A stretch of DNA of 64,000 nucleotides from positions 868,001 to 932,000 of the forward strand of contig CAJXMJ010000001.1 of the NCBI GenBank assembly GCA_913056455.1. Reading direction: 5' to 3'. Shown one piece after another: positions 1-64,000 of this stretch. The notes under the pieces are model-generated. The model was not told where the DNA came from. It saw only the letters and a program-made list of their open reading frames with translations, and did not search any database. This DNA comes from an uncultured Fodinibius sp. (GTDB lineage Bacteria > Bacteroidota > Rhodothermia > Balneolales > Balneolaceae). How positions within the stretch are numbered: position 1 is the stretch's first letter; every line of letters begins with the position of its first letter. The translations under genes were made by a program, and so were the position numbers.

Positions 1-584
1 GTAGCCGCCCTCAACGCATGCGTGATCGAGGCTTTTGGCAACTGCACGATCGCTATATTTTAACCCAGACTCGATCAGGGCTGTGTATGATTGATCAGCA
101 TGCAGCCCATAAGCGTATTATATTTGAGAAGGCATTGAGTGCTACAGAGGCCGCAATACCAAGTACTCAGCAACTGCTTTTTGCTCAGACTATGGATTTT
201 TCAGCGTCGGAGTTTTCACTTCTTGAAGAGTTGCACCCGATCATTCAGCGTATGGGCTTCAACATTCAATTAATGAGCGGTAATACAGCTATGATCAGTG
301 GGGTGCCGGCTGATATTGATGTAGGAGATGAACAATCGGTCTTAAAGTCTATGCTGCAGCAGTATCGCGAGCTCGACGGAAGATTTGAGTTTGATGAGCG
401 CCGAAAACTGGCTATTGCCTTTGCATCAAAGACAGCCATCCCCAAAGGAAAAAAACTAACCGATATGGAGATGGAAAACCTACTTGATCAGCTGTTTGCG
501 TGTGATGAACCGTACAAAGATCCTTTGAATAAACCGACCTTGGATTATATTCCGCTCGAGGATATTGAGGGGCGCTTTCGATAA
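1..584 (+). CDS. mutL: DNA mismatch repair protein MutL, C-terminal part (5' end outside window)
   Basis: This is the C-terminal dimerisation/endonuclease domain of MutL, which links MutS mismatch recognition to strand removal. The reading frame is open to the left edge (first full codon at position 3), so the ATPase half lies outside. Visible are the stretch GFWQLHDRYILTQTRSGL and the motif DQHAAHKRIIFE, which corresponds to DQHA-X2-E-X4-E of endonuclease-proficient MutL proteins. Here the first glutamate is a lysine (codon AAG). The CPHGRP-type motif near the C-terminus is not recognisable either; the end reads FACDEPYKDPLNKPTL. The family assignment is firm. Loss of nicking activity is only an inference, because FCB-group MutL proteins vary at these sites. 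Confidence 0.93.
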   Translation, partial: SRPQRMRDRGFWQLHDRYILTQTRSGLCMIDQHAAHKRIIFEKALSATEAAIPSTQQLLFAQTMDFSASEFSLLEELHPIIQRMGFNIQLMSGNTAMISGVPADIDVGDEQSVLKSMLQQYRELDGRFEFDERRKLAIAFASKTAIPKGKKLTDMEMENLLDQLFACDEPYKDPLNKPTLDYIPLEDIEGRFR

Positions 585-647
585 ATAACTAATTGCTAAC
601 AGATGGAGTCCATTTTTAAAATGACTTCCATCCTTACTAATTATAGC

Positions 648-1781
648 ATGAACATTCTGGCCGTTGAACCGTTCTTTAGTGGTTCGCACAAAGCTTTTTT
701 AAAGGGACTGAAGAAATATTCCCGGCACAATATCATCCCAATCAACCTCAGTTATAAGGGGCGAAAGTGGCGAATGCACGGTAATTCGGTGGTGTTGGCG
801 GGAATGACTCAGGAGGTTGAAGAAGAAATTGATCTGCTGTTGGTCAGCAGCATGACAAACCTTCCGGCATTTCTATCTCTGACCAATCCTCGTTTTGCTG
901 AGACCCCTAAAGTGATGTACATGCATGAGAATCAGTTTACTCAGCCCATGCCGGAGGGAGAAGAGCGCGATCAAACATACTGCTACCTCAACTATTTAAG
1001 CATGCTTTCAGCGGATCGACTCATTTTTTCGTCTGAATTTCACCGCAATGACTTTTTGAAAGCATTACCCGCATTTTTGGAGAACTATCCCGATGATAAA
1101 TATTATTATCCGGTTGATAAGATTGCGGATAAGAGTATAGTGCTATATCCCGGACTCGATTTAAAACGCTTTGATGCCCAAATTGATCAACGCAATGAAA
1201 ACGAGAATCCGGTAATCGTTTGGAATCAGCGCTGGCAGTTTGATCGAAATCCCGCCATGTTTTTTCGGGTGCTCAATCGCTTAAATGATATTGATCTTAC
1301 TTTCGATCTCATTCTGGCGGGCGATACACAGCATGAAAAGCCTGAAGAATTTGAAAAAGCCTGGGAGCGTTACGGTCGGCATATTACGCATTTTGGCTAT
1401 GTCGAAGATCGTGAAAACTACAGCCGATTACTCCACAGCGGTGATATCGTTGTTTCAACGGCCACTTACGAATTCTTCTGCGTAGCGATTATGGAAGCGA
1501 TTTACTGTGGCTGTCACCCATTGGTACCCAATCGGCTCCATTACCCGGAACTGATTCCCGAGAGCCTGCACAAACCGTTGTTGCATGCTCCTGTTTTATA
1601 TGATACCGAAGACGATCTTTTCCACTATCTCAAAGATCTGTTGACCGAAGAATCAAAACCACTTCCGAAATCCTCCCTCCAAAATATTAACGAGCACCTC
1701 GACTGGTCAAAGCGTATCGACACCTTCGATGCGATGTTTGAGGAGTGCCTGGATCTGGATATTTCTTCAGCTTTATCCTGA
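648..1781 (+). CDS. tRNA-queuosine alpha-mannosyltransferase-like glycosyltransferase (DUF3524)
   Basis: A GT-B fold glycosyltransferase with the DUF3524 N-terminus: the protein begins MNILAVEPFFSGSHKAF and continues with the WRMHG stretch typical of GTDC1/QTMAN relatives. Family members transfer mannose from GDP-mannose to queuosine in the anticodon loop of tRNA-Asp. The C-terminal half has the nucleotide-sugar-binding block around YEFFCVAIMEAIYCG, with the spaced glutamates usual for retaining GT-B enzymes. I chose the ATG at 648 because homologous sequence begins there; in-frame ATGs at 603 and 621 would add residues without family similarity. It follows mutL by about 60 bases and may be cotranscribed with it. 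The exact acceptor in this organism is inferred. Confidence 0.85.
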   Translation: MNILAVEPFFSGSHKAFLKGLKKYSRHNIIPINLSYKGRKWRMHGNSVVLAGMTQEVEEEIDLLLVSSMTNLPAFLSLTNPRFAETPKVMYMHENQFTQPMPEGEERDQTYCYLNYLSMLSADRLIFSSEFHRNDFLKALPAFLENYPDDKYYYPVDKIADKSIVLYPGLDLKRFDAQIDQRNENENPVIVWNQRWQFDRNPAMFFRVLNRLNDIDLTFDLILAGDTQHEKPEEFEKAWERYGRHITHFGYVEDRENYSRLLHSGDIVVSTATYEFFCVAIMEAIYCGCHPLVPNRLHYPELIPESLHKPLLHAPVLYDTEDDLFHYLKDLLTEESKPLPKSSLQNINEHLDWSKRIDTFDAMFEECLDLDISSALS

Positions 1782-1844
1782 CTTTGATCTATTTTACTGG
1801 CTACTTCTACTGTGTTTGTAGTTAGATTATGTTTCTTATAGATT

Positions 1845-1885
1845 TTAATGCTTTATCTTTACTCTCAATAGAGATAAAGCATTAA
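1845..1885. repeat. 14-bp perfect inverted repeat downstream of the glycosyltransferase
   Basis: The arms TTAATGCTTTATCT (1845-1858) and AGATAAAGCATTAA (1872-1885) are exact reverse complements separated by 13 bases. No T-run follows on the plus strand, so it is not a textbook intrinsic terminator. It may still act as a 3' stem-loop for the upstream gene or as an operator for the lipoprotein gene at 1959. Confidence 0.6.
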
Positions 1886-1958
1886 GTATTCGAATAATTT
1901 ATGTGATTCTACTAATATTACATGACTATTCATCCAGAAATGCTAAAGATGAGCTACT

Positions 1959-3221
1959 ATGTGTATCAAGAGAATATCATTCGTTATTTGGCTTAGTTCA
2001 TTATTAGGGATTTTTGCTATCTCGTGTGAAACAAAGACAGGAGATTCTGATGGTGAACACCAGCGAACGGTTAATAATGTTGGTCAACGTGCTATTACGG
2101 ATACAGCGAACATGGATAAGACCCAGGGGGTACCCGTTATCCATGCGGCCGGTGCCAAGATAGATCGGGATAAAGTAACTGCAATGCTTAATGAGAAAGG
2201 GTTATCTTTTAGGCAGATCACAAGTCCAAATGCGATGACGGAAGATATCCAAGAAAGCATTGATCAACTAACTGCTTTGCTTGACACAGATACCGTTCAA
2301 AACGATGAGGAGTTGGAATATTTTGTACAGAATACTCTTGGTAGTATCTTTCTCAGACTGTATGAGCAGACAGGTGAAAAGAAGCATCTGGATCAAGCTG
2401 AAAAACATGTAGATACTGCTATTTCCATCTTAAAAGGTCAGCCGGATTATAAAGCAGATCTTGTTGATGCCTATAGCGGACGATTAGCGGTATATTCACT
2501 GAGAGGAGAACAAGAAAAGGTTATTTCCTTGCTAAAAAAACTAATTGAGGAATATCAAAATATAGGATACGGTCTTTACAAAAATTGGTTCTCCAGTCGT
2601 CAGGTGGAGAAAATATACAATATGATAAGAATGGACTCTCTAAATGCTCATAAGGTAAAGGGAACAGTAGACTATCTCACAAAGGTATCTGATAAATATA
2701 AGAATGAGGTGGGTATCACTGCACAAATGGTTTTGGCAAATCATTATGCTACAACCGGTGAGCATGAGAAAGCGAATCGCCTTATCCGAAAAATAGAAGA
2801 AAGATTAACCGCATTAGATAATTCGGAGTTTAAAAAACAAAAATGGGAACGGTATCGAACTCAAATAGAAAGCGCTCAAAAGCGAGCAGACGAAACCTTC
2901 GGTCAAACAGATCGTGATACGTTATTTTATGAAGTAAGACCAGAAATGATTGAGCAGGCAATTCAAAGAAAAAGAGAGGACGCTCAACAGCTATATTATG
3001 TAGATGTGAAACTAAAACAGAAATATCATTCTGACTTTGCTCAGAAGACGACTGATAATATCGGCAACTTCATGGCTATTGTTCATAACGGTGACGTTAT
3101 TTCTTCTTCCTTTCCGACTATACAAATCGGAATTTCCAGTGGGCGCTTTACATTGGGTCCTTATGAGAAACAAGAAGAAGCCAAAAGGATTCTCAGGAGA
3201 ATATTGGATGCAAACCAATAG
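1959..3221 (+). CDS. TPR-like lipoprotein of unknown function
   Basis: The first 22 residues form a lipoprotein signal peptide with the lipobox AIS-C23, so the mature protein should be lipid-anchored. A Thr/Asp/Gly-rich linker follows, then mostly helical, charged sequence of TPR character (for example around YEQTGEKKHLDQAEKHVDTA). The last 75 residues change to beta-alpha sequence ending GRFTLGPYEKQEEAKRIL, which resembles the second half of a SPOR domain (a fold that binds denuded peptidoglycan); that resemblance is weak. The gene stands alone and converges on the E1 gene, with only six bases between the two stop codons. No function can be assigned. Confidence 0.75.
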   Translation: MCIKRISFVIWLSSLLGIFAISCETKTGDSDGEHQRTVNNVGQRAITDTANMDKTQGVPVIHAAGAKIDRDKVTAMLNEKGLSFRQITSPNAMTEDIQESIDQLTALLDTDTVQNDEELEYFVQNTLGSIFLRLYEQTGEKKHLDQAEKHVDTAISILKGQPDYKADLVDAYSGRLAVYSLRGEQEKVISLLKKLIEEYQNIGYGLYKNWFSSRQVEKIYNMIRMDSLNAHKVKGTVDYLTKVSDKYKNEVGITAQMVLANHYATTGEHEKANRLIRKIEERLTALDNSEFKKQKWERYRTQIESAQKRADETFGQTDRDTLFYEVRPEMIEQAIQRKREDAQQLYYVDVKLKQKYHSDFAQKTTDNIGNFMAIVHNGDVISSSFPTIQIGISSGRFTLGPYEKQEEAKRILRRILDANQ

Positions 3222-3227
3222 TACGAA

Positions 3228-5213
3228 TCAGTATTGCAGAAGCTTGTTCAGGGTTTCTTCCAGTCGATTATCTGCAAGGTAATGCTTCTCCAACTTAGGA
3301 CTAAAAGGTACGGGCATATCCTTTGAGGAGCAGCGCATAACCGGAGCATCCAATTTTTCGAAGCATTCCTCAGTGATAAGGGAGGAAAGCTCACTCATGG
3401 GGCCGAGCGTGGTAGAAGGCTCTTGCAGAAGTAGTACCTTATTGGTTTTTGCTACTGACTGGCTAACGGGTTCCATATCAAGCGGAGCCAGGCATCGCAG
3501 GTCAATGATTTCTATCTCTGTTCCCTGATCTGCGTATCTTTTCGCTACTTCCTGCGCCCAGTGGACACCCATTCCATAAGTAACAATGGTGGCATCGCTT
3601 CCTTCTCGGACCACATTTGCTTTGCCAAGTTCTTCAGGTATACAGTGGTCAGGAGTGGTAGCACGAATGCTCCGATAGAGTTTCTTGTGCTCGAAAAACA
3701 GTACAGGATTGGGATCATGAAGAGCACTGTAAAGCAGGTTTTGGGCATCTTCCACCGATGAGGGAACGACAATTTTAAGTCCCGGATGTTGCATGAACCA
3801 ACCTTCAGGAGATTCTGAGTGGAATGGCCCTGCACCAACGCCTGCACCGTGTGGTGCACGAATAGTGATGTTAATTGGCGGCATCCAGCGGTATTGTCCC
3901 TTGGCAATATTGTTGACGATTTGGTTAAAACCGCAGGATATGAAATCGGCAAACTGCATTTCAACCACGGGTTTAAAGCCTTCCAATGCCAGTCCAAGGG
4001 CACACCCGAGTGCTCCTGCTTCAATGATTGGAGTATTACGAATACGGTCTTTGCCAAACTGATCTATAAACCCCTCAGTAATCTTGAACACTCCGCCGTA
4101 TTCGGCGATATCCTGTCCCATGATGAGAAAGTCATCATCCTGCTCAAAGGCTTGTCGCAGCGAAAACTGAATAGCATCCACAAACCGCTTTTCGGATGAG
4201 GCATTATCTTCAGTAGCCTTTTCAGGCAAATTAACCGTTGAAAACAATCGATCTTCTTCCGTCTGGTGATCAAAAACAGGTTCATCAGCTTCGAGAGCCC
4301 GCTCTAATTCGGGCAAAAAACGATCATCAATTTCATCTTTAATTTTTTGTAGCTCATCATCCCCCGAAACAATACCTTCGGATTTAAGCCATTGTGCAAA
4401 GCGATCAATGGGATCTTTTTCTTCCCATTTTTCGAATTTCTCGTCGGGGACGTAAAATGTACCGGAGGCTTCCTCATGTCCCCGCATGCGAAACGTCTTG
4501 GTTTCAATAAACGTGGGGCCCTTCCTCAGTGCATGTTCTTTTGCCTCAGAGACTGCATCTATTACTTCAAAAACATCATTGCCATCAATTTTAACCCCGC
4601 GCATGCCGTAGCCACGTGCACGATCTACTAAATTCTCACAAGCATATTGCTCGTTGGTAGGAGTGGAGAGTCCGTAGCCATTATTTTCAATTACAAAAAT
4701 TACGGGGAGTTCCCAGACGGCGGCTAGGTTTAATGCTTCATGAAACTCTCCTTCACTGGTTGCCCCATCTCCGCAAAAGCTTGCTGCAACAAAGTTTTCC
4801 TCGCGAAGCTTTGAAGCCAAGGCCAAGCCATCAGCGACAGGCATAGTGGCGGCAAGATGAGAAATCATTCCCACAATCCGTTTTTCGGGTACGCCAAAGT
4901 GAAACGAGCGATCACGTCCCCCGGTAAAACCGTCTGCTTTACCTAAAAGCTGACAAAACAGTGTATACAGATCTACGCCACGGGTGGTAAACAGTCCCAA
5001 ATTTCGGTGCATCGGTAGCAGATAGTCCTCATCAGAAAGAGCAGTGGTAACTCCAACAGAAATGGCTTCCTGTCCCATGCCGGAAAACCACTTGCTGATT
5101 TTATTTTGTCTCAGCAGTTTGAGCATGCGTTCCTCGATACGACGGGGAAGAAGCAGGTTTTTATAAAGGTTGAGGGCTTCGGATTCTCTAATTTTTTTCT
5201 GTGGTTCTATCAT
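3228..5213 (-). CDS. 2-oxoacid dehydrogenase E1, fused alpha and beta subunits (branched-chain/pyruvate type)
   Basis: A thiamine-diphosphate enzyme that decarboxylates a 2-oxoacid and passes the acyl group to the lipoyl arm of E2. Residues 1-330 are the alpha subunit, with the ThDP motif GDG (148-150) through NN (177-178) and the typical GHEEASG stretch. Residues 340-661 are the beta subunit, from FVDAIQFSLRQAFEQ through the transketolase C-terminal domain. Such single-chain E1 proteins are common in Bacteroidota and relatives and are usually annotated as branched-chain 2-oxoacid dehydrogenase E1. No E2 or E3 gene is adjacent, so the substrate cannot be decided here. It probably has its own promoter in the divergent gap before 5443. 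Confidence 0.92.
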   Translation of the reverse strand: MIEPQKKIRESEALNLYKNLLLPRRIEERMLKLLRQNKISKWFSGMGQEAISVGVTTALSDEDYLLPMHRNLGLFTTRGVDLYTLFCQLLGKADGFTGGRDRSFHFGVPEKRIVGMISHLAATMPVADGLALASKLREENFVAASFCGDGATSEGEFHEALNLAAVWELPVIFVIENNGYGLSTPTNEQYACENLVDRARGYGMRGVKIDGNDVFEVIDAVSEAKEHALRKGPTFIETKTFRMRGHEEASGTFYVPDEKFEKWEEKDPIDRFAQWLKSEGIVSGDDELQKIKDEIDDRFLPELERALEADEPVFDHQTEEDRLFSTVNLPEKATEDNASSEKRFVDAIQFSLRQAFEQDDDFLIMGQDIAEYGGVFKITEGFIDQFGKDRIRNTPIIEAGALGCALGLALEGFKPVVEMQFADFISCGFNQIVNNIAKGQYRWMPPINITIRAPHGAGVGAGPFHSESPEGWFMQHPGLKIVVPSSVEDAQNLLYSALHDPNPVLFFEHKKLYRSIRATTPDHCIPEELGKANVVREGSDATIVTYGMGVHWAQEVAKRYADQGTEIEIIDLRCLAPLDMEPVSQSVAKTNKVLLLQEPSTTLGPMSELSSLITEECFEKLDAPVMRCSSKDMPVPFSPKLEKHYLADNRLEETLNKLLQY

Positions 5214-5442
5214 TAAATGATTAGGGAAATATCTACGTTTTCAACTCATATTTTAAGAGCCTAACATGCAGTAGTTAAACAATAATTGCAACTCACTACT
5301 AAATTTTTTTTGAGAATTGTGACAACCTTTTTAAATCGATAAACCGTGGTTTTTAATAGAGTTCGAATGATATCTGGTATCTTCGAGAAACTCTGTGTAT
5401 CCTCTGTGCAACTTTGGTCTACTCAAATTTATTTGATTCCTG

Positions 5443-6339
5443 TTGTCTGATTCTAAACATCATTTGGCCTATATATATGTTTTTCTCGGTGCTGCTTTAT
5501 GGGGCATCATTGGGTTGTTTATTGAGGAACTCTCGCAGGCAGATTTTTCAGCTCTTCAAATTGTTACAGTTCGTGTCGTCAGTGCTACCGTGATGCTGGG
5601 TTGCTACCTAGGATTGAAAAACCCTCAATTTCTCAAAATCGACCTAAAAGACTCAATGAATTTTGTTGGGACGGGCATTTTTAGTACTGTTTTTTTTAGC
5701 TGGGCCTATTTTACGACTATTGAAGAAGTCTCATTATCTATTGCGGTAATTTTACTGTACACCGGACCTGCTTTTGTTGTGGTTTTGTCTCGAATCTTTT
5801 TTAAGGAGCCGATAACATCGCGCAAAATAGGCGCCCTTCTTTTAACGCTTTTAGGCTGTGTGTTTGTCGTCAAAGTATTTCCCATCGGCGCTGAACATAT
5901 TTCATGGTATGGTATATTTGTGGGATTAGGATCCGGATTTGGATATGCACTCTACAGTATTTTTGGTAAACATGCCCTGAAAAAGTATCATCCGCTTACT
6001 GTTATTACATATACTTTTGTTTTTGCTTCAGCCGTGATGCTACCTGTCAGTGGAGTCACTATTCCAGTGAGCAACCTGCAATCTGCTCATGTTTGGATGA
6101 ATATCCTTGGGCTTGGATTTTTCCCCACAGCCTTGGCGTATTACCTGTATACGATGGGGCTTTCGATGGTGGAAAGTGGAAGGGCCTCGATAGCAGCAAC
6201 AGTTGAACCTTTAGTTGCTACTTTACTGGGGGTTTTCGTATTTAATGATGTACTAACTGCATTTCAGCTTGTAGGAATGCTTTTGGTGTTAGCGGCCGTT
6301 GTATTGATACAGTTTAAAAATAGTGATATGCTCAAATAG
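5443..6339 (+). CDS. EamA/DMT-family transporter (ten-helix drug/metabolite exporter)
   Basis: A hydrophobic protein of about 298 residues with two tandem EamA repeats and roughly ten membrane helices. It starts AYIYVFLGAALWGIIGLF and the second repeat begins near WYGIFVGLGSGFGYALYS. The late segment ESGRASIAATVEPLVATLLG is characteristic of the family, which exports amino acids or other small metabolites across the inner membrane. The start is a TTG codon; I see no ATG at a suitable place. The substrate is unknown. It is divergent from the E1 gene and followed by a DUF1499 gene 45 bases on. Confidence 0.88.
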   Translation: MSDSKHHLAYIYVFLGAALWGIIGLFIEELSQADFSALQIVTVRVVSATVMLGCYLGLKNPQFLKIDLKDSMNFVGTGIFSTVFFSWAYFTTIEEVSLSIAVILLYTGPAFVVVLSRIFFKEPITSRKIGALLLTLLGCVFVVKVFPIGAEHISWYGIFVGLGSGFGYALYSIFGKHALKKYHPLTVITYTFVFASAVMLPVSGVTIPVSNLQSAHVWMNILGLGFFPTALAYYLYTMGLSMVESGRASIAATVEPLVATLLGVFVFNDVLTAFQLVGMLLVLAAVVLIQFKNSDMLK

Positions 6340-6384
6340 CTACTTAGAAAGCATAAGATTAATATTTATAAATTATAGAAAACT

Positions 6385-7137
6385 ATGAGTAAGCAAAAAA
6401 TCTCAAAATGGGCATGGATAAGCCTGGGAGTCGGTATTGCAGCAGCGTTGCTATTAGCCCTATCGGGTTACGGCTATCAGTGGAACTGGTGGGGGCTGGG
6501 TACTGCATTTACTTGGCTATTACCGGGCAGCGGAATATTGGGATTGATTGGATTTTCGCTGGCGCTATTTTTGGGGTTTACACGCCGCAATAATCCGAAA
6601 ACAAGAGGGGCAGGTATCACCTTTGTAGGCGTTGTCTTGAGCATAGCTGTGATGAGTACACTCGGCTACTGGTTTACTGAGGCCCAAAAGTATCCGCCTA
6701 TTCACGATATCAGTACAGATATTGATAATCCGCCGGAATTTCGAAATATCGTGCCATTGAGGGCTGATGCACCCAATGACACAACCTATGGGGATCAGAA
6801 AAAGGCTGATATTCAGCGCAAAACTTATCCCGATGTTAAAACGCTGTATTTGGAACAGGAGTATGGGAAGGCTTTTGATCGTGCGCTTGCCGCCGCCGAG
6901 GAGATGCCATGGGAAGAAATTGTCACAAATGATAAAGATAGTGGAATAATTGAAGCTTATGACAAGTTACCCTGGTTTGGATTTGTCGATGATGTAGTGA
7001 TTCGGATAGATACGGCTGAGACCGCAGGTAGCACCAAAATTGATGTGCGTTCGGTTTCACGCATTGGCCGAAGTGATATTGGGGTCAACGCAGAGCGTAT
7101 CAGGGATTATTTGAATACTGTCAAGGAACAGGAGTAA
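6385..7137 (+). CDS. DUF1499 domain membrane protein
   Basis: Three N-terminal membrane segments (about residues 8-100) are followed by a soluble DUF1499 domain. The family signatures PPIHDISTDIDNPPEF and RSVSRIGRSDIGVNAERI are both visible. The domain is widespread in proteobacteria and the FCB group and has no established biochemical role. The protein is expected in the inner membrane with the DUF1499 domain outside the bilayer. It lies 45 bases behind the EamA transporter and may share its transcript; about 157 bases separate it from recC. Confidence 0.82.
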   Translation: MSKQKISKWAWISLGVGIAAALLLALSGYGYQWNWWGLGTAFTWLLPGSGILGLIGFSLALFLGFTRRNNPKTRGAGITFVGVVLSIAVMSTLGYWFTEAQKYPPIHDISTDIDNPPEFRNIVPLRADAPNDTTYGDQKKADIQRKTYPDVKTLYLEQEYGKAFDRALAAAEEMPWEEIVTNDKDSGIIEAYDKLPWFGFVDDVVIRIDTAETAGSTKIDVRSVSRIGRSDIGVNAERIRDYLNTVKEQE

Positions 7138-7294
7138 TGGATACTTCGAACTCCCAATTTATATTTGTTTGATGATATAGTATTCTAATACTTGCTGTCA
7201 ACGAGAGTATGCTTTAACTGTTTACTTTTGTACGGTTTTTTCTGTTTTTGCTATCACTTAGAAATCAGGCAGACACCCGATCAAGCGAGGCATA

Positions 7295-10200
7295 ATGCTC
7301 AAATTTTATTACAGTACTGAACTGGAAAAACTGGCAGACCGGCTGTTTCAGGAACTGGATGAAAATCCGCTCTCAGATCCGTTGGATAAGGAGATATTTG
7401 TGGTTCAGAATCACGGTGTTGGTCAGTGGCTGTCTCTTAGAATGGCCGAAAAAGAGGGCATAGCGGCTAACCTCAAATTTGAATTTCCGTCCGAGCGTAT
7501 CTGGAGTCTTATCAGATTATGGAATGATGATATTCCCCAAACGTTGCCGTCCGATCGCGGTCCCATGACATGGACCTTGATGGAACTTTTTGAAGATGAA
7601 CAGTTCTTGGATCAATTTGAGAATTTACGCCATTATATCGATGAAAAAGATCCTGAACAACGTGCGATGCGAAGTTGGAAGCTGGCTTCTAAAATTTCGG
7701 ATGTCTTTGATCAGTATCTCATTTATCGTCCGCAAATGATTTTAAATTGGGAGCGAGAGCAGTCAAAGCTTAACACCAAAAATGTAGAGGCTGAAAAGTG
7801 GCAGGCTAAATTATGGAATGAATTAATTGACCATTGGGATAACCCACATGATGAAAATCAATTGCATCGTGCCCAACTACTTAAAAAATTGTGGGGTGCC
7901 ATTGAACAGGGAGATATCAACAAGCAAGATTTGCCACACCGCATTTCTGTATTCGGCGTATCATCTGTTTCTTCAGCTTTTATCAAAACAATGGCCAAGC
8001 TTTCAAAACTGACCAACGTTCATTTTTATCAGTTGTCAGTTGATCCCGGGATTAACGAAAGTGAGCAGTTCAAAAATCCACTGCTTCAGTCATTGGGACA
8101 AGAGGGGGCGAATTTTATGTCCCTGTTTTCAGAACATGTAAATGTGGATCTTAAATCTGTTGAGGAGAGTAAACTTTCCGAACAGTCATTATTTACGGCC
8201 GTACAGTCCGATTTTAAAAATAATGACTCTCTATCGGGACGGAAATTAAACGTTCCTCCTGCCGATCAATCCATACAGGTACACAACTGCCATAGTCCCA
8301 TGCGTGAGGTAGAGGTGCTTTACGATCAGCTGCTGGCATTGATGGATGAGAATCCGGAACTGAGCCCCGATGAAATTCTGATTATGACCCCTGATATTGA
8401 AACATATGCTCCCTTTATCGAGGCGGTGTTTACTACGCCGGATGAAGGTCAGCCTGAGATACCATATGCTATTGCCGATCGTGGCGTAGGGGGCGAACAA
8501 CCCGTTACGGATACGTTCTTAAAGCTTCTGGAACTCAGCGAGAGTCGTTTCAAGGTTACCGATGTGCTCGACTTGCTGGATAGCAATCCCATACGGGAAG
8601 CATTTGGATTTAATGAAGATGAGTTGAGTCGTATCGAGCAGTGGGTGGGAGGTAATCAAATCCGATGGGGCATTGATGGGAAGGACAAAAAAGACCTGAA
8701 TCTGCCCGAGAGCGATCATTTTACATGGCAGGCGGGCCTGCGACGTATTCTCCTGGGATATGCCATGCGCTCGTCCGACGAACGGCTCTACGACGATATT
8801 TATGCTTATCATGAAGTCGAGAGTTCCGATGATGCCAATTTAGCCGGCAAACTATCCTTTTTTCTTAACCAACTGTTTTCAGTTTCTGATCGTACGGATA
8901 TTTCTCGAAAACCCGAGGAATGGACTAAAATATTACATGATATCACGGTTCGTTTTTTTCCAGATAATCGGGACTTTTACTGGGAGCTATCCATGGTAAG
9001 AGAAGGCATTGATAAACTGTCAGAATATGCATCTCTCATTGATTATAATCATAAGATACCGTTTTCAATTGTACGGCGCTGGCTTGCTGAACAACTCACT
9101 GCACAATCCACGGGCGGCGGACGTATTGGTCGGGGCGTTACTTTCAGTTCGCTGATGCCGATGCGAAGTATTCCATTTGAAGTAATTGGAATGATTGGGA
9201 TGAACGAAGGTGCTTTTCCCAAGTCTAAAATTCCTATCGAATTTGATCTGATGCATCTGGATAGGCAAGTTGGAGATCCGATACAATCGGAACAGCATCG
9301 ATATCTGTTTTTGGAAAATTTACTTTCGGCCCGCAGCCATGTTTATTTTAGCTATGTCGGGCAAAGCAATCGTCAGGATACTGATTTTCCTCCTTCTGTA
9401 GTGCTTCGGGAATTTGTCGATTACCTTGAACAAAATTATGGTTTCAACCCAGATCGTATCATCCAAAAGCATCCATTACAGGCTTTTAGCCCTGACTATT
9501 ATATGGATGATAACCTGTTTAGTTATTCGGCTTCTCAGCTTAAAATAAGCCGCGAGCTATCGGATGGAAATTCCAACGTTGTACCGTTTATGAAGGATTC
9601 CCTTCCTGAACCTGATGGAGAATGGAAGCATCTCTCGCTCAAAGATCTTGTCGCTTTTTTTCAGCACCCTGCCAAGTTTCTGTTGCAAAATCGATTGGGG
9701 ATTTACCTTAGGGAGGAGGAGGTATTAACGGAAGAGCGCGAACCGTTTACGCTTGGAGGATTGAACAATTATAAGGTAGGGCAAGAGCTGCTGGATCGAT
9801 TCTTCAAGGAAAAACCATTGGAGTCATACCAAAAGAATCTACAGGCCAAAGATATGTTGCCCGAAGGGTGGACTGGGCAGCGTGCTTTTCAGGCAAGAAT
9901 TAAAGAGGTTCGATATTTTGGAGAAAACCTAAACTGGATTCTTGATCAGCAGCAAGTCGAAGATCTCGAAGTTGATTTGCAAATTAATGATTTTCGTTTG
10001 AGGGGTAAGCTATCAGATATTTACGAAAATGCTCGTATCACTTATCGTTTTGGGAGAATGCGTCCGAAGGATATAATCGATTTGTGGGTTAAACATCTGT
10101 GCCTGCAAGTTGTAAAACCTGATGGACATCCCGGAATTAGTCGGCTATTTACGCGCCACAAGCGCAAGGATTTTGTTGAATACCGTTTAGGGCCGACAGA

Positions 10201-10516
10201 AGATTCCGAGATGATTTTAAAACAGCTCTTGGGAATGTATTGGGAAGGGTTACAGCAGTGTTGCTACTTTTTTCCGGAATCCACATTTGCTTATGCCGAG
10301 GAGATCTATCAAAAAAACGGGGATCCTGAATCGGGTTTATACAAGGCCGGCAATAAATGGATTCGAAATTATGGTTCCTATCCCGGAGAGGGAGAAGATC
10401 CCTACAATAAATTATTGCTCGGGTCCGAAAATCCTTTACAGCAAAATGAATTTAAAACCATTTCCGAGCAGTTTTGGGGTCCGTTCTTTAATGCCATAGT
10501 AGAGGAAGGGGGATAA
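7295..10516 (+). CDS. recC: exodeoxyribonuclease V gamma subunit RecC
   Basis: First gene of the RecBCD operon; RecC is the inactive helicase/nuclease-like subunit that splits the strands and recognises Chi in the RecBCD complex. At 1073 residues it is close to the E. coli length. Typical features are the N-terminal block FVVQNHGVGQWLSLRMAEKEGIAAN, shown here only as QNHGVGQWLSLRMAEKEG, the segment CHSPMREVEVLYDQLLALM, and the region near residue 620 reading GRGVTFSSLMPMRSIPFEVI. RecB starts one base after its stop codon, which points to translational coupling. The Chi sequence of this organism cannot be inferred. Confidence 0.94.
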   Translation: MLKFYYSTELEKLADRLFQELDENPLSDPLDKEIFVVQNHGVGQWLSLRMAEKEGIAANLKFEFPSERIWSLIRLWNDDIPQTLPSDRGPMTWTLMELFEDEQFLDQFENLRHYIDEKDPEQRAMRSWKLASKISDVFDQYLIYRPQMILNWEREQSKLNTKNVEAEKWQAKLWNELIDHWDNPHDENQLHRAQLLKKLWGAIEQGDINKQDLPHRISVFGVSSVSSAFIKTMAKLSKLTNVHFYQLSVDPGINESEQFKNPLLQSLGQEGANFMSLFSEHVNVDLKSVEESKLSEQSLFTAVQSDFKNNDSLSGRKLNVPPADQSIQVHNCHSPMREVEVLYDQLLALMDENPELSPDEILIMTPDIETYAPFIEAVFTTPDEGQPEIPYAIADRGVGGEQPVTDTFLKLLELSESRFKVTDVLDLLDSNPIREAFGFNEDELSRIEQWVGGNQIRWGIDGKDKKDLNLPESDHFTWQAGLRRILLGYAMRSSDERLYDDIYAYHEVESSDDANLAGKLSFFLNQLFSVSDRTDISRKPEEWTKILHDITVRFFPDNRDFYWELSMVREGIDKLSEYASLIDYNHKIPFSIVRRWLAEQLTAQSTGGGRIGRGVTFSSLMPMRSIPFEVIGMIGMNEGAFPKSKIPIEFDLMHLDRQVGDPIQSEQHRYLFLENLLSARSHVYFSYVGQSNRQDTDFPPSVVLREFVDYLEQNYGFNPDRIIQKHPLQAFSPDYYMDDNLFSYSASQLKISRELSDGNSNVVPFMKDSLPEPDGEWKHLSLKDLVAFFQHPAKFLLQNRLGIYLREEEVLTEEREPFTLGGLNNYKVGQELLDRFFKEKPLESYQKNLQAKDMLPEGWTGQRAFQARIKEVRYFGENLNWILDQQQVEDLEVDLQINDFRLRGKLSDIYENARITYRFGRMRPKDIIDLWVKHLCLQVVKPDGHPGISRLFTRHKRKDFVEYRLGPTEDSEMILKQLLGMYWEGLQQCCYFFPESTFAYAEEIYQKNGDPESGLYKAGNKWIRNYGSYPGEGEDPYNKLLLGSENPLQQNEFKTISEQFWGPFFNAIVEEGG

Positions 10517-10517
10517 G

Positions 10518-13500
10518 ATGAAAGAACTTCAGCCATTTGATATTGCGTTCTCTGGTATTAATCTCATTGAGGCAAGTGCAGGAACGGGAAAGACCTATAA
10601 TATTACCTCGTTGTATATTCGGGCACTGATTGAGCATGATATTTCAGTAGGTAAAATTTTGGTTGTAACCTATACCGAAGCAGCCACTAAAGAACTAAAA
10701 GATCGCTTACTGCAGCGAATACGCGAGGCTGTTTCGGTACTTAAGAAGGGTAAAGTTGACAACAAGCATGATCAGTTTCTTCTTGACTTACATCATCATA
10801 CAGATGATAAAGCTCATGCGGTGGAGCGTCTTGAGGGGGCGATACGATCATTTGATGAATCGGCCGTATATACCATCCATGGGTTTTGCTATCAGGCCCT
10901 GCAGGAGCAGGCCTTTGAGAGTCGTGCCATGTACGACGCTGAATTGATAGGTGATGATTCCGATCTGGTTCTTGAGGCGGTGGATGACTATTGGCGTAAT
11001 TGGGTGGCTGAGGTAACAGAAGAACCTCAAAAACAGCCATTGTTGGATTTGTTGTTAGACAGGGGATATGAGCCCGAAAAGTTAGCTAGTGAGCTTAAAC
11101 CTTATCTTGGAAAGCCCTACCTGAAGGTTCTTCCTGAGAACATATCATCGGTCGATGAGATAGAAAGCAAATTACAGGAACTACGCAATATATATGTGAA
11201 GTTACGGGATAACTGGTTTAGCGACCGCGAGAAAATTTTATCCCTGCTGTTGTCCGATTCGTTAAATGGTCGAAAATATAGGAAAGACTATTTGGCCAGC
11301 TGGTTTGGATATATGGATGAGTTTTTGTCATCTGATGGACTAATCACTATTAAACCCTTCGATCAGTTTTCAAACTTTAGCAGATTAACGCTCGAAGATA
11401 ATCTCAATAAAGGATATGGAGAAATTCCGTCTCATCCTTTTTTTGGTCTGATTGAGAAGTATTTAACGGTATTGGACTCGGTATTGCTATTTGAAATTAC
11501 ATTCAAGAAAGACCTTCTGGAATATTTGTGGGATGAACTTGACCAGAAAAAGGAGGACCTGCAGGTCTTATCATATGATGATCTGTTGCTGCGATTGCGT
11601 AATGCTCTCGTTGACGGTGAACGCGGGGATATATTATCTGACAAGTTTAGAGATAAATATCCTATCGCCATGGTAGATGAGTTTCAGGATACTGATCCAA
11701 ACCAGTATGAGATATTTCGTCGGATTTACGCGGGAAACACTGAGTCAGCATTGTTTTTGATAGGTGATCCCAAACAGTCAATATACAGTTTTCGCGGTGC
11801 AGATGTGTATTCCTATCTGAAGGCCAAGCGTGATGCTCCCGAGGAAAATACCTTTGATTTGGGACGCAATTTCCGCTCCGTTCCGAAACTTTTAGAAGGA
11901 TTTAATACGCTTTTTGGGGAACATGGTAATCCATTTATCCTTGATCGTATCGCATACGATCCGGTACAACCGGGTATGGATAAAGATCATTATGAGGAGC
12001 TATCAGAACATGGAGAATCCTATCCGCCGATCCGCTTTCGCAGCATACCGCTGGGAGAGGAAGAGCAGCTTAATAAGGGTGAGGCCGAAGAGCTGGCGGC
12101 CGAAGATACAGCTCGGGAAATTTACCGAATGATTGAGGAAGGGAAAGTTGGAAAAGCCACAATCGGGGGAGCGAAAGTTAAGGCAAAAGATATTGCCGTT
12201 TTGGTGAGAACCCATAAACAGGCTGATCTGATGAGTGATGTATTACGTGAGAAGGGGATTAAAAGCGTGCAATATAGTCAAAAAAGCGTTTTTGAAAGTG
12301 ATGAGGCACGTCAGCTCGAGATATTTCTAAAAGCTATAACGGAGCCCACTAATGAGAATCTTATTACAACGGCTCTTGCCTTACCTCTGACCGCGTACAG
12401 TGCGAATGATCTTATTGATATTAAGGCGGATGAAGATCGATGGGTTTCACTATTGGATCAATTCGCTGAATGGCACAGCATCTGGCAGGATAAAGGATTT
12501 TCGCCGATGTTTCGGTCCATACTTAAAGAGGCTAATATATCTGAACATCTTATAAGGTATCCTGATGGAGAACGCAAAATTACTAACTTGCTTCACGTGG
12601 GAGAGCTGATGCAGGCTGAGGCTCAGCAGCAAAAGGAGGGTATGAGAAGCATGGTTAAATGGCTGGCTCGAAAAAGAGAGGAAGAATCCGGTGATCGCGA
12701 CGAAGAACAATTGCGGCTGGAAAGTGACCAGGAGTTGGTGAAAATTGTAACCATGCATCGAAGTAAAGGACTGGAATATCCCATTGTGTTCTGTCCGTTT
12801 TTATGGTATGGGCCGCGTTTCCAAGATCAAGGTAAGCCATTGGTTTATCACGATCCCCAAAATTTTGAACGGACTTATTTAGACTTAAATGGGAAATCTG
12901 ACGGTGATCGTAGCGAAAAACGGTTACTTGCAGCTCGTGAAGAACTGGCGGAGAGCCTTCGTCTGGCGTATGTAGCCATGACTCGGGCAGAGCACTGCTG
13001 TTACTTGAGTTGGGCTTATGCCAAAAGATCGGAGTTTTCTCCGCTTGGCTATCTGCTGAGTGATCCTCAACAATGTGATGAGCAGTTAAAAGAGGCTGTT
13101 CAAAAAAGCTACAATGCCGTTGGACCACAACAGTTTGATAATGAAATTCAGCGACTATGTGAACACTACCCATCACTTTTTATGATGGATAGGCCGCCGC
13201 TGGAGGAATCATTAAACAAGCAATCAGATTTATTTAATGATTCCAATGATGAGCTAATGTCTGCTAAAACGTTTGAACGAGCGTTGCCTATCTCAACAAG
13301 TTATGACGTATCCAGTTTTTCATCACTTAGCAGCTGGATGGAGGATGATGATCCTGACGTGCCGGATTATGATCAATTTACTGATTATGGAGATTACGAG
13401 GTACAGGAGGATCTACCTGAAAAAGAAACAATGTTTGCCTTTCCAAAAGGACCACAACCGGGAACGTGTATTCACAACATTTTCGAGGATTATTATTCTG

Positions 13501-14132
13501 AATCGAAGGACAAGGATGAGGTCATCATTAATCAATTGCAGCTAAATGGTATCGATTTGGACTGGAAAGAGACTGTTTCCGATATGCTTGAACTGGTTAT
13601 AGAAAAGCCACTCCATGAGGATTTTCAAGATCTAACCTTGTCTGCTGTACAAAACAGCCAGATACCGGAGATGGAATTCTATTATCAAAATGAGGAAATT
13701 AAAACGCGCCAACTATTATCAATAATCAGAAATGGGGCTGCTCCGGATTGGGGAAATAAGGCCAGGGCGGCATCCGGATTTTTAAAAGGGTTTATCGACT
13801 TGACGTTTAAGTTTGAGGACAAGTATTATCTACTGGATTATAAGACCAATTATCTTGGCAATTCGATATCTGACTATTGTCAGGAGGAGTTGGAGCATGA
13901 AATGAGGGAGGCCTCCTACGATCTACAGTATCATATTTATACAGTGGCACTTCACCGATATTTAACAAAGCGATTGCCCGATTATTCGTATTACGAACAT
14001 TTTGGAGGAGCATTTTATCTCTTTTTACGAGGAATGAACAAGGACGGAAGTGAAGGTATTTTCTTTGATAAACCCAACAAAGATGTGATAACGGCATTGG
14101 ATGATTATATCAGGGGAGGTAGCGATGGATAA
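10518..14132 (+). CDS. recB: exodeoxyribonuclease V beta subunit RecB
   Basis: UvrD/Rep-type helicase fused to a C-terminal nuclease; it moves 3'-5' and cuts both strands in the RecBCD enzyme. The Walker A EASAGTGKT is at residues 18-26, the Walker B region reads AMVDEFQDTDPNQYEIF, motif III follows at LIGDPKQSIYSFRGAD, and motif VI includes RLAYVAMTRAEH. The nuclease active site LDYKTNY lies near residue 1105. The length, 1204 residues, matches the family. The stop codon overlaps the start of recD by eight bases. All catalytic motifs are intact, so the complex should be active in break repair and in degrading linear DNA. Confidence 0.95.
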   Translation: MKELQPFDIAFSGINLIEASAGTGKTYNITSLYIRALIEHDISVGKILVVTYTEAATKELKDRLLQRIREAVSVLKKGKVDNKHDQFLLDLHHHTDDKAHAVERLEGAIRSFDESAVYTIHGFCYQALQEQAFESRAMYDAELIGDDSDLVLEAVDDYWRNWVAEVTEEPQKQPLLDLLLDRGYEPEKLASELKPYLGKPYLKVLPENISSVDEIESKLQELRNIYVKLRDNWFSDREKILSLLLSDSLNGRKYRKDYLASWFGYMDEFLSSDGLITIKPFDQFSNFSRLTLEDNLNKGYGEIPSHPFFGLIEKYLTVLDSVLLFEITFKKDLLEYLWDELDQKKEDLQVLSYDDLLLRLRNALVDGERGDILSDKFRDKYPIAMVDEFQDTDPNQYEIFRRIYAGNTESALFLIGDPKQSIYSFRGADVYSYLKAKRDAPEENTFDLGRNFRSVPKLLEGFNTLFGEHGNPFILDRIAYDPVQPGMDKDHYEELSEHGESYPPIRFRSIPLGEEEQLNKGEAEELAAEDTAREIYRMIEEGKVGKATIGGAKVKAKDIAVLVRTHKQADLMSDVLREKGIKSVQYSQKSVFESDEARQLEIFLKAITEPTNENLITTALALPLTAYSANDLIDIKADEDRWVSLLDQFAEWHSIWQDKGFSPMFRSILKEANISEHLIRYPDGERKITNLLHVGELMQAEAQQQKEGMRSMVKWLARKREEESGDRDEEQLRLESDQELVKIVTMHRSKGLEYPIVFCPFLWYGPRFQDQGKPLVYHDPQNFERTYLDLNGKSDGDRSEKRLLAAREELAESLRLAYVAMTRAEHCCYLSWAYAKRSEFSPLGYLLSDPQQCDEQLKEAVQKSYNAVGPQQFDNEIQRLCEHYPSLFMMDRPPLEESLNKQSDLFNDSNDELMSAKTFERALPISTSYDVSSFSSLSSWMEDDDPDVPDYDQFTDYGDYEVQEDLPEKETMFAFPKGPQPGTCIHNIFEDYYSESKDKDEVIINQLQLNGIDLDWKETVSDMLELVIEKPLHEDFQDLTLSAVQNSQIPEMEFYYQNEEIKTRQLLSIIRNGAAPDWGNKARAASGFLKGFIDLTFKFEDKYYLLDYKTNYLGNSISDYCQEELEHEMREASYDLQYHIYTVALHRYLTKRLPDYSYYEHFGGAFYLFLRGMNKDGSEGIFFDKPNKDVITALDDYIRGGSDG

Positions 14133-15963
14133 TATTATGCAGGAGCTGGATAAGCTTCGCCATAAAGAAATAATTCGTCCCATAGATCTGGAACTGTGCC
14201 GTTTTTTAGAGGATCGCCATTCAAATATTTCTCCCAAAGTACTGAAGGCTGCCTGTTTAGTCAGTTATCTATATCAACAGGGGCATGTATGTTTACCGTT
14301 GGTTGATTATGCCGGGGAACCTCTTTTTGAGGATGAGGAGGGAGATTCAATTTTGAGAGCTCCGGCCCTGACCCCATGGCTTTCAGCTTTGATGAAATGT
14401 GCCGCGGTTGGTAAACCGGGTGAATATAAACCGCTTATCTTGAACGATTCGGACCGCTTGTATATGCATAAGTTGTGGCACTATGAGCGTACGTTGGGCG
14501 AAGAGTTGGTGAAACGAAGTCGACAACAGGATGATAACATCAATGAATCGCTTTTGCATGATGGGTTGAGTCGTCTTTTTACTGATTCAACTCAAGAACC
14601 GGACTGGCAGCAAGTGGCGGCAGTAACCTCTATTCGGAACAACCTTTCCATTATTTCAGGCGGACCCGGAACAGGTAAAACATCCACTGTAGTACGGGTT
14701 CTGGCATTGATTTTAGAGCAATATCAAGATAGAGAAAAGATGCCGAATATTGCCTTAGCAGCTCCAACAGGAAAGGCGGCAGCACGACTTCAAGATTCGA
14801 TAATAGGTGCGAAAGAGGAGCTAAATGTTACTGATGAAATTCAAGAAGAAATCCCGGAAAAGGCACAAACCCTACATCAACTACTGGGTGCCCGTCGATA
14901 TAGCTCACAGTTTAAGCACAATGCCGATAATCCTGTTCCATACGATCTGGTGGTGGTCGATGAAGCCTCGATGATTGATCAGGCATTGATGAGTAAGCTC
15001 GCTGAAGCATTATCTAATGATACCCGCCTAATATTGTTAGGAGATAAAGATCAGCTGGCTTCGGTAGAGGCCGGGTCGGTGCTTGGTGACATTTGTGATA
15101 TAGAAAGTAATCAGTTTTCTGAAAATTACACCGACTGGCTGAATACCTTCTCATTTAATATTCCTGATGAATTTATGGTCCACAAGCCCAATCCTCTTAC
15201 AGATAATATTACGCTTCTTACCAAGAGTTATCGTTTTTCTTCTGATAGCGGAATTGCCCGATTAGGGAAAGAAGTTAACAGAGGACATGGGGATCGTACT
15301 TTATTACTGCTTGAGTCAAATGATGTAGATGATGCCGTATTTAAGGATATTGCTAATAACGCGGAGTTAGAATCCCTTTTAGAAAAGAAGATCCCAACGT
15401 ATTTTAAAGATATTTTGGACTCAGAAAGTCCTCATGAAGCCGTCAGACAGATAAATAAGCTGGGTATTTTAACAGCACACCGTAAGGGGCCACGGGGTAT
15501 TGAACACCTAAATAAAATTGTGGAAAGAATACTGCAAGATCACTCACTCATCCCCAAATATGCGCAATGGTATCCCGGGAAACCGGTTATCATCAACACC
15601 AACAATTATACACTGGAGTTGTTCAATGGAGATATCGGAGTGTGTTTGCCTGATCAAAATGGGGATCTTAAGGTATACTTTGAGGATGAAGGAGAGGTAA
15701 GGGATATAATGCCCGGCAGGCTTCCTGATCATAATACAGCATATGCATTAACAGTTCATAAAAGCCAGGGATCCGAATTTGATGAAGTGATGTTGGTATT
15801 ACCGCGAACAGTATCAAAAGTGGTGAACAGGGAGCTTTTATATACGGCTATTACAAGGGCACGCAAAAAAATTATTATTGGAGGCAACAAAACAATACTG
15901 ACAAAGGGTATACAGCGACAGATTCGCCGCGCATCGGGGTTAAGAGACTATATTTGGCCATAA
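14125..15963 (+). CDS. recD: exodeoxyribonuclease V alpha subunit RecD
   Basis: SF1B 5'-3' helicase subunit of RecBCD. The Walker A SGGPGTGKTSTVVRVLAL lies near residue 180, Walker B is VVVDEASMIDQ, and the C-terminal UvrD-like motif is ALTVHKSQGSEFDEV. I start it at 14125, giving 612 residues, because this ATG has a GGGGAGG Shine-Dalgarno sequence about six bases upstream, inside the end of recB, and the frames overlap by ATGGATAA. The ATG at 14101 would place the start further inside recB. A terminator at 16138-16176 closes the operon. Confidence 0.94.
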   Translation: MDNIMQELDKLRHKEIIRPIDLELCRFLEDRHSNISPKVLKAACLVSYLYQQGHVCLPLVDYAGEPLFEDEEGDSILRAPALTPWLSALMKCAAVGKPGEYKPLILNDSDRLYMHKLWHYERTLGEELVKRSRQQDDNINESLLHDGLSRLFTDSTQEPDWQQVAAVTSIRNNLSIISGGPGTGKTSTVVRVLALILEQYQDREKMPNIALAAPTGKAAARLQDSIIGAKEELNVTDEIQEEIPEKAQTLHQLLGARRYSSQFKHNADNPVPYDLVVVDEASMIDQALMSKLAEALSNDTRLILLGDKDQLASVEAGSVLGDICDIESNQFSENYTDWLNTFSFNIPDEFMVHKPNPLTDNITLLTKSYRFSSDSGIARLGKEVNRGHGDRTLLLLESNDVDDAVFKDIANNAELESLLEKKIPTYFKDILDSESPHEAVRQINKLGILTAHRKGPRGIEHLNKIVERILQDHSLIPKYAQWYPGKPVIINTNNYTLELFNGDIGVCLPDQNGDLKVYFEDEGEVRDIMPGRLPDHNTAYALTVHKSQGSEFDEVMLVLPRTVSKVVNRELLYTAITRARKKIIIGGNKTILTKGIQRQIRRASGLRDYIWP

Positions 15964-16137
15964 AAAGTGCCTGTATGCCCTAATAAATGGTTGATCCGGC
16001 CGTTATCATATCTCATATAATAAATTTAAAAAAGTTGGAACAAAGCTGAACGATTTGAGTAATAATAATTGAACATACTGATCCCTGGTTACTTATCTAT
16101 TGTAACCATTGATTTGTACCCCGAAAAGCCAACGTAC

Positions 16138-16176
16138 AAAACAGGACCGGTTGATCCCGGTCCTGTTTATTTTTTG
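16138..16176 (+). terminator. intrinsic terminator after recBCD
   Basis: The arms ACAGGACCGG (16141-16150) and CCGGTCCTGT (16157-16166) pair perfectly around a six-base loop and are followed by TTATTTTTT. It lies 175 bases after the recD stop and upstream of the ppa start, so it most likely ends the recBCD transcript. Its position also argues against any ppa start before 16180. Confidence 0.8.
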
Positions 16177-16242
16177 CCCTTCCTAACCCGTGATTTTTTA
16201 ATATCTTATAGGTTCGCAATTAACCCAATCTATGTACAAGAT

Positions 16243-16938
16243 ATGAAACGTTCTCAAATTCGTCGTTTTTTAAAACTTTCCAAGCTATTTTCTAAACCTC
16301 ATCCATGGCATGGCATTGATATTGGGGAAAATACTCCTGATGTGGTGAAGGTGTTTATTGAGATTGTTCCGGGAGATACGATGAAATATGAACTGGATAA
16401 AGATAGCGGCTATCTTAAAGTAGATCGTCCGCAGCGTTTTTCAAATATTTGTCCCATGCCGTATGGATTTATCCCTCAGACTTTGTGTGATGAGCGTGTG
16501 GGACAATATTGTATGAAAAAGACGGGACGAGATGATATTGATGGGGATCAGGATCCGTTGGATATTTGTGTAATAACCGAAAGAAATATTCCTCACGGGA
16601 ATATCATTCTTGATGCCATTCCCGTGGGCGGATTTCGTATGATTGACGGGGAGGAGGCTGATGATAAAATTATTGCCGTAATGAAAGGCGATGCTTCGTT
16701 TGGAGGTATGAAAGATATTCAGGATGTACCCAACCACATCGTCGAACGATTGTCCCATTATTTTCTGACCTATAAACAGCGACCGTTTAGTGATGAAAAA
16801 AGGGAGGTGGAGATCACGCATATCTATAATCAAAAGGAAGCAAAAGAGGTTATTAGCCGAAGCGTAAAGGATTATAACAACCGATTTAACATTGATAAGA
16901 AAGAATTGTTTGAACTTATAGGTTCAGGCCTTGAGTAG
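16243..16938 (+). CDS. ppa: inorganic pyrophosphatase (soluble, family I)
   Basis: Hydrolyses pyrophosphate to phosphate in the cytoplasm and so pulls biosynthetic reactions forward. The family I signature DGDQDPLDI is present, along with the substrate loop YGFIPQTLC and the lysine/tyrosine-rich FLTYKQR near the C-terminus. I chose the ATG at 16243 (MKRSQIRRFLKLSKLF) because an open frame extends upstream to 16069 only by running through the recBCD terminator hairpin. The resulting 231 residues are slightly long for a bacterial enzyme and closer to longer forms of the family. Confidence 0.9.
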   Translation: MKRSQIRRFLKLSKLFSKPHPWHGIDIGENTPDVVKVFIEIVPGDTMKYELDKDSGYLKVDRPQRFSNICPMPYGFIPQTLCDERVGQYCMKKTGRDDIDGDQDPLDICVITERNIPHGNIILDAIPVGGFRMIDGEEADDKIIAVMKGDASFGGMKDIQDVPNHIVERLSHYFLTYKQRPFSDEKREVEITHIYNQKEAKEVISRSVKDYNNRFNIDKKELFELIGSGLE

Positions 16939-16943
16939 ATCAA

Positions 16944-16981
16944 ATAAAAAAGCCCGACAGTATTGAACACTGTCAGGCTTA
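16944..16981 (-). terminator. intrinsic terminator of the FKBP gene
   Basis: On the minus strand the sequence reads AAGCCTGACAGT, an eight-base loop, then ACTGTCGGGCTT running into a TTTTTT tract at 16945-16950. There is one mismatch in the 12-bp stem. The T-run lies only on the minus-strand side, so it serves mainly the FKBP gene, though the hairpin may also slow transcripts from ppa. Confidence 0.75.
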
Positions 16982-17001
16982 GAAGGAAAACAAACTGAAA
17001 G

Positions 17002-17736
17002 TTACTGTTCTGTAGTATCCTCAGGATTAACTTTAAGTAGTTCTACCTCAAAAATAAGAGTTTCATTCGGACCGATCTTTCCGCCGGGTGGAGGATTTTG
17101 TCCATAAGCTAAATCTCCCGGTATAAAGAATTTATATTTAGCTCCCTCTTTCATCAGCTGCAGTCCCTCGGTCCAACCGGGTATAACACGATTTAAAGGG
17201 AAAGTAGCAGGCTCGCCACGCTCATAGGAGCTATCGAATACAGTTCCATCTATAAGCGTTCCTTCGTAATCAACTCTGACTTGATCCCCTTCGCTCGGGG
17301 ATGGACCTGTTCCTTCTTCAAGAACTTTGTACTGCAGGCCACTATCGGTAATTTTAACCCCTTCTTTTTCTTTGTTTTCAGCCAGGAATTCTTCTCCTTC
17401 TTTTTTATTACCCTTGCTCTGCTTTATTTTCTTTTGTTGAGCTTGCTGTCGTGCCTTAATCTGAAATTTTTGAATGGCCTGTTTCATTTCAACATCAGAA
17501 AGTAATGCTTCTTGCTCTTTCAGGGCCTGTTCCAATCCGGCTTTTACGAGTTTTGGATCAATGTCTTCACTCATGCCACTTTCGGCCATAAACTGTCCGT
17601 TTTGGAATCCCAGGCTGTAGCTGAGGCTGTCAGCCTCAGTTTCAAGAGAGATATTCCCCGAGGCACCGGAGTTACAACCGGCAAAGGCAAGGGAACCGGC
17701 TAAAAGGAAACAAAAGATATATGTTGTATACTTCAT
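17002..17736 (-). CDS. FKBP-type peptidyl-prolyl isomerase lipoprotein (Mip/FkpA-like)
   Basis: Catalyses cis-trans isomerisation of proline peptide bonds, here as a lipid-anchored envelope chaperone. A signal peptide ends in the lipobox AFAG-C21. Residues 28-115 form the helical dimerisation domain found in FkpA and Mip, including the basic stretch KARQQAQQKKIKQ. The catalytic FKBP domain follows, with GDQVRVDYEGTLIDGTVFDS, VIPGWTEGLQLMKEG and the YGQNPPPGGKIGPNETLIF end. The length of 244 residues is normal. The gene is monocistronic, with its own terminator at 16944-16981. Confidence 0.92.
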   Translation of the reverse strand: MKYTTYIFCFLLAGSLAFAGCNSGASGNISLETEADSLSYSLGFQNGQFMAESGMSEDIDPKLVKAGLEQALKEQEALLSDVEMKQAIQKFQIKARQQAQQKKIKQSKGNKKEGEEFLAENKEKEGVKITDSGLQYKVLEEGTGPSPSEGDQVRVDYEGTLIDGTVFDSSYERGEPATFPLNRVIPGWTEGLQLMKEGAKYKFFIPGDLAYGQNPPPGGKIGPNETLIFEVELLKVNPEDTTEQ

Positions 17737-17917
17737 AAATATTCGTAAAGGTTAATTCTTGTTATGAATTTCTATATATAGCGTTCGAAGTTATCTAAAT
17801 TTTAGCTTTTAAAAAATCGCAGACTCTGTTAAGTGAATTGCTTAGAAAATCGTATCTTAGGGCTTCCTATTCACAGGAATACTATTACATCGTAATCAGA
17901 AATTAAAGGAAAGCATA

Positions 17918-19549
17918 TTGAGTTTCGAGAAGTTTAATTTGAGCAATGAGCTCATGATGGGGTTAAGGGATTTGCGATACAGCGAACCTACACCCATCCA
18001 GGAAGAATGTATCCCACTTATTTTAAACGGTAAAGATGTTATTGGTGCTGCCCAGACAGGAACCGGGAAAACAGGAGCGTTTGTTATCCCTTTGTTACAG
18101 AAGATCACCCACAATAAGTCTGACGATACGCAGGCCCTTATCCTGTCGCCAACACGTGAGCTTGCACAACAGATTGAGGAGCAAATCTTTGCATTGGGTT
18201 ATCATACCGGTATAACTTCTGCAACAGTTACCGGTGGCAGTGATTACGGAACCCAGGTTAAAGCCATACGGGCAGGAGTGGATATTATTGTAGCTACCCC
18301 CGGTCGGCTGATTGATCAAATGAATGTGCTGAATCTTGATTTCAGTGGCTTGGAGTACCTCGTCTTGGATGAAGCCGATCGAATGCTTGATATGGGATTT
18401 TTACCTGATGTGATGAAAATTGTAGAACAGCTCCCCAAAGAGCGTCAAACAATGCTTTTCTCAGCTACCATGGTTGAGGAGGTACAAAAAGTCGTTGATC
18501 AGGTGATGGTAGATCCTGTAGAAGTAGAGTTTGAAGTATCTAAACCGGCTGACAGTGTCGATCAACAGATCTACTTTGTACATCCCAAAAAGAAGCTTTC
18601 TCTCTTTGAACAACTTTTTGATGCTGAGAAGTATAAAACAGCTATTGTTTTTTGCGCTACAAAACGCGGAACCGATGAGGTCGAGAGGATGCTCAAAAAG
18701 CGCGGTGTCAACGCAGTGAGTATGCACGGTGATCGAGACCAGCAGGAACGGAACGAAGCATTGCGACTATTTAAGAATAAGACGCATCCCGTGATGGTGG
18801 CTACAGATGTACTATCGCGTGGTATTGATATCGATGACGTATCACTTATTGTCAACTTTGATGTGCCGAATAACCCCGAGGATTATATTCACCGTATTGG
18901 TCGTACCGGCCGATACGATAAAGAGGGTACGGCCATTACGTTTGTGAGTAATAAAGACAAGAAGTATTACCATGCTATTAAGAATGTGGTTGGTGATCAG
19001 TTAACGGTCAAGGAGATTCCGGATGAAAGTTCGTCAGAAGGGGAAGACAGAGAGAAAAAAGAACGTTCACCCAAGAAAGAATCTACAAAACCATCAGAGA
19101 AACAGGAAAAGAAAGGAGAAAAAAAGAAAAAACCTGTTTCGAGGGAAGAAAGCAAGTTTGCGAAGGAGTCTGGTAAGAAGAATAATGGGGATCAGGAGAA
19201 CAAGCAGGAAAAAGAAGCTGAGAAGCCCAAAAAGAAAGCGGATAAACAGAAGCCCAAACAGAAAAAGGAGCGAAAACCGCGACCAAGTAGTTCCAAGGGA
19301 ACATCAAAAAGACAGAAAAAATCAACGAATGGAAGGTCCGAAAATAAGAAAAGCTCTCCTAAGAAAAATGATTCAGCCCGATCCGGCAAAAATATAAACA
19401 TTCCCAAGCATATAAGAGAAGCGGAACAAGAGGAGGAAGATATTTTTCAGCCCGAAATTATAGAAAAGGCTGTTGCCCGAAACCGACGATCGTTTAAGCC
19501 TGCAAAAGGAATATGGGGCGTTATAAAAAGTTTTATTCCAAAGTTATAG
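17918..19549 (+). CDS. DEAD-box RNA helicase with long basic tail
   Basis: ATP-dependent RNA helicase, probably acting in ribosome assembly or RNA turnover. The Q motif region starts at SFEKFNLS; motif I is AAQTGTGKTGAF, motif II DEAD, motif III SAT, and motif VI HRIGRTGR. After about residue 375 the sequence becomes a low-complexity Lys/Glu/Ser-rich tail of roughly 150 residues, probably disordered and RNA-binding, which ends in the ordered stretch FKPAKGIWGVIKSFIPKL. The start is TTG at 17918, supported by AAAGGA upstream and because SFEKFNLS is a usual start in this family. A small lipoprotein gene follows after six bases. Confidence 0.92.
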   Translation: MSFEKFNLSNELMMGLRDLRYSEPTPIQEECIPLILNGKDVIGAAQTGTGKTGAFVIPLLQKITHNKSDDTQALILSPTRELAQQIEEQIFALGYHTGITSATVTGGSDYGTQVKAIRAGVDIIVATPGRLIDQMNVLNLDFSGLEYLVLDEADRMLDMGFLPDVMKIVEQLPKERQTMLFSATMVEEVQKVVDQVMVDPVEVEFEVSKPADSVDQQIYFVHPKKKLSLFEQLFDAEKYKTAIVFCATKRGTDEVERMLKKRGVNAVSMHGDRDQQERNEALRLFKNKTHPVMVATDVLSRGIDIDDVSLIVNFDVPNNPEDYIHRIGRTGRYDKEGTAITFVSNKDKKYYHAIKNVVGDQLTVKEIPDESSSEGEDREKKERSPKKESTKPSEKQEKKGEKKKKPVSREESKFAKESGKKNNGDQENKQEKEAEKPKKKADKQKPKQKKERKPRPSSSKGTSKRQKKSTNGRSENKKSSPKKNDSARSGKNINIPKHIREAEQEEEDIFQPEIIEKAVARNRRSFKPAKGIWGVIKSFIPKL

Positions 19550-19555
19550 CAGAGT

Positions 19556-19999
19556 ATGAAGCGGCCGCTGCATTTCATTTCGATTGTATCTCTGATATTA
19601 CTTTTGGGATGTTCTGCTGATAAGCAATCTTCATCCCAAACACTGTCGTTGGCTTTGAGTGAGGGTAACGGACGGTTACAGGTTGTCGATTATCAGGTAC
19701 ATAATAATACCTTCGTGAAATCCCAGCAACAGGGCCGTTATCAGGTGCATATTTTAAATAGTGATAATTCTGTTTTGCGAAAGATTAATTTTGATAGGGT
19801 AGAACTCTCGGTAGGTGATAAGGGCAATTCCGAGATCGATTTTTATGTAGCTGTGCCGTTACTTGCAAAAGCCGACCGGATAAAAATGTATATGCTCGAC
19901 GGCAGTTCCGGCCATTATCAATTGAAAACTGATAATTCTTTGCTGATATGGCAAATACCCGAGAGTATATTACCTAAGAATCAGTCAGTAAAAGAATAG
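19556..19999 (+). CDS. small lipoprotein of unknown function
   Basis: The signal peptide has a clear lipobox LLLG-C19 followed by Ser-Ala-Asp and a serine-rich linker. The mature part of about 125 residues looks like a beta-sandwich (alternating hydrophobic strands such as VDYQVHNNTFVKS and YQVHILNSDNSVL). I recognise no family. It begins six bases after the helicase stop and precedes an acyltransferase gene by 43 bases, so all three may be transcribed together. Confidence 0.75.
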   Translation: MKRPLHFISIVSLILLLGCSADKQSSSQTLSLALSEGNGRLQVVDYQVHNNTFVKSQQQGRYQVHILNSDNSVLRKINFDRVELSVGDKGNSEIDFYVAVPLLAKADRIKMYMLDGSSGHYQLKTDNSLLIWQIPESILPKNQSVKE

Positions 20000-20042
20000 G
20001 ATATTGTACAACGTTCTGTAAATTAGGAAAGAAAGAATTTTT

Positions 20043-20801
20043 ATGTCATCGACTGTTAAATCGCTTGCTATTTGGATTGGGGTTGTATTCCTCTTATTGA
20101 TTTGGCTGCCGATGTTGGCAATTGTTCGTATTTTCGACCGCGATCCGGCACGGTATAAAACAGGGAAACTGTTTCGTAACCTTGGGAAGTATATCTCTAA
20201 AATAAATCCCAATTGGCAGATTACTATCACGGGGTATGAAAATATCAACGATCGCGAACCTTATGTTATGGTCTGTAATCATTTGTCACAGGCCGATATC
20301 CCCCTAATTTCAAATTTACCATGGGAGATGAAATGGGTAGCAAAAAAAGAGCTTTTTGATACGCCGGTGGTAGGATGGATGATGAAACTTGCCGGCGATA
20401 TTTCAGTAGACCGAAAAGCCCCCGATCGCAGGGAACAAACTTTTGAACAAGCTCGATACTACCTTGGGCACAATTGTTCTGTGATGTTTTTTCCGGAGGG
20501 AACGCGATCGCGCAATGGCAAACTAAATCGTTTTAAAGCCGGTGCTTTTGATCTTGCCATCCGAGAGGGTATACCTATTTTGCCTATGGTCATTGACGGA
20601 ACTCAAAATACCTTGCCTAAACGCAGCTGGAAGTTTGGGGTCGCCAAACATATTAAACTGAAGATCCTCGATCCTATCTCAACAGAGGAATATGATAAAT
20701 CAGATATTCGAAAACTTACAAAGGAGGTTCGTGAGGATATTTTAGATCAACTTTCGAAGTGGCGGGATCAGGAGCCCGAAGAAGTTGATAATATGTCCTA
20801 A
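20043..20801 (+). CDS. plsC: 1-acyl-sn-glycerol-3-phosphate acyltransferase (PlsC family)
   Basis: Membrane acyltransferase that converts lysophosphatidic acid to phosphatidic acid in phospholipid synthesis. One N-terminal membrane helix (about residues 8-28) precedes the catalytic H-X4-D motif in CNHLSQADI. The substrate-binding motif FPEGTRSRNG and the later VIDGTQNTLPKRSW are both in place. The length, 252 residues, is typical. A second PlsC-like gene in this window (48912) sits in a different, aminolipid-like context, so this copy is the better candidate for the housekeeping enzyme. Confidence 0.88.
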   Translation: MSSTVKSLAIWIGVVFLLLIWLPMLAIVRIFDRDPARYKTGKLFRNLGKYISKINPNWQITITGYENINDREPYVMVCNHLSQADIPLISNLPWEMKWVAKKELFDTPVVGWMMKLAGDISVDRKAPDRREQTFEQARYYLGHNCSVMFFPEGTRSRNGKLNRFKAGAFDLAIREGIPILPMVIDGTQNTLPKRSWKFGVAKHIKLKILDPISTEEYDKSDIRKLTKEVREDILDQLSKWRDQEPEEVDNMS

Positions 20802-22009
20802 GGATTCAGGGCCATTTTCTTTGTAATTATCTCTGTTCCTGTACTATCAGATTGTATCCATGCAATAAATAGGGATTCACCCATTTGCTCCATTTGTGGA
20901 AAACCGGTTTTACGGGATTCATTAATCTTAGCAACGGTTTTTGTTTGATTAATTTGCTTGTCGCCGTCAAAAGATGCCATCCTTAGTACAGCTTGCTCTT
21001 TGTCTTTCTCCATCCAGGTCAGGTAAGAAACGCCCTTGTAAATTTCAGCATCTACGCGTCCCAATGAAGTACTGTCATTAAGTACGGCCGGTTTACTAAA
21101 GGTGGATCCATTATCTAAAGAATAAGCATATTTAGCAGTAGGATTACTATTAGCACCGGTATGCCATGCAATAGTTACCAACGAATCCTGGCTTGCAAGC
21201 TTGGGACCGTTTACCGGGCATGCACCGATCTTCCACTTATCACTAAAAACGGCTTTGGGATTCGTCCATTCCTTACCATTAAATTGACTGGTATATATAT
21301 CCCGGATTTCATCATCTGTCCGATTCCGGTAGGCTACAACTGCTCCATCAGATGTTCTCGTCAGCGAGGTAGGGCAACAGTCACAAACAGCATCGTCTAT
21401 TAAAAAGCGCTGTTGTATGTTACCATCCTGATCGATAAGTGCCCCGCGCAATGTCATTGCGTAATCGAGGTTAAAATATTCCTCGTCAGACCGACCGTCC
21501 GTCTTTCGCCCGTCCAGCCAAACAGCCAAAAATGTATTTTGGTCCCAGGGAATCATTGACACAAATCCGTGTTCGGTAGGGGTATCATCATTATGAGGAA
21601 TCAAAGCTTTACTCCAGTTACCCGACTCATCCGCGATAGAAATATTAACATTGTAGGCATAAGGCCCGCCGGGCTTTTTATTTAACCAGTGTGCTGCAAC
21701 GGGACCGTCTCGGTCAGCAATAATAGATGGAAAATCGGCCCAATTCACGAACCATAAAGAGTCTTTGGCGATGGTTGTTGCAGGTGACCACTCCTGATCA
21801 GAATAAGATGCATAATTCAGGGTATGAATTTGATCATTATTGTTGGTGATCCAGCTCATATATAATTGATTGTCAGTACTATACAAGTAGGGATAAACGC
21901 TATTTTCTGCTGCCGGATTTGAAAATTGTGATGGAGTATCAGGTGTTGTACGACATCCTTGAAATAATCCAACAAGCACTAATACAAAAATAAGTTTACT
22001 TTTCTTCAT
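20798..22009 (-). CDS. BNR/sialidase-fold lipoprotein of unknown substrate
   Basis: A signal peptide with a degenerate lipobox (LFQG-C19) precedes about 380 residues of beta-propeller-like sequence with repeated W and SxDxG elements; one Asp-box-like repeat reads YSLDNGSTFSKP. Proteins of this type are often labelled exo-alpha-sialidase, but I cannot see a complete catalytic arginine triad and would not infer sialidase activity. I start at the ATG at 22009, MKKSKLIFVLVLVG, because sequence further upstream encodes the end of the preceding membrane protein. The two genes overlap by 14 bases. Its end overlaps the convergent plsC stop region by four bases. Confidence 0.72.
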   Translation of the reverse strand: MKKSKLIFVLVLVGLFQGCRTTPDTPSQFSNPAAENSVYPYLYSTDNQLYMSWITNNNDQIHTLNYASYSDQEWSPATTIAKDSLWFVNWADFPSIIADRDGPVAAHWLNKKPGGPYAYNVNISIADESGNWSKALIPHNDDTPTEHGFVSMIPWDQNTFLAVWLDGRKTDGRSDEEYFNLDYAMTLRGALIDQDGNIQQRFLIDDAVCDCCPTSLTRTSDGAVVAYRNRTDDEIRDIYTSQFNGKEWTNPKAVFSDKWKIGACPVNGPKLASQDSLVTIAWHTGANSNPTAKYAYSLDNGSTFSKPAVLNDSTSLGRVDAEIYKGVSYLTWMEKDKEQAVLRMASFDGDKQINQTKTVAKINESRKTGFPQMEQMGESLFIAWIQSDSTGTEIITKKMALNP

Positions 22010-22400
22010 TAGACGTTGTTTTTGATTCTTGCGTTTGGAGTCGGTATCCCATATATATGCCGCCAATGGTTAGGATCGGTGCGGTGAGCAGATACCAGAG
22101 TGGTTCATTCTCAACCATTACCGAGTAGTTGATGAGTGAAACCGCAACCATCATTAATATAAATCCTAAAATAACTTTCGAAGCATTTTTAGCTATAGTG
22201 GTAGCAAGTAATCCGCCGAAAAGGCCAAATGCAAATTGTAAAAAAGTTATTCCGATGACCCATGGCGTTGACGGCAGGTGACTAATGCCTGTGAGCGTAA
22301 TATCTGCTCTGAAATAAATTGAGGTAATAACATGGATAAAGCTGTTAAGGGCAGCAATAGAAAAATATCCTGCCGCTATGGCGATCATGGTTCTGACCAT
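21996..22400 (-). CDS. small integral membrane protein, function unknown
   Basis: A protein of 134 residues with four predicted membrane helices (about residues 3-22, 48-68, 72-92 and 98-120) and a charged C-terminal tail. I recognise no named family. It starts at 22400, with a second in-frame ATG four codons later at 22388. It overlaps the following BNR-type lipoprotein gene by 14 bases, so the two are probably translationally coupled. It is divergent from nei. Confidence 0.7.
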   Translation of the reverse strand: MVRTMIAIAAGYFSIAALNSFIHVITSIYFRADITLTGISHLPSTPWVIGITFLQFAFGLFGGLLATTIAKNASKVILGFILMMVAVSLINYSVMVENEPLWYLLTAPILTIGGIYMGYRLQTQESKTTSNEEK

Positions 22401-22470
22401 AATGTATGAACGATTTAAAGCTTATTGTTGTAAGGTCAACGAAAATTTTAACAGGTAAAAAAAACTCTTT

Positions 22471-23295
22471 ATGCCAGAAGGACCAGAAATTTGGAGAACC
22501 GCTGACTCATTAACTAATGCACTTAAAAAGCGACCTATCAAAGATCTCTATTTTGCTTTTGATGAATTAAAGGAATACGAAGCAAAGCTTAAAGGACAAT
22601 CTGTAGAAAATGTAGAGGCACGGGGTAAAGCTTTGCTTACTTTTTTTGAGAATGATAAGGTTATGTATAGTCATAATCAGCTGTATGGAAAGTGGATGGT
22701 GAGTGATTCAGGCGAACAACCTGATACCAATCGCTCACTTCGCGTTGCTATTCACAACGGGGAAAAGTCGGCATATCTCTATTCGGCTTCCGATATTGCA
22801 ATGTTGGACAGGAAAGAGGTGGACGAGCACTCGTATATTAAAAAATTGGGTCCTGATGTGCTGCATCCCGATACTACCTATGAGGATATTCTGAAGCAAT
22901 ATCAGTCCGATGAGTTCAAGAATAGGAAGCTGACGACCCTTTTGCTGGATCAGGGATTTGTGAGTGGCATTGGCAATTATCTGCGCAGTGAAATCATGTT
23001 TTATGCTAAAGTAAATCCTCACAAGAAATTGCGTGAATACTCTGAAAAACAAAAAGAAGCGCTTGCTGAGGCCACATTTCAACTTACTACACGTTCGTAT
23101 GAGACGGGGGGCATAACCAATGATCCCGAAATTGTGGAAGCGCTCAAACGCGAGAATGCTCCAAGAAAAGAGTATCGATTTTTTGTGTATAAACGCACGG
23201 ATAACCGTTGCCACAAATGTGGTTCAATAATAGAGGAAGAAAAAACCGGGGGACGGAAGATCTACTTTTGTCCTAATTGTCAACTTGAACAGTAA
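22471..23295 (+). CDS. nei: endonuclease VIII (Nei), DNA glycosylase/AP lyase
   Basis: Bifunctional base-excision glycosylase that removes oxidised pyrimidines. After removal of Met the N-terminus is PEGPE, the catalytic proline and glutamate of the Fpg/Nei family. The N-terminal region, including FDELKEYEAKLKGQ and ARGKALLTFFEND followed by YSHNQLYGKW, matches enterobacterial Nei more than Fpg. The helix-two-turn-helix region includes GFVSGIGNYLRSEIMF. The C-terminal zinc finger has Cys247, Cys250, Cys267 and Cys270. The DinB gene follows 25 bases later. Confidence 0.92.
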   Translation: MPEGPEIWRTADSLTNALKKRPIKDLYFAFDELKEYEAKLKGQSVENVEARGKALLTFFENDKVMYSHNQLYGKWMVSDSGEQPDTNRSLRVAIHNGEKSAYLYSASDIAMLDRKEVDEHSYIKKLGPDVLHPDTTYEDILKQYQSDEFKNRKLTTLLLDQGFVSGIGNYLRSEIMFYAKVNPHKKLREYSEKQKEALAEATFQLTTRSYETGGITNDPEIVEALKRENAPRKEYRFFVYKRTDNRCHKCGSIIEEEKTGGRKIYFCPNCQLEQ

Positions 23296-23320
23296 TATTG
23301 TTGAAACCTAAACCAATGCT

Positions 23321-23773
23321 ATGAGTTCTCTCAAACAAGATCTTACTGCCCTCTTTGAGCGTGATTTAAATCGAATAATTGAAAACCTTAAGAAAACTCC
23401 TGAAGGTATACTTTGGGAAGCACCCGAAGGTATTACAAACAGTATTGGGGTGTTGGCACAGCACTTGACGGGTAATTTAAATCATTTTGTTGGCAAAGGT
23501 CTTGGAGATACTGGATTTGAAAGGGATAGAGAACGAGAATTTAAGAATAAACCTATTCCGAAAGAGGATCTTATATCAGATATTGAAGATTTAAAGCATA
23601 CGTTGCCTGCTGTTTTTGATGATCTCGATGATGAAGATCTTGAGAACGATTATCCAATGGAAGTTCCTTTTGAGGCAACCACAAGAGGATTCCTGATTCA
23701 CTTATATGGACACCTGAATTATCACTTAGGACAGGTCAATTATCTGCGGCGAATTATGTCTGAAAATGGATGA
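23321..23773 (+). CDS. DinB-family protein
   Basis: A four-helix-bundle protein of the DinB/YfiT superfamily, about 150 residues. The putative metal ligands are the histidines in AQHLTGNLNHF and HLYGHLNYHLGQ, at the positions usual for the family. Several relatives are thiol-dependent transferases (for example with bacillithiol); others have no known activity. It lies directly behind nei and ahead of a metallopeptidase-like gene, so these three may form one transcript. The substrate is not predictable from sequence. Confidence 0.82.
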   Translation: MSSLKQDLTALFERDLNRIIENLKKTPEGILWEAPEGITNSIGVLAQHLTGNLNHFVGKGLGDTGFERDREREFKNKPIPKEDLISDIEDLKHTLPAVFDDLDDEDLENDYPMEVPFEATTRGFLIHLYGHLNYHLGQVNYLRRIMSENG

Positions 23774-23842
23774 AAAGAATCCCACAGAATCATACCTTTG
23801 GACACCATGAAATTCTGAATTTTAAATTGAAGATGTACGTCC

Positions 23843-24337
23843 ATGAAAGACAATGATTTTTTGAAGCCCGGAGATACCGTTGCCCATAGCAATAAACAAT
23901 TGATGGAGTCTCCGGAAATAGCGAAAATTGCAGAAACAGTTATTGAGCGGGAGAGTCTTGATTTTGGCCCTGCCTCCATCGGCTATTTTTTGGTTTATCC
24001 AAACCTTTCTAAATATAAAGCTGCCAAGTGCAAAAAGGCGTCACGGGAAGTAGAATATTATTCCGGACACAACTATCTCATCGAAATTTCGGGTGAAATG
24101 TGGGATATGCTTGACCAGAAGACTCGTGAAATGGTCGTATTTCATCAGTTACTGCATGTTGATCCGGTATACAAAGCCAAAAACCAGGAATGGAAGATGA
24201 AGGTGCGCAAGCCAGACTTTTCAGATTTTTATGAGATCAATGATAAGTATGGTAATGACTGGTATAAGACCGTACAGGCAACGGTTTCGTCGCTTTACGA
24301 CTTGGATCCGAAAAGAGAAAGCAAAGTAAATCTGTAA
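23843..24337 (+). CDS. putative metallopeptidase-like protein with altered HExxH motif
   Basis: The protein resembles the putative phage-type metallopeptidase family: an N-terminal region with the block SIGYFLVYPNLSKYKAAKC, then a beta-strand and helix leading to the zinc motif. Here the motif reads FHQLLHVDP, with glutamine (codon CAG) in place of the catalytic glutamate of HExxH. Both histidines remain, so zinc binding is possible while peptidase activity is doubtful. The C-terminal part contains DFSDFYEINDKYGNDW. It is followed by an intrinsic terminator. Family membership is a moderate-confidence call from overall pattern. Confidence 0.65.
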   Translation: MKDNDFLKPGDTVAHSNKQLMESPEIAKIAETVIERESLDFGPASIGYFLVYPNLSKYKAAKCKKASREVEYYSGHNYLIEISGEMWDMLDQKTREMVVFHQLLHVDPVYKAKNQEWKMKVRKPDFSDFYEINDKYGNDWYKTVQATVSSLYDLDPKRESKVNL

Positions 24338-24358
24338 GAAAATTCTTTAGTACTCTTT

Positions 24359-24390
24359 AGGGATGTGGTTTGTGCCATATCCCTTTTTTA
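24359..24390 (+). terminator. intrinsic terminator after the nei-dinB-metallopeptidase-like run
   Basis: The arms AGGGATGTGG (24359-24368) and CCATATCCCT (24375-24384) pair with one G-T wobble around a six-base loop and lead into TTTTTTA. It lies 21 bases after the stop of the metallopeptidase-like gene. Confidence 0.8.
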
Positions 24391-24504
24391 TTGCAAGATG
24401 GGATTCTGTTTATTTTTAATAGTGAACGTTTTACCGCCTATTCAAATTTAATAGGGTAGTAATGATCAGTACGAAATTGATAATACGTAACTGAAAGTAT
24501 TTCA

Positions 24505-26133
24505 ATGAGCTTGCGATCAGATGATACAGATGAGACATCGGAGGGAGAGGGCATAAAAAAATATTTTAATGTCCATAAGCCTGTCTTTTGGCCATCCGTT
24601 ATTCTCATTGTGGCAATGATTACCACTACATTGGTGATGGGAGAGCAGGCCAGGTCGATGTTTGAGACCGTCCAGAGCTATATTTCAAACAATATGGGCT
24701 GGCTCTTTATTTTATCTGTAAATACTTTTCTTATATTTTCACTGGCCATAGCTTTTAGTCGCTTTGGAAGTATTCGGTTGGGTGGTGCTGATGCGAAGCC
24801 CGAATTTAGTACCATGGCTTGGTTTGCAATGCTCTTTAGTGCCGGTATGGGCATCGGTATTATGTTCTGGAGTGTTGCTGAGCCTATCTATCATTTTTTA
24901 AGTCCGCCCATGGCAGAGGGCAAAACGGTGGAAGCCGCGCGCCAGGCCATGAGTCTAACCTATCTGCACTGGGGATTTCATGCTTGGGGCATATATGCTT
25001 TGGTCGCCCTTTCATTAGCTTTTTTTGCATTTAACCGAGGATTACCGCTCTCATTTCGATCTGTCTTTTATCCTGTGCTGGGCGATAAAATTGAGGGCTG
25101 GATTGGTGATGTTATTGATACACTGGCTGTGTTAGCTACGCTCTTTGGGTTGGCTACCTCACTCGGACTTGGGGTGAAGCAGGTTAGTGCCGGCCTAAAT
25201 CATCTTTTTGACGTTCCTGATACGGTATGGTTACAGGTGGGCTTAATTGTAGGAATTACAATGGTTGCCACGCTTTCTGTTGTTTTAGGAATTGACAAGG
25301 GGGTACGCGTACTCAGTGAGGCGAATATTCGCATTGCAGTATTATTTTTGGTTTTTATGATGATTGTTGGGCCTACCATCTATATCATGGATTCCTTCGT
25401 TCAAAATCTCGGACATTATGCCAATAATATTTTAACCTATAGCTTTTGGACGGAATCCTATGAGGGATCAACATGGCAAAATAACTGGACTGTTTTCTAT
25501 TGGGCGTGGTGGATTTCATGGTCGCCATACGTAGGTATGTTTATTGCCCGAATATCCAAAGGAAGAACAGTGAAGGAATTTGTGTTGGGTGTTCTGATTG
25601 CCCCGAGCATCGTTACCTTCCTGTGGCTTGCTGCATTTGGTGGAACGGCCATTGATTTGGAAATGCAGGGAATAGGTAATATTGGCACTGCCGTTGAAGA
25701 AAACGTGGCAACCGCACTTTTTGTACTGCTCGAGCAATTTCCATTAGGATTTATTACCTCTATTATTGCTATCATTTTGGTAATGAGCTTTTTTGTAACT
25801 TCATCAGATTCAGGATCATTGGTGATTGATAGTTTGACAAGCGGTGGAAAGCTGGATGCACCGGTCGGGCAACGGATTTTTTGGGCACAAACCGAGGGAG
25901 CAGTGGCCGCGGTGCTTCTGATTGGAGGAGGATTAAATGCCCTGCAAACAGCCTCCATAACCGCTGGGCTTCCGTTTTTATTTATTCTGCTGTTGATGTG
26001 TTACAGCTTGTATAAGGGATTAAGTGAAGAGCATCAGCGAAAGGTAAAACATAAAGAGAAAAAAGAGCGTAACTCTTACAGAAAAATTGTATCTAAGTTG
26101 ATTAGCAAACAAAAAGAAGAAACTACTGAATAA
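24505..26133 (+). CDS. BCCT-family osmolyte transporter (betaine/choline/carnitine type)
   Basis: Sodium- or proton-coupled uptake carrier for quaternary ammonium compatible solutes, in the inner membrane. It has the expected twelve membrane helices in 542 residues. Family blocks include MAWFAMLFSAGMGIGIMFW, SVAEPIYHFLSPP, and the tryptophan-rich segment FYWAWWISWSPYVGMFIARI that forms the substrate cage. The glycine-rich unwound helix GMGIGIMFW is of the betaine type rather than the purely proton-coupled type, though this is only suggestive. The tail is highly basic (HQRKVKHKEKKERNSYRK). The stress-protein gene follows after 19 bases, which points to an osmotic-stress operon. Confidence 0.93.
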   Translation: MSLRSDDTDETSEGEGIKKYFNVHKPVFWPSVILIVAMITTTLVMGEQARSMFETVQSYISNNMGWLFILSVNTFLIFSLAIAFSRFGSIRLGGADAKPEFSTMAWFAMLFSAGMGIGIMFWSVAEPIYHFLSPPMAEGKTVEAARQAMSLTYLHWGFHAWGIYALVALSLAFFAFNRGLPLSFRSVFYPVLGDKIEGWIGDVIDTLAVLATLFGLATSLGLGVKQVSAGLNHLFDVPDTVWLQVGLIVGITMVATLSVVLGIDKGVRVLSEANIRIAVLFLVFMMIVGPTIYIMDSFVQNLGHYANNILTYSFWTESYEGSTWQNNWTVFYWAWWISWSPYVGMFIARISKGRTVKEFVLGVLIAPSIVTFLWLAAFGGTAIDLEMQGIGNIGTAVEENVATALFVLLEQFPLGFITSIIAIILVMSFFVTSSDSGSLVIDSLTSGGKLDAPVGQRIFWAQTEGAVAAVLLIGGGLNALQTASITAGLPFLFILLLMCYSLYKGLSEEHQRKVKHKEKKERNSYRKIVSKLISKQKEETTE

Positions 26134-26152
26134 CTTGTATTAGGTACCCGTT

Positions 26153-27070
26153 ATGCACTCTTTTAATCATTGGATGATTGGGCTAGATTTAACGAATATG
26201 GATGATCTGGTATTAGGATACTTGGATTTCCTATCCGGGATTAATGAGCCTGAACAGCTAACGTTCATTCATGTTGTTGAAGATGAAGGGATTTCGGATG
26301 AACTCAATGAGTTGTTTCCTGAAGTGGAGACCTCAAAATCACTTGATTGCATTATTCGCGAGGAGCTCAGTAGAAAAGTAGATCATCACTTTGAAGCTGA
26401 CGGACCAAATGTGAATATTATCGTTCGGGAGGGGAACACTACGGAAACGTTGTTGTCAGCTTTAAATGAATTTGATCCTGATCTATTAGTATTGGGTAAA
26501 AAGACAGGATATGAAGGCGAGGGGGCTTTAGCACGGAAAATCACAAAATATTCGCACTGCTCACTGCTTTTTATAGCTGAAAACTCGCAATATAAGCTCG
26601 AAAATATTCACGTACCCATAACCTTTTCAAAGGCCTCGGCCAGGGCGATTACGCAGGCGAAAAATATGTCAAGAACGGTTGGTGCGGAGCTCCATATTCA
26701 GCATGTGTACCATTATCCCACACAATTCTTTCCCTATATACCTTCAGATAAATATTCCGAAAGGATGAATGATCATCTAAATAAAAAGTTCGAGAAGTTT
26801 AAGAAGAAGCATGATTTAATAGATATTCCTGACTGTGTATTTACAGTCAATGATGACGGGAAGGATGCTGACCAGATCTATGATTTAACTCTGCGAACCC
26901 GGGCAGATTTGATCATCGTTGGAGCAAAAAGCAAAACATCTGCCGCTGCCTTGCTTACGGATGAGATGGCAGATAGCCTCGCAGAGTATCACTTTGGAGT
27001 GCCGGTACTTATCTACAAAGAAAAAGAAGAGCATATTGGCTTATTGAAAAGCCTATTGGATAAGGATTAA
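26153..27070 (+). CDS. tandem-domain universal stress protein (UspA family)
   Basis: Two Usp domains of about 145 residues each. The first ends in the nucleotide-binding-like segment VLGKKTGYEGEGALARKITKYSHCSLLF; in shorter form LVLGKKTGYEGEGALARK. The second covers ENIHVPITFSKASARAI to FGVPVLIYKE. Usp proteins respond to stress and often bind ATP or associate with transporters. The position 19 bases after the BCCT carrier suggests that it modulates or accompanies osmolyte uptake, as in other transporter-Usp pairs. That role is inferred from context. Confidence 0.85.
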   Translation: MHSFNHWMIGLDLTNMDDLVLGYLDFLSGINEPEQLTFIHVVEDEGISDELNELFPEVETSKSLDCIIREELSRKVDHHFEADGPNVNIIVREGNTTETLLSALNEFDPDLLVLGKKTGYEGEGALARKITKYSHCSLLFIAENSQYKLENIHVPITFSKASARAITQAKNMSRTVGAELHIQHVYHYPTQFFPYIPSDKYSERMNDHLNKKFEKFKKKHDLIDIPDCVFTVNDDGKDADQIYDLTLRTRADLIIVGAKSKTSAAALLTDEMADSLAEYHFGVPVLIYKEKEEHIGLLKSLLDKD

Positions 27071-27074
27071 ATAA

Positions 27075-27254
27075 TTATTCTTCCTCTTCTTCAAAAAAAG
27101 TCATCTCGAGTGCTTCCAGGCGGCGTTCAATTTGAAGCAGCTTTTGCAGGATCAATACATGTGTTTTGCCGGCGTCAATTCCAACCGGACTTTCATCATC
27201 CTTAATCTGTTCTAAAATCTCTTCGTATTCCTGTTCTGATATATTCAAACTCAT
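27075..27254 (-). CDS. 59-residue acidic protein, function unknown
   Basis: The minus strand encodes MSLNISEQEYEEILEQIK followed by a helical, acidic sequence that ends TFFEEEEE. The segment HVLILQKLLQIERRLEALE is a strong amphipathic helix with heptad-like leucines, so a short coiled coil or dimer is plausible. It lies 46 bases behind the SUI1-like gene and is the last member of a four-gene minus-strand run. I recognise no family. Its acidic composition and the conserved operon-like spacing are the evidence that it is real. Confidence 0.6.
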   Translation of the reverse strand: MSLNISEQEYEEILEQIKDDESPVGIDAGKTHVLILQKLLQIERRLEALEMTFFEEEEE

Positions 27255-27300
27255 AATATGGTAATATCTGTTTGGAAATTTATCTAATTAGTATAGGAGC

Positions 27301-27525
27301 TTACTTAACATTGTATCCTTCATCCTGTAGAAATGCACGTACTTTATCTACGTGGTTGCCTTGTATTTCAATTGTTTTGGCATAACTCGTCCCGCCGGCT
27401 CCGCATTTTTGTTTAAGCTGTTTCTCGAGCTTCTCGATTACCTGCGGATTGTGTTGAATATTAGAAATCATGGTTACTGTTTTACCGCGACGTCCGCTGG
27501 TATCCAATTTAACATTTATAGCCAT
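27301..27525 (-). CDS. SUI1/eIF1-like translation factor (YciH family)
   Basis: A compact 74-residue SUI1-domain protein. The diagnostic stretches are DTSGRRGKTVTMI, KQLKQKCGAGGTS and IEIQGNHVDKVRAFL, which match bacterial YciH and archaeal aIF1. In other bacteria YciH reduces non-canonical initiation in vitro and has been linked to stress translation. The protein is the core domain only, without the N-terminal extension of E. coli YciH. It lies eight bases after the small oxidoreductase-like gene. Confidence 0.88.
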   Translation of the reverse strand: MAINVKLDTSGRRGKTVTMISNIQHNPQVIEKLEKQLKQKCGAGGTSYAKTIEIQGNHVDKVRAFLQDEGYNVK

Positions 27526-27533
27526 AATGGTCG

Positions 27534-27686
27534 TTACTGCGTTTTAGGTTCTTTATTGTGATTTTCTTCTTGCTTCGCTTTCCACTCATTATACTTTTCC
27601 AACTGCTCCTCGTAGATCTCGTAAATACATTTTGGGCATCCTGTCCCGCAGCAGTCAGTGGGGAGAGGCTTAATGGGTTTACGCAT
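27534..27686 (-). CDS. small oxidoreductase-like domain protein
   Basis: A 50-residue protein with the cysteine cluster PTDCCGTGCPKCIYEIYEE, which matches the oxidoreductase-like N-terminal domain found alone in many bacteria and fused in eukaryotic cytochrome-b5 reductase-like and YDL-type proteins. Four cysteines in CC-x3-C-x2-C spacing suggest metal or iron-sulfur binding. The remaining 25 residues are a charged helix. It is 14 bases after the AAA-like gene and eight bases before the SUI1-like gene. The biochemical role is unknown. Confidence 0.75.
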   Translation of the reverse strand: MRKPIKPLPTDCCGTGCPKCIYEIYEEQLEKYNEWKAKQEENHNKEPKTQ

Positions 27687-27700
27687 CTAAATAAAAGTGG

Positions 27701-28300
27701 TTACCCCGTTTCTCCGTATGCTTCAGGACGAGTGGTTTTAAGTTGAAAGCCGTGAAAAGAAAAATTCCAAAGATGCCACCAGGCACGCTTCAACTTTGAC
27801 TCGGGCAAGGTAAATGATACGATTGAATGAGCTGCTCGACGTAATGTTTTATCGGCATCCGAAAACTCTTCTATATCGACAATAACGAGACCGTTAAAAG
27901 CTTTTACTTTTTTCAAAAAATAGCGTTCCTGAGGAGTTGCATACTTCGTGTGGGAATGGGAGTAGCTGGTATACACGCCACAAAGTTTTTCTCCATTCTT
28001 GAAGTAGAGAATATCATCGGACTCTTCCATGTTATCGAAAAAGTCATCGAGCTTGTCAAATGATTCTGATTCAATGCGTGAAGACAGCTCTGAGGTATCA
28101 ACAACGTGTACCTTCCTATTTAATCTGTTCTCAATTTGTTTTAGAGCCTTTTGCTTATTGGTCCCATAAATTCCCAAAAACAAGCTCAGGTGATGTCGGT
28201 CTTGATCTACATCGGATTCTAAGTGGTCTAATAATTCTGTGTAGGCATCATCTCCAAAGGAGACATCCTGAAAATCATTTTCGGGTGTTTTAATATCCAT
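27701..28300 (-). CDS. degenerate AAA-like protein, function unknown
   Basis: A 199-residue protein whose order of elements recalls an AAA ATPase core. A hydrophobic strand is followed by GIYGTNKQ (residues 43-50) where a P-loop GxxGxGKS/T would be. Then come VHVVDTSEL, an acidic segment FDKLDDFFDNMEESDDILYF, and late FNGLVIVDIEEFSDADKT followed by LRRAAHSIVSFTLPES, which resembles the sensor-1/arginine-finger region. The threonine/serine of the P-loop is glutamine, so ATP hydrolysis is unlikely. The assignment is pattern-based and tentative. It is the first gene of the four-gene minus-strand run. Confidence 0.55.
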   Translation of the reverse strand: MDIKTPENDFQDVSFGDDAYTELLDHLESDVDQDRHHLSLFLGIYGTNKQKALKQIENRLNRKVHVVDTSELSSRIESESFDKLDDFFDNMEESDDILYFKNGEKLCGVYTSYSHSHTKYATPQERYFLKKVKAFNGLVIVDIEEFSDADKTLRRAAHSIVSFTLPESKLKRAWWHLWNFSFHGFQLKTTRPEAYGETG

Positions 28301-28399
28301 CAGACTAATAAATTTTATAGAAAGTTCGGTAAGCAGTTACGGTGATCTTAACTTTAAACTAAATATATGAAACGTATCTCTTAGACCGAAGAGTTAACT

Positions 28400-29017
28400 T
28401 TATAGATCACTGGCTTCTTTGGCCGATGTAACACAGATATCTAAGTCGTTTAGCAGGCCGGTTTGGAGATCATAAATCAGCCCGTGAATACTAAGATCCT
28501 GTCCCGCTGCCCAAGCCTGCTGCACAAAAGGGGAGTGGCATGTATTTCGGACTTGTGCCAACACGTTAAGCTCACAGAATTGGTTGAGTTTCTCTTCCTC
28601 GGAGCTATGGTTTTCAATCTTATTTTTATAGTCCCGATAAACATCGCGGATATTGGCCAGCCAGTTGTCGATCAATCCCAGGTTTTGGTTCTCATAAGCA
28701 GCCTTTACGCCCCCGCACCCGTAATGACCGCAAATGACAACGTGCTTAACCTTTAGTACGCTCACGGCATATTGCAGTACCGACTGGCTATTGATATCGG
28801 AGTGGGAAATGACATTGGCAATGTTCCGATGTACAAACAGATCGCCGGGGGCAAGTTCTGCAAGCTGGGTTGGGGGGACTCGGCTGTCGGAACATCCGAT
28901 CCACAAATAGTTTGGGCTTTGTCCTTTGGCTGACTCTTCAAAAAAATCCGGCTGCTGTTCTTTGATATTGTCAGCCCATTCTTGGTTTTGTTCAAAAAGC
29001 GACGAGAGATTCCCCAT
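28400..29017 (-). CDS. can: beta-class carbonic anhydrase
   Basis: Zinc enzyme that interconverts CO2 and bicarbonate. The zinc ligands are Cys42, His98 and Cys101, with Asp44 and Arg46 in CSDSR and the HYGCGG motif, at the same residue numbers as E. coli Can when the start is taken at 29017. That ATG gives MGNLSSLFEQ, the family's usual beginning; a TTG at 29044 would add nine residues. The 205-residue length is typical. The gene appears monocistronic. Confidence 0.94.
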   Translation of the reverse strand: MGNLSSLFEQNQEWADNIKEQQPDFFEESAKGQSPNYLWIGCSDSRVPPTQLAELAPGDLFVHRNIANVISHSDINSQSVLQYAVSVLKVKHVVICGHYGCGGVKAAYENQNLGLIDNWLANIRDVYRDYKNKIENHSSEEEKLNQFCELNVLAQVRNTCHSPFVQQAWAAGQDLSIHGLIYDLQTGLLNDLDICVTSAKEASDL

Positions 29018-29096
29018 TGTTTTTTTGATAACCGTTTTTTTCAAAATTGTACGCTAATATAATAATAGCAGGGAGTTTAAAGAAAAGGATAATCAA

Positions 29097-29136
29097 AATA
29101 AAAGCCCCGTCAGAACAGTAGGTTCTGGCGGGGCTT
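29097..29136 (-). terminator. intrinsic terminator of the Ig-domain lipoprotein gene
   Basis: The arms AAGCCCCGTCAGAAC (29102-29116) and GTTCTGGCGGGGCTT (29122-29136) form a 15-bp stem with one mismatch and a five-base loop. On the minus strand the hairpin is followed by TTTTATTTTG, so it ends the gene whose stop is at 29157. Confidence 0.82.
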
Positions 29137-29156
29137 AATTAACAATCAACTATCTG

Positions 29157-30596
29157 TCATTTAGTTTTAGCGCGGCTTCCTCGAATGGTCTTCGTAGTTG
29201 TTTCCCCAAAGGGTGAGGTGACGGTAATGGTAAAGCTGCCGTCCGAGCTGACAACTTCATCTGCATCATCATCAGAAACCGTAACCTGAAATTCCGTCGT
29301 TCCGGGACCAGGCTGAAAATAATCGCCAAGTTCCAAGTCAACGATATCACCGCTGGCAGTTAATCCCTGACCGGTTGTAACTTCTATTTGGGTATCTGCC
29401 GCCATAGGATATCCGTTCATATCCCTGATCGTTACATCGAAAGTTTGACTGGCACCATTAGATATATCAAAGTTTGTAGGACTTACATCAATTTGAGCTC
29501 TGGGAGTTGTAAGCAACAATGTAGTGGTATTAGTGATGCGGTTATTATCCTTGTCGATAGTCTCTGCTGTAATATCTATAAAACCCGGCCCATTGGGATG
29601 GCCTGTTGGTGTACTGCCGTTTGCAGACAGATTCACTGTTGCGTATCCATTTTCGTTTGTGGTTGCACTTCCGTTGACCAGACCACCATTGGATGCAGAG
29701 AAGTATACCGCTGTTCCTTCTTGTACAGGGTTACCTTTTAAATCACCAACACTGGCCGTAATACTATTGGTATGTCCCTCAGCTATAATCCCATATCCAT
29801 CAAAGTTGTGAACGCGGGGTGCAACATTGAAATTATCCAAAACTGGAAACCCACTGGCAATAGAGATAAGGACCGGCGAAGAGCGTATTGTTATCCCATA
29901 GTTTGGGCGCTCGATTACTGCTTCAATACGTACCGTTCCAGAAGAGTCACCGGCTGCCAGGTTTGATTTTACCGTTCCTACGGGACTGCCCACACCGGTA
30001 GTTGCTGTTTGTGGGGTAATACGTTCACCGCCATTGGGACCATTGATAATTTGGAAATTGACATCAACGGGAGAATCAACCACACGTCCCGCAGAATCTG
30101 TGACTTCAAATGTAAAGGTTGCATTTACATCGCCTCCTGTTTCGCGAACACTGATCGTACTTTCACTCAGATTGGTTAGCTCAAGATTGGCCGGGCCACC
30201 TGCTTCACCTCCAACCTGGTCATCTTCGCCATCATCACCACCATCGCCGGCATCGTCGGTAGATGTTAATTGAATAACGAGATCATCCACATCTGTATCG
30301 GGAGCCATTTTAAAATTAGTACTTTGAGTTTCATATCCCTGCTTTGAAGCTTCCAGCGTTACATTTTGTGTTTCATTACCGGGATCTACATCAAACGAGA
30401 AATTCCCGGAGGAATCAGTAGTAGCCGTTTGCTGTAAATTTTCCGGCTGAACTACCTCGATAACTGCTTTATTAATGGGATTTCCAGAGCCTGATTCAAC
30501 AACTTGTCCGGCAATAATAACAGTGTCATCTGTACCGCACGCCTGGATGAATAATAACATTGCGATGGGGAGTAGGAATAGTAGACGATTTTTCAT
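29157..30596 (-). CDS. Ig-like (Big_1/invasin-type) lipoprotein with carboxypeptidase-regulatory-like domain
   Basis: A signal peptide with lipobox IQA-C20 is followed by a carboxypeptidase-regulatory-like beta-sandwich (AGQVVESGSGNPINKAVIEV), an acidic Asp/Gly-rich linker (about residues 113-130), then two or more bacterial Ig-like domains. Typical repeat sequence is VQEGTAVYFSASNGG and GYATVNLSANGS. The protein probably sits on the cell surface and has an adhesive or structural role. It is divergent from the pilus locus across a 673-base gap. It has its own terminator. Confidence 0.8.
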   Translation of the reverse strand: MKNRLLFLLPIAMLLFIQACGTDDTVIIAGQVVESGSGNPINKAVIEVVQPENLQQTATTDSSGNFSFDVDPGNETQNVTLEASKQGYETQSTNFKMAPDTDVDDLVIQLTSTDDAGDGGDDGEDDQVGGEAGGPANLELTNLSESTISVRETGGDVNATFTFEVTDSAGRVVDSPVDVNFQIINGPNGGERITPQTATTGVGSPVGTVKSNLAAGDSSGTVRIEAVIERPNYGITIRSSPVLISIASGFPVLDNFNVAPRVHNFDGYGIIAEGHTNSITASVGDLKGNPVQEGTAVYFSASNGGLVNGSATTNENGYATVNLSANGSTPTGHPNGPGFIDITAETIDKDNNRITNTTTLLLTTPRAQIDVSPTNFDISNGASQTFDVTIRDMNGYPMAADTQIEVTTGQGLTASGDIVDLELGDYFQPGPGTTEFQVTVSDDDADEVVSSDGSFTITVTSPFGETTTKTIRGSRAKTK

Positions 30597-31003
30597 TGTA
30601 CTATTATGATGTATTAAGAAAATAGCTTGAGTTCACGTTAATGAGTAACCAACACCAACGTAATTACTAATATTAAAAAAAATTAATACTAGGTTTAATC
30701 TTAAGATGATCAAATGGTATTGTCAACTATAATAATTGCTGCCCGGTGAGAATACAATTTTAATTTTTTAATCTGTCTTTGTTCTATCAGTGTTGATGGA
30801 TGTATGAAGAAAAGGACAGTAGTTTCTGTCATTGTTGTGTGAAAAGTTTGAATATCTGAGTAAAGCCTTTCTTTATATGGGAGGGCATAAAAAGTTACTC
30901 TGACCTTAAATTATTCTTAAAACATGATATATAGAAGTTAGTAGGGGAATTGGAACTTTTGAATAGAAGCTAAATTTCGTTAGCATAGTAGCTGAAGAGG
31001 ATG

Positions 31004-31027
31004 AAATATTAAAATTTTTTAATATTT
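31004..31027. repeat. AT-rich inverted repeat upstream of the pilin gene
   Basis: AAATATTAAAA (31004-31014) and TTTTAATATTT (31017-31027) are exact reverse complements with a two-base centre. A similar AATATTAA-type palindrome stands before parA at 46784-46812. It may be an operator, though AT-rich palindromes are expected at some frequency in this DNA. Confidence 0.45.
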
Positions 31028-31228
31028 GGCTTGCATTTAACTTTGTGAGCTGTAATATTAGTGTTAAGAAAACGCAATGTGGTTTAAGAAAAATTAACTT
31101 GTTTCGTCTTTAGTGAAGACTTAACCTTGAATTGAAACAAAATTTGTAACAAATATTCTTTTAGTAACTCTTTAAGAGTGAACAACAAAATGAAAAGTTA
31201 TTCGGGGTTCTTCGGAGCTTTTCAAAAG

Positions 31229-31260
31229 ATCTAACAAATAAACAATCATCTAACAAATAG
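31229..31260 (+). repeat. direct repeat ATCTAACAAATA in the pilin leader
   Basis: Two copies of ATCTAACAAATA stand within the last 45 bases before the pilin start codon, separated by a short spacer reading AACA followed by ATC of the second copy. The leader is purine-poor in G and has no Shine-Dalgarno sequence, consistent with A-rich leaders favouring initiation in this group. Boundaries are approximate to a base or two. Confidence 0.4.
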
Positions 31261-31269
31261 GTAACAACC

Positions 31270-31728
31270 ATGGGACAACAACAACTCTTACTCGTAATAC
31301 TTGTAACGATTATCGTAGGTATCGCTACGGTCGTGGCTATTAACACTTTTTCAGCTGCATCTGAAAGTGCTAACGTAGATGCTGTACGAAGTGATTTACT
31401 TAGTGTTGCAGCGTCAGCACAGCAATATTATATGAAACCAACCGCTCTTGGTGGAGGCGGACAAGAATTTACAGGTATCTCCGTCACAAATCTTGGTGCT
31501 GTACCTGGAGAAAAAGACGCAAGTGCAGGTACAATCACTAATGAAAATGGGACCTATACTTTAGGTGCTGTTGGAACTGATAATTTTATTATGCAGGCTA
31601 CTCCAGCTACCGCAGGTGGTGGAATTCAAATCCGCGTATGTCCTGACGATGCCGTAATGGGAGATTATGCTCCTGATGCTGCTGACGGTTCAGCGGCTAC
31701 TGCACCAGGATCTTGTCCAACAAGCTAG
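31270..31728 (+). CDS. atypical type IV pilin-like protein (MGQQQ family)
   Basis: A 152-residue protein with a pilin layout: an N-terminal hydrophobic helix (about residues 6-26, LLLVILVTIIVGIATVVAIN), an amphipathic continuation ANVDAVRSDLLSVAASAQQYY, and a small Gly/Ala/Thr-rich globular part with two cysteines, Cys124 and Cys149, that could close a C-terminal loop. The N-terminus MGQQQLLL lacks the basic leader, the G-F/M cleavage site and Glu5 of classical prepilins. If a processing site exists it would be after Gly2. I recall similar MGQQQLLL proteins with the LGGGG stretch in other FCB-group genomes, but their assembly is not described to my knowledge. The pilus genes follow directly, and a terminator right after the gene would let it be made in excess. 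Confidence 0.72.
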   Translation: MGQQQLLLVILVTIIVGIATVVAINTFSAASESANVDAVRSDLLSVAASAQQYYMKPTALGGGGQEFTGISVTNLGAVPGEKDASAGTITNENGTYTLGAVGTDNFIMQATPATAGGGIQIRVCPDDAVMGDYAPDAADGSAATAPGSCPTS

Positions 31729-31752
31729 CTTATTTATTAATTTAAGTTACAA

Positions 31753-31785
31753 AAGCTCCTCATTTATTTGAGGGGCTTTTTTTTT
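31753..31785 (+). terminator. terminator between pilin gene and downstream pilus operon
   Basis: The arms AAGCTCCTCA (31753-31762) and TGAGGGGCTT (31769-31778) pair with one wobble and run into nine T residues. It lies 24 bases after the pilin stop and just before the next start. It probably reduces read-through so that pilin RNA exceeds that of the machinery genes. Confidence 0.8.
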
Positions 31786-31802
31786 GGAACTTATTATTGG
31801 AT

Positions 31803-33278
31803 ATGAAAATCTCATCCCGAGAACTTGTTTTGTTAGGCCTTTTGGGAGTGTTGGTGTTTGTCCCCAGCTTGCAGTATGAACGATGGGGCATAGACTATCT
31901 CTATAACCACAAACGCCTCTTCCAAATTGGGTCCTTGTTATTAGCTGGTACAATTCTAATAACTATAAAAACCAATAGAGAAATAGCTGCTCAGTTTATT
32001 CAGCTATATTCACTAAAAGTTAAATTAGCTTTTGCCGTAATAATTTTGCTCGGCGGATTATCTGCCTTTTATGCTGAATTAACGGATTGGGCTTTCTTAG
32101 ATTATTCGCATTACCTCTTAATTTTGGTTATTACTTTCTTTATTGGGGTTATTACTTATCGAGACTCTGATAAATCACAGCTCTACCTGCAAGCAGCTGT
32201 TATTGGTTTTGTTTGTTTTTATTTAGCCAGAGTAGCAGTATTCTATCTCTTATATCATTTTGGGGAAGTTCCGTTATGGCCGGGAGATTTGAATGACAAA
32301 GCATTATTTAGTTTTTCGAATATACGTTTCTTTAATCAAACGCAGACTTGGACCATTCCGATCTTAGCCAGTTTGGGCTGGTTTTATTGGCGATATACCA
32401 AGAATAATCTCTATAGATGGGGTTTAGTAATTCTTATTGCCGGTTGGGGAACCTTGGTTTTTGCATCCGGGGCAAGAGGTACAATCCTTGGAGTTGTGAT
32501 AGGAATACTATTCATCTGGTTTTTCTTGGTTCAAGAAAAGTGGAAGTTTTTCCTCTATCATGCTTCACTTGCAGGTATTTCTATTATAAGTTACAACTTA
32601 TTATTTAGTTACGGTGAAGAAGGTAAGGAAACCGTTTTACGAACAAATAACTTGCGTTCATATTGGCCTGATGTAATCGATAAAATTTTTCAGGAACCCA
32701 TCTTGGGGTACGGTCCCATGCATTATGCTTCAGTTTTGTTAGGCCAACATAATGGCCATCCACACAATTGGTTTCTACAATTTAGTTATGAGTGGGGCCT
32801 CATAGTTGCTATCCTTTTCTTGATGCTGGCTCTTTTGGGTTTATATAATTGCGGAATATATTTAAATGGTATTTTTGATAAAGAGGGTCTTCCAAAAAAG
32901 AAATACTGGGTGCAATTTGGTATCTATTGGTCATTAATCGCCGCTTTTATTCATGGTCTATTTAGTGGTTTAGCAGTCATGCCTTTAAGTCAAACGTGGT
33001 TTGTTTTAATATGTGGTATGGCGATGGGATTATATTTTAATGAAAAAAAGAAGAGGCAAATTCAAGATAATTATGTCAAAGGGACTAAGATATTTTTGGT
33101 ATTCTTGGTTTTGATATCTTTTGTGGGATATGTTAATTGGGCTATTAATAATCCAATTGATAGAAATGAAGTAGATGCCCGGTTTTATCAAGAATCCACT
33201 TCAAGCAGATCATATCCACGTTTTTGGCAACAGGGAAGAATTGGTATTGATCAAATATCGGGTATAGAAGAAAATTGA
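31803..33278 (+). CDS. O-antigen ligase/Wzy_C-family membrane protein, possible pilin O-oligosaccharyltransferase
   Basis: A polytopic membrane protein of 491 residues with ten or more helices and a large loop carrying the Wzy_C signature: RSYWPDVIDKIFQEPILGYG then HNGHPHNWFLQFSYEWG at about residue 315-330. The His-x-His-Asn motif is typical of the WaaL/PglL/Wzy superfamily, which transfers or polymerises lipid-linked glycans on the periplasmic face. Position between the pilin and the assembly genes suggests that the acceptor is the pilin (PglL/TfpO-like), but a WaaL-like or Wzy-like role is equally compatible with sequence. I start at the ATG at 31803; a TTG at 31797 is the alternative. Confidence 0.78.
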   Translation: MKISSRELVLLGLLGVLVFVPSLQYERWGIDYLYNHKRLFQIGSLLLAGTILITIKTNREIAAQFIQLYSLKVKLAFAVIILLGGLSAFYAELTDWAFLDYSHYLLILVITFFIGVITYRDSDKSQLYLQAAVIGFVCFYLARVAVFYLLYHFGEVPLWPGDLNDKALFSFSNIRFFNQTQTWTIPILASLGWFYWRYTKNNLYRWGLVILIAGWGTLVFASGARGTILGVVIGILFIWFFLVQEKWKFFLYHASLAGISIISYNLLFSYGEEGKETVLRTNNLRSYWPDVIDKIFQEPILGYGPMHYASVLLGQHNGHPHNWFLQFSYEWGLIVAILFLMLALLGLYNCGIYLNGIFDKEGLPKKKYWVQFGIYWSLIAAFIHGLFSGLAVMPLSQTWFVLICGMAMGLYFNEKKKRQIQDNYVKGTKIFLVFLVLISFVGYVNWAINNPIDRNEVDARFYQESTSSRSYPRFWQQGRIGIDQISGIEEN

Positions 33279-33365
33279 ATACCGAATCTAATTTGTAACA
33301 ATGTTTTATTATTCTGATCATTGTATTAGTAAAGTCATCTACGAAAAAAATAAGTAACAGGGATT

Positions 33366-34709
33366 ATGCCGCAATTTAGATTACGTGCTATTTCAGCTCA
33401 GGGCAAGCTTATCAAATCTGAGTTTGAGGCGGACAGCAAAAAACAAGCGGAAAAACGGGTCGAGAAAATCTCTCGGAAAAATGGCCTTAAGGTTAAGGGT
33501 ATTGACAAAAAAGAGACCTACCAGTATAAAGTACAAAAGGGCAACAAGGATCCCGTAACCGGTGAACAGGAAGCTTTTTCCAAGGAAGAAGTAGAAAAAG
33601 CCTTGGTGAAGCTCGGGTACAAAGTTATTCGCATTAATAAAAAATGGTTCGACTTTAAGGGAGGCGTCCCGCAGAAGGAGGTTGTAACATTTATTAGTCT
33701 CAGCGCCGATTTGTTAGAACAGCAGCTGAGCTTTGATGAGATTCTTGAGTTGTTGCACGAGGATACCACCAATGCTCGCATGAAGGAGACCATTGCGACG
33801 ATTCAGAAGGACTTAAAGGACGGTAAAGAGGGTGATGAGGTCTATGGTAAGCATGAGGATGTCTTCGGAGAGTTTGCTTCTTACATGCTTAGCGTGGCTT
33901 CAACCAGTGGTAATATGGCGCAGGTTTTTAAAAGTACCGCAAAGTTTCTGGAGCGTGATGCAGAATTCAAAAGTAATTTGCGGCGTTCCCTGTTAATGCC
34001 GGCCATTACAGTTGTGGCTACCATAGGAGTGATTCTGTTTTACGTGGGATATATTTTCCCCGCCACTGCCGAAGCATTTGTTGAGATGGATATTAAACTG
34101 CCGCCAATGACGGCCGCGACACTTGAGATGAGCTATTGGTTGCAGGATAATTGGCTGATACTTACCCTGGCACATGTTATTCCTATTGCCGGAGCATGGT
34201 ACTGGCTTACCCAGACGGCCAAGGGACAGTTATGGCGTGATAAAAATATCATAAAAATTCCGGTCATCGGTGACCTTATACACAAGACTAGTATTGAAAT
34301 TTTTGCACGCGTATTTTATACGTTATACAGTGGGTCCGGACAAAATATTGAGGTCATCAAAGTGGCGGCCGAAGCGTGTCGTAACAAATATATGGAGAAG
34401 CAGATTAAAGAGGTTGCTATTAAAATGATGTTAAAGGAAGGGGCCGGACTTATTGAATCGCTAAAAGCCACAGGGGTATTTACGGATACCGCAATCAGCA
34501 GGTTTAAGCTTGGGGCTGAGTCGGGAGCACTCAAGCAAAATGCCAAGCAGCTGGCACAGTATTACGAAACCCAAACCACTTACAAGATGGATACCATTGT
34601 AGATATGATAAGCCTTGGAGTTAACCTGTTTATTATGGTTGCACTTATTGCCATTACGATTGTATCTGCAGAATCTGCTTTAATTCAGCCAAATCAGGGC
34701 GGAATGTAA
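33366..34709 (+). CDS. pilC: PilC/GspF inner-membrane platform protein
   Basis: Polytopic platform of type IV pilus and type II secretion machines that couples the cytoplasmic ATPase to pilin assembly. Two GspF domains are visible, each with a cytoplasmic helical bundle: VTFISLSADLLEQQLSFDEI (about 107-126) and IEIFARVFYTLYSGSGQNIEV (about 310-330, the second family signature). Membrane helices lie near 209-233, 262-282 and 414-436. The N-terminal 100 residues carry a duplicated small alpha-beta element (the FRLRAISAQGKLIK type twice) rather than one. The next gene is the assembly ATPase 158 bases on. Confidence 0.9.
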   Translation: MPQFRLRAISAQGKLIKSEFEADSKKQAEKRVEKISRKNGLKVKGIDKKETYQYKVQKGNKDPVTGEQEAFSKEEVEKALVKLGYKVIRINKKWFDFKGGVPQKEVVTFISLSADLLEQQLSFDEILELLHEDTTNARMKETIATIQKDLKDGKEGDEVYGKHEDVFGEFASYMLSVASTSGNMAQVFKSTAKFLERDAEFKSNLRRSLLMPAITVVATIGVILFYVGYIFPATAEAFVEMDIKLPPMTAATLEMSYWLQDNWLILTLAHVIPIAGAWYWLTQTAKGQLWRDKNIIKIPVIGDLIHKTSIEIFARVFYTLYSGSGQNIEVIKVAAEACRNKYMEKQIKEVAIKMMLKEGAGLIESLKATGVFTDTAISRFKLGAESGALKQNAKQLAQYYETQTTYKMDTIVDMISLGVNLFIMVALIAITIVSAESALIQPNQGGM

Positions 34710-34715
34710 AATTAA

Positions 34716-34728
34716 AATATTGAATATT
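34716..34728. repeat. AATATT-G-AATATT palindrome between pilC and pilB
   Basis: Two self-complementary AATATT hexamers flank a single G in the 158-base gap before pilB. It resembles the AT-rich palindromes before the pilin and parA genes. It is a possible operator but is short enough to occur by chance. Confidence 0.3.
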
Positions 34729-34867
34729 ATTACACACAGGCTTATTGCCAGATTAGTAATAAAATAAAGAGGGCCCGATTTTTTTCTTACATTTCTAAAA
34801 GGATCATGTATATTATTTGGTAACCTTTGAAAAAATATCAGACTACTCAGTAAACGGTTTGTTTTAA

Positions 34868-36640
34868 ATGGGAAAAGTAAATACTCGCAGACATATTGGT
34901 GATATCCTGGTAAACAGGAGTATTATTACCCATGATGAGCTCAATGAGGCTCTTGCTATATTACGGGAGGAGCCGGACTCGTCGAATCGCCGCCTGGGTC
35001 AGATTCTTTATCAGGACCTTGGCATCGATCGGCACGATGTGATGAGTGAAATTGCTTCCATATATGCTTTTGAGGAAGTGTTTGGTGATCAAGAGTCCAT
35101 CGATGATGAAGTTATTGAAGAGATTAAATCCCATATTGATGAACTTCCTACTGAAGTAGTGGATGAGTTGGTTCACCAAAAAGCAGTGCCTCTTCGGGAA
35201 AAGCAGAATACATTGACGATTGCGGCTGCCGACCCTTCAGATCCTACGCTCTCGAATATCGTTAATAAGTTAAATTTTAAGCAGCACCAAATTGTCTACT
35301 GCCGATATGAGTTGGTAGAGCAGATTTTAACCCAGGTCTATGAGCAGAAGAACGAGTTTCTGGATCTGCTCGAAGAGATTGAGTATGAAGAGCCTGACTT
35401 AGAGGAAGACACCGAAGAGATAGATGAAGAGGAGATTGATGCAGAAATCAACCAGAGTATGCTCAACTCTCTGGTTGAGGGTTTTCTGGTTGAAGGGGTT
35501 CGCAAGGGGGTAAGTGATATTCATATTGTGCCCTCTGGACCTGCATCAACTGATATCAGATTTCGTATTGACGGGAAGCTGCAGCTCTGGCATCAACAGA
35601 ATAATGTAAAACCGGAAGCTATTTCGGCAGTAGTTAAAGATAAGACACGTAATGTAGACCGCTTTGAGCGTGATGCCTCGCAAGATGGTTTTATTCAGCG
35701 TCAAGTAGATGGACACAACATCCGGTATCGTGTATCTATCATGCCGATGGTAGGAGCACAGTTCGATCGAAAATTCGAGTCCATTGTTATTCGTATTCTT
35801 GATGACCGGGAAGTTATTACAGACTTGAATGTGCTGGGGCTTCAGAAAAAGGCAAAAGAGGATTTTGTAAAAGCAATTGAAAAACCTTCGGGTATTGTCA
35901 TTGTTACGGGGCCTACCGGAAGTGGTAAGTCTACAACCCTTGTTGCCGCCCTTTACTACGTGATTACTCCCGAAGTGAATGTCCTTACGGTAGAGGAACC
36001 TGTTGAATATCTTATCGAAGGGGCCCGCCAGCTTAAAATTGGTACCAATATGACTTTTGATTTGGCGATGCGGGGTATTTTGCGGCACGATCCTGATATT
36101 GTACTCGTGGGTGAGATTCGTGACCTGAAAACAGCTGAGATTGCCATTAAATTGGCGAACACAGGACACCTTACATTTTCCACCCTTCACACCAATGATG
36201 CCCCCAGTGCTATTTCTCGACTCTATAAGATGGGAGTTGAAACATTCCTGATTGCCAATGCCGTTAATCTGATCATGGCTCAGCGTCTTATTCGTACTCT
36301 TTGCAAGCATTGCAAGGAGGAATACAGACCCCACGTTGAAACAGCAAAGGGTATCGGATTTACTGAAGAGGAATACGAGGAAACGACATTCTATAAAGCG
36401 GTTGGGTGTGATAAATGTACCAATGGGTATAAGGGACGTACTGCTATTATGGAAGCTCTTTATTTTGATAAAGAGATTCGTAAAATGATTTTGGAATCGG
36501 GGGATGAGATTAACGAAGCCGCTATTAAGGAATATGCAATGAGTCAGGGAATGCTGAGTTTGCGTGGTTCCGGACGGGAGCGGATCAAGAATGGACTTAC
36601 AACTATTGAAGAAATTGCAGCAATTACAATTGAAGATTAA
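34868..36640 (+). CDS. pilB: PilB/GspE assembly ATPase
   Basis: Hexameric ATPase that drives pilus or pseudopilus extension. Residues 1-150 are the N-terminal GspE/MshEN-like domain (HIGDILVNRSIITHDELNEA), followed by an acidic linker at 165-195. The ATPase core has Walker A GPTGSGKSTT (348-357), the acidic box TVEEPVEYL, Walker B ILRHDPDIVLVGEIRD and the histidine box TFSTLHTND. A tetracysteine zinc site is formed by Cys479, Cys482, Cys514 and Cys517. All catalytic motifs are intact. A cyclic-nucleotide-binding gene follows 92 bases later. Confidence 0.94.
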   Translation: MGKVNTRRHIGDILVNRSIITHDELNEALAILREEPDSSNRRLGQILYQDLGIDRHDVMSEIASIYAFEEVFGDQESIDDEVIEEIKSHIDELPTEVVDELVHQKAVPLREKQNTLTIAAADPSDPTLSNIVNKLNFKQHQIVYCRYELVEQILTQVYEQKNEFLDLLEEIEYEEPDLEEDTEEIDEEEIDAEINQSMLNSLVEGFLVEGVRKGVSDIHIVPSGPASTDIRFRIDGKLQLWHQQNNVKPEAISAVVKDKTRNVDRFERDASQDGFIQRQVDGHNIRYRVSIMPMVGAQFDRKFESIVIRILDDREVITDLNVLGLQKKAKEDFVKAIEKPSGIVIVTGPTGSGKSTTLVAALYYVITPEVNVLTVEEPVEYLIEGARQLKIGTNMTFDLAMRGILRHDPDIVLVGEIRDLKTAEIAIKLANTGHLTFSTLHTNDAPSAISRLYKMGVETFLIANAVNLIMAQRLIRTLCKHCKEEYRPHVETAKGIGFTEEEYEETTFYKAVGCDKCTNGYKGRTAIMEALYFDKEIRKMILESGDEINEAAIKEYAMSQGMLSLRGSGRERIKNGLTTIEEIAAITIED

Positions 36641-36732
36641 AAAACTCTTAGACGTTTAGGGTAGTACTAAATAATCATTAATATTATTGATGACGAAAAG
36701 GGGTTAGCATAAGTTAAATTTGGAGATAAGTT

Positions 36733-37236
36733 ATGGCAACGGATAACCATACAGAAAAAGAGGCAGCGCCCGAATATATTCGGCAGTTTTTGAAAGAACC
36801 GCCTTTGTTATTGAGAAATTTTCATTACGAAGATATTATGGAATTTCTGAATTTAGGGATGGAAGAGCGGTTTGTACAGGATGATGTAATTATTAATGAG
36901 GAGGAATATGTTAATTCTGCTTATTTAATTTCGAAGGGCAAGGTGTCTATCTGGAAAGATAATATTCAACTTGCAACTTTGAATAAGGGGAACTTTTTGG
37001 GAGAAACCTTCCTTTTCAGCAAAAATAACAGAATGGCCAAAGTAGTCTCGGAAGGAGACTCACAACTGCTTAAGTTTGAACGTTATGAAGCATTGAACTT
37101 TTTTAGGAAAAAACCCGAAAAATTGTTCAATATTTTCACTCGTAATATTATTGAAATTCAGCAACAGAAGATCAGTAATATGAATGTGCAGTTGCTACAG
37201 CTTAAAAAGCGGCTCTTGGACGATAGTAGCTGGTAA
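36733..37236 (+). CDS. cyclic-nucleotide-binding-domain protein without DNA-binding domain
   Basis: A 167-residue stand-alone cNMP-binding beta-roll: FVQDDVIINEEEYVNSAYLISKGKVSIWKDNIQLATLNKGNFLGE in shorter view YLISKGKVSIWKDN and LNKGNFLGETFLF. The phosphate-binding cassette region reads GNFLGETFLFSKNNRMAKVVS, where the Arg/Ser contacts for cyclic nucleotide are partly preserved (FLGE then RMAKVVS). The C-terminal helix IIEIQQQKISNMNVQLLQLKK looks like a coiled coil; there is no helix-turn-helix. Its place between the two pilus ATPase genes suggests that it tunes motor activity by binding a nucleotide or a partner, which is inference. Confidence 0.8.
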   Translation: MATDNHTEKEAAPEYIRQFLKEPPLLLRNFHYEDIMEFLNLGMEERFVQDDVIINEEEYVNSAYLISKGKVSIWKDNIQLATLNKGNFLGETFLFSKNNRMAKVVSEGDSQLLKFERYEALNFFRKKPEKLFNIFTRNIIEIQQQKISNMNVQLLQLKKRLLDDSSW

Positions 37237-37328
37237 TGTCCCATTTGTTTTGTATAGTACTTCAGAGTCTCGCCGGCCACAAAATATTTTTGGAAATATT
37301 AAAAATTATTAATGTTTTATGATGTATC

Positions 37329-37360
37329 TTATTAATCCAATCATTTATTTGGATTAATAA
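37329..37360. repeat. 12-bp perfect inverted repeat upstream of the PilT-like gene
   Basis: TTATTAATCCAA (37329-37340) and TTGGATTAATAA (37349-37360) are exact reverse complements with an eight-base spacer. No T-run follows. It lies 116 bases before the PilT-like start in a 239-base gap, so it could be an operator or a weak stem-loop at the end of the preceding transcript. Confidence 0.55.
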
Positions 37361-37475
37361 TCAGATGTATGTTCATTAATATTAAACTATTTCGTAACAA
37401 AAGGCTTCACCACGGTTCTTAATGAGTGATAGGATACAGTTATCAAATAAAGAAATGCGAAAATTTTAGTTATAA

Positions 37476-38726
37476 ATGGAAGTAGGGGTACAAAAAGATA
37501 AGGTTAAAGAACTAATAAAACCGCTTGCTGCTCAACTTAATGACAGCTTGAAGGGATTGGAACGGCATAGAGAAATAGGAAAAATCATTGACAGTCAAGA
37601 TGATAATACTCGTGCCAAGCTTCGTGATGTGATTGAGGAATTGCTTGAGAAGATGTACAAGAACGAAGCTTCTGATATAGATATCGGAGGCCCCGGTTGT
37701 GGCAATAGGGTTTGGTACCGTATCCACGGCGATAAATCCCCAGATAAAAGCGCCCCCGAATTTAGTCTTATTGAAACTGACTTTTTGCTTCATAATTTAA
37801 TAATGCCCAGCCAAAGGGAGCATTTACTTGAGAATCGTAATTTGGACTTTTCCTATTCTTTGTCAGGTACCGATTCATTATCGGGTGCTCGTCGCTATCG
37901 AGCCGATATGTATTTTGACCTGGAGCATTTAGCATTAAACATGCGTAAAATCGATAACGAAATTCGGCCGTTTAAAGGGTTACAACTCCATCCCGAAGTA
38001 GCAAAAGCGCTTAGCCTCAAGTATTATAAATATGGGATGACACTTGTAACGGGAATCACGGGATCAGGAAAATCGTCAACGCTTGATACAGTAATTGATG
38101 CAAATAACAGGACGGTTGACTCTCATATCGTTATTATTGCTTCTCCGGTAGAGCTTGTTCATGAGCCTAAAAAATCTGTGGTTCGTCATCGTGAGGTTGG
38201 TCGGGATGTCACCTCATTTAAAGAAGGAGCTATACAGGCCTTGCGGCAGGACCCTGATATTATTGTTATTGGGGAGTTACGCGATCCGGAAACTATTATG
38301 ACTGCTCTTGAAATTACAGACTCCGGGCACAAAACTTTCGGAACACTCCACACCAGTTCGGCAATGGAAAGTATCGAGCGTATTCTTGGTGAGGTTCCAC
38401 CCGATGAACAAAATCGTGTACGTACTAGGCTGGCCGATGTCCTCACTTGTGTAATAAGTCAGAAGCTGATACCCAGTCTTGACGGTAAGCGAGTATTGGC
38501 CAAAGAAGTACTTATGGTAACGAGTTCAGTAAAAGCAGCTATCAGGAATAACAATATTAATGAGATTTACCAGATGCTGATGGAGGGTAGCGAACAGGGC
38601 ATGATGACTATGGAACAGGATCTTAAGCGACTCTATAGTCAGGGAAAGATTTCGCAAGAGGAAGCGATAAATAATGCCAATAATAAAAAGCGCTTAAAAC
38701 AGCTTATTTCAGAAACCCAATATTAA
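37476..38726 (+). CDS. pilT: PilT/PilU-like retraction ATPase with atypical acidic box
   Basis: Member of the PilT branch of secretion ATPases, which depolymerise pili. Walker A is GITGSGKSST (193-202), Walker B ALRQDPDIIVIGELRDPETI, and the histidine box GHKTFGTLHTSSAMESIERIL (given here as KTFGTLHTSSAMES). The C-terminal AIRNNNINEIYQMLMEG resembles the AIRNLIRE motif of PilT. Two differences stand out: an extra 50 residues at the N-terminus, and the acidic box reads IIASPVELVHEPKKS where PilT normally has IEDPIE. The gene is likely one transcript with the three following genes (23, 19 and one base between them). Confidence 0.88.
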   Translation: MEVGVQKDKVKELIKPLAAQLNDSLKGLERHREIGKIIDSQDDNTRAKLRDVIEELLEKMYKNEASDIDIGGPGCGNRVWYRIHGDKSPDKSAPEFSLIETDFLLHNLIMPSQREHLLENRNLDFSYSLSGTDSLSGARRYRADMYFDLEHLALNMRKIDNEIRPFKGLQLHPEVAKALSLKYYKYGMTLVTGITGSGKSSTLDTVIDANNRTVDSHIVIIASPVELVHEPKKSVVRHREVGRDVTSFKEGAIQALRQDPDIIVIGELRDPETIMTALEITDSGHKTFGTLHTSSAMESIERILGEVPPDEQNRVRTRLADVLTCVISQKLIPSLDGKRVLAKEVLMVTSSVKAAIRNNNINEIYQMLMEGSEQGMMTMEQDLKRLYSQGKISQEEAINNANNKKRLKQLISETQY

Positions 38727-38749
38727 TCTACGACGGATAACTTTACGGG

Positions 38750-40453
38750 ATGTTTGGAAAAAATGAATATGTTGGTTTAGCAGTACAGGATGACCTCATC
38801 CGCGTGGCAAGGCTACGGGTAGATGGGAATTCAGTTAAAGTGATTAAATTGGATCGTTTTTCCCTGGTAGAAAAGATAGAGGGCCAATCTCAGAATAAAA
38901 ATCTTGAGGCTGATTCCGGTGAAGTCAATGCGTTTGATGAGGAGGAGGATGCGGATTCGATATTTGGGTTAGAAGAAGATGAGGAGAAGTCTAAAGATCT
39001 TGAGGAGGAACTGGATTTATCTGGTTTAGATGAGGAAGAGGGTGAAGATGAGGAGATGGAGCTTGATATGGTGGAAGAAGCCGAAGTTCCTCAGTCCAAT
39101 GAACTTCTTATTTATGATCTTCTTTCTGAGATCAATAGTGAAAAAATTTATTTAGGACTTAATATTCCTGCGGGCCATACTATATTTCAGGTTATCAGGG
39201 ATACTGACTTTTCTGAGGTTAAACAGAAAGATCTTATTGAAGATCTTGAATTTAAACTCGAGTCTATCTACGGTACTCCAAAATCTCCGGATAACTACTC
39301 TTATGAAGTATGGGAAGATGGATCTCTCCTGTTGGGCTCTATTGAGGATGAATCGGTTACTCTAAAGGCCGTAAACAGGGCCCGCGAGCTTTATACGGGA
39401 AAGCTTGCCATACAAAGTGTTATTCCGGACGAAACATCTCTTGTTGGGCTGGTAAGAGCGAACTATGAGCTTGATCCCGACGAAATGACCGGTATTATCC
39501 AGTTTGGAAAGGAGAAATGTCGCGTCGTTTTTATGAAGGGCGAAGAGATATGGCTGGTTTCTCCTATAATTAATGAGGGAACTGAAAAGAAATCCTTCAT
39601 GAATACGGTATTCAGTAAAATACTTTTTCAGCTGGATACTGGGGAAGTACCCAGTTTGGATCGAATACTCCTGGCAAATAATACCAAGGGAAGTGATGCA
39701 GTAGATTTCTTCAAACAGAATTTCCCGGATATTCATGTGGAAAATCTGTCGTTGAAAGAGGAGTTTATTGATAGTGAAAGTGTAGACCCTTCCAGTATTC
39801 CGTCCTTTACGACTGCTATTGGTTCGGCATTAGCAGCATCTGGGGCAATGGATGATGTTTTTCCGGATCTGTCATTTGTTCCTAAATATGTCGAAGATCG
39901 TCAGAAGATTTTCCAGCTGCAATGGCACGGGATGCTGATCCTATTTTTGATATTTTTAACTCCCATTACGTTTAACTATTTCTATACGCAGAATGTCCAA
40001 CAGATCAATTCATATGAGAGTGACTTAACTCAAATGAATTCTCAGCTTGAACAATTAGAACCTCTTGTAAATGAAGTAGATGTTTTACAAGAGGATTTAT
40101 CGGTATTAAAAGAGAAGTTGACGATGCTTGATACCCTTACGCGAGGCAGTAAGGAGTGGTCAGCCAAATTTGATTTGCTTAATGAAGGTATTCGATCGGT
40201 GGGTAACACTTGGATTACCTCTTTTTCTGAATCCGGAGATGGCACTTCTATTCAGGGATACACTTTGTATAGAAACAGAATTCCTCGAATCGTTAATATT
40301 TTTGATGAAGCAACGCTGCAAAGTGTCAACAATGAAGAAATTCGTGAACAACAGGTATACACATTTTCAATACTAATACAATCGTTTGCCCAATCTGATT
40401 CTATTTATTCACCATCATCCCCAGAGGAAGTTAAAAATCTGATAGGTAAATAA
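38750..40453 (+). CDS. PilM-PilN fusion with acidic insertion
   Basis: One chain appears to combine two pilus alignment proteins. The N-terminal part begins FGKNEYVGLAVQDDLIRVA, like the actin-fold PilM, and is interrupted at residues 50-113 by a very acidic Glu/Asp-rich insert. The actin-like part resumes to about residue 370. DLSFVPKYVEDRQ then stands where PilN has its short PilM-binding N-terminal motif (usually NLLP). A membrane helix (392-412), a coiled coil (415-465) and a small alpha-beta domain (470-545) complete a PilN layout. In most systems PilM and PilN are separate and bind through that peptide. The domain boundaries are read by eye. Confidence 0.78.
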   Translation: MFGKNEYVGLAVQDDLIRVARLRVDGNSVKVIKLDRFSLVEKIEGQSQNKNLEADSGEVNAFDEEEDADSIFGLEEDEEKSKDLEEELDLSGLDEEEGEDEEMELDMVEEAEVPQSNELLIYDLLSEINSEKIYLGLNIPAGHTIFQVIRDTDFSEVKQKDLIEDLEFKLESIYGTPKSPDNYSYEVWEDGSLLLGSIEDESVTLKAVNRARELYTGKLAIQSVIPDETSLVGLVRANYELDPDEMTGIIQFGKEKCRVVFMKGEEIWLVSPIINEGTEKKSFMNTVFSKILFQLDTGEVPSLDRILLANNTKGSDAVDFFKQNFPDIHVENLSLKEEFIDSESVDPSSIPSFTTAIGSALAASGAMDDVFPDLSFVPKYVEDRQKIFQLQWHGMLILFLIFLTPITFNYFYTQNVQQINSYESDLTQMNSQLEQLEPLVNEVDVLQEDLSVLKEKLTMLDTLTRGSKEWSAKFDLLNEGIRSVGNTWITSFSESGDGTSIQGYTLYRNRIPRIVNIFDEATLQSVNNEEIREQQVYTFSILIQSFAQSDSIYSPSSPEEVKNLIGK

Positions 40454-40472
40454 TTTAGCAAAACTACGATAT

Positions 40473-41351
40473 ATGTCCTACGGTGTACGAAATACAATTA
40501 TTCTTCTCGTCGTCTTAACTACTTTTATAGGGGGCGGATGGAGTTATATTTATTTTTATCAGCAGCCAAAACTGGAAGAACTGGAGCAAAATGTTGAACA
40601 AACGCGGCAAGAATTAAATCAGAAGCAGCAGAAGGCTAATCGATTGCCGACACTTGAAAACCAGTTTAAGGAGGCTACTAAATTTTTTAATAATTATAAC
40701 AAAGGCTTATATCCCAATAGTAATGAAGACAATGTATATGATTTTTTAGACAGGGTAAGCACTGGATCGGCATATACGGAGTTTGCTTTTAATTTTTCTG
40801 ATTCGACAGCCTACAATCAGTATGGCGTTATTTCAATGGAGGTTACGGGCCAGGGCTATTATCGTAACTTCATAAACTTTGTCCGACAAATTGAGTTAAG
40901 CAAACCGTTAAATAAAGTTGGACAGGTTAGTGTAAATCCTATTAATGAGCTCGATTCCTACGGAAAGGTTAATTACCAGTTTTCTCTGCAGAGTTTTTAT
41001 GACCGTGTAAAATTATTGGGAGAAACAGATTTAAACATTAATAATAACTTACTTGGATCAGTTTATAACCCATTTTACCCCTTTATACGGTCAGTTAAAG
41101 ACAACGAGGAAAATCTCGTAAATGTTGAAAACAGTGAGCTCCTGGCAATAAGTTCAGATAAGGTGTTTTTACTGGATCAACAGGGAATAATGCAGCGACT
41201 TTCTGAAGGAGATGAAGTATATCTCGGAAGACTTTCATCAATAGATCTTGATGAAGGAACCGCTTCGTTTACCTTGAATAAGGGTGGAATTGTTGAGCGA
41301 ATAACCTTGCAGGTTAATAATGATGAAGATGAAAATGAAAGCAGTAACTAA
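40473..41351 (+). CDS. PilO-like protein with C-terminal PilP-like domain
   Basis: A single membrane helix (residues 8-27), a coiled coil (30-70, LEELEQNVEQTRQELNQKQ) and an alpha-beta domain (85-180) match PilO, which pairs with PilN in the alignment complex. After residue 195 the sequence NPFYPFIRSV leads to a small beta domain (218-281, ELLAISSDKVFLLDQQGIMQ and LSEGDEVYLGRLSSID) like the secretin-docking domain of PilP/GspC. So PilO and PilP functions seem to be carried by one chain. It lies 19 bases after the PilM-PilN gene and ends one base before the secretin start codon. Confidence 0.75.
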   Translation: MSYGVRNTIILLVVLTTFIGGGWSYIYFYQQPKLEELEQNVEQTRQELNQKQQKANRLPTLENQFKEATKFFNNYNKGLYPNSNEDNVYDFLDRVSTGSAYTEFAFNFSDSTAYNQYGVISMEVTGQGYYRNFINFVRQIELSKPLNKVGQVSVNPINELDSYGKVNYQFSLQSFYDRVKLLGETDLNINNNLLGSVYNPFYPFIRSVKDNEENLVNVENSELLAISSDKVFLLDQQGIMQRLSEGDEVYLGRLSSIDLDEGTASFTLNKGGIVERITLQVNNDEDENESSN

Positions 41352-41352
41352 T

Positions 41353-43290
41353 ATGAAATCTTTTAGATACCACAAAATTACCTTTTTTACACTGGCACTA
41401 CTATTTATTGCTATTGGCAGTGTAAATAGTCAAAATCGGGATAATCTGCCTGCAGAATTCAGAGAGTACACAAACCCCGAGGAAATTGTTCGCTTTGACA
41501 GAACTACGTCATTTGCCCGTGCTGTTGATGTGATAAATGAATTTTCACAAGATTTTCGTGGTAAAGCGGTTATCAATCGAACAGATATTGAGGGAGAAAT
41601 TGGTATTTCCGTACCGCCGATGCATTGGATGGATGCGTTGAAACTTATTTTACGTGTAAAAGAGCTACACTTGATTGACAAAAATGAATTCTTTGAAATA
41701 GTCACCCGAGAATCTATAGAAGCCGAAGCGGAAGGACAGGCTGCCCCTCAAACAGCCGGTGGTGGCGGACAGGGTGAAGGACCCGTTGCTACGACCCAAA
41801 CACACGAAGTAAGAATAAACGCTATCTTTTTTGAAGGGAATCGGCGTGCCCTTCAGGAAATCGGGGTAGATTGGTCCACGATCTCTGAAAATGTTCCCGA
41901 ATCTGTGCTTGGAGGTGGACAAGGGGGCGGCCAAGGTGGCGGAGGCCAATCCGGTGGTGGCCAAGGAGGTCAAGGTGGAGGACAAATTCCGAGCTCCGAA
42001 TTTGATGGACCATTTGTACAAGTAAATTCAAAAGGGGCACAGAACGTGTCTCAGGATGTGTTTAGTGCATTAGTTAATGTCGGTGAAATCGGAAATACCG
42101 GCATTGATGTGCAGGCGTTATTTAGTGCATTTGAGGCTGATAATCTCGGTGAAATTCTTGCTTCCCCCACAGTAAAAGTGATGGATGGTCAAGAAGGTAA
42201 CATCCAGGTAGGACAGGATTTTTCAATTAAGCAGCGCGATATTGCTGGTAATGTTGTTGAAAATTTCTTCTCGGTTGGTACTATCCTTACAGTTACTCCG
42301 CAAGTTATTACTCAGCAAGATACGACTTTTATACATCTTAATATTGATGCTGAACGATCATCAGCACAACCTGATCCGGTAAGTACTATTATTAATAAGC
42401 AGGAAGCGACGACGCAGGCACTGTTGTTGGACGGAGAAGCAACGGTTATTGCGGGATTATATAGGACCGAGAAAGCGAATGTTCGACGGGGTATACCAAT
42501 TTTAAAAGATCTTCCGCCATGGTTCTTTGGCCTGCGATATCTTTTTGGATACGAGTCTCATGATTATCAAATGAGGGAGCTTGTAATTTTAATACAAGCA
42601 TCCTTGGAGCCTACTATACCGGAACGGTATGGTACAGAGGATTTCAAGGGTAAATATGAGGTTCTGCAAGACGAGCGAGAACGTATGCAGGAAGAGGCTT
42701 CAAAAGGTCAAGAAATAATGAATCGTGAAAAGGATGAAGACCTTCAGGAAATGTTTGACGGGGAGCCGGAGGAAGAAAATCCTGAACCTCAGGAAAATGA
42801 GGAGGAGAAGAAGGCTGAACCGGAGCCTCAAACTGAGAAAAAAGATTCACCCGGTGAAAAAGAATCTGAGAATGTTGAAGCCGATTCGTTAGATGAGGAA
42901 AATAACCAACAGCAAGAACCGGAAACTATTAAGGATCCGGAAGTAAAGACTAAAAAAGTCGAACTCAATCTTGGTGGAGAAGCTGATAATCAAGAAAATG
43001 TCTCTGAGCCTGAAGAAACGACAGTAGGTAATGGTAATAAAGCCCAAAATAGCGAAAGTCTATCCACCTACTATATCGTCGGTGGTTCTTTTCAGGTATT
43101 GGAAAATGCTGAAAAGCATCAACAGGAACTTGCTGAGGAAGGGTTTGATGCCTCTATTGTTAAAATGCAGGACTCAGATATTAACTTGGTTACGTATAAT
43201 GGATTTGATAATCTGAATAGTGCTGAAAAAGCACTTGCTGATATTCGACAATATCAGAATTCAGAGGCCTGGATATATAAAGCAAAATAA
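41353..43290 (+). CDS. pilQ: PilQ/GspD-type secretin with C-terminal SPOR domain
   Basis: Outer-membrane pore of the pilus/secretion machine. With the start at 41353 (MKSFRYHKITFF, a signal peptide ending near Ala/Ser-Gln) the protein has 645 residues. An N0/STN-like domain is at 45-118, a Gly/Gln-rich insert at 186-211, and the secretin domain at about 230-420, with the family end VIAGLYRTEKANVRRGIPIL and DLPPWFFGLRYLFG. An acidic, disordered Glu/Pro-rich linker (440-560) leads to a SPOR domain (571-643, STYYIVGGSFQVLENAEKHQ). SPOR domains bind denuded glycan strands, so the secretin probably anchors to peptidoglycan itself. Only one clear N-domain precedes the secretin core, fewer than in classical GspD. 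Confidence 0.9.
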   Translation: MKSFRYHKITFFTLALLFIAIGSVNSQNRDNLPAEFREYTNPEEIVRFDRTTSFARAVDVINEFSQDFRGKAVINRTDIEGEIGISVPPMHWMDALKLILRVKELHLIDKNEFFEIVTRESIEAEAEGQAAPQTAGGGGQGEGPVATTQTHEVRINAIFFEGNRRALQEIGVDWSTISENVPESVLGGGQGGGQGGGGQSGGGQGGQGGGQIPSSEFDGPFVQVNSKGAQNVSQDVFSALVNVGEIGNTGIDVQALFSAFEADNLGEILASPTVKVMDGQEGNIQVGQDFSIKQRDIAGNVVENFFSVGTILTVTPQVITQQDTTFIHLNIDAERSSAQPDPVSTIINKQEATTQALLLDGEATVIAGLYRTEKANVRRGIPILKDLPPWFFGLRYLFGYESHDYQMRELVILIQASLEPTIPERYGTEDFKGKYEVLQDERERMQEEASKGQEIMNREKDEDLQEMFDGEPEEENPEPQENEEEKKAEPEPQTEKKDSPGEKESENVEADSLDEENNQQQEPETIKDPEVKTKKVELNLGGEADNQENVSEPEETTVGNGNKAQNSESLSTYYIVGGSFQVLENAEKHQQELAEEGFDASIVKMQDSDINLVTYNGFDNLNSAEKALADIRQYQNSEAWIYKAK

Positions 43291-43318
43291 ATAGCATTTG
43301 TATTTTAAGCTTTAAACC

Positions 43319-43353
43319 AAAAGAGGCACCCAGTAAACTGGGTGCCTCTTTTT
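43319..43353. terminator. bidirectional terminator after the pilus operon
   Basis: AAGAGGCACCCAGT (43321-43334) and ACTGGGTGCCTCTT (43337-43350) are perfect reverse complements with flanking A- and T-runs (AAAAG on the left, TTTTT on the right). It therefore works for the secretin gene on plus and for the aldolase-like gene on minus, whose stop is at 43357. Confidence 0.88.
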
Positions 43354-43356
43354 ATA

Positions 43357-44463
43357 TTAGTCCATCATACCGACTTTAGTTCCTTTTTTATCCGTTAACT
43401 GATATTCTGCCATGAGATTGGCGGTAAGACAGGAATGGACGGGCAATACGGTTATTGTGTCCCCAATATCAAAATTGTTAAATACCTGTTTTGAGCAGTG
43501 AATAACGCCATGTTCTTGGGACAATTTTTTAAGATGAGAGGTATCATCTATAGGTTCCCAATGACCATCAACTTTTTGTGCAACTGTCCCATAATGGTTT
43601 TTTTCATCTTGAATTATGGACTCTTTGGAAAAGTGAATAGCACCTCCGTGAATGATCAGTTCATTTCTTCCCGAATATTTATCCACAACCGGACATTTCA
43701 TTGCTACTGCGATATCAGAAAGTCCACAACTTTCAATTTGGGTTTGCATTAGATCATAAAAAACGAAATTTCCCGGACTGATAGCATCAATAGAACCAAA
43801 GTTATCAGCAATAGAACAACAAGGTGTATCACCCGAACAAATTTCAAACGTTCCGAACACAGGTTCAATATGCTTTTTTAAAGTGTCGAACTGGCTTACA
43901 ATCGAATTTTGAACCGCTGATATTTCCTTAGTAGAACGACAACTATATGAGTGTCCGGCATGTGAGTAAAATCCAATCCAGTTGGTATAATTAGATTTCT
44001 CGATGACATTGATCAGCTTTTTAATCTCTGTGATGTTATCAGATACAAATCCCGACCTATTTGATCCGGTATCAATTTCTATATAGGTGTTTACCGGATT
44101 TTTTAGCTGCTTTTCTAGCAGGCTGACTGTTTTAGGTTTATTAATGAGCAACGTCAATGAGATATCTTTGGCAAGGTCATTCAATTCAGGTAGTTGTCTT
44201 ACATTACAAGGAAAAGCAATGGTGATATCCTCCCAACCGTCTTTTGCAAAATACTGAGCCATTTTTACCGAAGATACCGTTATAGCCGAAATTCCATATT
44301 CTTTTAGCCATTCTCCCACCTGCACTGATTGATGGGTTTTCATATGGGGTTTAAGTCTCAGGTTTTGTTTTTGAGCTTTTTCAGCCATCCGTCTGATGTT
44401 AGCCTTACAAATGTCTCTATCCAGAAGAAGGGTAGGAGTTGTAGTTCTTTCCATGAGCACCAT
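43357..44463 (-). CDS. D-threonine aldolase/D-serine dehydratase-like PLP enzyme (DSD1 family)
   Basis: A fold-type III (alanine-racemase-like) PLP enzyme. The N-terminus TPTLLLDRDICKANI is followed by RLKPHMKTHQSVQVGEWL, in which the first lysine is the expected PLP lysine. Mid-protein landmarks are YSHAGHSYSC and GSNRSGF. Near the C-terminus PVHSCLTANL supplies the His/Cys pair that binds zinc in yeast Dsd1 and eukaryotic D-serine dehydratase, and manganese in D-threonine aldolases. The reaction cannot be chosen from sequence: D-threonine cleavage or D-serine deamination both fit. An internal ATG at 44454 is an alternative start. It is followed by the shared terminator at 43319-43353. Confidence 0.85.
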   Translation of the reverse strand: MVLMERTTTPTLLLDRDICKANIRRMAEKAQKQNLRLKPHMKTHQSVQVGEWLKEYGISAITVSSVKMAQYFAKDGWEDITIAFPCNVRQLPELNDLAKDISLTLLINKPKTVSLLEKQLKNPVNTYIEIDTGSNRSGFVSDNITEIKKLINVIEKSNYTNWIGFYSHAGHSYSCRSTKEISAVQNSIVSQFDTLKKHIEPVFGTFEICSGDTPCCSIADNFGSIDAISPGNFVFYDLMQTQIESCGLSDIAVAMKCPVVDKYSGRNELIIHGGAIHFSKESIIQDEKNHYGTVAQKVDGHWEPIDDTSHLKKLSQEHGVIHCSKQVFNNFDIGDTITVLPVHSCLTANLMAEYQLTDKKGTKVGMMD

Positions 44464-44474
44464 ATTTTTTGAAT

Positions 44475-44512
44475 TTAAAAAGCCCTGACTGAGCTTTTCT
44501 CAGACAGGGCTT
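44475..44512 (-). terminator. terminator of the dipeptidase gene
   Basis: On the minus strand AAGCCCTGTCTGAG pairs with CTCAGTCAGGGCTT across a short AAAAG loop with one mismatch and then runs into TTTTAAATTC. It separates the dipeptidase gene from the D-amino-acid enzyme gene, so the two are not a simple operon. Confidence 0.8.
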
Positions 44513-44532
44513 AAAACTACCTTTCGAATTGA

Positions 44533-45750
44533 TTAATCTTTTGATTGCTGAATGTTCTCAGCAACCTCATTTACTCTGTTCCAGACTCTGAAAATATTTC
44601 CGGAAGCAATTTTTTTAATCTCATCCTCGGTGTATCCACGCTCTAAGAGCTCAGCGAATAGGTTAGGATAGGTTGACACATCTTTAAGTCCGGTAGGCAG
44701 CGTAGGTCCAACGCCATCGTAATCTGAGCCCAATCCAACATGATCAATACCTACCAGTTCAACAACATGATCGATGTGGTCAGCGACTTTTTCCACCGTA
44801 CTGAATTTGAAGTTATTCTGGAAGTATTCTGTTCGAAACTGTTCTGCTTCATCACTTCCGGCCTCGAAATCTTTTTCTTTAATCAGTTCTGTAATCTCCT
44901 TTCGAACCTTATCCATACTGTTTTGAGAGCTGCTATCCAAGAAGGTAGATCCAAAATTGATCATAATAACACCACCGTTTTTACCAAGTCGCCTAATTAG
45001 GTCATCACTCATATTACGTTCAAATCCTGGAGTAAAATGTCGGCATGAAGAATGGGTAGCGACAACTGGTGCTTCGGTTACATCCATTACGTCATAAAAA
45101 GCACTGTCGGTAATATGAGATACGTCTACCATCATTCCCAAGCGGTTCATTTCTTTTACGACCTCTTTCCCATACTTACTTAATCCATTATGTGTATCTG
45201 CTGTGGTATCATATGAGGAATCGCTCAGGCGGTTATCTTTTGCATGGGCAAGAGTGATGTAACGAACTCCACGATTGTAGAAATACTGAACGTTGGATAA
45301 ATCTTTTCCTACGGGAGCTCCATTTTCAATTCCCATAGGTAAAGAAATCAATCCCTTTTCAAAATTAGCTTCTATTTCATCAGGCGAAGTAGCAACTGCA
45401 AATTTATCGGGATGATCTTTAGCAATACCCTCTACCATATCTATAAGGCTGTCAGCAGCAGCTTTGGCACCACCGGTTTCCTGATATTCAACAGGGATAT
45501 AAATAGACATGAATGGAGCATCTAAGCCTCCTTCTTTGGCACGAGGGTAATCAAAATCCAGTTCGGGCGCTGCTTTTGAGATATCCACCCATTGGTCTTT
45601 TAGCTGATAGGGGACATCAATATGTCCATCGACAATAATTGCTTTTTGTGCAAGCTCATTGGCCTGCTGTTGATATTGGTTGGTTTGGGTACAGCTGGCA
45701 AAAACCAATACTAATAAAACTACGACGCTTATGTTTTTTATCCTCTTCAT
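44533..45750 (-). CDS. membrane dipeptidase (peptidase M19) lipoprotein
   Basis: Binuclear zinc dipeptidase of the renal dipeptidase family, which in bacteria cleaves dipeptides, including ones with a D-residue at the C-terminal side. A lipoprotein signal peptide ends VFAS-C20. The first metal-binding motif is VDGHIDVPYQL; later landmarks are VSHITDSAFYDVMD, VATHSSCRHFTPGFERN and HVGLGSDYDGVGPTLPTGL, all usual for M19. The length of 405 residues fits. It lies beside a D-amino-acid enzyme, so recycling of D-residue peptides from the wall is a possible shared theme, although a terminator separates them. Confidence 0.9.
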   Translation of the reverse strand: MKRIKNISVVVLLVLVFASCTQTNQYQQQANELAQKAIIVDGHIDVPYQLKDQWVDISKAAPELDFDYPRAKEGGLDAPFMSIYIPVEYQETGGAKAAADSLIDMVEGIAKDHPDKFAVATSPDEIEANFEKGLISLPMGIENGAPVGKDLSNVQYFYNRGVRYITLAHAKDNRLSDSSYDTTADTHNGLSKYGKEVVKEMNRLGMMVDVSHITDSAFYDVMDVTEAPVVATHSSCRHFTPGFERNMSDDLIRRLGKNGGVIMINFGSTFLDSSSQNSMDKVRKEITELIKEKDFEAGSDEAEQFRTEYFQNNFKFSTVEKVADHIDHVVELVGIDHVGLGSDYDGVGPTLPTGLKDVSTYPNLFAELLERGYTEDEIKKIASGNIFRVWNRVNEVAENIQQSKD

Positions 45751-45924
45751 CCTCTGATTTATTTAGTTAAAAAGTTTTGTTGAATGTTGCTTAAAAAAAG
45801 TTCCTTTGCAAATATTAGAGCTCATTTTTACAACATATAGTATCATAGCACTCTTACTAAGTATCATATATTTTTAGAAACCTTTCTTCAAACCACTGTA
45901 AACTAACAGAATCAACAAGTGTCA

Positions 45925-46416
45925 TCAGGATAGGTTTTTAAAGAATTGAAGAATTTTTTCCTGGGCGCTTGTACTAAATAAGAGCGGACGCCCGCTAAAT
46001 TCAAAAAGATAAAGGTCCTTATCAGTGTCGGTAAAGTTAATCTTAAAGGTTTTTAGTGTCGGTTTAAGTTTGCGTATAAAAAAGTTTACTCCCGACTTGG
46101 TAGGAGAAACCTCTTTGATAGTTTCTTTTTTAAACTCTTCCTCCTGTATTTTCTTGCCATTTTTGGAATATAATACCAAAAGCTTTTGCTCAGTTACATC
46201 CAATTTTATATCGATAGGACCATTCATAATTTGCAGGTAGCAAAGTATGGTTATGGCAAAAAATATAAATGCGCCTAACCTGGTAATACTTATCCAAAAT
46301 GGGTCTTCTAAATTCCAGAATGTAGTAAAGGTAATTATAGTGAGTACTGCTGATATTATGGCCCCTGTTTTCCAAAAGTCATAATTTTCTTCTGAAACTG
46401 TTATCGACTTATTCAT
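45925..46416 (-). CDS. small membrane protein with PH-like cytoplasmic domain, function unknown
   Basis: Two membrane helices (about residues 17-35 and 44-62) are followed by about 100 residues of strand-rich sequence, IDIKLDVTEQKLLVLYSKNGKKIQEE in shorter view KLDVTEQKLLVLYSKNGKK, ending with the helix AQEKILQFFKNL. This order (two helices then seven strands and a helix) resembles a bacterial PH/GRAM-like domain protein, but I have no firm family match. It is flanked by 170-base and 128-base gaps and seems to be transcribed alone. Confidence 0.6.
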   Translation of the reverse strand: MNKSITVSEENYDFWKTGAIISAVLTIITFTTFWNLEDPFWISITRLGAFIFFAITILCYLQIMNGPIDIKLDVTEQKLLVLYSKNGKKIQEEEFKKETIKEVSPTKSGVNFFIRKLKPTLKTFKINFTDTDKDLYLFEFSGRPLLFSTSAQEKILQFFKNLS

Positions 46417-46544
46417 TAGGCAAATTTCAAGTTATGCGTTAAATTGGAAATAAGAAATGGATTACACTTGCAACTCAACATCCGGTCTGATAGATTCCTA
46501 TTACTGCAAACAACCAAAAATTGGGAAATCAAATATTATAAATT

Positions 46545-46673
46545 ATGTCTTCAAAAAAGAAAGATTCTGAAGGTAAAACAATAGCTATTGCCGTTATCTT
46601 GTTTGCTGCAGGCCTGGTTGCCCTTATTTATGCTATCCAATTTATTGTTGGATATTTCTTCCCCAATTTATAA
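46545..46673 (+). CDS. 42-residue single-helix membrane protein
   Basis: The plus strand encodes MSSKKKDSEGKTIAIAVILF followed by further hydrophobic sequence ending FIVGYFFPNL. A basic N-terminus and one long hydrophobic segment (residues 11-38) predict an inner-membrane protein with the N-terminus inside. I recognise no family. It is followed by an 8-bp hairpin CTTCTACA/TGTAGAAG near 46706-46728 without a T-run. Its reality rests on a clear start, clean stop and positive-inside pattern. Confidence 0.5.
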   Translation: MSSKKKDSEGKTIAIAVILFAAGLVALIYAIQFIVGYFFPNL

Positions 46674-46783
46674 TTCCTTATTCGCACAAAAAACGGTACT
46701 GGGCTTCTACAAATACTGTGTAGAAGTTATAGGATTTAAGTGAACGTATTCTGAATACCCATCTGGTAGCTGCTAACCAAAAG

Positions 46784-46812
46784 AATATTAAATATTAAAA
46801 ATATTTAATATT
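46784..46812. repeat. 13-bp perfect inverted repeat upstream of parA
   Basis: AATATTAAATATT (46784-46796) and AATATTTAATATT (46800-46812) are exact reverse complements with a three-base AAA centre, 106 bases before the parA start. The position suits an operator, and ParA or its RHH partner could bind it as in other partition operons; that is inference. Confidence 0.5.
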
Positions 46813-46917
46813 TCTGTAACAAATCACTTCTAAAGCTCTCTATTAAATAAAGGGGTACTAATTGCCCTGATTAATAATTATTAATTGATTTCAGGAATCT
46901 ATAAACGGCTTGATCGT

Positions 46918-47682
46918 ATGAAGACAATAGCATTTACCAATCAGAAAGGAGGAGTTGGAAAAACCACGTCAACAATTAATGTGGGCGCCGGACTTGCCCG
47001 AGAGGGTTACAAAGTTTTGTTGGTTGATTTAGACCCGCAGGCGAACCTGACGTATTCACTGCGCCTCAGCTCCAATCGTTTAGAAAATAGCATATATAAT
47101 GTGCTGAAGGGGGATATTGAGGCTGATGATGCAATTATATCCCATAATGGTTTTGATATAATGCCATCTTCAATTGATCTGTCAGGAGCAGAAATGGAGT
47201 TTGCCAACGAACCTGCTCGTGAGATGTTACTAAAAAATACGTTAAATAGTTTATCCAAAGACTATGATTACATTTTGATTGATTGCCCGCCTAATCTCGG
47301 ATTGTTGACTCTCAATGCTTTTACGGCTGTTACGGAAATCTTTATCGTACTTCAGTCGGAATACTTGGCTTTGCATGGGCTTTCGAAGCTGATGGACGTT
47401 ATCCAAGTTGTTAAAGAGCGCTTAAATCCTGAAATAGAAATAAGTGGTATCATCTGCACATTATTTGACGGACGAAAAAATCTCAACAATGAGGTTGTCG
47501 ATCATATCAAGGATTATTTTGGGGATAAAGTTTTTGATACGATCATCAGAGATAATGTGGCTTTAGCAGAGGCACCGAGTCATCATAAAACAATTTTTGA
47601 GTATGCACCTGATAGCCATGGGGCTAAAGATTACAAAGCGCTGGCCCAGGAAATTAGAAATGGTCAGTTGCAGCACGCGTAG
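46918..47682 (+). CDS. parA: ParA/Soj-family Walker ATPase
   Basis: A 254-residue chromosomal-type ParA. The deviant Walker A is QKGGVGKTTSTINV with the signature lysine, followed by VLLVDLDPQANLTYSL (A'), and YILIDCPPNLGLLTLNA as Walker B. These proteins bind DNA non-specifically in the ATP-bound dimer and position plasmids, chromosomes or other cargo. I start at the ATG at 46918 (MKTIAFTNQKGG), since a TTG at 46885 adds residues not found in the family. No parB follows; the neighbour is a small RHH-like protein, 24 bases downstream, which is the layout of type Ib partition or of cargo-positioning pairs. Confidence 0.9.
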   Translation: MKTIAFTNQKGGVGKTTSTINVGAGLAREGYKVLLVDLDPQANLTYSLRLSSNRLENSIYNVLKGDIEADDAIISHNGFDIMPSSIDLSGAEMEFANEPAREMLLKNTLNSLSKDYDYILIDCPPNLGLLTLNAFTAVTEIFIVLQSEYLALHGLSKLMDVIQVVKERLNPEIEISGIICTLFDGRKNLNNEVVDHIKDYFGDKVFDTIIRDNVALAEAPSHHKTIFEYAPDSHGAKDYKALAQEIRNGQLQHA

Positions 47683-47706
47683 AATTTTAATAGGGGTCAG
47701 CTTATT

Positions 47707-48030
47707 ATGTCTAAGAAGAAGAGTTTAGGAAGTAGTCCTATTGCCTTTAGATCAGAAAAAAGTACTATGGGATTTATTCCTGATCGGGGAGTATCAGATA
47801 AAAAAAAGAATACAGATACCAGTGTTATAGCAACAAAGCCGAAGAGAGACAATAAAAGGGAGGATAGCAAGAAAGATACCTCGTCCGAAAAAGAGAAAAA
47901 GAAAATTGTCAGCTACTATTTGGAAACTGATTTAATTGATAAAGTTAAGTCCATAGCTGATGACAAAGATATGTATTACTCAGCGTTGGTAACTTCTGCA
48001 CTAAAATACTGGATAGCTAAAAAAAATTGA
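47707..48030 (+). CDS. small basic protein with ribbon-helix-helix-like C-terminus (possible ParA partner)
   Basis: A 107-residue protein. Residues 1-65 are low-complexity, Lys/Ser/Asp-rich and probably disordered. The last 43 residues (KIVSYYLETDLIDKVKSIADDKDMYYSALVTSALKYWIAKK, here cited as YYLETDLIDKVKSIA and YSALVTSALKYWI) have the strand-helix-helix pattern of MetJ/Arc proteins. In type Ib partition systems such a protein (ParG, omega) stimulates ParA and binds the operator. A disordered basic N-terminus that contacts ParA also fits ParG and McdB-like adaptors. The partnership is inferred from the 24-base spacing. Confidence 0.7.
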   Translation: MSKKKSLGSSPIAFRSEKSTMGFIPDRGVSDKKKNTDTSVIATKPKRDNKREDSKKDTSSEKEKKKIVSYYLETDLIDKVKSIADDKDMYYSALVTSALKYWIAKKN

Positions 48031-48147
48031 TACTACTGTTGAAATCAGATGATTAACAGTTCCAAAGAATAATGATTTTTTGATTCTTTTTTTCTACTTA
48101 GTTGCTTATCCTAAGGAGTTAACCAAGTAGAATATACGCTTAACTCT

Positions 48148-48909
48148 GTGGAACAAACATTATCGGGATCACTACTCACCACTAATAGGTATAAGCTGCA
48201 GTTTGCAAAGACAGAAGCTGAACTGCGTGCCGCCCAATCACTGAGATACCGTGTATTTAATGTGGAACTTGGAGAAGGATTAGAGAAATCGCATCGACAG
48301 TGCCTCGATGTTGATCGATATGATATTCAATGTGATCATCTACTGGTTGTTGATCGTAAGACTGAGAAGGTAATAGGCACTTATCGCTTACAAACTTACC
48401 AGGAGGCCATTCAGAAGCATGGATTATATACCTCTGATGAGTTTAATTTATCAACAGTACCAGAGAATATTTTAACTCAAACTGTTGAAGTTGGTCGCGC
48501 TTGTATTCAAAAGGAGCACCGCAATGGACGTGTACTGTACCTGTTATGGCGGGGGATTGCGAAATACATGGAAATGACTGCAAAACGTTATCTATTGGGA
48601 TGCTGCTCCATCAAAAGTACGGATCCTGAAGAAGGATGGGTGGTATGGGATTATTTACAAAAGAATGATCACATTCACAGTTCTTTAAGTGTTGATACCA
48701 AGGATGAATATCACTGTCCGGACGTTAATAGGGAATCCGAAGCCTGGAAAAAGGTAACGTTACCTCAATTATTTAATCTCTATATTGATTTAGGAGCGAA
48801 GGTCTTGTCTGAACCGGCCCTTGATAAAGCTTTTAAAACAATTGACTTTTTAATTTTGGTAGATCTGGAGAATCTTGATGAACGATCAAGAACCCTGTTT
48901 TTTAGGTAA
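48148..48909 (+). CDS. OlsB/GlsB-like N-acyltransferase (GNAT fold)
   Basis: Related to OlsB, which acylates the amino group of ornithine with 3-hydroxyacyl-ACP, and to GlsB, the glycine-lipid enzyme of Bacteroides. Landmarks are the N-terminal block RAAQSLRYRVFNVELGEGLE, DVDRYDIQCDHLLVVDRKT, the VIGTYRLQTYQEA strand, and VEVGRACIQKEHRNGRV with the pantetheine-binding turn. These are the usual OlsB/hemolysin-type N-acyltransferase features. The start is a GTG at 48148. The O-acyltransferase gene begins two bases after its stop, the same order as olsB-olsA and glsB-glsA. The amino acid used (ornithine, glycine, serine or other) cannot be read from sequence. Confidence 0.85.
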   Translation: MEQTLSGSLLTTNRYKLQFAKTEAELRAAQSLRYRVFNVELGEGLEKSHRQCLDVDRYDIQCDHLLVVDRKTEKVIGTYRLQTYQEAIQKHGLYTSDEFNLSTVPENILTQTVEVGRACIQKEHRNGRVLYLLWRGIAKYMEMTAKRYLLGCCSIKSTDPEEGWVVWDYLQKNDHIHSSLSVDTKDEYHCPDVNRESEAWKKVTLPQLFNLYIDLGAKVLSEPALDKAFKTIDFLILVDLENLDERSRTLFFR

Positions 48910-48911
48910 TC

Positions 48912-49694
48912 ATGAGTAAAGTAATTGACAATGCAAGGGCATCTATACGGCTAATACTGTTCTTTTTGCTATCCTTTTTTACGGTTATTTCTGTGGCGTG
49001 CGGAAATATATTTTTTCGTTTTATCCAACCATCCCTGATTGTAAAATGGAAAAATCAGATAATAACAATTTGGGCGTCATCGACGGCAAATATTCTGGGA
49101 CTCAATATTTCTTCTAAGGGATCACCACCACAACCTCCTTTTTTCTTGGTATCTAACCATTTAAGTTATATGGATGTTGTGCCATTGTGGTATTTTATGG
49201 ATGGTACTTTCATTGCAAAAAGCGAAGTGGCCTCGTGGCCTTTCTTTGGCTGGGGAACGCGGATTTTAGGTGTTCTTTTTATAAATAGAAAGTTACAGGG
49301 CGATGTTCGTCGAATGAATAATCGCATTGGGGAAATTATATCCGATTCAGAAGGTCTTATATTATTTCCAGAGGGGACAAGTTCAAAAGGGGAAACGGTT
49401 TTGGCTTTTAACTCCTCTTTGTTAAACTATCCGGCGAAAAAAGAAATGCCGGTCAGTTGTGCGGCTATTTCATATCGTTCGTCGGATACTAATCGTCCGG
49501 CTTATTCACACGTTTGCTGGTGGGGAGAAATGGACTTCTTACCTCATTTTTGGGAGCTACTGAAAATAAGACAGATTGATGTTACTATCAGATTTGGGGA
49601 CAAGCATATTGACAATGACAGAAAAGAGCTCTCAAGACAGTTACATGATAAAGTATCACAATTGTTTGTTCCTGTTGCTGACTCTTATAGTTAA
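48912..49694 (+). CDS. OlsA/GlsA-like lyso-lipid O-acyltransferase (PlsC superfamily)
   Basis: Second acyltransferase of an aminolipid pathway: it would acylate the 3-hydroxyl of the N-acyl amino acid made by the neighbouring enzyme. A membrane helix (about residues 10-32) precedes the H-X4-D motif in VSNHLSYMDVV; the substrate-binding motif is FPEGTSSKG. The sequence and 260-residue length fit OlsA as well as generic PlsC. The distinction rests on the two-base spacing to the OlsB-like gene. The large DedA/ATP-grasp gene follows after 19 bases. Confidence 0.83.
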   Translation: MSKVIDNARASIRLILFFLLSFFTVISVACGNIFFRFIQPSLIVKWKNQIITIWASSTANILGLNISSKGSPPQPPFFLVSNHLSYMDVVPLWYFMDGTFIAKSEVASWPFFGWGTRILGVLFINRKLQGDVRRMNNRIGEIISDSEGLILFPEGTSSKGETVLAFNSSLLNYPAKKEMPVSCAAISYRSSDTNRPAYSHVCWWGEMDFLPHFWELLKIRQIDVTIRFGDKHIDNDRKELSRQLHDKVSQLFVPVADSYS

Positions 49695-49713
49695 TTTCCG
49701 GTAATAATTAAGG

Positions 49714-52311
49714 ATGGTAATGAGCATAAAAGGCTGGAAAAGGTACGTTCTTATTTATCTTGTTGCTCTGGCTCTGTCTCACCTTGTAACAAGCTTGTTT
49801 CAAGGTCCGTTGCCTGATCAGGAAAAGCCAAATGATACTATTCAGCTTAGAGTTGTTAATGCTGATCAGTCATTATCGGATAAAGAAATTACTATTGGTT
49901 TCCAAGATATATATAACGGGTCAGAAGATGAGCCCCCCGTTTTGTTGCTGTTACCCGGTGGACCAGCGGGTCCGGAAGTTTTTGATGAGATAATACCGGA
50001 CCTGTCCTCGCAGATGCGTATCCTAGTACCGCATTTGCCCGGTTATGGAAATGGGAATGATGATTTGCCAAGCTATTCGTTTAAGACCTCATCTATATAT
50101 ACCTCTCAATTTTTAGATACACTTAATATTTCCAGCGCTCATGCTTTCGGCTTTGGATTGGGAGGGCCCAGTGCTATTCATTTGGCCCATGATCATCCGA
50201 ATAAAATAAAATCAGTGGGACTCATTGCTTCAGTAGGAGTACAAGAACTGGAGCTGTTAGGGAGTTATCGCTTAAACCACGCAGTCCATGGATTGCAGCT
50301 GGGGGCTGTATGGTTATTACATAATGCCATACCCCATTTTGGGTTATTTAAAACCATTGATATTGATGTTTCGTATACGAAAAGGCACTATGAGTCAGAT
50401 CAGAGGCCGATCAGATCACACCTTACAGAGCTTAGGAAGCCCATGATCATATTGCATGGTAAGAAAGACCCTTTAGTACCGTTAGCTGCAGCTCAGGAGC
50501 ATTACAGGATTGTTCCACAAAGTGAGTTACAGTTGTTTAATGCCGATCACGATCTTCTGGAGACCCACAGTGATTCTGTCAGCAAGACAATTAATTCATT
50601 TGTTCATGAGGTTGAAAAAGGTATTGCAACTACGGCAGTAAATGCTTCAAAAGAGCGTGTAAAAGAAGCAGAGAAGTCATTTTCAAATGTTGAGTTTGCA
50701 AAGTTTAAAGGCATCTCGCTTTTAATCATTATGCTGATCATCATTTTGGGAACCCTGATTAGTGAAGATTTAACCTGTATTGGCGCCGGATTGCTTGTAG
50801 CCCGTGGACTTATTGGATTTTGGCCTGCTACGCTTGCTTGTTTTCTGGGTATTTTTATTGGTGATGTTGGACTGTATTTGGCGGGAAGAGTGTTGGGCCG
50901 ACCCGCTATCAAAAGAGCACCGTTAAAATGGATCATATCAGAAAAAGATCTCGAAAAAAGTGCACAGTGGTTTAAAGTTAAGGGGCCAGCCATTATAATT
51001 GCGACCCGCTTTTTGCCGGGCAGTAGAATGCCAACCTATTTTAGTGCAGGAGTAATCCGAGCCGGTTTCTGGATGTTTATCTTTTATTTTATACTTGCCG
51101 GACTTGTTTGGACCCCCATGCTTGTTGGGATCTCTAAACTGCTCGGAAATGAGTTGATACGCTATTTTACGGTCTACCAGGATTATGCGATTTGGGTGTT
51201 TTTGGGTGCCGTATCCTTCATTGTTATGATCATTAAATTAATTATACCCGCTTTTAGTTATAAAGGCCGACGTCTATTACTGTCCCGATATCGGAAATTA
51301 ACCCGCTGGCAATACTGGTGGCCTATTATTATCTATACGCCGGTAACGTTCTATATAATATATTTGGGGATAAAATATCGGTGCCTGACATTATTCACAG
51401 CTGCTAACCCTGCTCTTCCTGACGGTGGATTTGTCGGAGAATCCAAGAGTAGTATTCTGGAGTTATTTGAGGATTCCTCAGTAGTAGCTTTATATAAGAG
51501 AATCCCTTTTGATGATGAATTTCAAAATATGATTAGTGGGGCTGACGAGTTTTTAAGAGATAATGATTTAAGTTTCCCGGTTGTGCTGAAACCGGATGTT
51601 GGAGAAAGAGGGAAGGGGGTTCGGATTATAAAAGATCGATATGCTTTACAGGACTATCTCTCTGAATGTTCCGAAGATGTTATTATTCAGGAATTTATAG
51701 GTGGCAAGGAGATAGGGTTGTTCTATTATCGAAAGCCTCAAGAGGATCAGGGACATATTTTTTCGATCACCAAAAAGGAGCTGCCACAGGTTATTGGCGA
51801 TAGAAACAAAACAATTCAAGAGCTTATTTTATCGAATGATGAGACAGTGAATATGGCGAAAGAGTATCTTAAGCAAAATGAGGATCGATTATTTGAAATA
51901 CCTGCTGATGGAGAATCAATTACCTTGGTTGATAGAGGAACCCATGCCCGTGGAGCGATATTTTATGATGGTAAAGAGTTTATGACCGAAGCTTTGAGAA
52001 CGAGGATGGATCAAATTTGTAAATCGGCAGAAGGGTTTTACTTTGGAAGGTTTGACATTAAGGTGCCAAATTATGAAAAGCTAAGGGAGGGAAGAGGTTT
52101 AAAAATCATTGAGGTGAACGGCGTAACATCCGAGTCAACAAATATTTATGATGATCGATTTTCTTTTATTGATGGGCAAAAAGTACTAATGGAGCAATGG
52201 AAAATTGCTTATGAATTAGGAAATCAACTCACGAAAGATGGCAGGAAGGTGTCATCACTGTTTCCTTTTCTAAAGCGGGTTTTTAATCAATTAGTGAAGT
52301 CAAAAGAGTGA
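49714..52311 (+). CDS. alpha/beta-hydrolase-like + DedA (VTT) + ATP-grasp fusion, putative lipid-modifying/translocating protein
   Basis: An 865-residue chain with four parts. A membrane anchor (10-30) and an alpha/beta-hydrolase fold (70-300) come first; the nucleophile elbow is GFGLGG (146-151), with Gly148 where Ser is expected, while Asp252 and His279 of the triad remain. A DedA/VTT domain (330-480) follows, with ATRFLPGSRMPTYFSAGV as its family motif. Two more helices (about 490-512 and 535-555) lead to NPALPDGGFVGESKS and an ATP-grasp domain (595-850): PVVLKPDVGERGKGVRI, VIIQEFIGGKEIG, and metal-binding FDIKV and IIEVNG. ATP-grasp enzymes join an amine or amino acid to a carboxylate, and DedA proteins move lipids across membranes. 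Given the two acyltransferase genes upstream, I infer addition of an amino acid to an aminolipid and its transfer. A start at 49720 (AAGGA upstream) is possible. Confidence 0.8.
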   Translation: MVMSIKGWKRYVLIYLVALALSHLVTSLFQGPLPDQEKPNDTIQLRVVNADQSLSDKEITIGFQDIYNGSEDEPPVLLLLPGGPAGPEVFDEIIPDLSSQMRILVPHLPGYGNGNDDLPSYSFKTSSIYTSQFLDTLNISSAHAFGFGLGGPSAIHLAHDHPNKIKSVGLIASVGVQELELLGSYRLNHAVHGLQLGAVWLLHNAIPHFGLFKTIDIDVSYTKRHYESDQRPIRSHLTELRKPMIILHGKKDPLVPLAAAQEHYRIVPQSELQLFNADHDLLETHSDSVSKTINSFVHEVEKGIATTAVNASKERVKEAEKSFSNVEFAKFKGISLLIIMLIIILGTLISEDLTCIGAGLLVARGLIGFWPATLACFLGIFIGDVGLYLAGRVLGRPAIKRAPLKWIISEKDLEKSAQWFKVKGPAIIIATRFLPGSRMPTYFSAGVIRAGFWMFIFYFILAGLVWTPMLVGISKLLGNELIRYFTVYQDYAIWVFLGAVSFIVMIIKLIIPAFSYKGRRLLLSRYRKLTRWQYWWPIIIYTPVTFYIIYLGIKYRCLTLFTAANPALPDGGFVGESKSSILELFEDSSVVALYKRIPFDDEFQNMISGADEFLRDNDLSFPVVLKPDVGERGKGVRIIKDRYALQDYLSECSEDVIIQEFIGGKEIGLFYYRKPQEDQGHIFSITKKELPQVIGDRNKTIQELILSNDETVNMAKEYLKQNEDRLFEIPADGESITLVDRGTHARGAIFYDGKEFMTEALRTRMDQICKSAEGFYFGRFDIKVPNYEKLREGRGLKIIEVNGVTSESTNIYDDRFSFIDGQKVLMEQWKIAYELGNQLTKDGRKVSSLFPFLKRVFNQLVKSKE

Positions 52312-52316
52312 TCCCG

Positions 52317-52871
52317 TTAAAAATACTTTTTTAACATCTCATGAGCTTTCTCATGTTTGAGATCTGCGGCTTTACGTAAGTCTTGTTCTGCTTCGTCCAT
52401 TTTCTCAGCTATCATGTAACTGCATCCGCGGTTAAATAGCAACTCTGCGTTTTTGGGATCACTTTCAAGTGCTTTGGTAAAGTGAGTAATAGCTTGCTCG
52501 TGTTCTCCTAACATATGAGCATATACCATTGCAGCTCCTTGTTGAGCAATTTCGTTATCAGGATTTGCAGCGATAGACTTGTTAAATTGGGCAAGTGCTT
52601 TATGGGGCTTTCCATTATTGTGATACAATGTGCCTAACAGCTGATGGAGCTGATCATCATCCGGCTGCTGTTCGATGGCAAACAGAAGAAACTGTTCAGC
52701 CTCTTTGTCATTCTCATTTAACACTTTGAGAAGTGCTTTATTTCGGAGAGCTTGCGGGTGGCTTGGCTCTCTGTTTAAAACCTCATTTAAAAGGCGGAGG
52801 GCATGCTCATGATTTTGTTTATCTAAATTCTCTTTAGCCCGCTTGTAAATTTTTTCTGTTTTCTGTCCCAT
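52317..52871 (-). CDS. tetratricopeptide-repeat protein
   Basis: A cytoplasmic protein of 184 residues made of about five TPR units, for example AKENLDKQNHEHALRLLNEV, ALRNKALLKVLNENDKEAEQ and the clear repeat AQFNKSIAANPDNEIAQQGA. No signal peptide or catalytic domain is present. TPR proteins are scaffolds for protein contacts; the partner is unknown. The gene converges on the fusion gene, with five bases between the stop codons. Confidence 0.85.
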   Translation of the reverse strand: MGQKTEKIYKRAKENLDKQNHEHALRLLNEVLNREPSHPQALRNKALLKVLNENDKEAEQFLLFAIEQQPDDDQLHQLLGTLYHNNGKPHKALAQFNKSIAANPDNEIAQQGAAMVYAHMLGEHEQAITHFTKALESDPKNAELLFNRGCSYMIAEKMDEAEQDLRKAADLKHEKAHEMLKKYF

Positions 52872-53187
52872 ATATTTAATAAAAGCTCGATTTTCAAAGC
52901 TATATAAAATAGTAATTTTATTAGTTCGAGAAAGTCTAATTTGAAGTGCAACCCGTCTTTTTGGAAGATATTCATGTATTTATATTGGGAACTGCTGGAG
53001 GGATTTCAAGTTTCTTAACTATCCTATCTGTTTTTTAACTGAAAGTAAGCTTTTGACAACATAATTATCAGTTTGTTGTGTAACAGGTTGGCTGTCATAA
53101 TCTTTGTTTTAGCAATACTAAAAATACCCCTGTTTACCGTATCTATCAATAATTGATGGGCAAAATTGACATTGGTGTCCCAAAATA
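52872..53187. other. 316-base intergenic gap between two minus-strand genes
   Basis: No gene-like open frame is visible. It must hold the promoter of the TPR gene (minus strand, right to left) and the 3' end of the gene at 53188. It is AT-rich with a short palindrome ATCAATAATTGAT near 53146-53158. I see no terminator hairpin with a T-run. Confidence 0.45.
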
Positions 53188-53643
53188 TTAGCTGGCTAAC
53201 AAATACAAGACAGCAAAACGGGCATTCTCTTTGATATTACAACCGGGATCAGGAGTAAAAAAGTTAAGCGTTATTGGACTATTATTTTGTTGGTTTGGGA
53301 ACATGGAGGTATTGGCAATTACCCCCGCCTTATGTGCATGGGGGTGTAAACTTATAAATGCTATAGTGTCATTGACTTCTTTAACCGTTTCATTCATGGT
53401 TGCCTGGTAATGCCCTTGCGGAAGATTCCACCATCCATAATCATCTCCTTGATTTTTTTGTGGTTCAATTAATTTCTTTTCGGCCGATTCAAATTCACTG
53501 CCTCCGAAGTCCAGCGAACCTGCCTTGGTAAATTTGTGAATGGCATCTACAGTCAAATCAAAATGTGTATTGTGTTGCTGGGTATCTTTGTGAATAATAG
53601 ATTCAACATGATCACGAAGCTCGTCAGACTTTAGGAAAAACAT
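53188..53643 (-). CDS. dUTPase/dCTP-deaminase-fold-like protein, function unknown
   Basis: A 151-residue protein. The segment WWNLPQGHYQATMNETVKEV then TIAFISLHPHAHKAGVIANT resembles the central part of dUTPase/Dcd trimers, where a P-G-x-Y/F strand, an N/E-E-x-V turn and an R-S-S/G-hairpin occur (here SLHPHAHKAGV). The conserved Arg-Ser of the motif and the catalytic Asp region are not seen, so it may be a non-catalytic relative. The family call is tentative. The N-terminal half (FFLKSDELRDHVESIIHKD) looks like a small helical segment. Confidence 0.5.
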   Translation of the reverse strand: MFFLKSDELRDHVESIIHKDTQQHNTHFDLTVDAIHKFTKAGSLDFGGSEFESAEKKLIEPQKNQGDDYGWWNLPQGHYQATMNETVKEVNDTIAFISLHPHAHKAGVIANTSMFPNQQNNSPITLNFFTPDPGCNIKENARFAVLYLLAS

Positions 53644-53715
53644 GGTGTAATATTTTTTTATGAATGGTTAGGCGTTTCAAACAAAAAATACATATTTGAC
53701 GATTCCTTATTGAGG

Positions 53716-55161
53716 TTAAGAACTAAAATGCTGTAAGTCATCAATTGATTGTGGAGGAAGATACATACGCTCGAAGCTCCGGTTCCACCAATTCCCGGTT
53801 TCTTTATATTCTTTGTTATTACTAAACTGATACTTGAATAAACGTGCTCGTATGTAGGTAGGAGCTTTGTCTTTAAAAGGATTATTTGATAAAAGACCCA
53901 ATGTTTTTTGATCGTTTTCTAACAACTTGAAAATAAATTTCAATAACCAAGTGTTAGACCGAATTTGTGTCATGGCTGCAAACCACATCTGCCAATCAAG
54001 TCGAAGATGATAGGGGGCACACTGCATCGGTATTCGTTTGGGATCACCGGGCTTACCTTTAAATTCGTATGCTTTCCAGGTTGTATTCGTATCAATCTTA
54101 TCGTCCGTGGTACCTTCAATTACAATTTCATATCGTGTTCGTGTTACTGATCCGAATGCACCATAGGTATTGACCAAATGCAGTGGATTAAAGCTGGCAT
54201 TCATTCGCTGCTGAGGGGAAATCATGTTTTTAATAGGATCAATGCTCAAATATGTTACGATAATTCCAACAATGATCAAAAGGAATCCCAGGACAGAACT
54301 GGCCTGAAGTTCTGCCGGTGGAGTGACAGGGAGCATATAAGCTAAATATTGGTCACTGATTCCGCTGATTGCCAATAAAAGTGTCAGCCAGTTTAGCCAA
54401 GCATAGTTCCCGCTTATAATGAGGTAAAGTTGTGATAAGATAATGAGAATCGCCCCGATGGTAGCGAATGGTTGTGGCAAAAATAGAAGCCAGACAGCTC
54501 CCAACTGAACGATATGATTAAAGAAGGTTTCAATCTTATGTAGATTTTGAGGAAGTAAATGAAAAAATCTACTTAGCGGGTTGGGCATCGGTTGGGTTTC
54601 GTGATGGTAGTTGAGGCATGTTAGGTTGCGCCAGCACTTGTCGCCGCGCATTTTAATGAGTCCAGCCCCAAACTCTACCCTAAAAACCAGCCACCGGATT
54701 ATAAATACTATTATAATGGAGCTTTCGTATTGTATGGGACTAATAAATATGGAATAAAACCCAGCTTCCAGAAGCAGCGACTCCCACCCATAACCGTAAA
54801 ATAGCTGGCCTACATTTACAATCGACAGATACAGTATCCAAAGTAAAGACCAGATTAGCATTGAAAACCATAAAGGACCGATATCTGAAATCCCAAAAGC
54901 CGCAAGTAAAGCAAGGAAAAATCCAGTCCAGGCAATAACCCCAAAAAAGCTGTCGGAATAATGCCAATGGAAAATGCTGGGTGATTTCTTAAACGGAATG
55001 CGGTTAATAAATCGGGGAACGGGCATAAGTCCATTTTTGCCCAGTAGCGGTCTGAATTGGTTTATAGCAACCAGAAAAGCAATAAGGTAGATAAAACCTA
55101 GTCCGCGTTGAATGATGAAGGTGCTAAGCCAGTATTCTGATTGATATAACCCTTCAAGCAT
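53716..55161 (-). CDS. lipase maturation factor family protein (LMF-like)
   Basis: A membrane protein of 481 residues with about seven helices, from LSTFIIQRGLGFIYLIAFLV to a C-terminal soluble part of about 150 residues. The family features are ARPLLG-type start (here NQFRPLLGKNGLMPV), FGYGWESLLLEAGF, RLVFRVEFGAGLIKMRGD, the CWRNLTCLNYHHETQPMPNPL turn, and the end TTWKAYEFKGKPGDPKR. Vertebrate LMF1 folds lipases in the ER; the bacterial members have no established role. The gene lies alone, 83 bases before the GNAT gene. Confidence 0.87.
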   Translation of the reverse strand: MLEGLYQSEYWLSTFIIQRGLGFIYLIAFLVAINQFRPLLGKNGLMPVPRFINRIPFKKSPSIFHWHYSDSFFGVIAWTGFFLALLAAFGISDIGPLWFSMLIWSLLWILYLSIVNVGQLFYGYGWESLLLEAGFYSIFISPIQYESSIIIVFIIRWLVFRVEFGAGLIKMRGDKCWRNLTCLNYHHETQPMPNPLSRFFHLLPQNLHKIETFFNHIVQLGAVWLLFLPQPFATIGAILIILSQLYLIISGNYAWLNWLTLLLAISGISDQYLAYMLPVTPPAELQASSVLGFLLIIVGIIVTYLSIDPIKNMISPQQRMNASFNPLHLVNTYGAFGSVTRTRYEIVIEGTTDDKIDTNTTWKAYEFKGKPGDPKRIPMQCAPYHLRLDWQMWFAAMTQIRSNTWLLKFIFKLLENDQKTLGLLSNNPFKDKAPTYIRARLFKYQFSNNKEYKETGNWWNRSFERMYLPPQSIDDLQHFSS

Positions 55162-55243
55162 AACAAAAGCTTTTATCGGAATATAGCTTTAATACATGCG
55201 AGTATAATATCGCTTTTAAATATTGTAGTCATCGCATTTTATG

Positions 55244-55711
55244 TCAAATGGGTAACTGCTTTTCTACCACAAAGTTCGATTTAATTTCACCATTCAATAA
55301 AACTCTCTGCTTTTGAACAGTAGAAAATCCCATTTTAAAATAGAAAGGTCGATCGAGAGCATTGGCTTCAGTGTAGATGGTAGTGATATTCTTGGCCGTA
55401 GCATATTCCTCAAGTGCTGCATAAAGTTGCCTGCCGATACCTTGGCCCCGATAATCGGGGTGACAGTAAAAACAGTTTATATGCCCGGTTTTATCGATTT
55501 GTCCGATACCAACGATTCGGTTATTGCTTTCTGCAACAACAGTAAATTTTGTTAGGCAAGTTTCTTCCCAGTCTTTAAAATGAATATTATCCGGTGTAAA
55601 GGAATGCATATCCGTTTCTGAAAAGCCTTGAGCATTTAATATGCTTACTGAGTCGCCAAGCAAATGAGCAATCTGCTCAATATCACCTTTTTTGTAGAGT
55701 CGTATTTCCAT
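55244..55711 (-). CDS. GNAT-family N-acetyltransferase
   Basis: A typical single-domain GNAT of 155 residues. The acetyl-CoA pyrophosphate-binding loop is HPDYRGQGIGRQLYAALEEY (motif A, RxxGxG/A), preceded by the strand GIGQIDKTGHINCFY. The C-terminal part reads TEANALDRPFYFKMGFSTVQ, the usual side-on beta hairpin. The acceptor is unknown. It is flanked upstream by a 240-base gap with no other gene. Confidence 0.87.
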   Translation of the reverse strand: MEIRLYKKGDIEQIAHLLGDSVSILNAQGFSETDMHSFTPDNIHFKDWEETCLTKFTVVAESNNRIVGIGQIDKTGHINCFYCHPDYRGQGIGRQLYAALEEYATAKNITTIYTEANALDRPFYFKMGFSTVQKQRVLLNGEIKSNFVVEKQLPI

Positions 55712-55901
55712 AGATAGGGTGGTAGAGATATTTAAACTAATAATGGGTTAACCATCAGGAGTTTTTGCAAATGGGTAGACGTTTTATATAAAATAGCCTT
55801 AAGTATAGTAAAAATAACTACTTAAACTATAATTAATTTCAATAAAATAAGATTCTCTTTGCTGTCTTGGTAAATGCTTTATACAGATAGACTTATCAAT
55901 T

Positions 55902-55935
55902 AAAAAAAGCTGCTCCCGGAATTCGAGAGCAGCTT
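55902..55935 (-). terminator. terminator of the YegP-like gene
   Basis: AAGCTGCTC (55907-55915) and GAGCAGCTT (55927-55935) form a 9-bp stem; on the minus strand it is followed by seven T residues. It lies 20 bases after the stop of the gene at 55955. Confidence 0.82.
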
Positions 55936-55954
55936 TATAGAAGAAAAACAGTGA

Positions 55955-56131
55955 TTAATAGGAGTTGCTTCGTGTGTAGCTTGTGCAGTTTCCGTTTTCC
56001 TTTCCGTCTTTTTTACATTCTTCTTTGTCTTCAAATCCGCCATCAGAGTAGGCTTCGATATCACCATTTTTGGCAGTCCGCCGCCATCTCCATTCTCCTT
56101 TGGCATCTTGGTAAATTTCACATCTTGGCAT
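55955..56131 (-). CDS. YegP/DUF1508-like small protein
   Basis: The minus strand encodes MPRCEIYQDAKGEWRWRRTA followed by KNGDIEAYSDGGFEDKEECK and a short tail, in all 58 residues. The pattern matches the DUF1508 (YegP) repeat: a W-R-W strand pair, G-(E/D)-I-(I/E)-A, then a helix with a cysteine. E. coli YegP has two such repeats; this protein has one. The alternative reading frame across the same bases (start 56121) has no such pattern, so I take this frame. It has its own terminator. Confidence 0.78.
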   Translation of the reverse strand: MPRCEIYQDAKGEWRWRRTAKNGDIEAYSDGGFEDKEECKKDGKENGNCTSYTRSNSY

Positions 56132-56265
56132 AGAGCTTTAGTACCTTTATTACTTTAAAATTATTACTTCTTATATAAATAATGATTCTATTCACTATTT
56201 ACAAAATTTGAACATGTTAAAGATATGATTTATTAGTGAGTTTACTAAGAAAATCAACTGACCCT

Positions 56266-56526
56266 TTAGCTGCCATTCAATTTAAGATGATAATCATATT
56301 CAGAAGAAAAAACGACTTCAAATCCGTTTACGTGACTTACTATTGCAAGCATTAAAAATAGAAGGCCGGATATAATGAGTACAATATTTGTTCCCTGCAA
56401 TAGATAAAAGTATATGCGAGAATATTGGTCACGAATAATTTTCTTTTGAAAATCTTTTCGATTGTTAATATATGCTCGAAAACTAAAAAAGATAATTAGC
56501 AAGGCACCAGAACTGATCCAGATCAT
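56266..56526 (-). CDS. small two-helix membrane protein, function unknown
   Basis: A protein of 86 residues with two hydrophobic segments (about residues 2-18 and 46-68) and a basic loop between them (YINNRKDFQKKIIRDQYSR). No family is recognised. It lies in a stretch of several small hypothetical genes (56266-58384), and its confidence rests mainly on the hydrophobic pattern. Confidence 0.5.
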   Translation of the reverse strand: MIWISSGALLIIFFSFRAYINNRKDFQKKIIRDQYSRIYFYLLQGTNIVLIISGLLFLMLAIVSHVNGFEVVFSSEYDYHLKLNGS

Positions 56527-56584
56527 AAAACTTTTTTAGTCTTATAGGTCGAACTCAATCCTGGTGTTCCGAGTAAGGTCCGAA

Positions 56585-56782
56585 TCAAGGGAGTAGTTTA
56601 AAATCGTAATCTACCTTGTCTTTGATTTCCATATTTGGAAGATCTATGGGCACATCGTGTTCATCTGCTTCCTTTTTTAATTTTGTATAAAAAGTCCTTG
56701 ATAAAAGCAGCCGCTGGTACTCTACACCGTTTTCATTAATATAGTCTGTAATAGCATCACGGAGTCGATCCATTTTTTCCAT
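56585..56782 (-). CDS. 65-residue hypothetical protein
   Basis: A small soluble protein (MEKMDRLRDAITDYINENGV at its start) with a predicted helix-helix-strand order and charge-rich surface. No signal peptide, membrane helix, metal site or named family. The start is uncertain between Met1 and Met4. It is a stand-alone gene in the accessory stretch. Confidence 0.5.
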   Translation of the reverse strand: MEKMDRLRDAITDYINENGVEYQRLLLSRTFYTKLKKEADEHDVPIDLPNMEIKDKVDYDFKLLP

Positions 56783-56947
56783 AACTGAAAGTAATTTTTA
56801 TACGAATATTCTATTAAGCTCAAAACATAACATAAATTTATCAAAGCAATAAGAGGATATCCTAATTAACTAAACAACAGGATAATGAAACTTTTTTACT
56901 GGGTTTCGTATAGACTCTTATCTCTGTAACAAATGAAAAGGTCTATT

Positions 56948-57409
56948 ATGTCTAAGAAAGAAATTTATATATGGAGTTCGCTTATATCATCAACGCTGCT
57001 ACTGGGTTTTTATCTAATCGCAGTCTTTGGTTGGCCTTCCCCCTTAGAATACTATGCTGATTACATTACCGGTATTTTTTGGAAGGTTTTGAGTATTGCG
57101 ATAACTATTGAAATAATATTAGAGATATTAAAAGAGTTTCAAACAAAGAGCCAAACTGAAAATAATCATGAATTATTTGTGCAGGCCAAAGGATATCGGA
57201 ATGCCTATTATTTTTTGATGATTGCTATTACTTCATTAGGAGTTAGTTTATTCTTAAATGATTTATTAGCTACTGAGACAGGAGAGCAACAACTCTTTGT
57301 AGCACTTCACACCATAGTAGCTATATTTTTCTTGGCAAATATCACGAAATCTATACTCAGCTCTACTTTTATTCAACCCAGCAACAGTTGGATTAAAAGT
57401 ATAAGATAA
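56948..57409 (+). CDS. four-helix membrane protein, function unknown
   Basis: A protein of 153 residues (start MSKKEIYIWSSLIS at 56948; an ATG at 56933 adds five residues) with four membrane helices at roughly 6-28, 43-62, 83-103 and 115-135. The loop after helix two is charged (KEFQTKSQTENNHEL). No family is recognised. It is convergent with the next gene, with a 12-base gap. Confidence 0.65.
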   Translation: MSKKEIYIWSSLISSTLLLGFYLIAVFGWPSPLEYYADYITGIFWKVLSIAITIEIILEILKEFQTKSQTENNHELFVQAKGYRNAYYFLMIAITSLGVSLFLNDLLATETGEQQLFVALHTIVAIFFLANITKSILSSTFIQPSNSWIKSIR

Positions 57410-57421
57410 TCTTATAGCCAG

Positions 57422-57748
57422 CTATTTTTGATCAATTTTTTGTTGAGTCAGATAAGAAATCACCCAAATGATCCCCCAGCCAGCACCGGCATACCACCAT
57501 TGAAAATATAATAGGACCCCAGTATTTGTAGCATATAACAGATGAGTGAACCAATCAGGTGCTGAGGTTTTAGCTTTATTCATCATATTCATAAAGCCAT
57601 CTCCAAAATAGACGAGTAGTTTTACAAAAAGCAGTAATCCCGTATATCCCCAAACGAGCCCATTTAAGAAGATGTTAGAAGATAAAACTGCTGCGAAAAT
57701 AGCACCTGTTGCCAGGATATCAACAATAACATCTTTTAGCCAGGACAT
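57422..57748 (-). CDS. membrane protein, function unknown
   Basis: A 108-residue protein when started at the ATG at 57748 (MSWLKDVIVDILATG); a TTG at 57793 is an alternative that abuts the stop of the preceding gene. Three or four hydrophobic segments are visible, with WFTHLLYATNTGVLLYFQWWY near the middle (cited in part). No family is recognised. Together with the next gene (57794-58384) it probably forms one minus-strand transcript. Confidence 0.65.
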   Translation of the reverse strand: MSWLKDVIVDILATGAIFAAVLSSNIFLNGLVWGYTGLLLFVKLLVYFGDGFMNMMNKAKTSAPDWFTHLLYATNTGVLLYFQWWYAGAGWGIIWVISYLTQQKIDQK

Positions 57749-57793
57749 ATATAATAATGATTCTTTAATTGAATGTGATTTTATAGCACCCAA

Positions 57794-58384
57794 TTAAAGA
57801 ATAGTAAGGCTTTTTATCCAAACTAATTCACTGGAATCCTTCCCAATATCATCTCTTTTCATAGAACTTTTTAATGTCCACCCATCTTTGTTTGAAGTTG
57901 CATTCACCAAGTATCCTTCGATGCGAATGATATGGCCTTCTCTGAGCGTATTAATTTTATCTCTTATTTTTTGCGTAGAGCCAATAAGATGCATGTTAGA
58001 AGCGTGTTGCCACATAGCATTTTTCTCGATAGGGGGTTTTGCCATTTCATAATAAAATGAGCGATCTGACTGACGAACCATCAATGAGTTTAAATTACGT
58101 TCATCAGACATCGGTCCCCAGCCCACAACAATATCAGTAGGAATAAGCTCTGAATACTGGTCAAAATAGTAATTCTTGATTGAAAGCACCCGTGCTTCAA
58201 GATTGATATTGGCTTTGGGCTTTATTTCAAAGCCTTTATACGTAAATTTATCTTCATTATAAGTAACCTCCTGAACGGGTGTTTCAGGGGCAACTACACC
58301 CGGCCCATGCTCTACCGGACGTGTTGTCCAGTAGTAGTAGATACCGCCAATCAATAAAATGACAAATAAAAAATGTTTAATCAT
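57794..58384 (-). CDS. membrane-anchored protein with soluble beta-rich domain, function unknown
   Basis: A protein of 196 residues with one N-terminal membrane helix (about 3-20, LFVILLIGGIYYYW) and a periplasmic-side domain with many aromatic residues (FDQYSELIPTDIVVGWGPMS). Near the C-terminus IIRIEGYLVNATSNKDGW resembles an OB-like strand set. Nothing identifies a function. The next gene starts within 46 bases of its stop. Confidence 0.6.
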   Translation of the reverse strand: MIKHFLFVILLIGGIYYYWTTRPVEHGPGVVAPETPVQEVTYNEDKFTYKGFEIKPKANINLEARVLSIKNYYFDQYSELIPTDIVVGWGPMSDERNLNSLMVRQSDRSFYYEMAKPPIEKNAMWQHASNMHLIGSTQKIRDKINTLREGHIIRIEGYLVNATSNKDGWTLKSSMKRDDIGKDSSELVWIKSLTIL

Positions 58385-58478
58385 AATAGGCTTTCGTTTA
58401 TTATGATGTTTATATAATCAAGATAGCAAAAGTGCTATTTGTTACAAGTTAGAATGGATTTATGTAGGTTAGGTCTTT

Positions 58479-60593
58479 TTAAAAATCAACTGAAATACCT
58501 GCCTGCCAGCTTCTGCCGGGAGCCGGTTCGAAATATCGTCCCCCAAAAGCATTGACTGTTACTGAACCATTGTATCGGGTATTAAATAGATTATTGATGT
58601 CTATAAATGGTTGTACCCCAATATCTTTGGACCTATAAAGTTTTCTAAAGCTCAGAGAAGCATCAAAAACATTATAAGCCTTATTTTTAGCAGTATTTAG
58701 ATTATCAGCCATATAACTGCTTACATACTTATAGGTAAGAGAAAACAAAAAGTTCCCGGGAGTCCATTTTAATTTACTATTTAGTCGGAAAGGGGCAATA
58801 CCCGGAACCTCATTACCTTTTAATGAGAGACTGTCTACAGTTTGTGCCTGCTTAAATTCTGCTTGTGTAAGAGTAGTATTGGCCGAAATTTTAACATCCT
58901 GATGAATTTGCCATCCGAGTTGGGCTTCAACACCGGTGTGACGGGTTTCACCCTGATTACGATAGAAGGTAGGTCCATTTACTTCGAGTTGATAGGGGAA
59001 GAGCAAGTCGTCAATCCAGAGTCGATAGAACGTCAAGTCGTATGTAAGTGCACTTGATTGAATATTGCCCCTAATACCTGTTTCTAAACCAACAGTTTGC
59101 TCAGGTTTTAAATTGGGATTGAATCCATTACCTCCACCGGGTCTGTTGACAAGCTCAGTTGTTGTAGGAGCCTCAAAAGAGGTACTGATATTGGCAAATA
59201 TGTTCTGATCACCCGGTCTATAGTTAAGTCCCAAACTGGGGCTTAATGACTGAAAGGTTCTATCGCCGGTCTGTGTAGTTGCATCAGCATCAGTACTGAA
59301 ATTTATTCGGTCATACCGTAAACTGCCAAGAATATTGAATTCCCCTGCCGAATAGGTCGCTGTAGAAAAAATCGCCTGATTCAAGACTTGTTCAAGCTGA
59401 TCAACAGTAGTAACTCCTCGTGTGGCATCACCGACATTCTCAAACTCTTCCCGATCATCATTCTGGAATTTTGATTCTATCCCAAATTTGAGGTTTAAAG
59501 AGTTCCACTCTTTATCAAAGGTAGCACGTAAACCGCCTACCAACCTATCAACAGTGATAATACCAAATGGCAAAGGATTAGTGAGATCCCTGTAGATACT
59601 ATAACCCGTTATATTGAGTAATCCGGCTCCCGTTTGCAGCGTATAGGAAAGTCCAGCTTGTCCCTGCGTGAGCTGTTTTCCAGCCTCGGCATTTACAAAA
59701 GAGGGTACTGCTTTTGTAGGATCGTTTTGCGCATCGGTGGCGGTGAGGGCACTGGGGTGTTGAGCTTGTGGCATATAGATGGCCGCCCCCTGGTACTGTA
59801 GGTGACTTTTGGAGGTAAGATTTACAGAGCCTGTTATACCTGATCTCAGTACTTTTGCTGCACTATAGTCCCGGTATCCATCCGTATTTAAATAGCTGGT
59901 GTAACCCGTCATTTGATGATTTGGATTACGAAAAGAAAATTCCCCTTCAACTTTTCGAGTCCCAAAAGATCCGGCCATTGTTTTAAGTCGAAAGTTTCTT
60001 TTCTCTTCATACCGCGGTTTCGTGGATAGATATAAAACCCCACCACTGCTGTTACCCCAATAGGCCGCAGCAGGACCTCGCAGGAGTTCAGCTCGGCGTA
60101 TGAAAGCCGGATCCACAATATTGAGCATAGTTTGGCCGTCAGCTACAGTCAAAGGGATATCATTAAGCACAACCTGAACGCCGCGAACCCCAAAAGCAGC
60201 ACGCCAGCCAATGCCTCGAATCGTTAAACGTTCACCGAGTGCATAATTTTGGCGATCATTAACCCAGATACCCGGCATCTGTTGACTAATATCTTCAAGA
60301 GAAAGGGTTGCGCTGCTATTAATATCTATTAGATCCCTCGAAAAGGTACTCAGCGCAACTGGCGCATCCGATGAACTAATAACCGAATGCATCGCTGTTA
60401 CTTCAATTGGTTCAAGCTCAACCGTTAAACTATCATTAGTATCTTGGGCACAAATAGGAATTGTAAATAAAGTGAGCAAAACAATACATGAAACCAGATA
60501 TCGGGTGGAAACATTCAAAAGATGAAAAGGAAATAGGGGCATTTGGTTTTGATGGGACATACTCTTTGGTGAAAACTTAAATATTTTAATCAT
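58479..60593 (-). CDS. TonB-dependent outer-membrane receptor
   Basis: A signal peptide precedes the plug domain: LEPIEVTAMHSVISSSDAP, then PGIWVNDRQNYALGERLTIR and the block DPAFIRRAELLRGPAAAYWG. The 22-strand barrel follows, with the usual late signatures FNTRYNGSVTVNAFGGRYFEP and the final aromatic, SWQAGISVDF. The 704-residue length fits receptors that import iron complexes, cobalamin or other ligands, but no siderophore or metal enzyme gene is adjacent, so the substrate is unknown. The TonB box is probably the VELEPIEVTA segment. It is divergent from the DUF2752 gene. Confidence 0.92.
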   Translation of the reverse strand: MIKIFKFSPKSMSHQNQMPLFPFHLLNVSTRYLVSCIVLLTLFTIPICAQDTNDSLTVELEPIEVTAMHSVISSSDAPVALSTFSRDLIDINSSATLSLEDISQQMPGIWVNDRQNYALGERLTIRGIGWRAAFGVRGVQVVLNDIPLTVADGQTMLNIVDPAFIRRAELLRGPAAAYWGNSSGGVLYLSTKPRYEEKRNFRLKTMAGSFGTRKVEGEFSFRNPNHQMTGYTSYLNTDGYRDYSAAKVLRSGITGSVNLTSKSHLQYQGAAIYMPQAQHPSALTATDAQNDPTKAVPSFVNAEAGKQLTQGQAGLSYTLQTGAGLLNITGYSIYRDLTNPLPFGIITVDRLVGGLRATFDKEWNSLNLKFGIESKFQNDDREEFENVGDATRGVTTVDQLEQVLNQAIFSTATYSAGEFNILGSLRYDRINFSTDADATTQTGDRTFQSLSPSLGLNYRPGDQNIFANISTSFEAPTTTELVNRPGGGNGFNPNLKPEQTVGLETGIRGNIQSSALTYDLTFYRLWIDDLLFPYQLEVNGPTFYRNQGETRHTGVEAQLGWQIHQDVKISANTTLTQAEFKQAQTVDSLSLKGNEVPGIAPFRLNSKLKWTPGNFLFSLTYKYVSSYMADNLNTAKNKAYNVFDASLSFRKLYRSKDIGVQPFIDINNLFNTRYNGSVTVNAFGGRYFEPAPGRSWQAGISVDF

Positions 60594-60727
60594 TAAGGCC
60601 TGTTAACAAAGCAGGATAGATAGTAATTCCTGATTTTCAGTTTCAATGAAATAAAAATTTCTTACACTTTTAACTTTTATTTACTTGTTTATTGTAACTT
60701 CAACTGGTAGTTGGTCGTACTTCTAAT

Positions 60728-61030
60728 GTGATGAAAGATATTGTAGTATATTTATACCGAAATTATTTTGAATTAGCTGCTTTTATTGGCGGATTGTTGT
60801 TGCTGGCTTTGATGGATCCTGATACTGCGAGCGGTCCGGGATTATGCTTGTTGGAAAATCTGAACTTCCCATATTGTCCGGGAGATGGGTTGGGGCATTC
60901 AATATCTTATATCTTTCGAGCAGAATTTAGTAATGCATTGGAAGCGAATATATTAGGACCCTTTGCAATAATTATTTTAACTGGAAGAATTTCTTATCTA
61001 ACTTCTCAAAATTTATCAAATAAAAAATAA
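60728..61030 (+). CDS. DUF2752-like membrane protein with altered cysteine motif
   Basis: A 100-residue protein with two membrane helices and the DUF2752 layout: an N-terminal helix, a cysteine-containing loop LNFPYCPGDGLGHSISYIFR, and a helix ANILGPFAIIILT. The motif is normally CPGCG; here the second cysteine is aspartate (CPGDG). The start at 60728 is an ATG shortly followed by a second. The TM2-domain gene follows 14 bases later, a common pairing in Bacteroidota and relatives. Confidence 0.72.
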   Translation: MMKDIVVYLYRNYFELAAFIGGLLLLALMDPDTASGPGLCLLENLNFPYCPGDGLGHSISYIFRAEFSNALEANILGPFAIIILTGRISYLTSQNLSNKK

Positions 61031-61044
61031 AACTGAATAATATT

Positions 61045-61389
61045 ATGGCTAATGTGATAGACTATTTACCTGAACTTGAGGGGGACGAGGCGGCTTATAT
61101 CTCAAAGGTGATGGAGTCCATGGACGAAAAGTCAGCTGATCGGTTTTCAAAAGTTTACAGAGCGCGAAGACAAGATCCCCAGACTGTTTTATTAACAGCT
61201 CTTGTAGGGTTTTTTGGCGTGGCTGGTATTCATCGATTTCTTGTTGGTCAATTGGGAATGGGACTCTTATATCTATTTACTGCGGGGCTTTGTTTCATCG
61301 GGACGATAGTGGATATCATCAACTATAAGAATTTAGCTTTTGAATATAACAGGGAGGTTGCCCGGGAAGCTGTATCATTGATAGAATAG
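61045..61389 (+). CDS. TM2-domain protein
   Basis: A 114-residue protein: an N-terminal helical part of about 50 residues, then the TM2 domain with ALVGFFGVAGIHRFLVGQLG, GLLYLFTAGLCFIGTIVDII and a charged tail. TM2 domains are two-helix membrane hairpins of unknown function. Its pairing with the DUF2752-like gene (14-base gap) suggests a shared membrane role. It converges on the DUF5777 gene, with three bases between the stops. Confidence 0.88.
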   Translation: MANVIDYLPELEGDEAAYISKVMESMDEKSADRFSKVYRARRQDPQTVLLTALVGFFGVAGIHRFLVGQLGMGLLYLFTAGLCFIGTIVDIINYKNLAFEYNREVAREAVSLIE

Positions 61390-61392
61390 TTT

Positions 61393-62235
61393 TTACAAGC
61401 CAAATATCCGGTTCACATTAAATCCAAAGCGGAAATCGCCGGCCCAGAATTGCTCACTATTTTGAGCCATTGCATACTGTTCCAGATGCCATCGGGTAGA
61501 GGCGAAAAACAACTGAAATACATGACCACCTGTTTGGATGTTTAATCCCATTGAAAAAGCATTATTTGTATTTCGATTTTTTTCTCCAATTATAGGATGA
61601 TATTCTGCAGTAAGAGCAAAACGCTCTGAGAGATTTATTTGTGAGCCAATACCTAAAGAAAAGAGGTGTTGTTGATTTCCAGGATCCACCGAGCTGAAAT
61701 AACCATACATCGGGGATAACTGGAGGCTGATCTGTTTATTAATTTTCTTCGATATAATAACTGAGGAAAATGTACTAATATCATCTTTGAAGGGACGTCT
61801 GTTTTCTTGTGTTACAATCCCAAAGTCACCTTTTAATGCAACACTGATGGGAGTTGAGTTATCTGAATTTTGCTTCAGTAGGGCAAATTTTGATCGAATA
61901 TCGATGACATTAAAGAGAGAAGACCGCCCAATACCTATAGACCAGTTATCCGTAATACCATAATCTAGTCCTATCCGTACATTTTGGATATTGTCAAGAC
62001 CGAAAAAATTTTGCACAACATTGGAAGTTGCAATTCCAAAACTGTGCATTATGGTGACATTTAGATTACGTGCCTGAAGGGTTTCGGTAGTCGTTTGGGT
62101 GATAAGAGTAGGGGCCCAGAATGTTTCAACAGGTTCCACAATATCAGCTCTTTTTCTTTCCATCTGAGCAAAACTCTGTATCGAGAAAAGAAGAATAAAA
62201 GCTGGTATCAAATAAAATTTAAGTTGAGATCTCAT
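61393..62235 (-). CDS. DUF5777 family outer-membrane beta-barrel protein
   Basis: A signal peptide ends at about residue 23 (LLFSIQSFA-Q). The DUF5777 signature region is VETFWAPTLITQTTTETLQAR followed by NVTIMHSFG. The rest is alternating strands (GLDYGITDNWSIGIGRSS, SLGIGSQINLSERFALTAEY) that would form a small barrel, and the last residues GFNVNRIFGL suit an outer-membrane insertion signal. Family members often lie beside cytochrome-c-like and YceI genes, as here. The start is 11 bases before the end of the YceI gene. Confidence 0.82.
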   Translation of the reverse strand: MRSQLKFYLIPAFILLFSIQSFAQMERKRADIVEPVETFWAPTLITQTTTETLQARNLNVTIMHSFGIATSNVVQNFFGLDNIQNVRIGLDYGITDNWSIGIGRSSLFNVIDIRSKFALLKQNSDNSTPISVALKGDFGIVTQENRRPFKDDISTFSSVIISKKINKQISLQLSPMYGYFSSVDPGNQQHLFSLGIGSQINLSERFALTAEYHPIIGEKNRNTNNAFSMGLNIQTGGHVFQLFFASTRWHLEQYAMAQNSEQFWAGDFRFGFNVNRIFGL

Positions 62236-62246
62236 AGGTTTAATAG

Positions 62247-62804
62247 TTAATTAGAACTTAGTGTGGCAGATATGGAAACTTCAATTTTTTCACTAACTCG
62301 ATAAAATAATATGCCGGGTGGCTCAATATTATAGTCTTTCATGTTTAGCGTCCATGAAGCCTCTACATGTATTTCTTTTCTGACTTTTTGTAGTGTCCCG
62401 GTAATGGTTATCTTTTTTGAGACCCCATGTACAGCAAATTCGCCTTTCACAGTAACTTTTCGTGGTTGATTGTTAAGCGGCCTAAAGTCTGATATGATCT
62501 TGCCGTAGAATTCTGCAAAAGGATATTTGTCGGCTTCGAGTGTTCTAAGCATGTCGTTATCTCTCTTGCCAATTCCTGTTTCTAAAGTATGTACATCCAC
62601 ATAGAAATCAACAATGGAGTCTGCCAGTGCTATTTTTCCTATTAAGTGATCGGAAACTCCTGTAAAAGAATGTAAGGGGACTGATGAGTCAAATTCTACG
62701 TGTCCCGACTCGGTCATATAGCTCTGCGCTGTACCCAATATGGGCACTGTGAGGAAACAGAGAGCTAATGACAAACTGGATAGTATATAACTGGTTGTGT
62801 TCAT
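62247..62804 (-). CDS. YceI-like periplasmic lipid-binding protein
   Basis: A signal peptide (end near LGTA-Q) precedes a YceI lipocalin-fold domain: GHVEFDSSVPLHSFTGVSDH, FYVDVHTLETGIGKRDNDML, and VTVKGEFAVHGVSKKITITG. YceI proteins carry isoprenoids or amphiphiles in the periplasm, and in many FCB genomes a truncated form like this accompanies DUF5777. Only one domain is present at 185 residues. It is in the middle of the minus-strand group 61393-64000. Confidence 0.88.
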   Translation of the reverse strand: MNTTSYILSSLSLALCFLTVPILGTAQSYMTESGHVEFDSSVPLHSFTGVSDHLIGKIALADSIVDFYVDVHTLETGIGKRDNDMLRTLEADKYPFAEFYGKIISDFRPLNNQPRKVTVKGEFAVHGVSKKITITGTLQKVRKEIHVEASWTLNMKDYNIEPPGILFYRVSEKIEVSISATLSSN

Positions 62805-62833
62805 ACCTTACTTGGTGTCTTTACAAAGTGTTA

Positions 62834-63325
62834 TCAATTGTCTGGGGCACCGTCTGCTATCCAAGCTCTGATTGAATCTATATTCGCCTGAGATAACGGA
62901 TCACGTTGATAGGGCATTCGTTGACCTTCCTGAGGGTCCGGCTCAATCTTATCAACCAGCGGACTTTCATCAGGGTTGCCTGTATTGACTATACTTTCTC
63001 CGTATTGATTGCCAACGCTATTTATGACATCATCATAGGAACTTAAGTTGACGCCGCTTTCCTGTGTGCCAGAATCATGACAACCACTTGTTGCGCAAGA
63101 GGACTGAAGGATAGGTGATATATCCTGAGAAAAGCTTACATTTCGATCTGGGTCGGGATCCGGTTCGGGGTCAGGGCCGGTACTATTTCCATTCCCTCCG
63201 CAGGAAATGAATACAAAAGTGAGAAAGCATATCCCCATTATTACAAGGAAACGTGATTTCGTGGAATTACTTGTATGATTTTTGAATAGGGCACCATGAG
63301 TTGAAAATGAGTTTGAATACTTCAT
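62834..63325 (-). CDS. cytochrome-c-like lipoprotein (CxxxxCH haem motif)
   Basis: The start at 63325 has a strong Shine-Dalgarno GGAGG six bases upstream, rare in this window. A long N-region leads to a lipobox FIS-C42 (mature end with GGNGN), then a Pro/Asp-rich linker (DPEPDPDPDRN) and a domain with SCATSGCHDSG, that is CxxxxCH, a haem-attachment variant seen in FCB and planctomycete cytochrome-like proteins. The C-terminal ANIDSIRAWIADGAP is the usual end of such domains, with a possible axial Met in RMPYQRDP. It would be lipid-anchored in the periplasm. Confidence 0.8.
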   Translation of the reverse strand: MKYSNSFSTHGALFKNHTSNSTKSRFLVIMGICFLTFVFISCGGNGNSTGPDPEPDPDPDRNVSFSQDISPILQSSCATSGCHDSGTQESGVNLSSYDDVINSVGNQYGESIVNTGNPDESPLVDKIEPDPQEGQRMPYQRDPLSQANIDSIRAWIADGAPDN

Positions 63326-63369
63326 TATATCCTCCAATTGAAAATCAGGTTATTTGAATGTTTGCCGTG

Positions 63370-64000
63370 TTAAAAAATGTTGTAGTTAACCGAAATAAAT
63401 GACCCCATTGAATAGAGTTTGACATTAGCCCATCCTACTTCTTGTATAGGAACTTTGATAAATGGTTCAATGCGTAAACTGATATTACTTTTGAGATCCA
63501 TTTCATATCCCAGTGAGAAAACAGCATTACTCATCCAATGGCGGGTACCGGTTCGTTCTTGCCAACGTTGTGGCTGTCCGGATGAATAACCGCCATAGTC
63601 AAATCGGTAGTCTTCATTAAGCATGATGTATGAAGAAACTCCACCGCTGGCAAAGATCCTGGAATCATCAAAATGCAAAACATTGTACTTTAAGCTTATG
63701 GGAATATCGATAAGTAGGCATTTACCGACTGTTTCTTGTGGTACAGCTCCATATGACCAGTATCCTTCAGGTGGATTATAATCATTACCACTGGCCGTGT
63801 ATTGAACTCTGGAATGTATTGCACCAACAGAAATCGCAAGATTTTTAGTGAGAGCGTACTCAGCAGATAATCCAATTTTGTAGCCGGGATTATAAAAGTT
63901 GGAGATGCCACCAACAGTACTCATGTCAGGTCCCCCTATAAGGCCTATAGTAAACTGTGAAGTTTCACGACGAGGAAGCTGATTCTTCGTGTTAAATCCA
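63370..64000 (-). CDS. outer-membrane beta-barrel protein, 5' end outside window
   Basis: The minus strand is open from the stop at 63370 to the right edge (the frame begins GFNTKNQLPRRETSQFTIG), so the true start lies beyond 64000; the ATG at 63924 is internal. The visible 209 residues are a barrel of alternating strands, with FTIGLIGGPDMSTVGG, GLSAEYALTKNLAISVGAIH, SLKYNVLHFDDSRIFASGG and the end GSFISVNYNIF, a typical final aromatic. It resembles PorT-like or OmpW-like Bacteroidota proteins. It precedes the cytochrome-like gene by 44 bases. Confidence 0.82.
   Translation of the reverse strand, partial: GFNTKNQLPRRETSQFTIGLIGGPDMSTVGGISNFYNPGYKIGLSAEYALTKNLAISVGAIHSRVQYTASGNDYNPPEGYWSYGAVPQETVGKCLLIDIPISLKYNVLHFDDSRIFASGGVSSYIMLNEDYRFDYGGYSSGQPQRWQERTGTRHWMSNAVFSLGYEMDLKSNISLRIEPFIKVPIQEVGWANVKLYSMGSFISVNYNIF

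Follow-up and report, generated by a model that had tools for sequence, protein, structure and literature searches.

The gene at the head of a type IV pilus locus in an uncultured Fodinibius sp. very probably encodes a subunit (likely the major pilin) in a lineage of type IV pili assembled without prepilin processing. Judging from sequence data, we give this reading a probability of about 0.83. An unprocessed pilin in a type IV pilus machine had been proposed in the original prediction for the window, that is, the whole 64,000-nucleotide stretch of DNA analyzed here, and this proposal is supported by the missing prepilin peptidase, the impossibility of encoding a leader, the conserved start of the protein, its predicted fold and the operon in which the gene resides. 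In many members of the Balneola, Rhodothermus and Ignavibacteria groups, type IV pili appear to be assembled from a leaderless subunit, mostly in genomes that do not encode the enzyme that cuts leaders.

The pilin gene, its start and its predicted fold

The protein begins with MGQQQLLLVIL (opening sequence MGQQQLLLVILVTIIVGIATVVAINTF); Gln3-Gln5 precede a hydrophobic stretch, and the first charged residue is Glu32. As originally described, it has no basic leader, no Gly/Ala cleavage site following a leader and no Glu5, with Gln at position 5 instead. A leader cannot be encoded in this gene because an in-frame TAG lies three codons 5' of the ATG. The intervening codons (ACC, ACA and GTA) include no start codon, and the ribosome-binding-like site that overlaps the stop is located seven bases upstream of the ATG (Table 1). 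The homologues show the same arrangement of upstream stop and ribosome-binding-like site, and in 127 of 150 an in-frame stop occurs no more than six codons upstream of the start. The N_methyl profile (PF07963) gave no match to the window pilin in a Pfam search with a limit of E 0.1, and no named family was identified for it, either by NCBIfam at E ≤ 0.01 or by Pfam over the cut-off; the MacB-like periplasmic core domain (PF12704) scored 15.4 bits, below the cut-off of 27.

Of 59 close relatives, 42 carry the pilin, which also occurs in hundreds of public contigs. The original prediction proposed a search for MGQQQ homologues, and a census of all 175 homologues in the fetched loci, unfiltered for the start motif, yielded MGQQQ in 152, MGTQQ in 10, MGSQQ in 4 and MGNQQ in 1, the rarer starts being MANKE (3), MGNRE (1), MGQKE (1) and three others. 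MGQQQ also opens 43 of the 44 pilins in loci fetched without motif seeding (L001-L030), and the MG-x-Q-Q start is conserved across several phyla. The family alignment was filtered on MGQQQ-like starts, and its invariant columns were left out of the evidence. All but one of the 175 homologues have Gly, Ala or Ser as residue 2; the exception starts with MMAQQ and may have its true start at the second Met.

The start codon is ATG in 142 of 145 homologues. Gly2 is encoded by GGA (70), GGT (63), GGG (7) or GGC (5), and Gln3 by CAA (93) or CAG (52). Given that synonymous codons vary freely at these positions, the start residues are under selection at the protein level. A mis-called start was ruled out by the close upstream stops in most homologues, together with the conservation of the start in the face of this synonymous variation.

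Five paralogues carry Lys or Arg at position 4 and Glu at position 5 (MANKE, MGNRE and MGQKE starts; loci L061, L062, L135, L021 and L145), and four of these were retrieved close behind an MGQQQ copy. The genome under study encodes a second leaderless pilin of 127 aa (MGQQQLLLAILVTILVG; G000:C7:40460-40825, corresponding to L132:3961-4344), which lies outside any pilus operon, with a DEAD-box helicase gene on one side and genes for a multihaem cytochrome and a molybdopterin/Fe-S oxidoreductase-like protein on the other.

The alignment-based AlphaFold2 model, which derives from the family alignment itself, has a pLDDT of 93.7 and consists of a helix (residues 2-55) followed by a beta head with strands between residues 81 and 133, that is, the lollipop fold of a hydrophobic N-terminal helix and a beta-sheet head. 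For an Ignavibacteria homologue, modelling from the sequence alone gave a poor result (pLDDT 55), which was not used. Foldseek alone found no significant match in the PDB (best pilin E 0.38). When the Foldseek candidates were aligned with VIA-align, rows 1 to 17 were all type IV pilins, with Z scores from 9.7 to 4.7, including Thermus PilA4 (9.7, 120 residues), Neisseria PilV (9.2), Pseudomonas PilE (8.4) and full-length PAK pilin (7.0), and a profile search of PDB sequences placed a Geobacter pilin on top (E 0.001). The model and its closest folds bear out the pilin shape that had been read from the sequence. The small Cys-closed head of the original prediction fares less well: the window protein does contain two Cys residues, but such a head is not a family trait, because two or more Cys are present in only 28 of 145 homologues.

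The register of the N-terminal helix was derived in two ways. The profile and most head-based structural alignments indicate an offset of three relative to mature Geobacter PilA, pairing Gly17 with Gly14, Asn25 with the kink residue Pro22 and Phe27 with Phe24, so that the window pilin is extended N-terminally by three residues (by two once Met is removed), with Leu8 at the position of Glu5. Counted from Met1, Gln5 takes the place of Glu5, where the five rare paralogues have Glu, a possible hint at the register. The earlier suggestion of Gln at the packing positions is thus compatible with the count from Met1, but not with the shifted alignments.

Cleavage after Gly2 had been offered as the other course of events. 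Trimming after Gly2 (or Gln3) by an unrecognised peptidase would expose a Gln that could cyclise to pyroglutamate, losing the charge for which Glu5 compensates in classical pilins. In its favor, Gly2 matches the type of residue after which classical prepilins are cut (PMC10191384), Gln3-Gln5 hardly vary, and the mature +1 position falls at about Gln4 in the head-based structural register. An N-terminal Gln is nevertheless dispensable, considering that 15 of 175 homologues have Thr, Ser or Asn at position 3 and that Lys/Glu variants occur at positions 4-5, and A24 peptidases are absent from most carrier genomes (see below). In addition, we know of no precedent for a two-residue leader without Lys or Arg, and we consider trimming quite improbable. 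The unprocessed subunit is much better supported and is favored because most of the carrier genomes lack any A24 peptidase.

The pilus operon and its platform protein

The pilin is the first gene of a same-strand cluster that runs to a PilQ-like secretin (Table 1) and, in line with its original placement, opens a conserved operon. The order pilin(s)-PilC-PilB-PilT-PilMN-PilO-PilQ recurs in loci of Balneolota, Ignavibacteria and KSB1, and a Calditrichota locus contains pilin-PilC-PilB-PilT. Two or more pilin copies often head these loci, with two to five tandem copies in several genomes. The type IVa machine components, namely, extension ATPase, platform protein, secretin, PilT and PilM/N/O, are all encoded at the window locus, PilM/N being weakly recognised; the prepilin peptidase is the component not found in the genome. 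PilB matched TIGR02538 with E 6e-131, yet fell under the equivalog cut-off.

Table 1. Features of the pilus locus, in window coordinates
Feature	Position	Strand	Evidence
In-frame stop TAG (31258-31260) overlapping AGGT ribosome-binding-like site (31259-31262)	31258..31262	+	Read from sequence
Leaderless type IV pilin-like subunit, 152 aa	31270..31728	+	ORF, family alignment, AlphaFold, fold matches
Terminator-like hairpin, 12 pairs and T run, just 3' of pilin	31751..31780	+	Consensus scan
Wzy_C (PF04932) O-antigen-ligase-like membrane protein	31803..33278	+	Pfam E 2.6e-12
PilC platform protein, 447 aa	33366..34709	+	PF00482 E 9.8e-29, two repeats; own clade in tree
PilB extension ATPase with MshEN domain	34868..36640	+	Pfam T2SSE E 3.8e-101; MshEN
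cNMP-binding domain protein, inside operon	36733..37236	+	PF00027; synteny
PilT-family retraction ATPase	37476..38726	+	TIGR01420 E 7.8e-95, 318.0 bits against cut-off of 319.1
PilM/PilN-like inner-membrane protein	38750..40453	+	Weak PF05137 (PilN) match, E 0.0019, below cut-off; operon position
PilO	40473..41351	+	PF04350 E 8.4e-07, above cut-off
PilQ-like secretin with C-terminal SPOR domain	41320..43290	+	PF00263 E 3.1e-30; SPOR E 6.4e-06

The hairpin behind the pilin gene would allow transcription of the pilin apart from the machinery genes, which fits a subunit made in excess. The Wzy_C gene, located between the pilin and PilC, is adjacent mainly in the genus of the window; judged by its position, the product is possibly a pilin O-oligosaccharyltransferase (TfpO/PglL-like) or an ordinary ligase. 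The cNMP-binding gene was seen in loci of Balneolales and was not detected in those of Ignavibacteria or KSB1; its presence within the operon suggests nucleotide control of the pilus. The SPOR domain of the secretin is preceded by a long acidic linker and could anchor the pore to peptidoglycan that is septal or denuded.

The leaderless pilins are accompanied by a longer form of PilC. Most PilC proteins encoded in the leaderless loci measure 441-470 aa, compared to 366-386 aa for five classical ones. In the tree, a branch with 100/100 support separates them from classical PilC, even where both occur in one genome (sister genome G009). Because the tree is unrooted and has long branches, we make no claim as to the direction of the change. 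The window PilC extends further at its N-terminus than classical GspF/PilC proteins from sister genomes, and this N-terminal part resembles two short repeats (residues ~1-50 and 51-95), whereas classical PilC has one.

Distribution of prepilin peptidases and classical prepilins

The original prediction noted that no prepilin peptidase was encoded in the window, and this absence extends to the whole genome (3.28 Mb, 95.9% complete). A profile search with the A24 prepilin peptidase family (PF01478) gave no matches at E ≤ 1 in the entire genome, and the same profile produced a match in 12 of 14 control genomes, covering both bacterial and archaeal enzymes. The A24 protein of G009 was also used as a query and found no relative at E ≤ 10 in the other 11 members of the genus, including the genome under study. 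In G009 itself, a classical prepilin gene (MKWIQSIKKEEGFTLPELL) directly adjoins the A24 gene, and both belong to a separate locus (L166) with its own secretin and PilC.

A count of genomes lacking the peptidase had likewise been proposed. Among 196 genomes of the same class, the pilin was detected in 136 and A24 in 20 at E ≤ 0.01, in 16 of these over the cut-off and in the other four as sub-threshold matches only. Even with all weak A24 matches taken as present, 121 of the 136 pilin carriers had no A24 match, and 111 of these 121 encode PilC. The pilin and A24 are distributed independently (pilin in 13 of 16 genomes with A24 and in 123 of 180 without; Fisher P 0.40), whereas A24 tracks the classical N_methyl prepilins, being present in 16 of 26 genomes with such a prepilin versus 0 of 170 without (P 4e-17); conversely, an N_methyl prepilin was found in all 16 genomes with A24 over the cut-off and in 10 of the 180 others. 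PilC tracks the pilin (126 of 136 carriers versus 10 of 60 non-carriers; P 2e-26). Many of the mismatches, that is, the 10 of 136 pilin carriers without a PilC match and the 10 PilC carriers without the pilin, are fragmented drafts.

In a second class sample, taken around an Ignavibacteria genome, the pilin is present in 60 of 109 genomes and A24 in five, all of which are pilin carriers, leaving 55 of the 60 carriers without A24. The two class samples together contain 176 carriers without a detectable prepilin peptidase. Chance loss of the peptidase from one draft genome was ruled out by these 121 and 55 carriers: one gene could possibly be missing from a single assembly of 95.9% completeness, but not from 176 at once. 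In other phyla, a PilD-like A24 gene was found in 17 of the 38 carrier genomes reached through loci, so that coexistence is more common than in the class samples, and absence does not exclude processing in those carriers.

The subunit might instead be processed by a general protease, or by an A24 enzyme so divergent that the profile missed it. Absence by profile is negative evidence, and the four class genomes with sub-threshold matches only are in keeping with this explanation. The profile, however, recognised 12 of the 14 controls as well as a typical A24 gene beside a classical prepilin in a congeneric sister genome, the query from that close relative retrieved nothing from the other 11 members, and there is no leader to cleave. 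Such an enzyme is very improbable.

A conventional major pilin encoded elsewhere in the genome was looked for as well, and N_methyl had no match over the cut-off in the genome under study. This result bears on the possibility that the window protein is a bitopic inner-membrane accessory of the pilus machine, such as a minor subunit, primer or regulator, with the major pilin encoded elsewhere. Its role in the filament is, after all, deduced from sequence; matches to the MacB periplasmic core, below the cut-off, span the helix and head in 32 of 70 family members (best E 7e-6); and tandem copies cannot all be the major pilin. On the other hand, no other pilin candidate was found in the genome, classical prepilins are absent from 106 pilin carriers that have PilC but no A24, and the gene heads the operon, is followed by a terminator-like hairpin of its own and encodes a predicted pilin fold. 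We hold an accessory role to be very improbable, and a leaderless pilin remains the preferred interpretation of the window protein.

Proposed assembly and relationship to known type IV pili

The gene start of the leaderless pilin would correspond to the start of a classical mature pilin to within three residues. The uncharged N-terminal helix would insert into the inner membrane such that the head faces the periplasm and the N-terminus stays cytoplasmic, with the caveat that the N-terminus has no Lys or Arg to enforce this orientation. Gly, Ala or Ser at residue 2 permits removal of Met1 by methionine aminopeptidase; as residue 2 is nearly always one of these, Met1 is probably removed. From the composition of the operon, PilC and PilB would extract and polymerise the subunit, the fibre would exit through the PilQ secretin, and PilT would retract it. 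A polar Gln cap may stand in for the arrangement of Glu5 and the N-terminal amine. In classical systems, the basic leader must come off before the helix joins the fibre; here, this leader is never made, so that an A24 peptidase would have nothing to cut.

With the type IVa major pilins (PilA/PilE; Thermus PilA4, Geobacter PilA and Pseudomonas PAK), the window family shares a long helix with a hydrophobic first half, a beta-sheet head, matching Gly14/Phe24 helix positions, and co-encoded PilB, PilC, PilT, PilM/N, PilO and PilQ. Unlike these pilins, the window family has no leader and no Glu5, the helix extends N-terminally by as many as three additional residues, with the M-G-x-Q-Q start, and the peptidase is absent in most carriers. 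The classical systems with a prepilin and A24, which are a minority in the class, likewise combine pilin, secretin, PilM/N, PilO and PilC in one locus, but the example in G009 has a prepilin with a leader and Glu5, A24 next door and a PilC of 380 aa that belongs to a separate clade. MSHA and other type IV filament loci also lack a peptidase gene of their own; in those cases, the enzyme is encoded elsewhere in the genome (PMC6668835), whereas none was detected in the window genome and the subunit is leaderless.

To our knowledge, the prepilin cleavage step is universal in the textbook view. Type IV pilins are defined by a hydrophilic class III signal peptide that ends in Gly or Ala and is cut by a dedicated prepilin peptidase, and Glu5 is common among them but not universal (PMC10191384). 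Nanoarchaeota are the one exception among the phyla examined to the rule that prepilin-encoding species have the peptidase as well (PMC4471445), loci without a peptidase gene have been explained by an enzyme encoded elsewhere, and the proposed ancestral machines include the peptidase (PMC6668835). The window protein is predicted to work like a type IV pilin, but it has neither the leader nor the peptidase required by the formal definition. No description of leaderless or unprocessed pilins, of PilD-free pilus machines or of pili of these phyla was found in the open-access literature covered by the search.

It is likely that these pilins represent a type IV pilus lineage spanning several phyla of the FCB group, in which the subunits are made mature and served by their own type of platform protein, and in which filament assembly requires neither cleavage nor N-methylation nor a Glu5 salt bridge. 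Pilin searches and counts of type IV filaments make use of cleavable leaders (PMC10191384, PMC4471445). If the reading proposed here is correct, the major subunit would escape standard pilin-finding methods in hundreds of genomes, and the presence of the peptidase would not be a valid marker of pilus capacity. The roles of the leader, N-methylation and Glu5 would become open to direct comparison, and these bacteria would provide a natural system for studying how a subunit is extracted from the membrane without a processing step.
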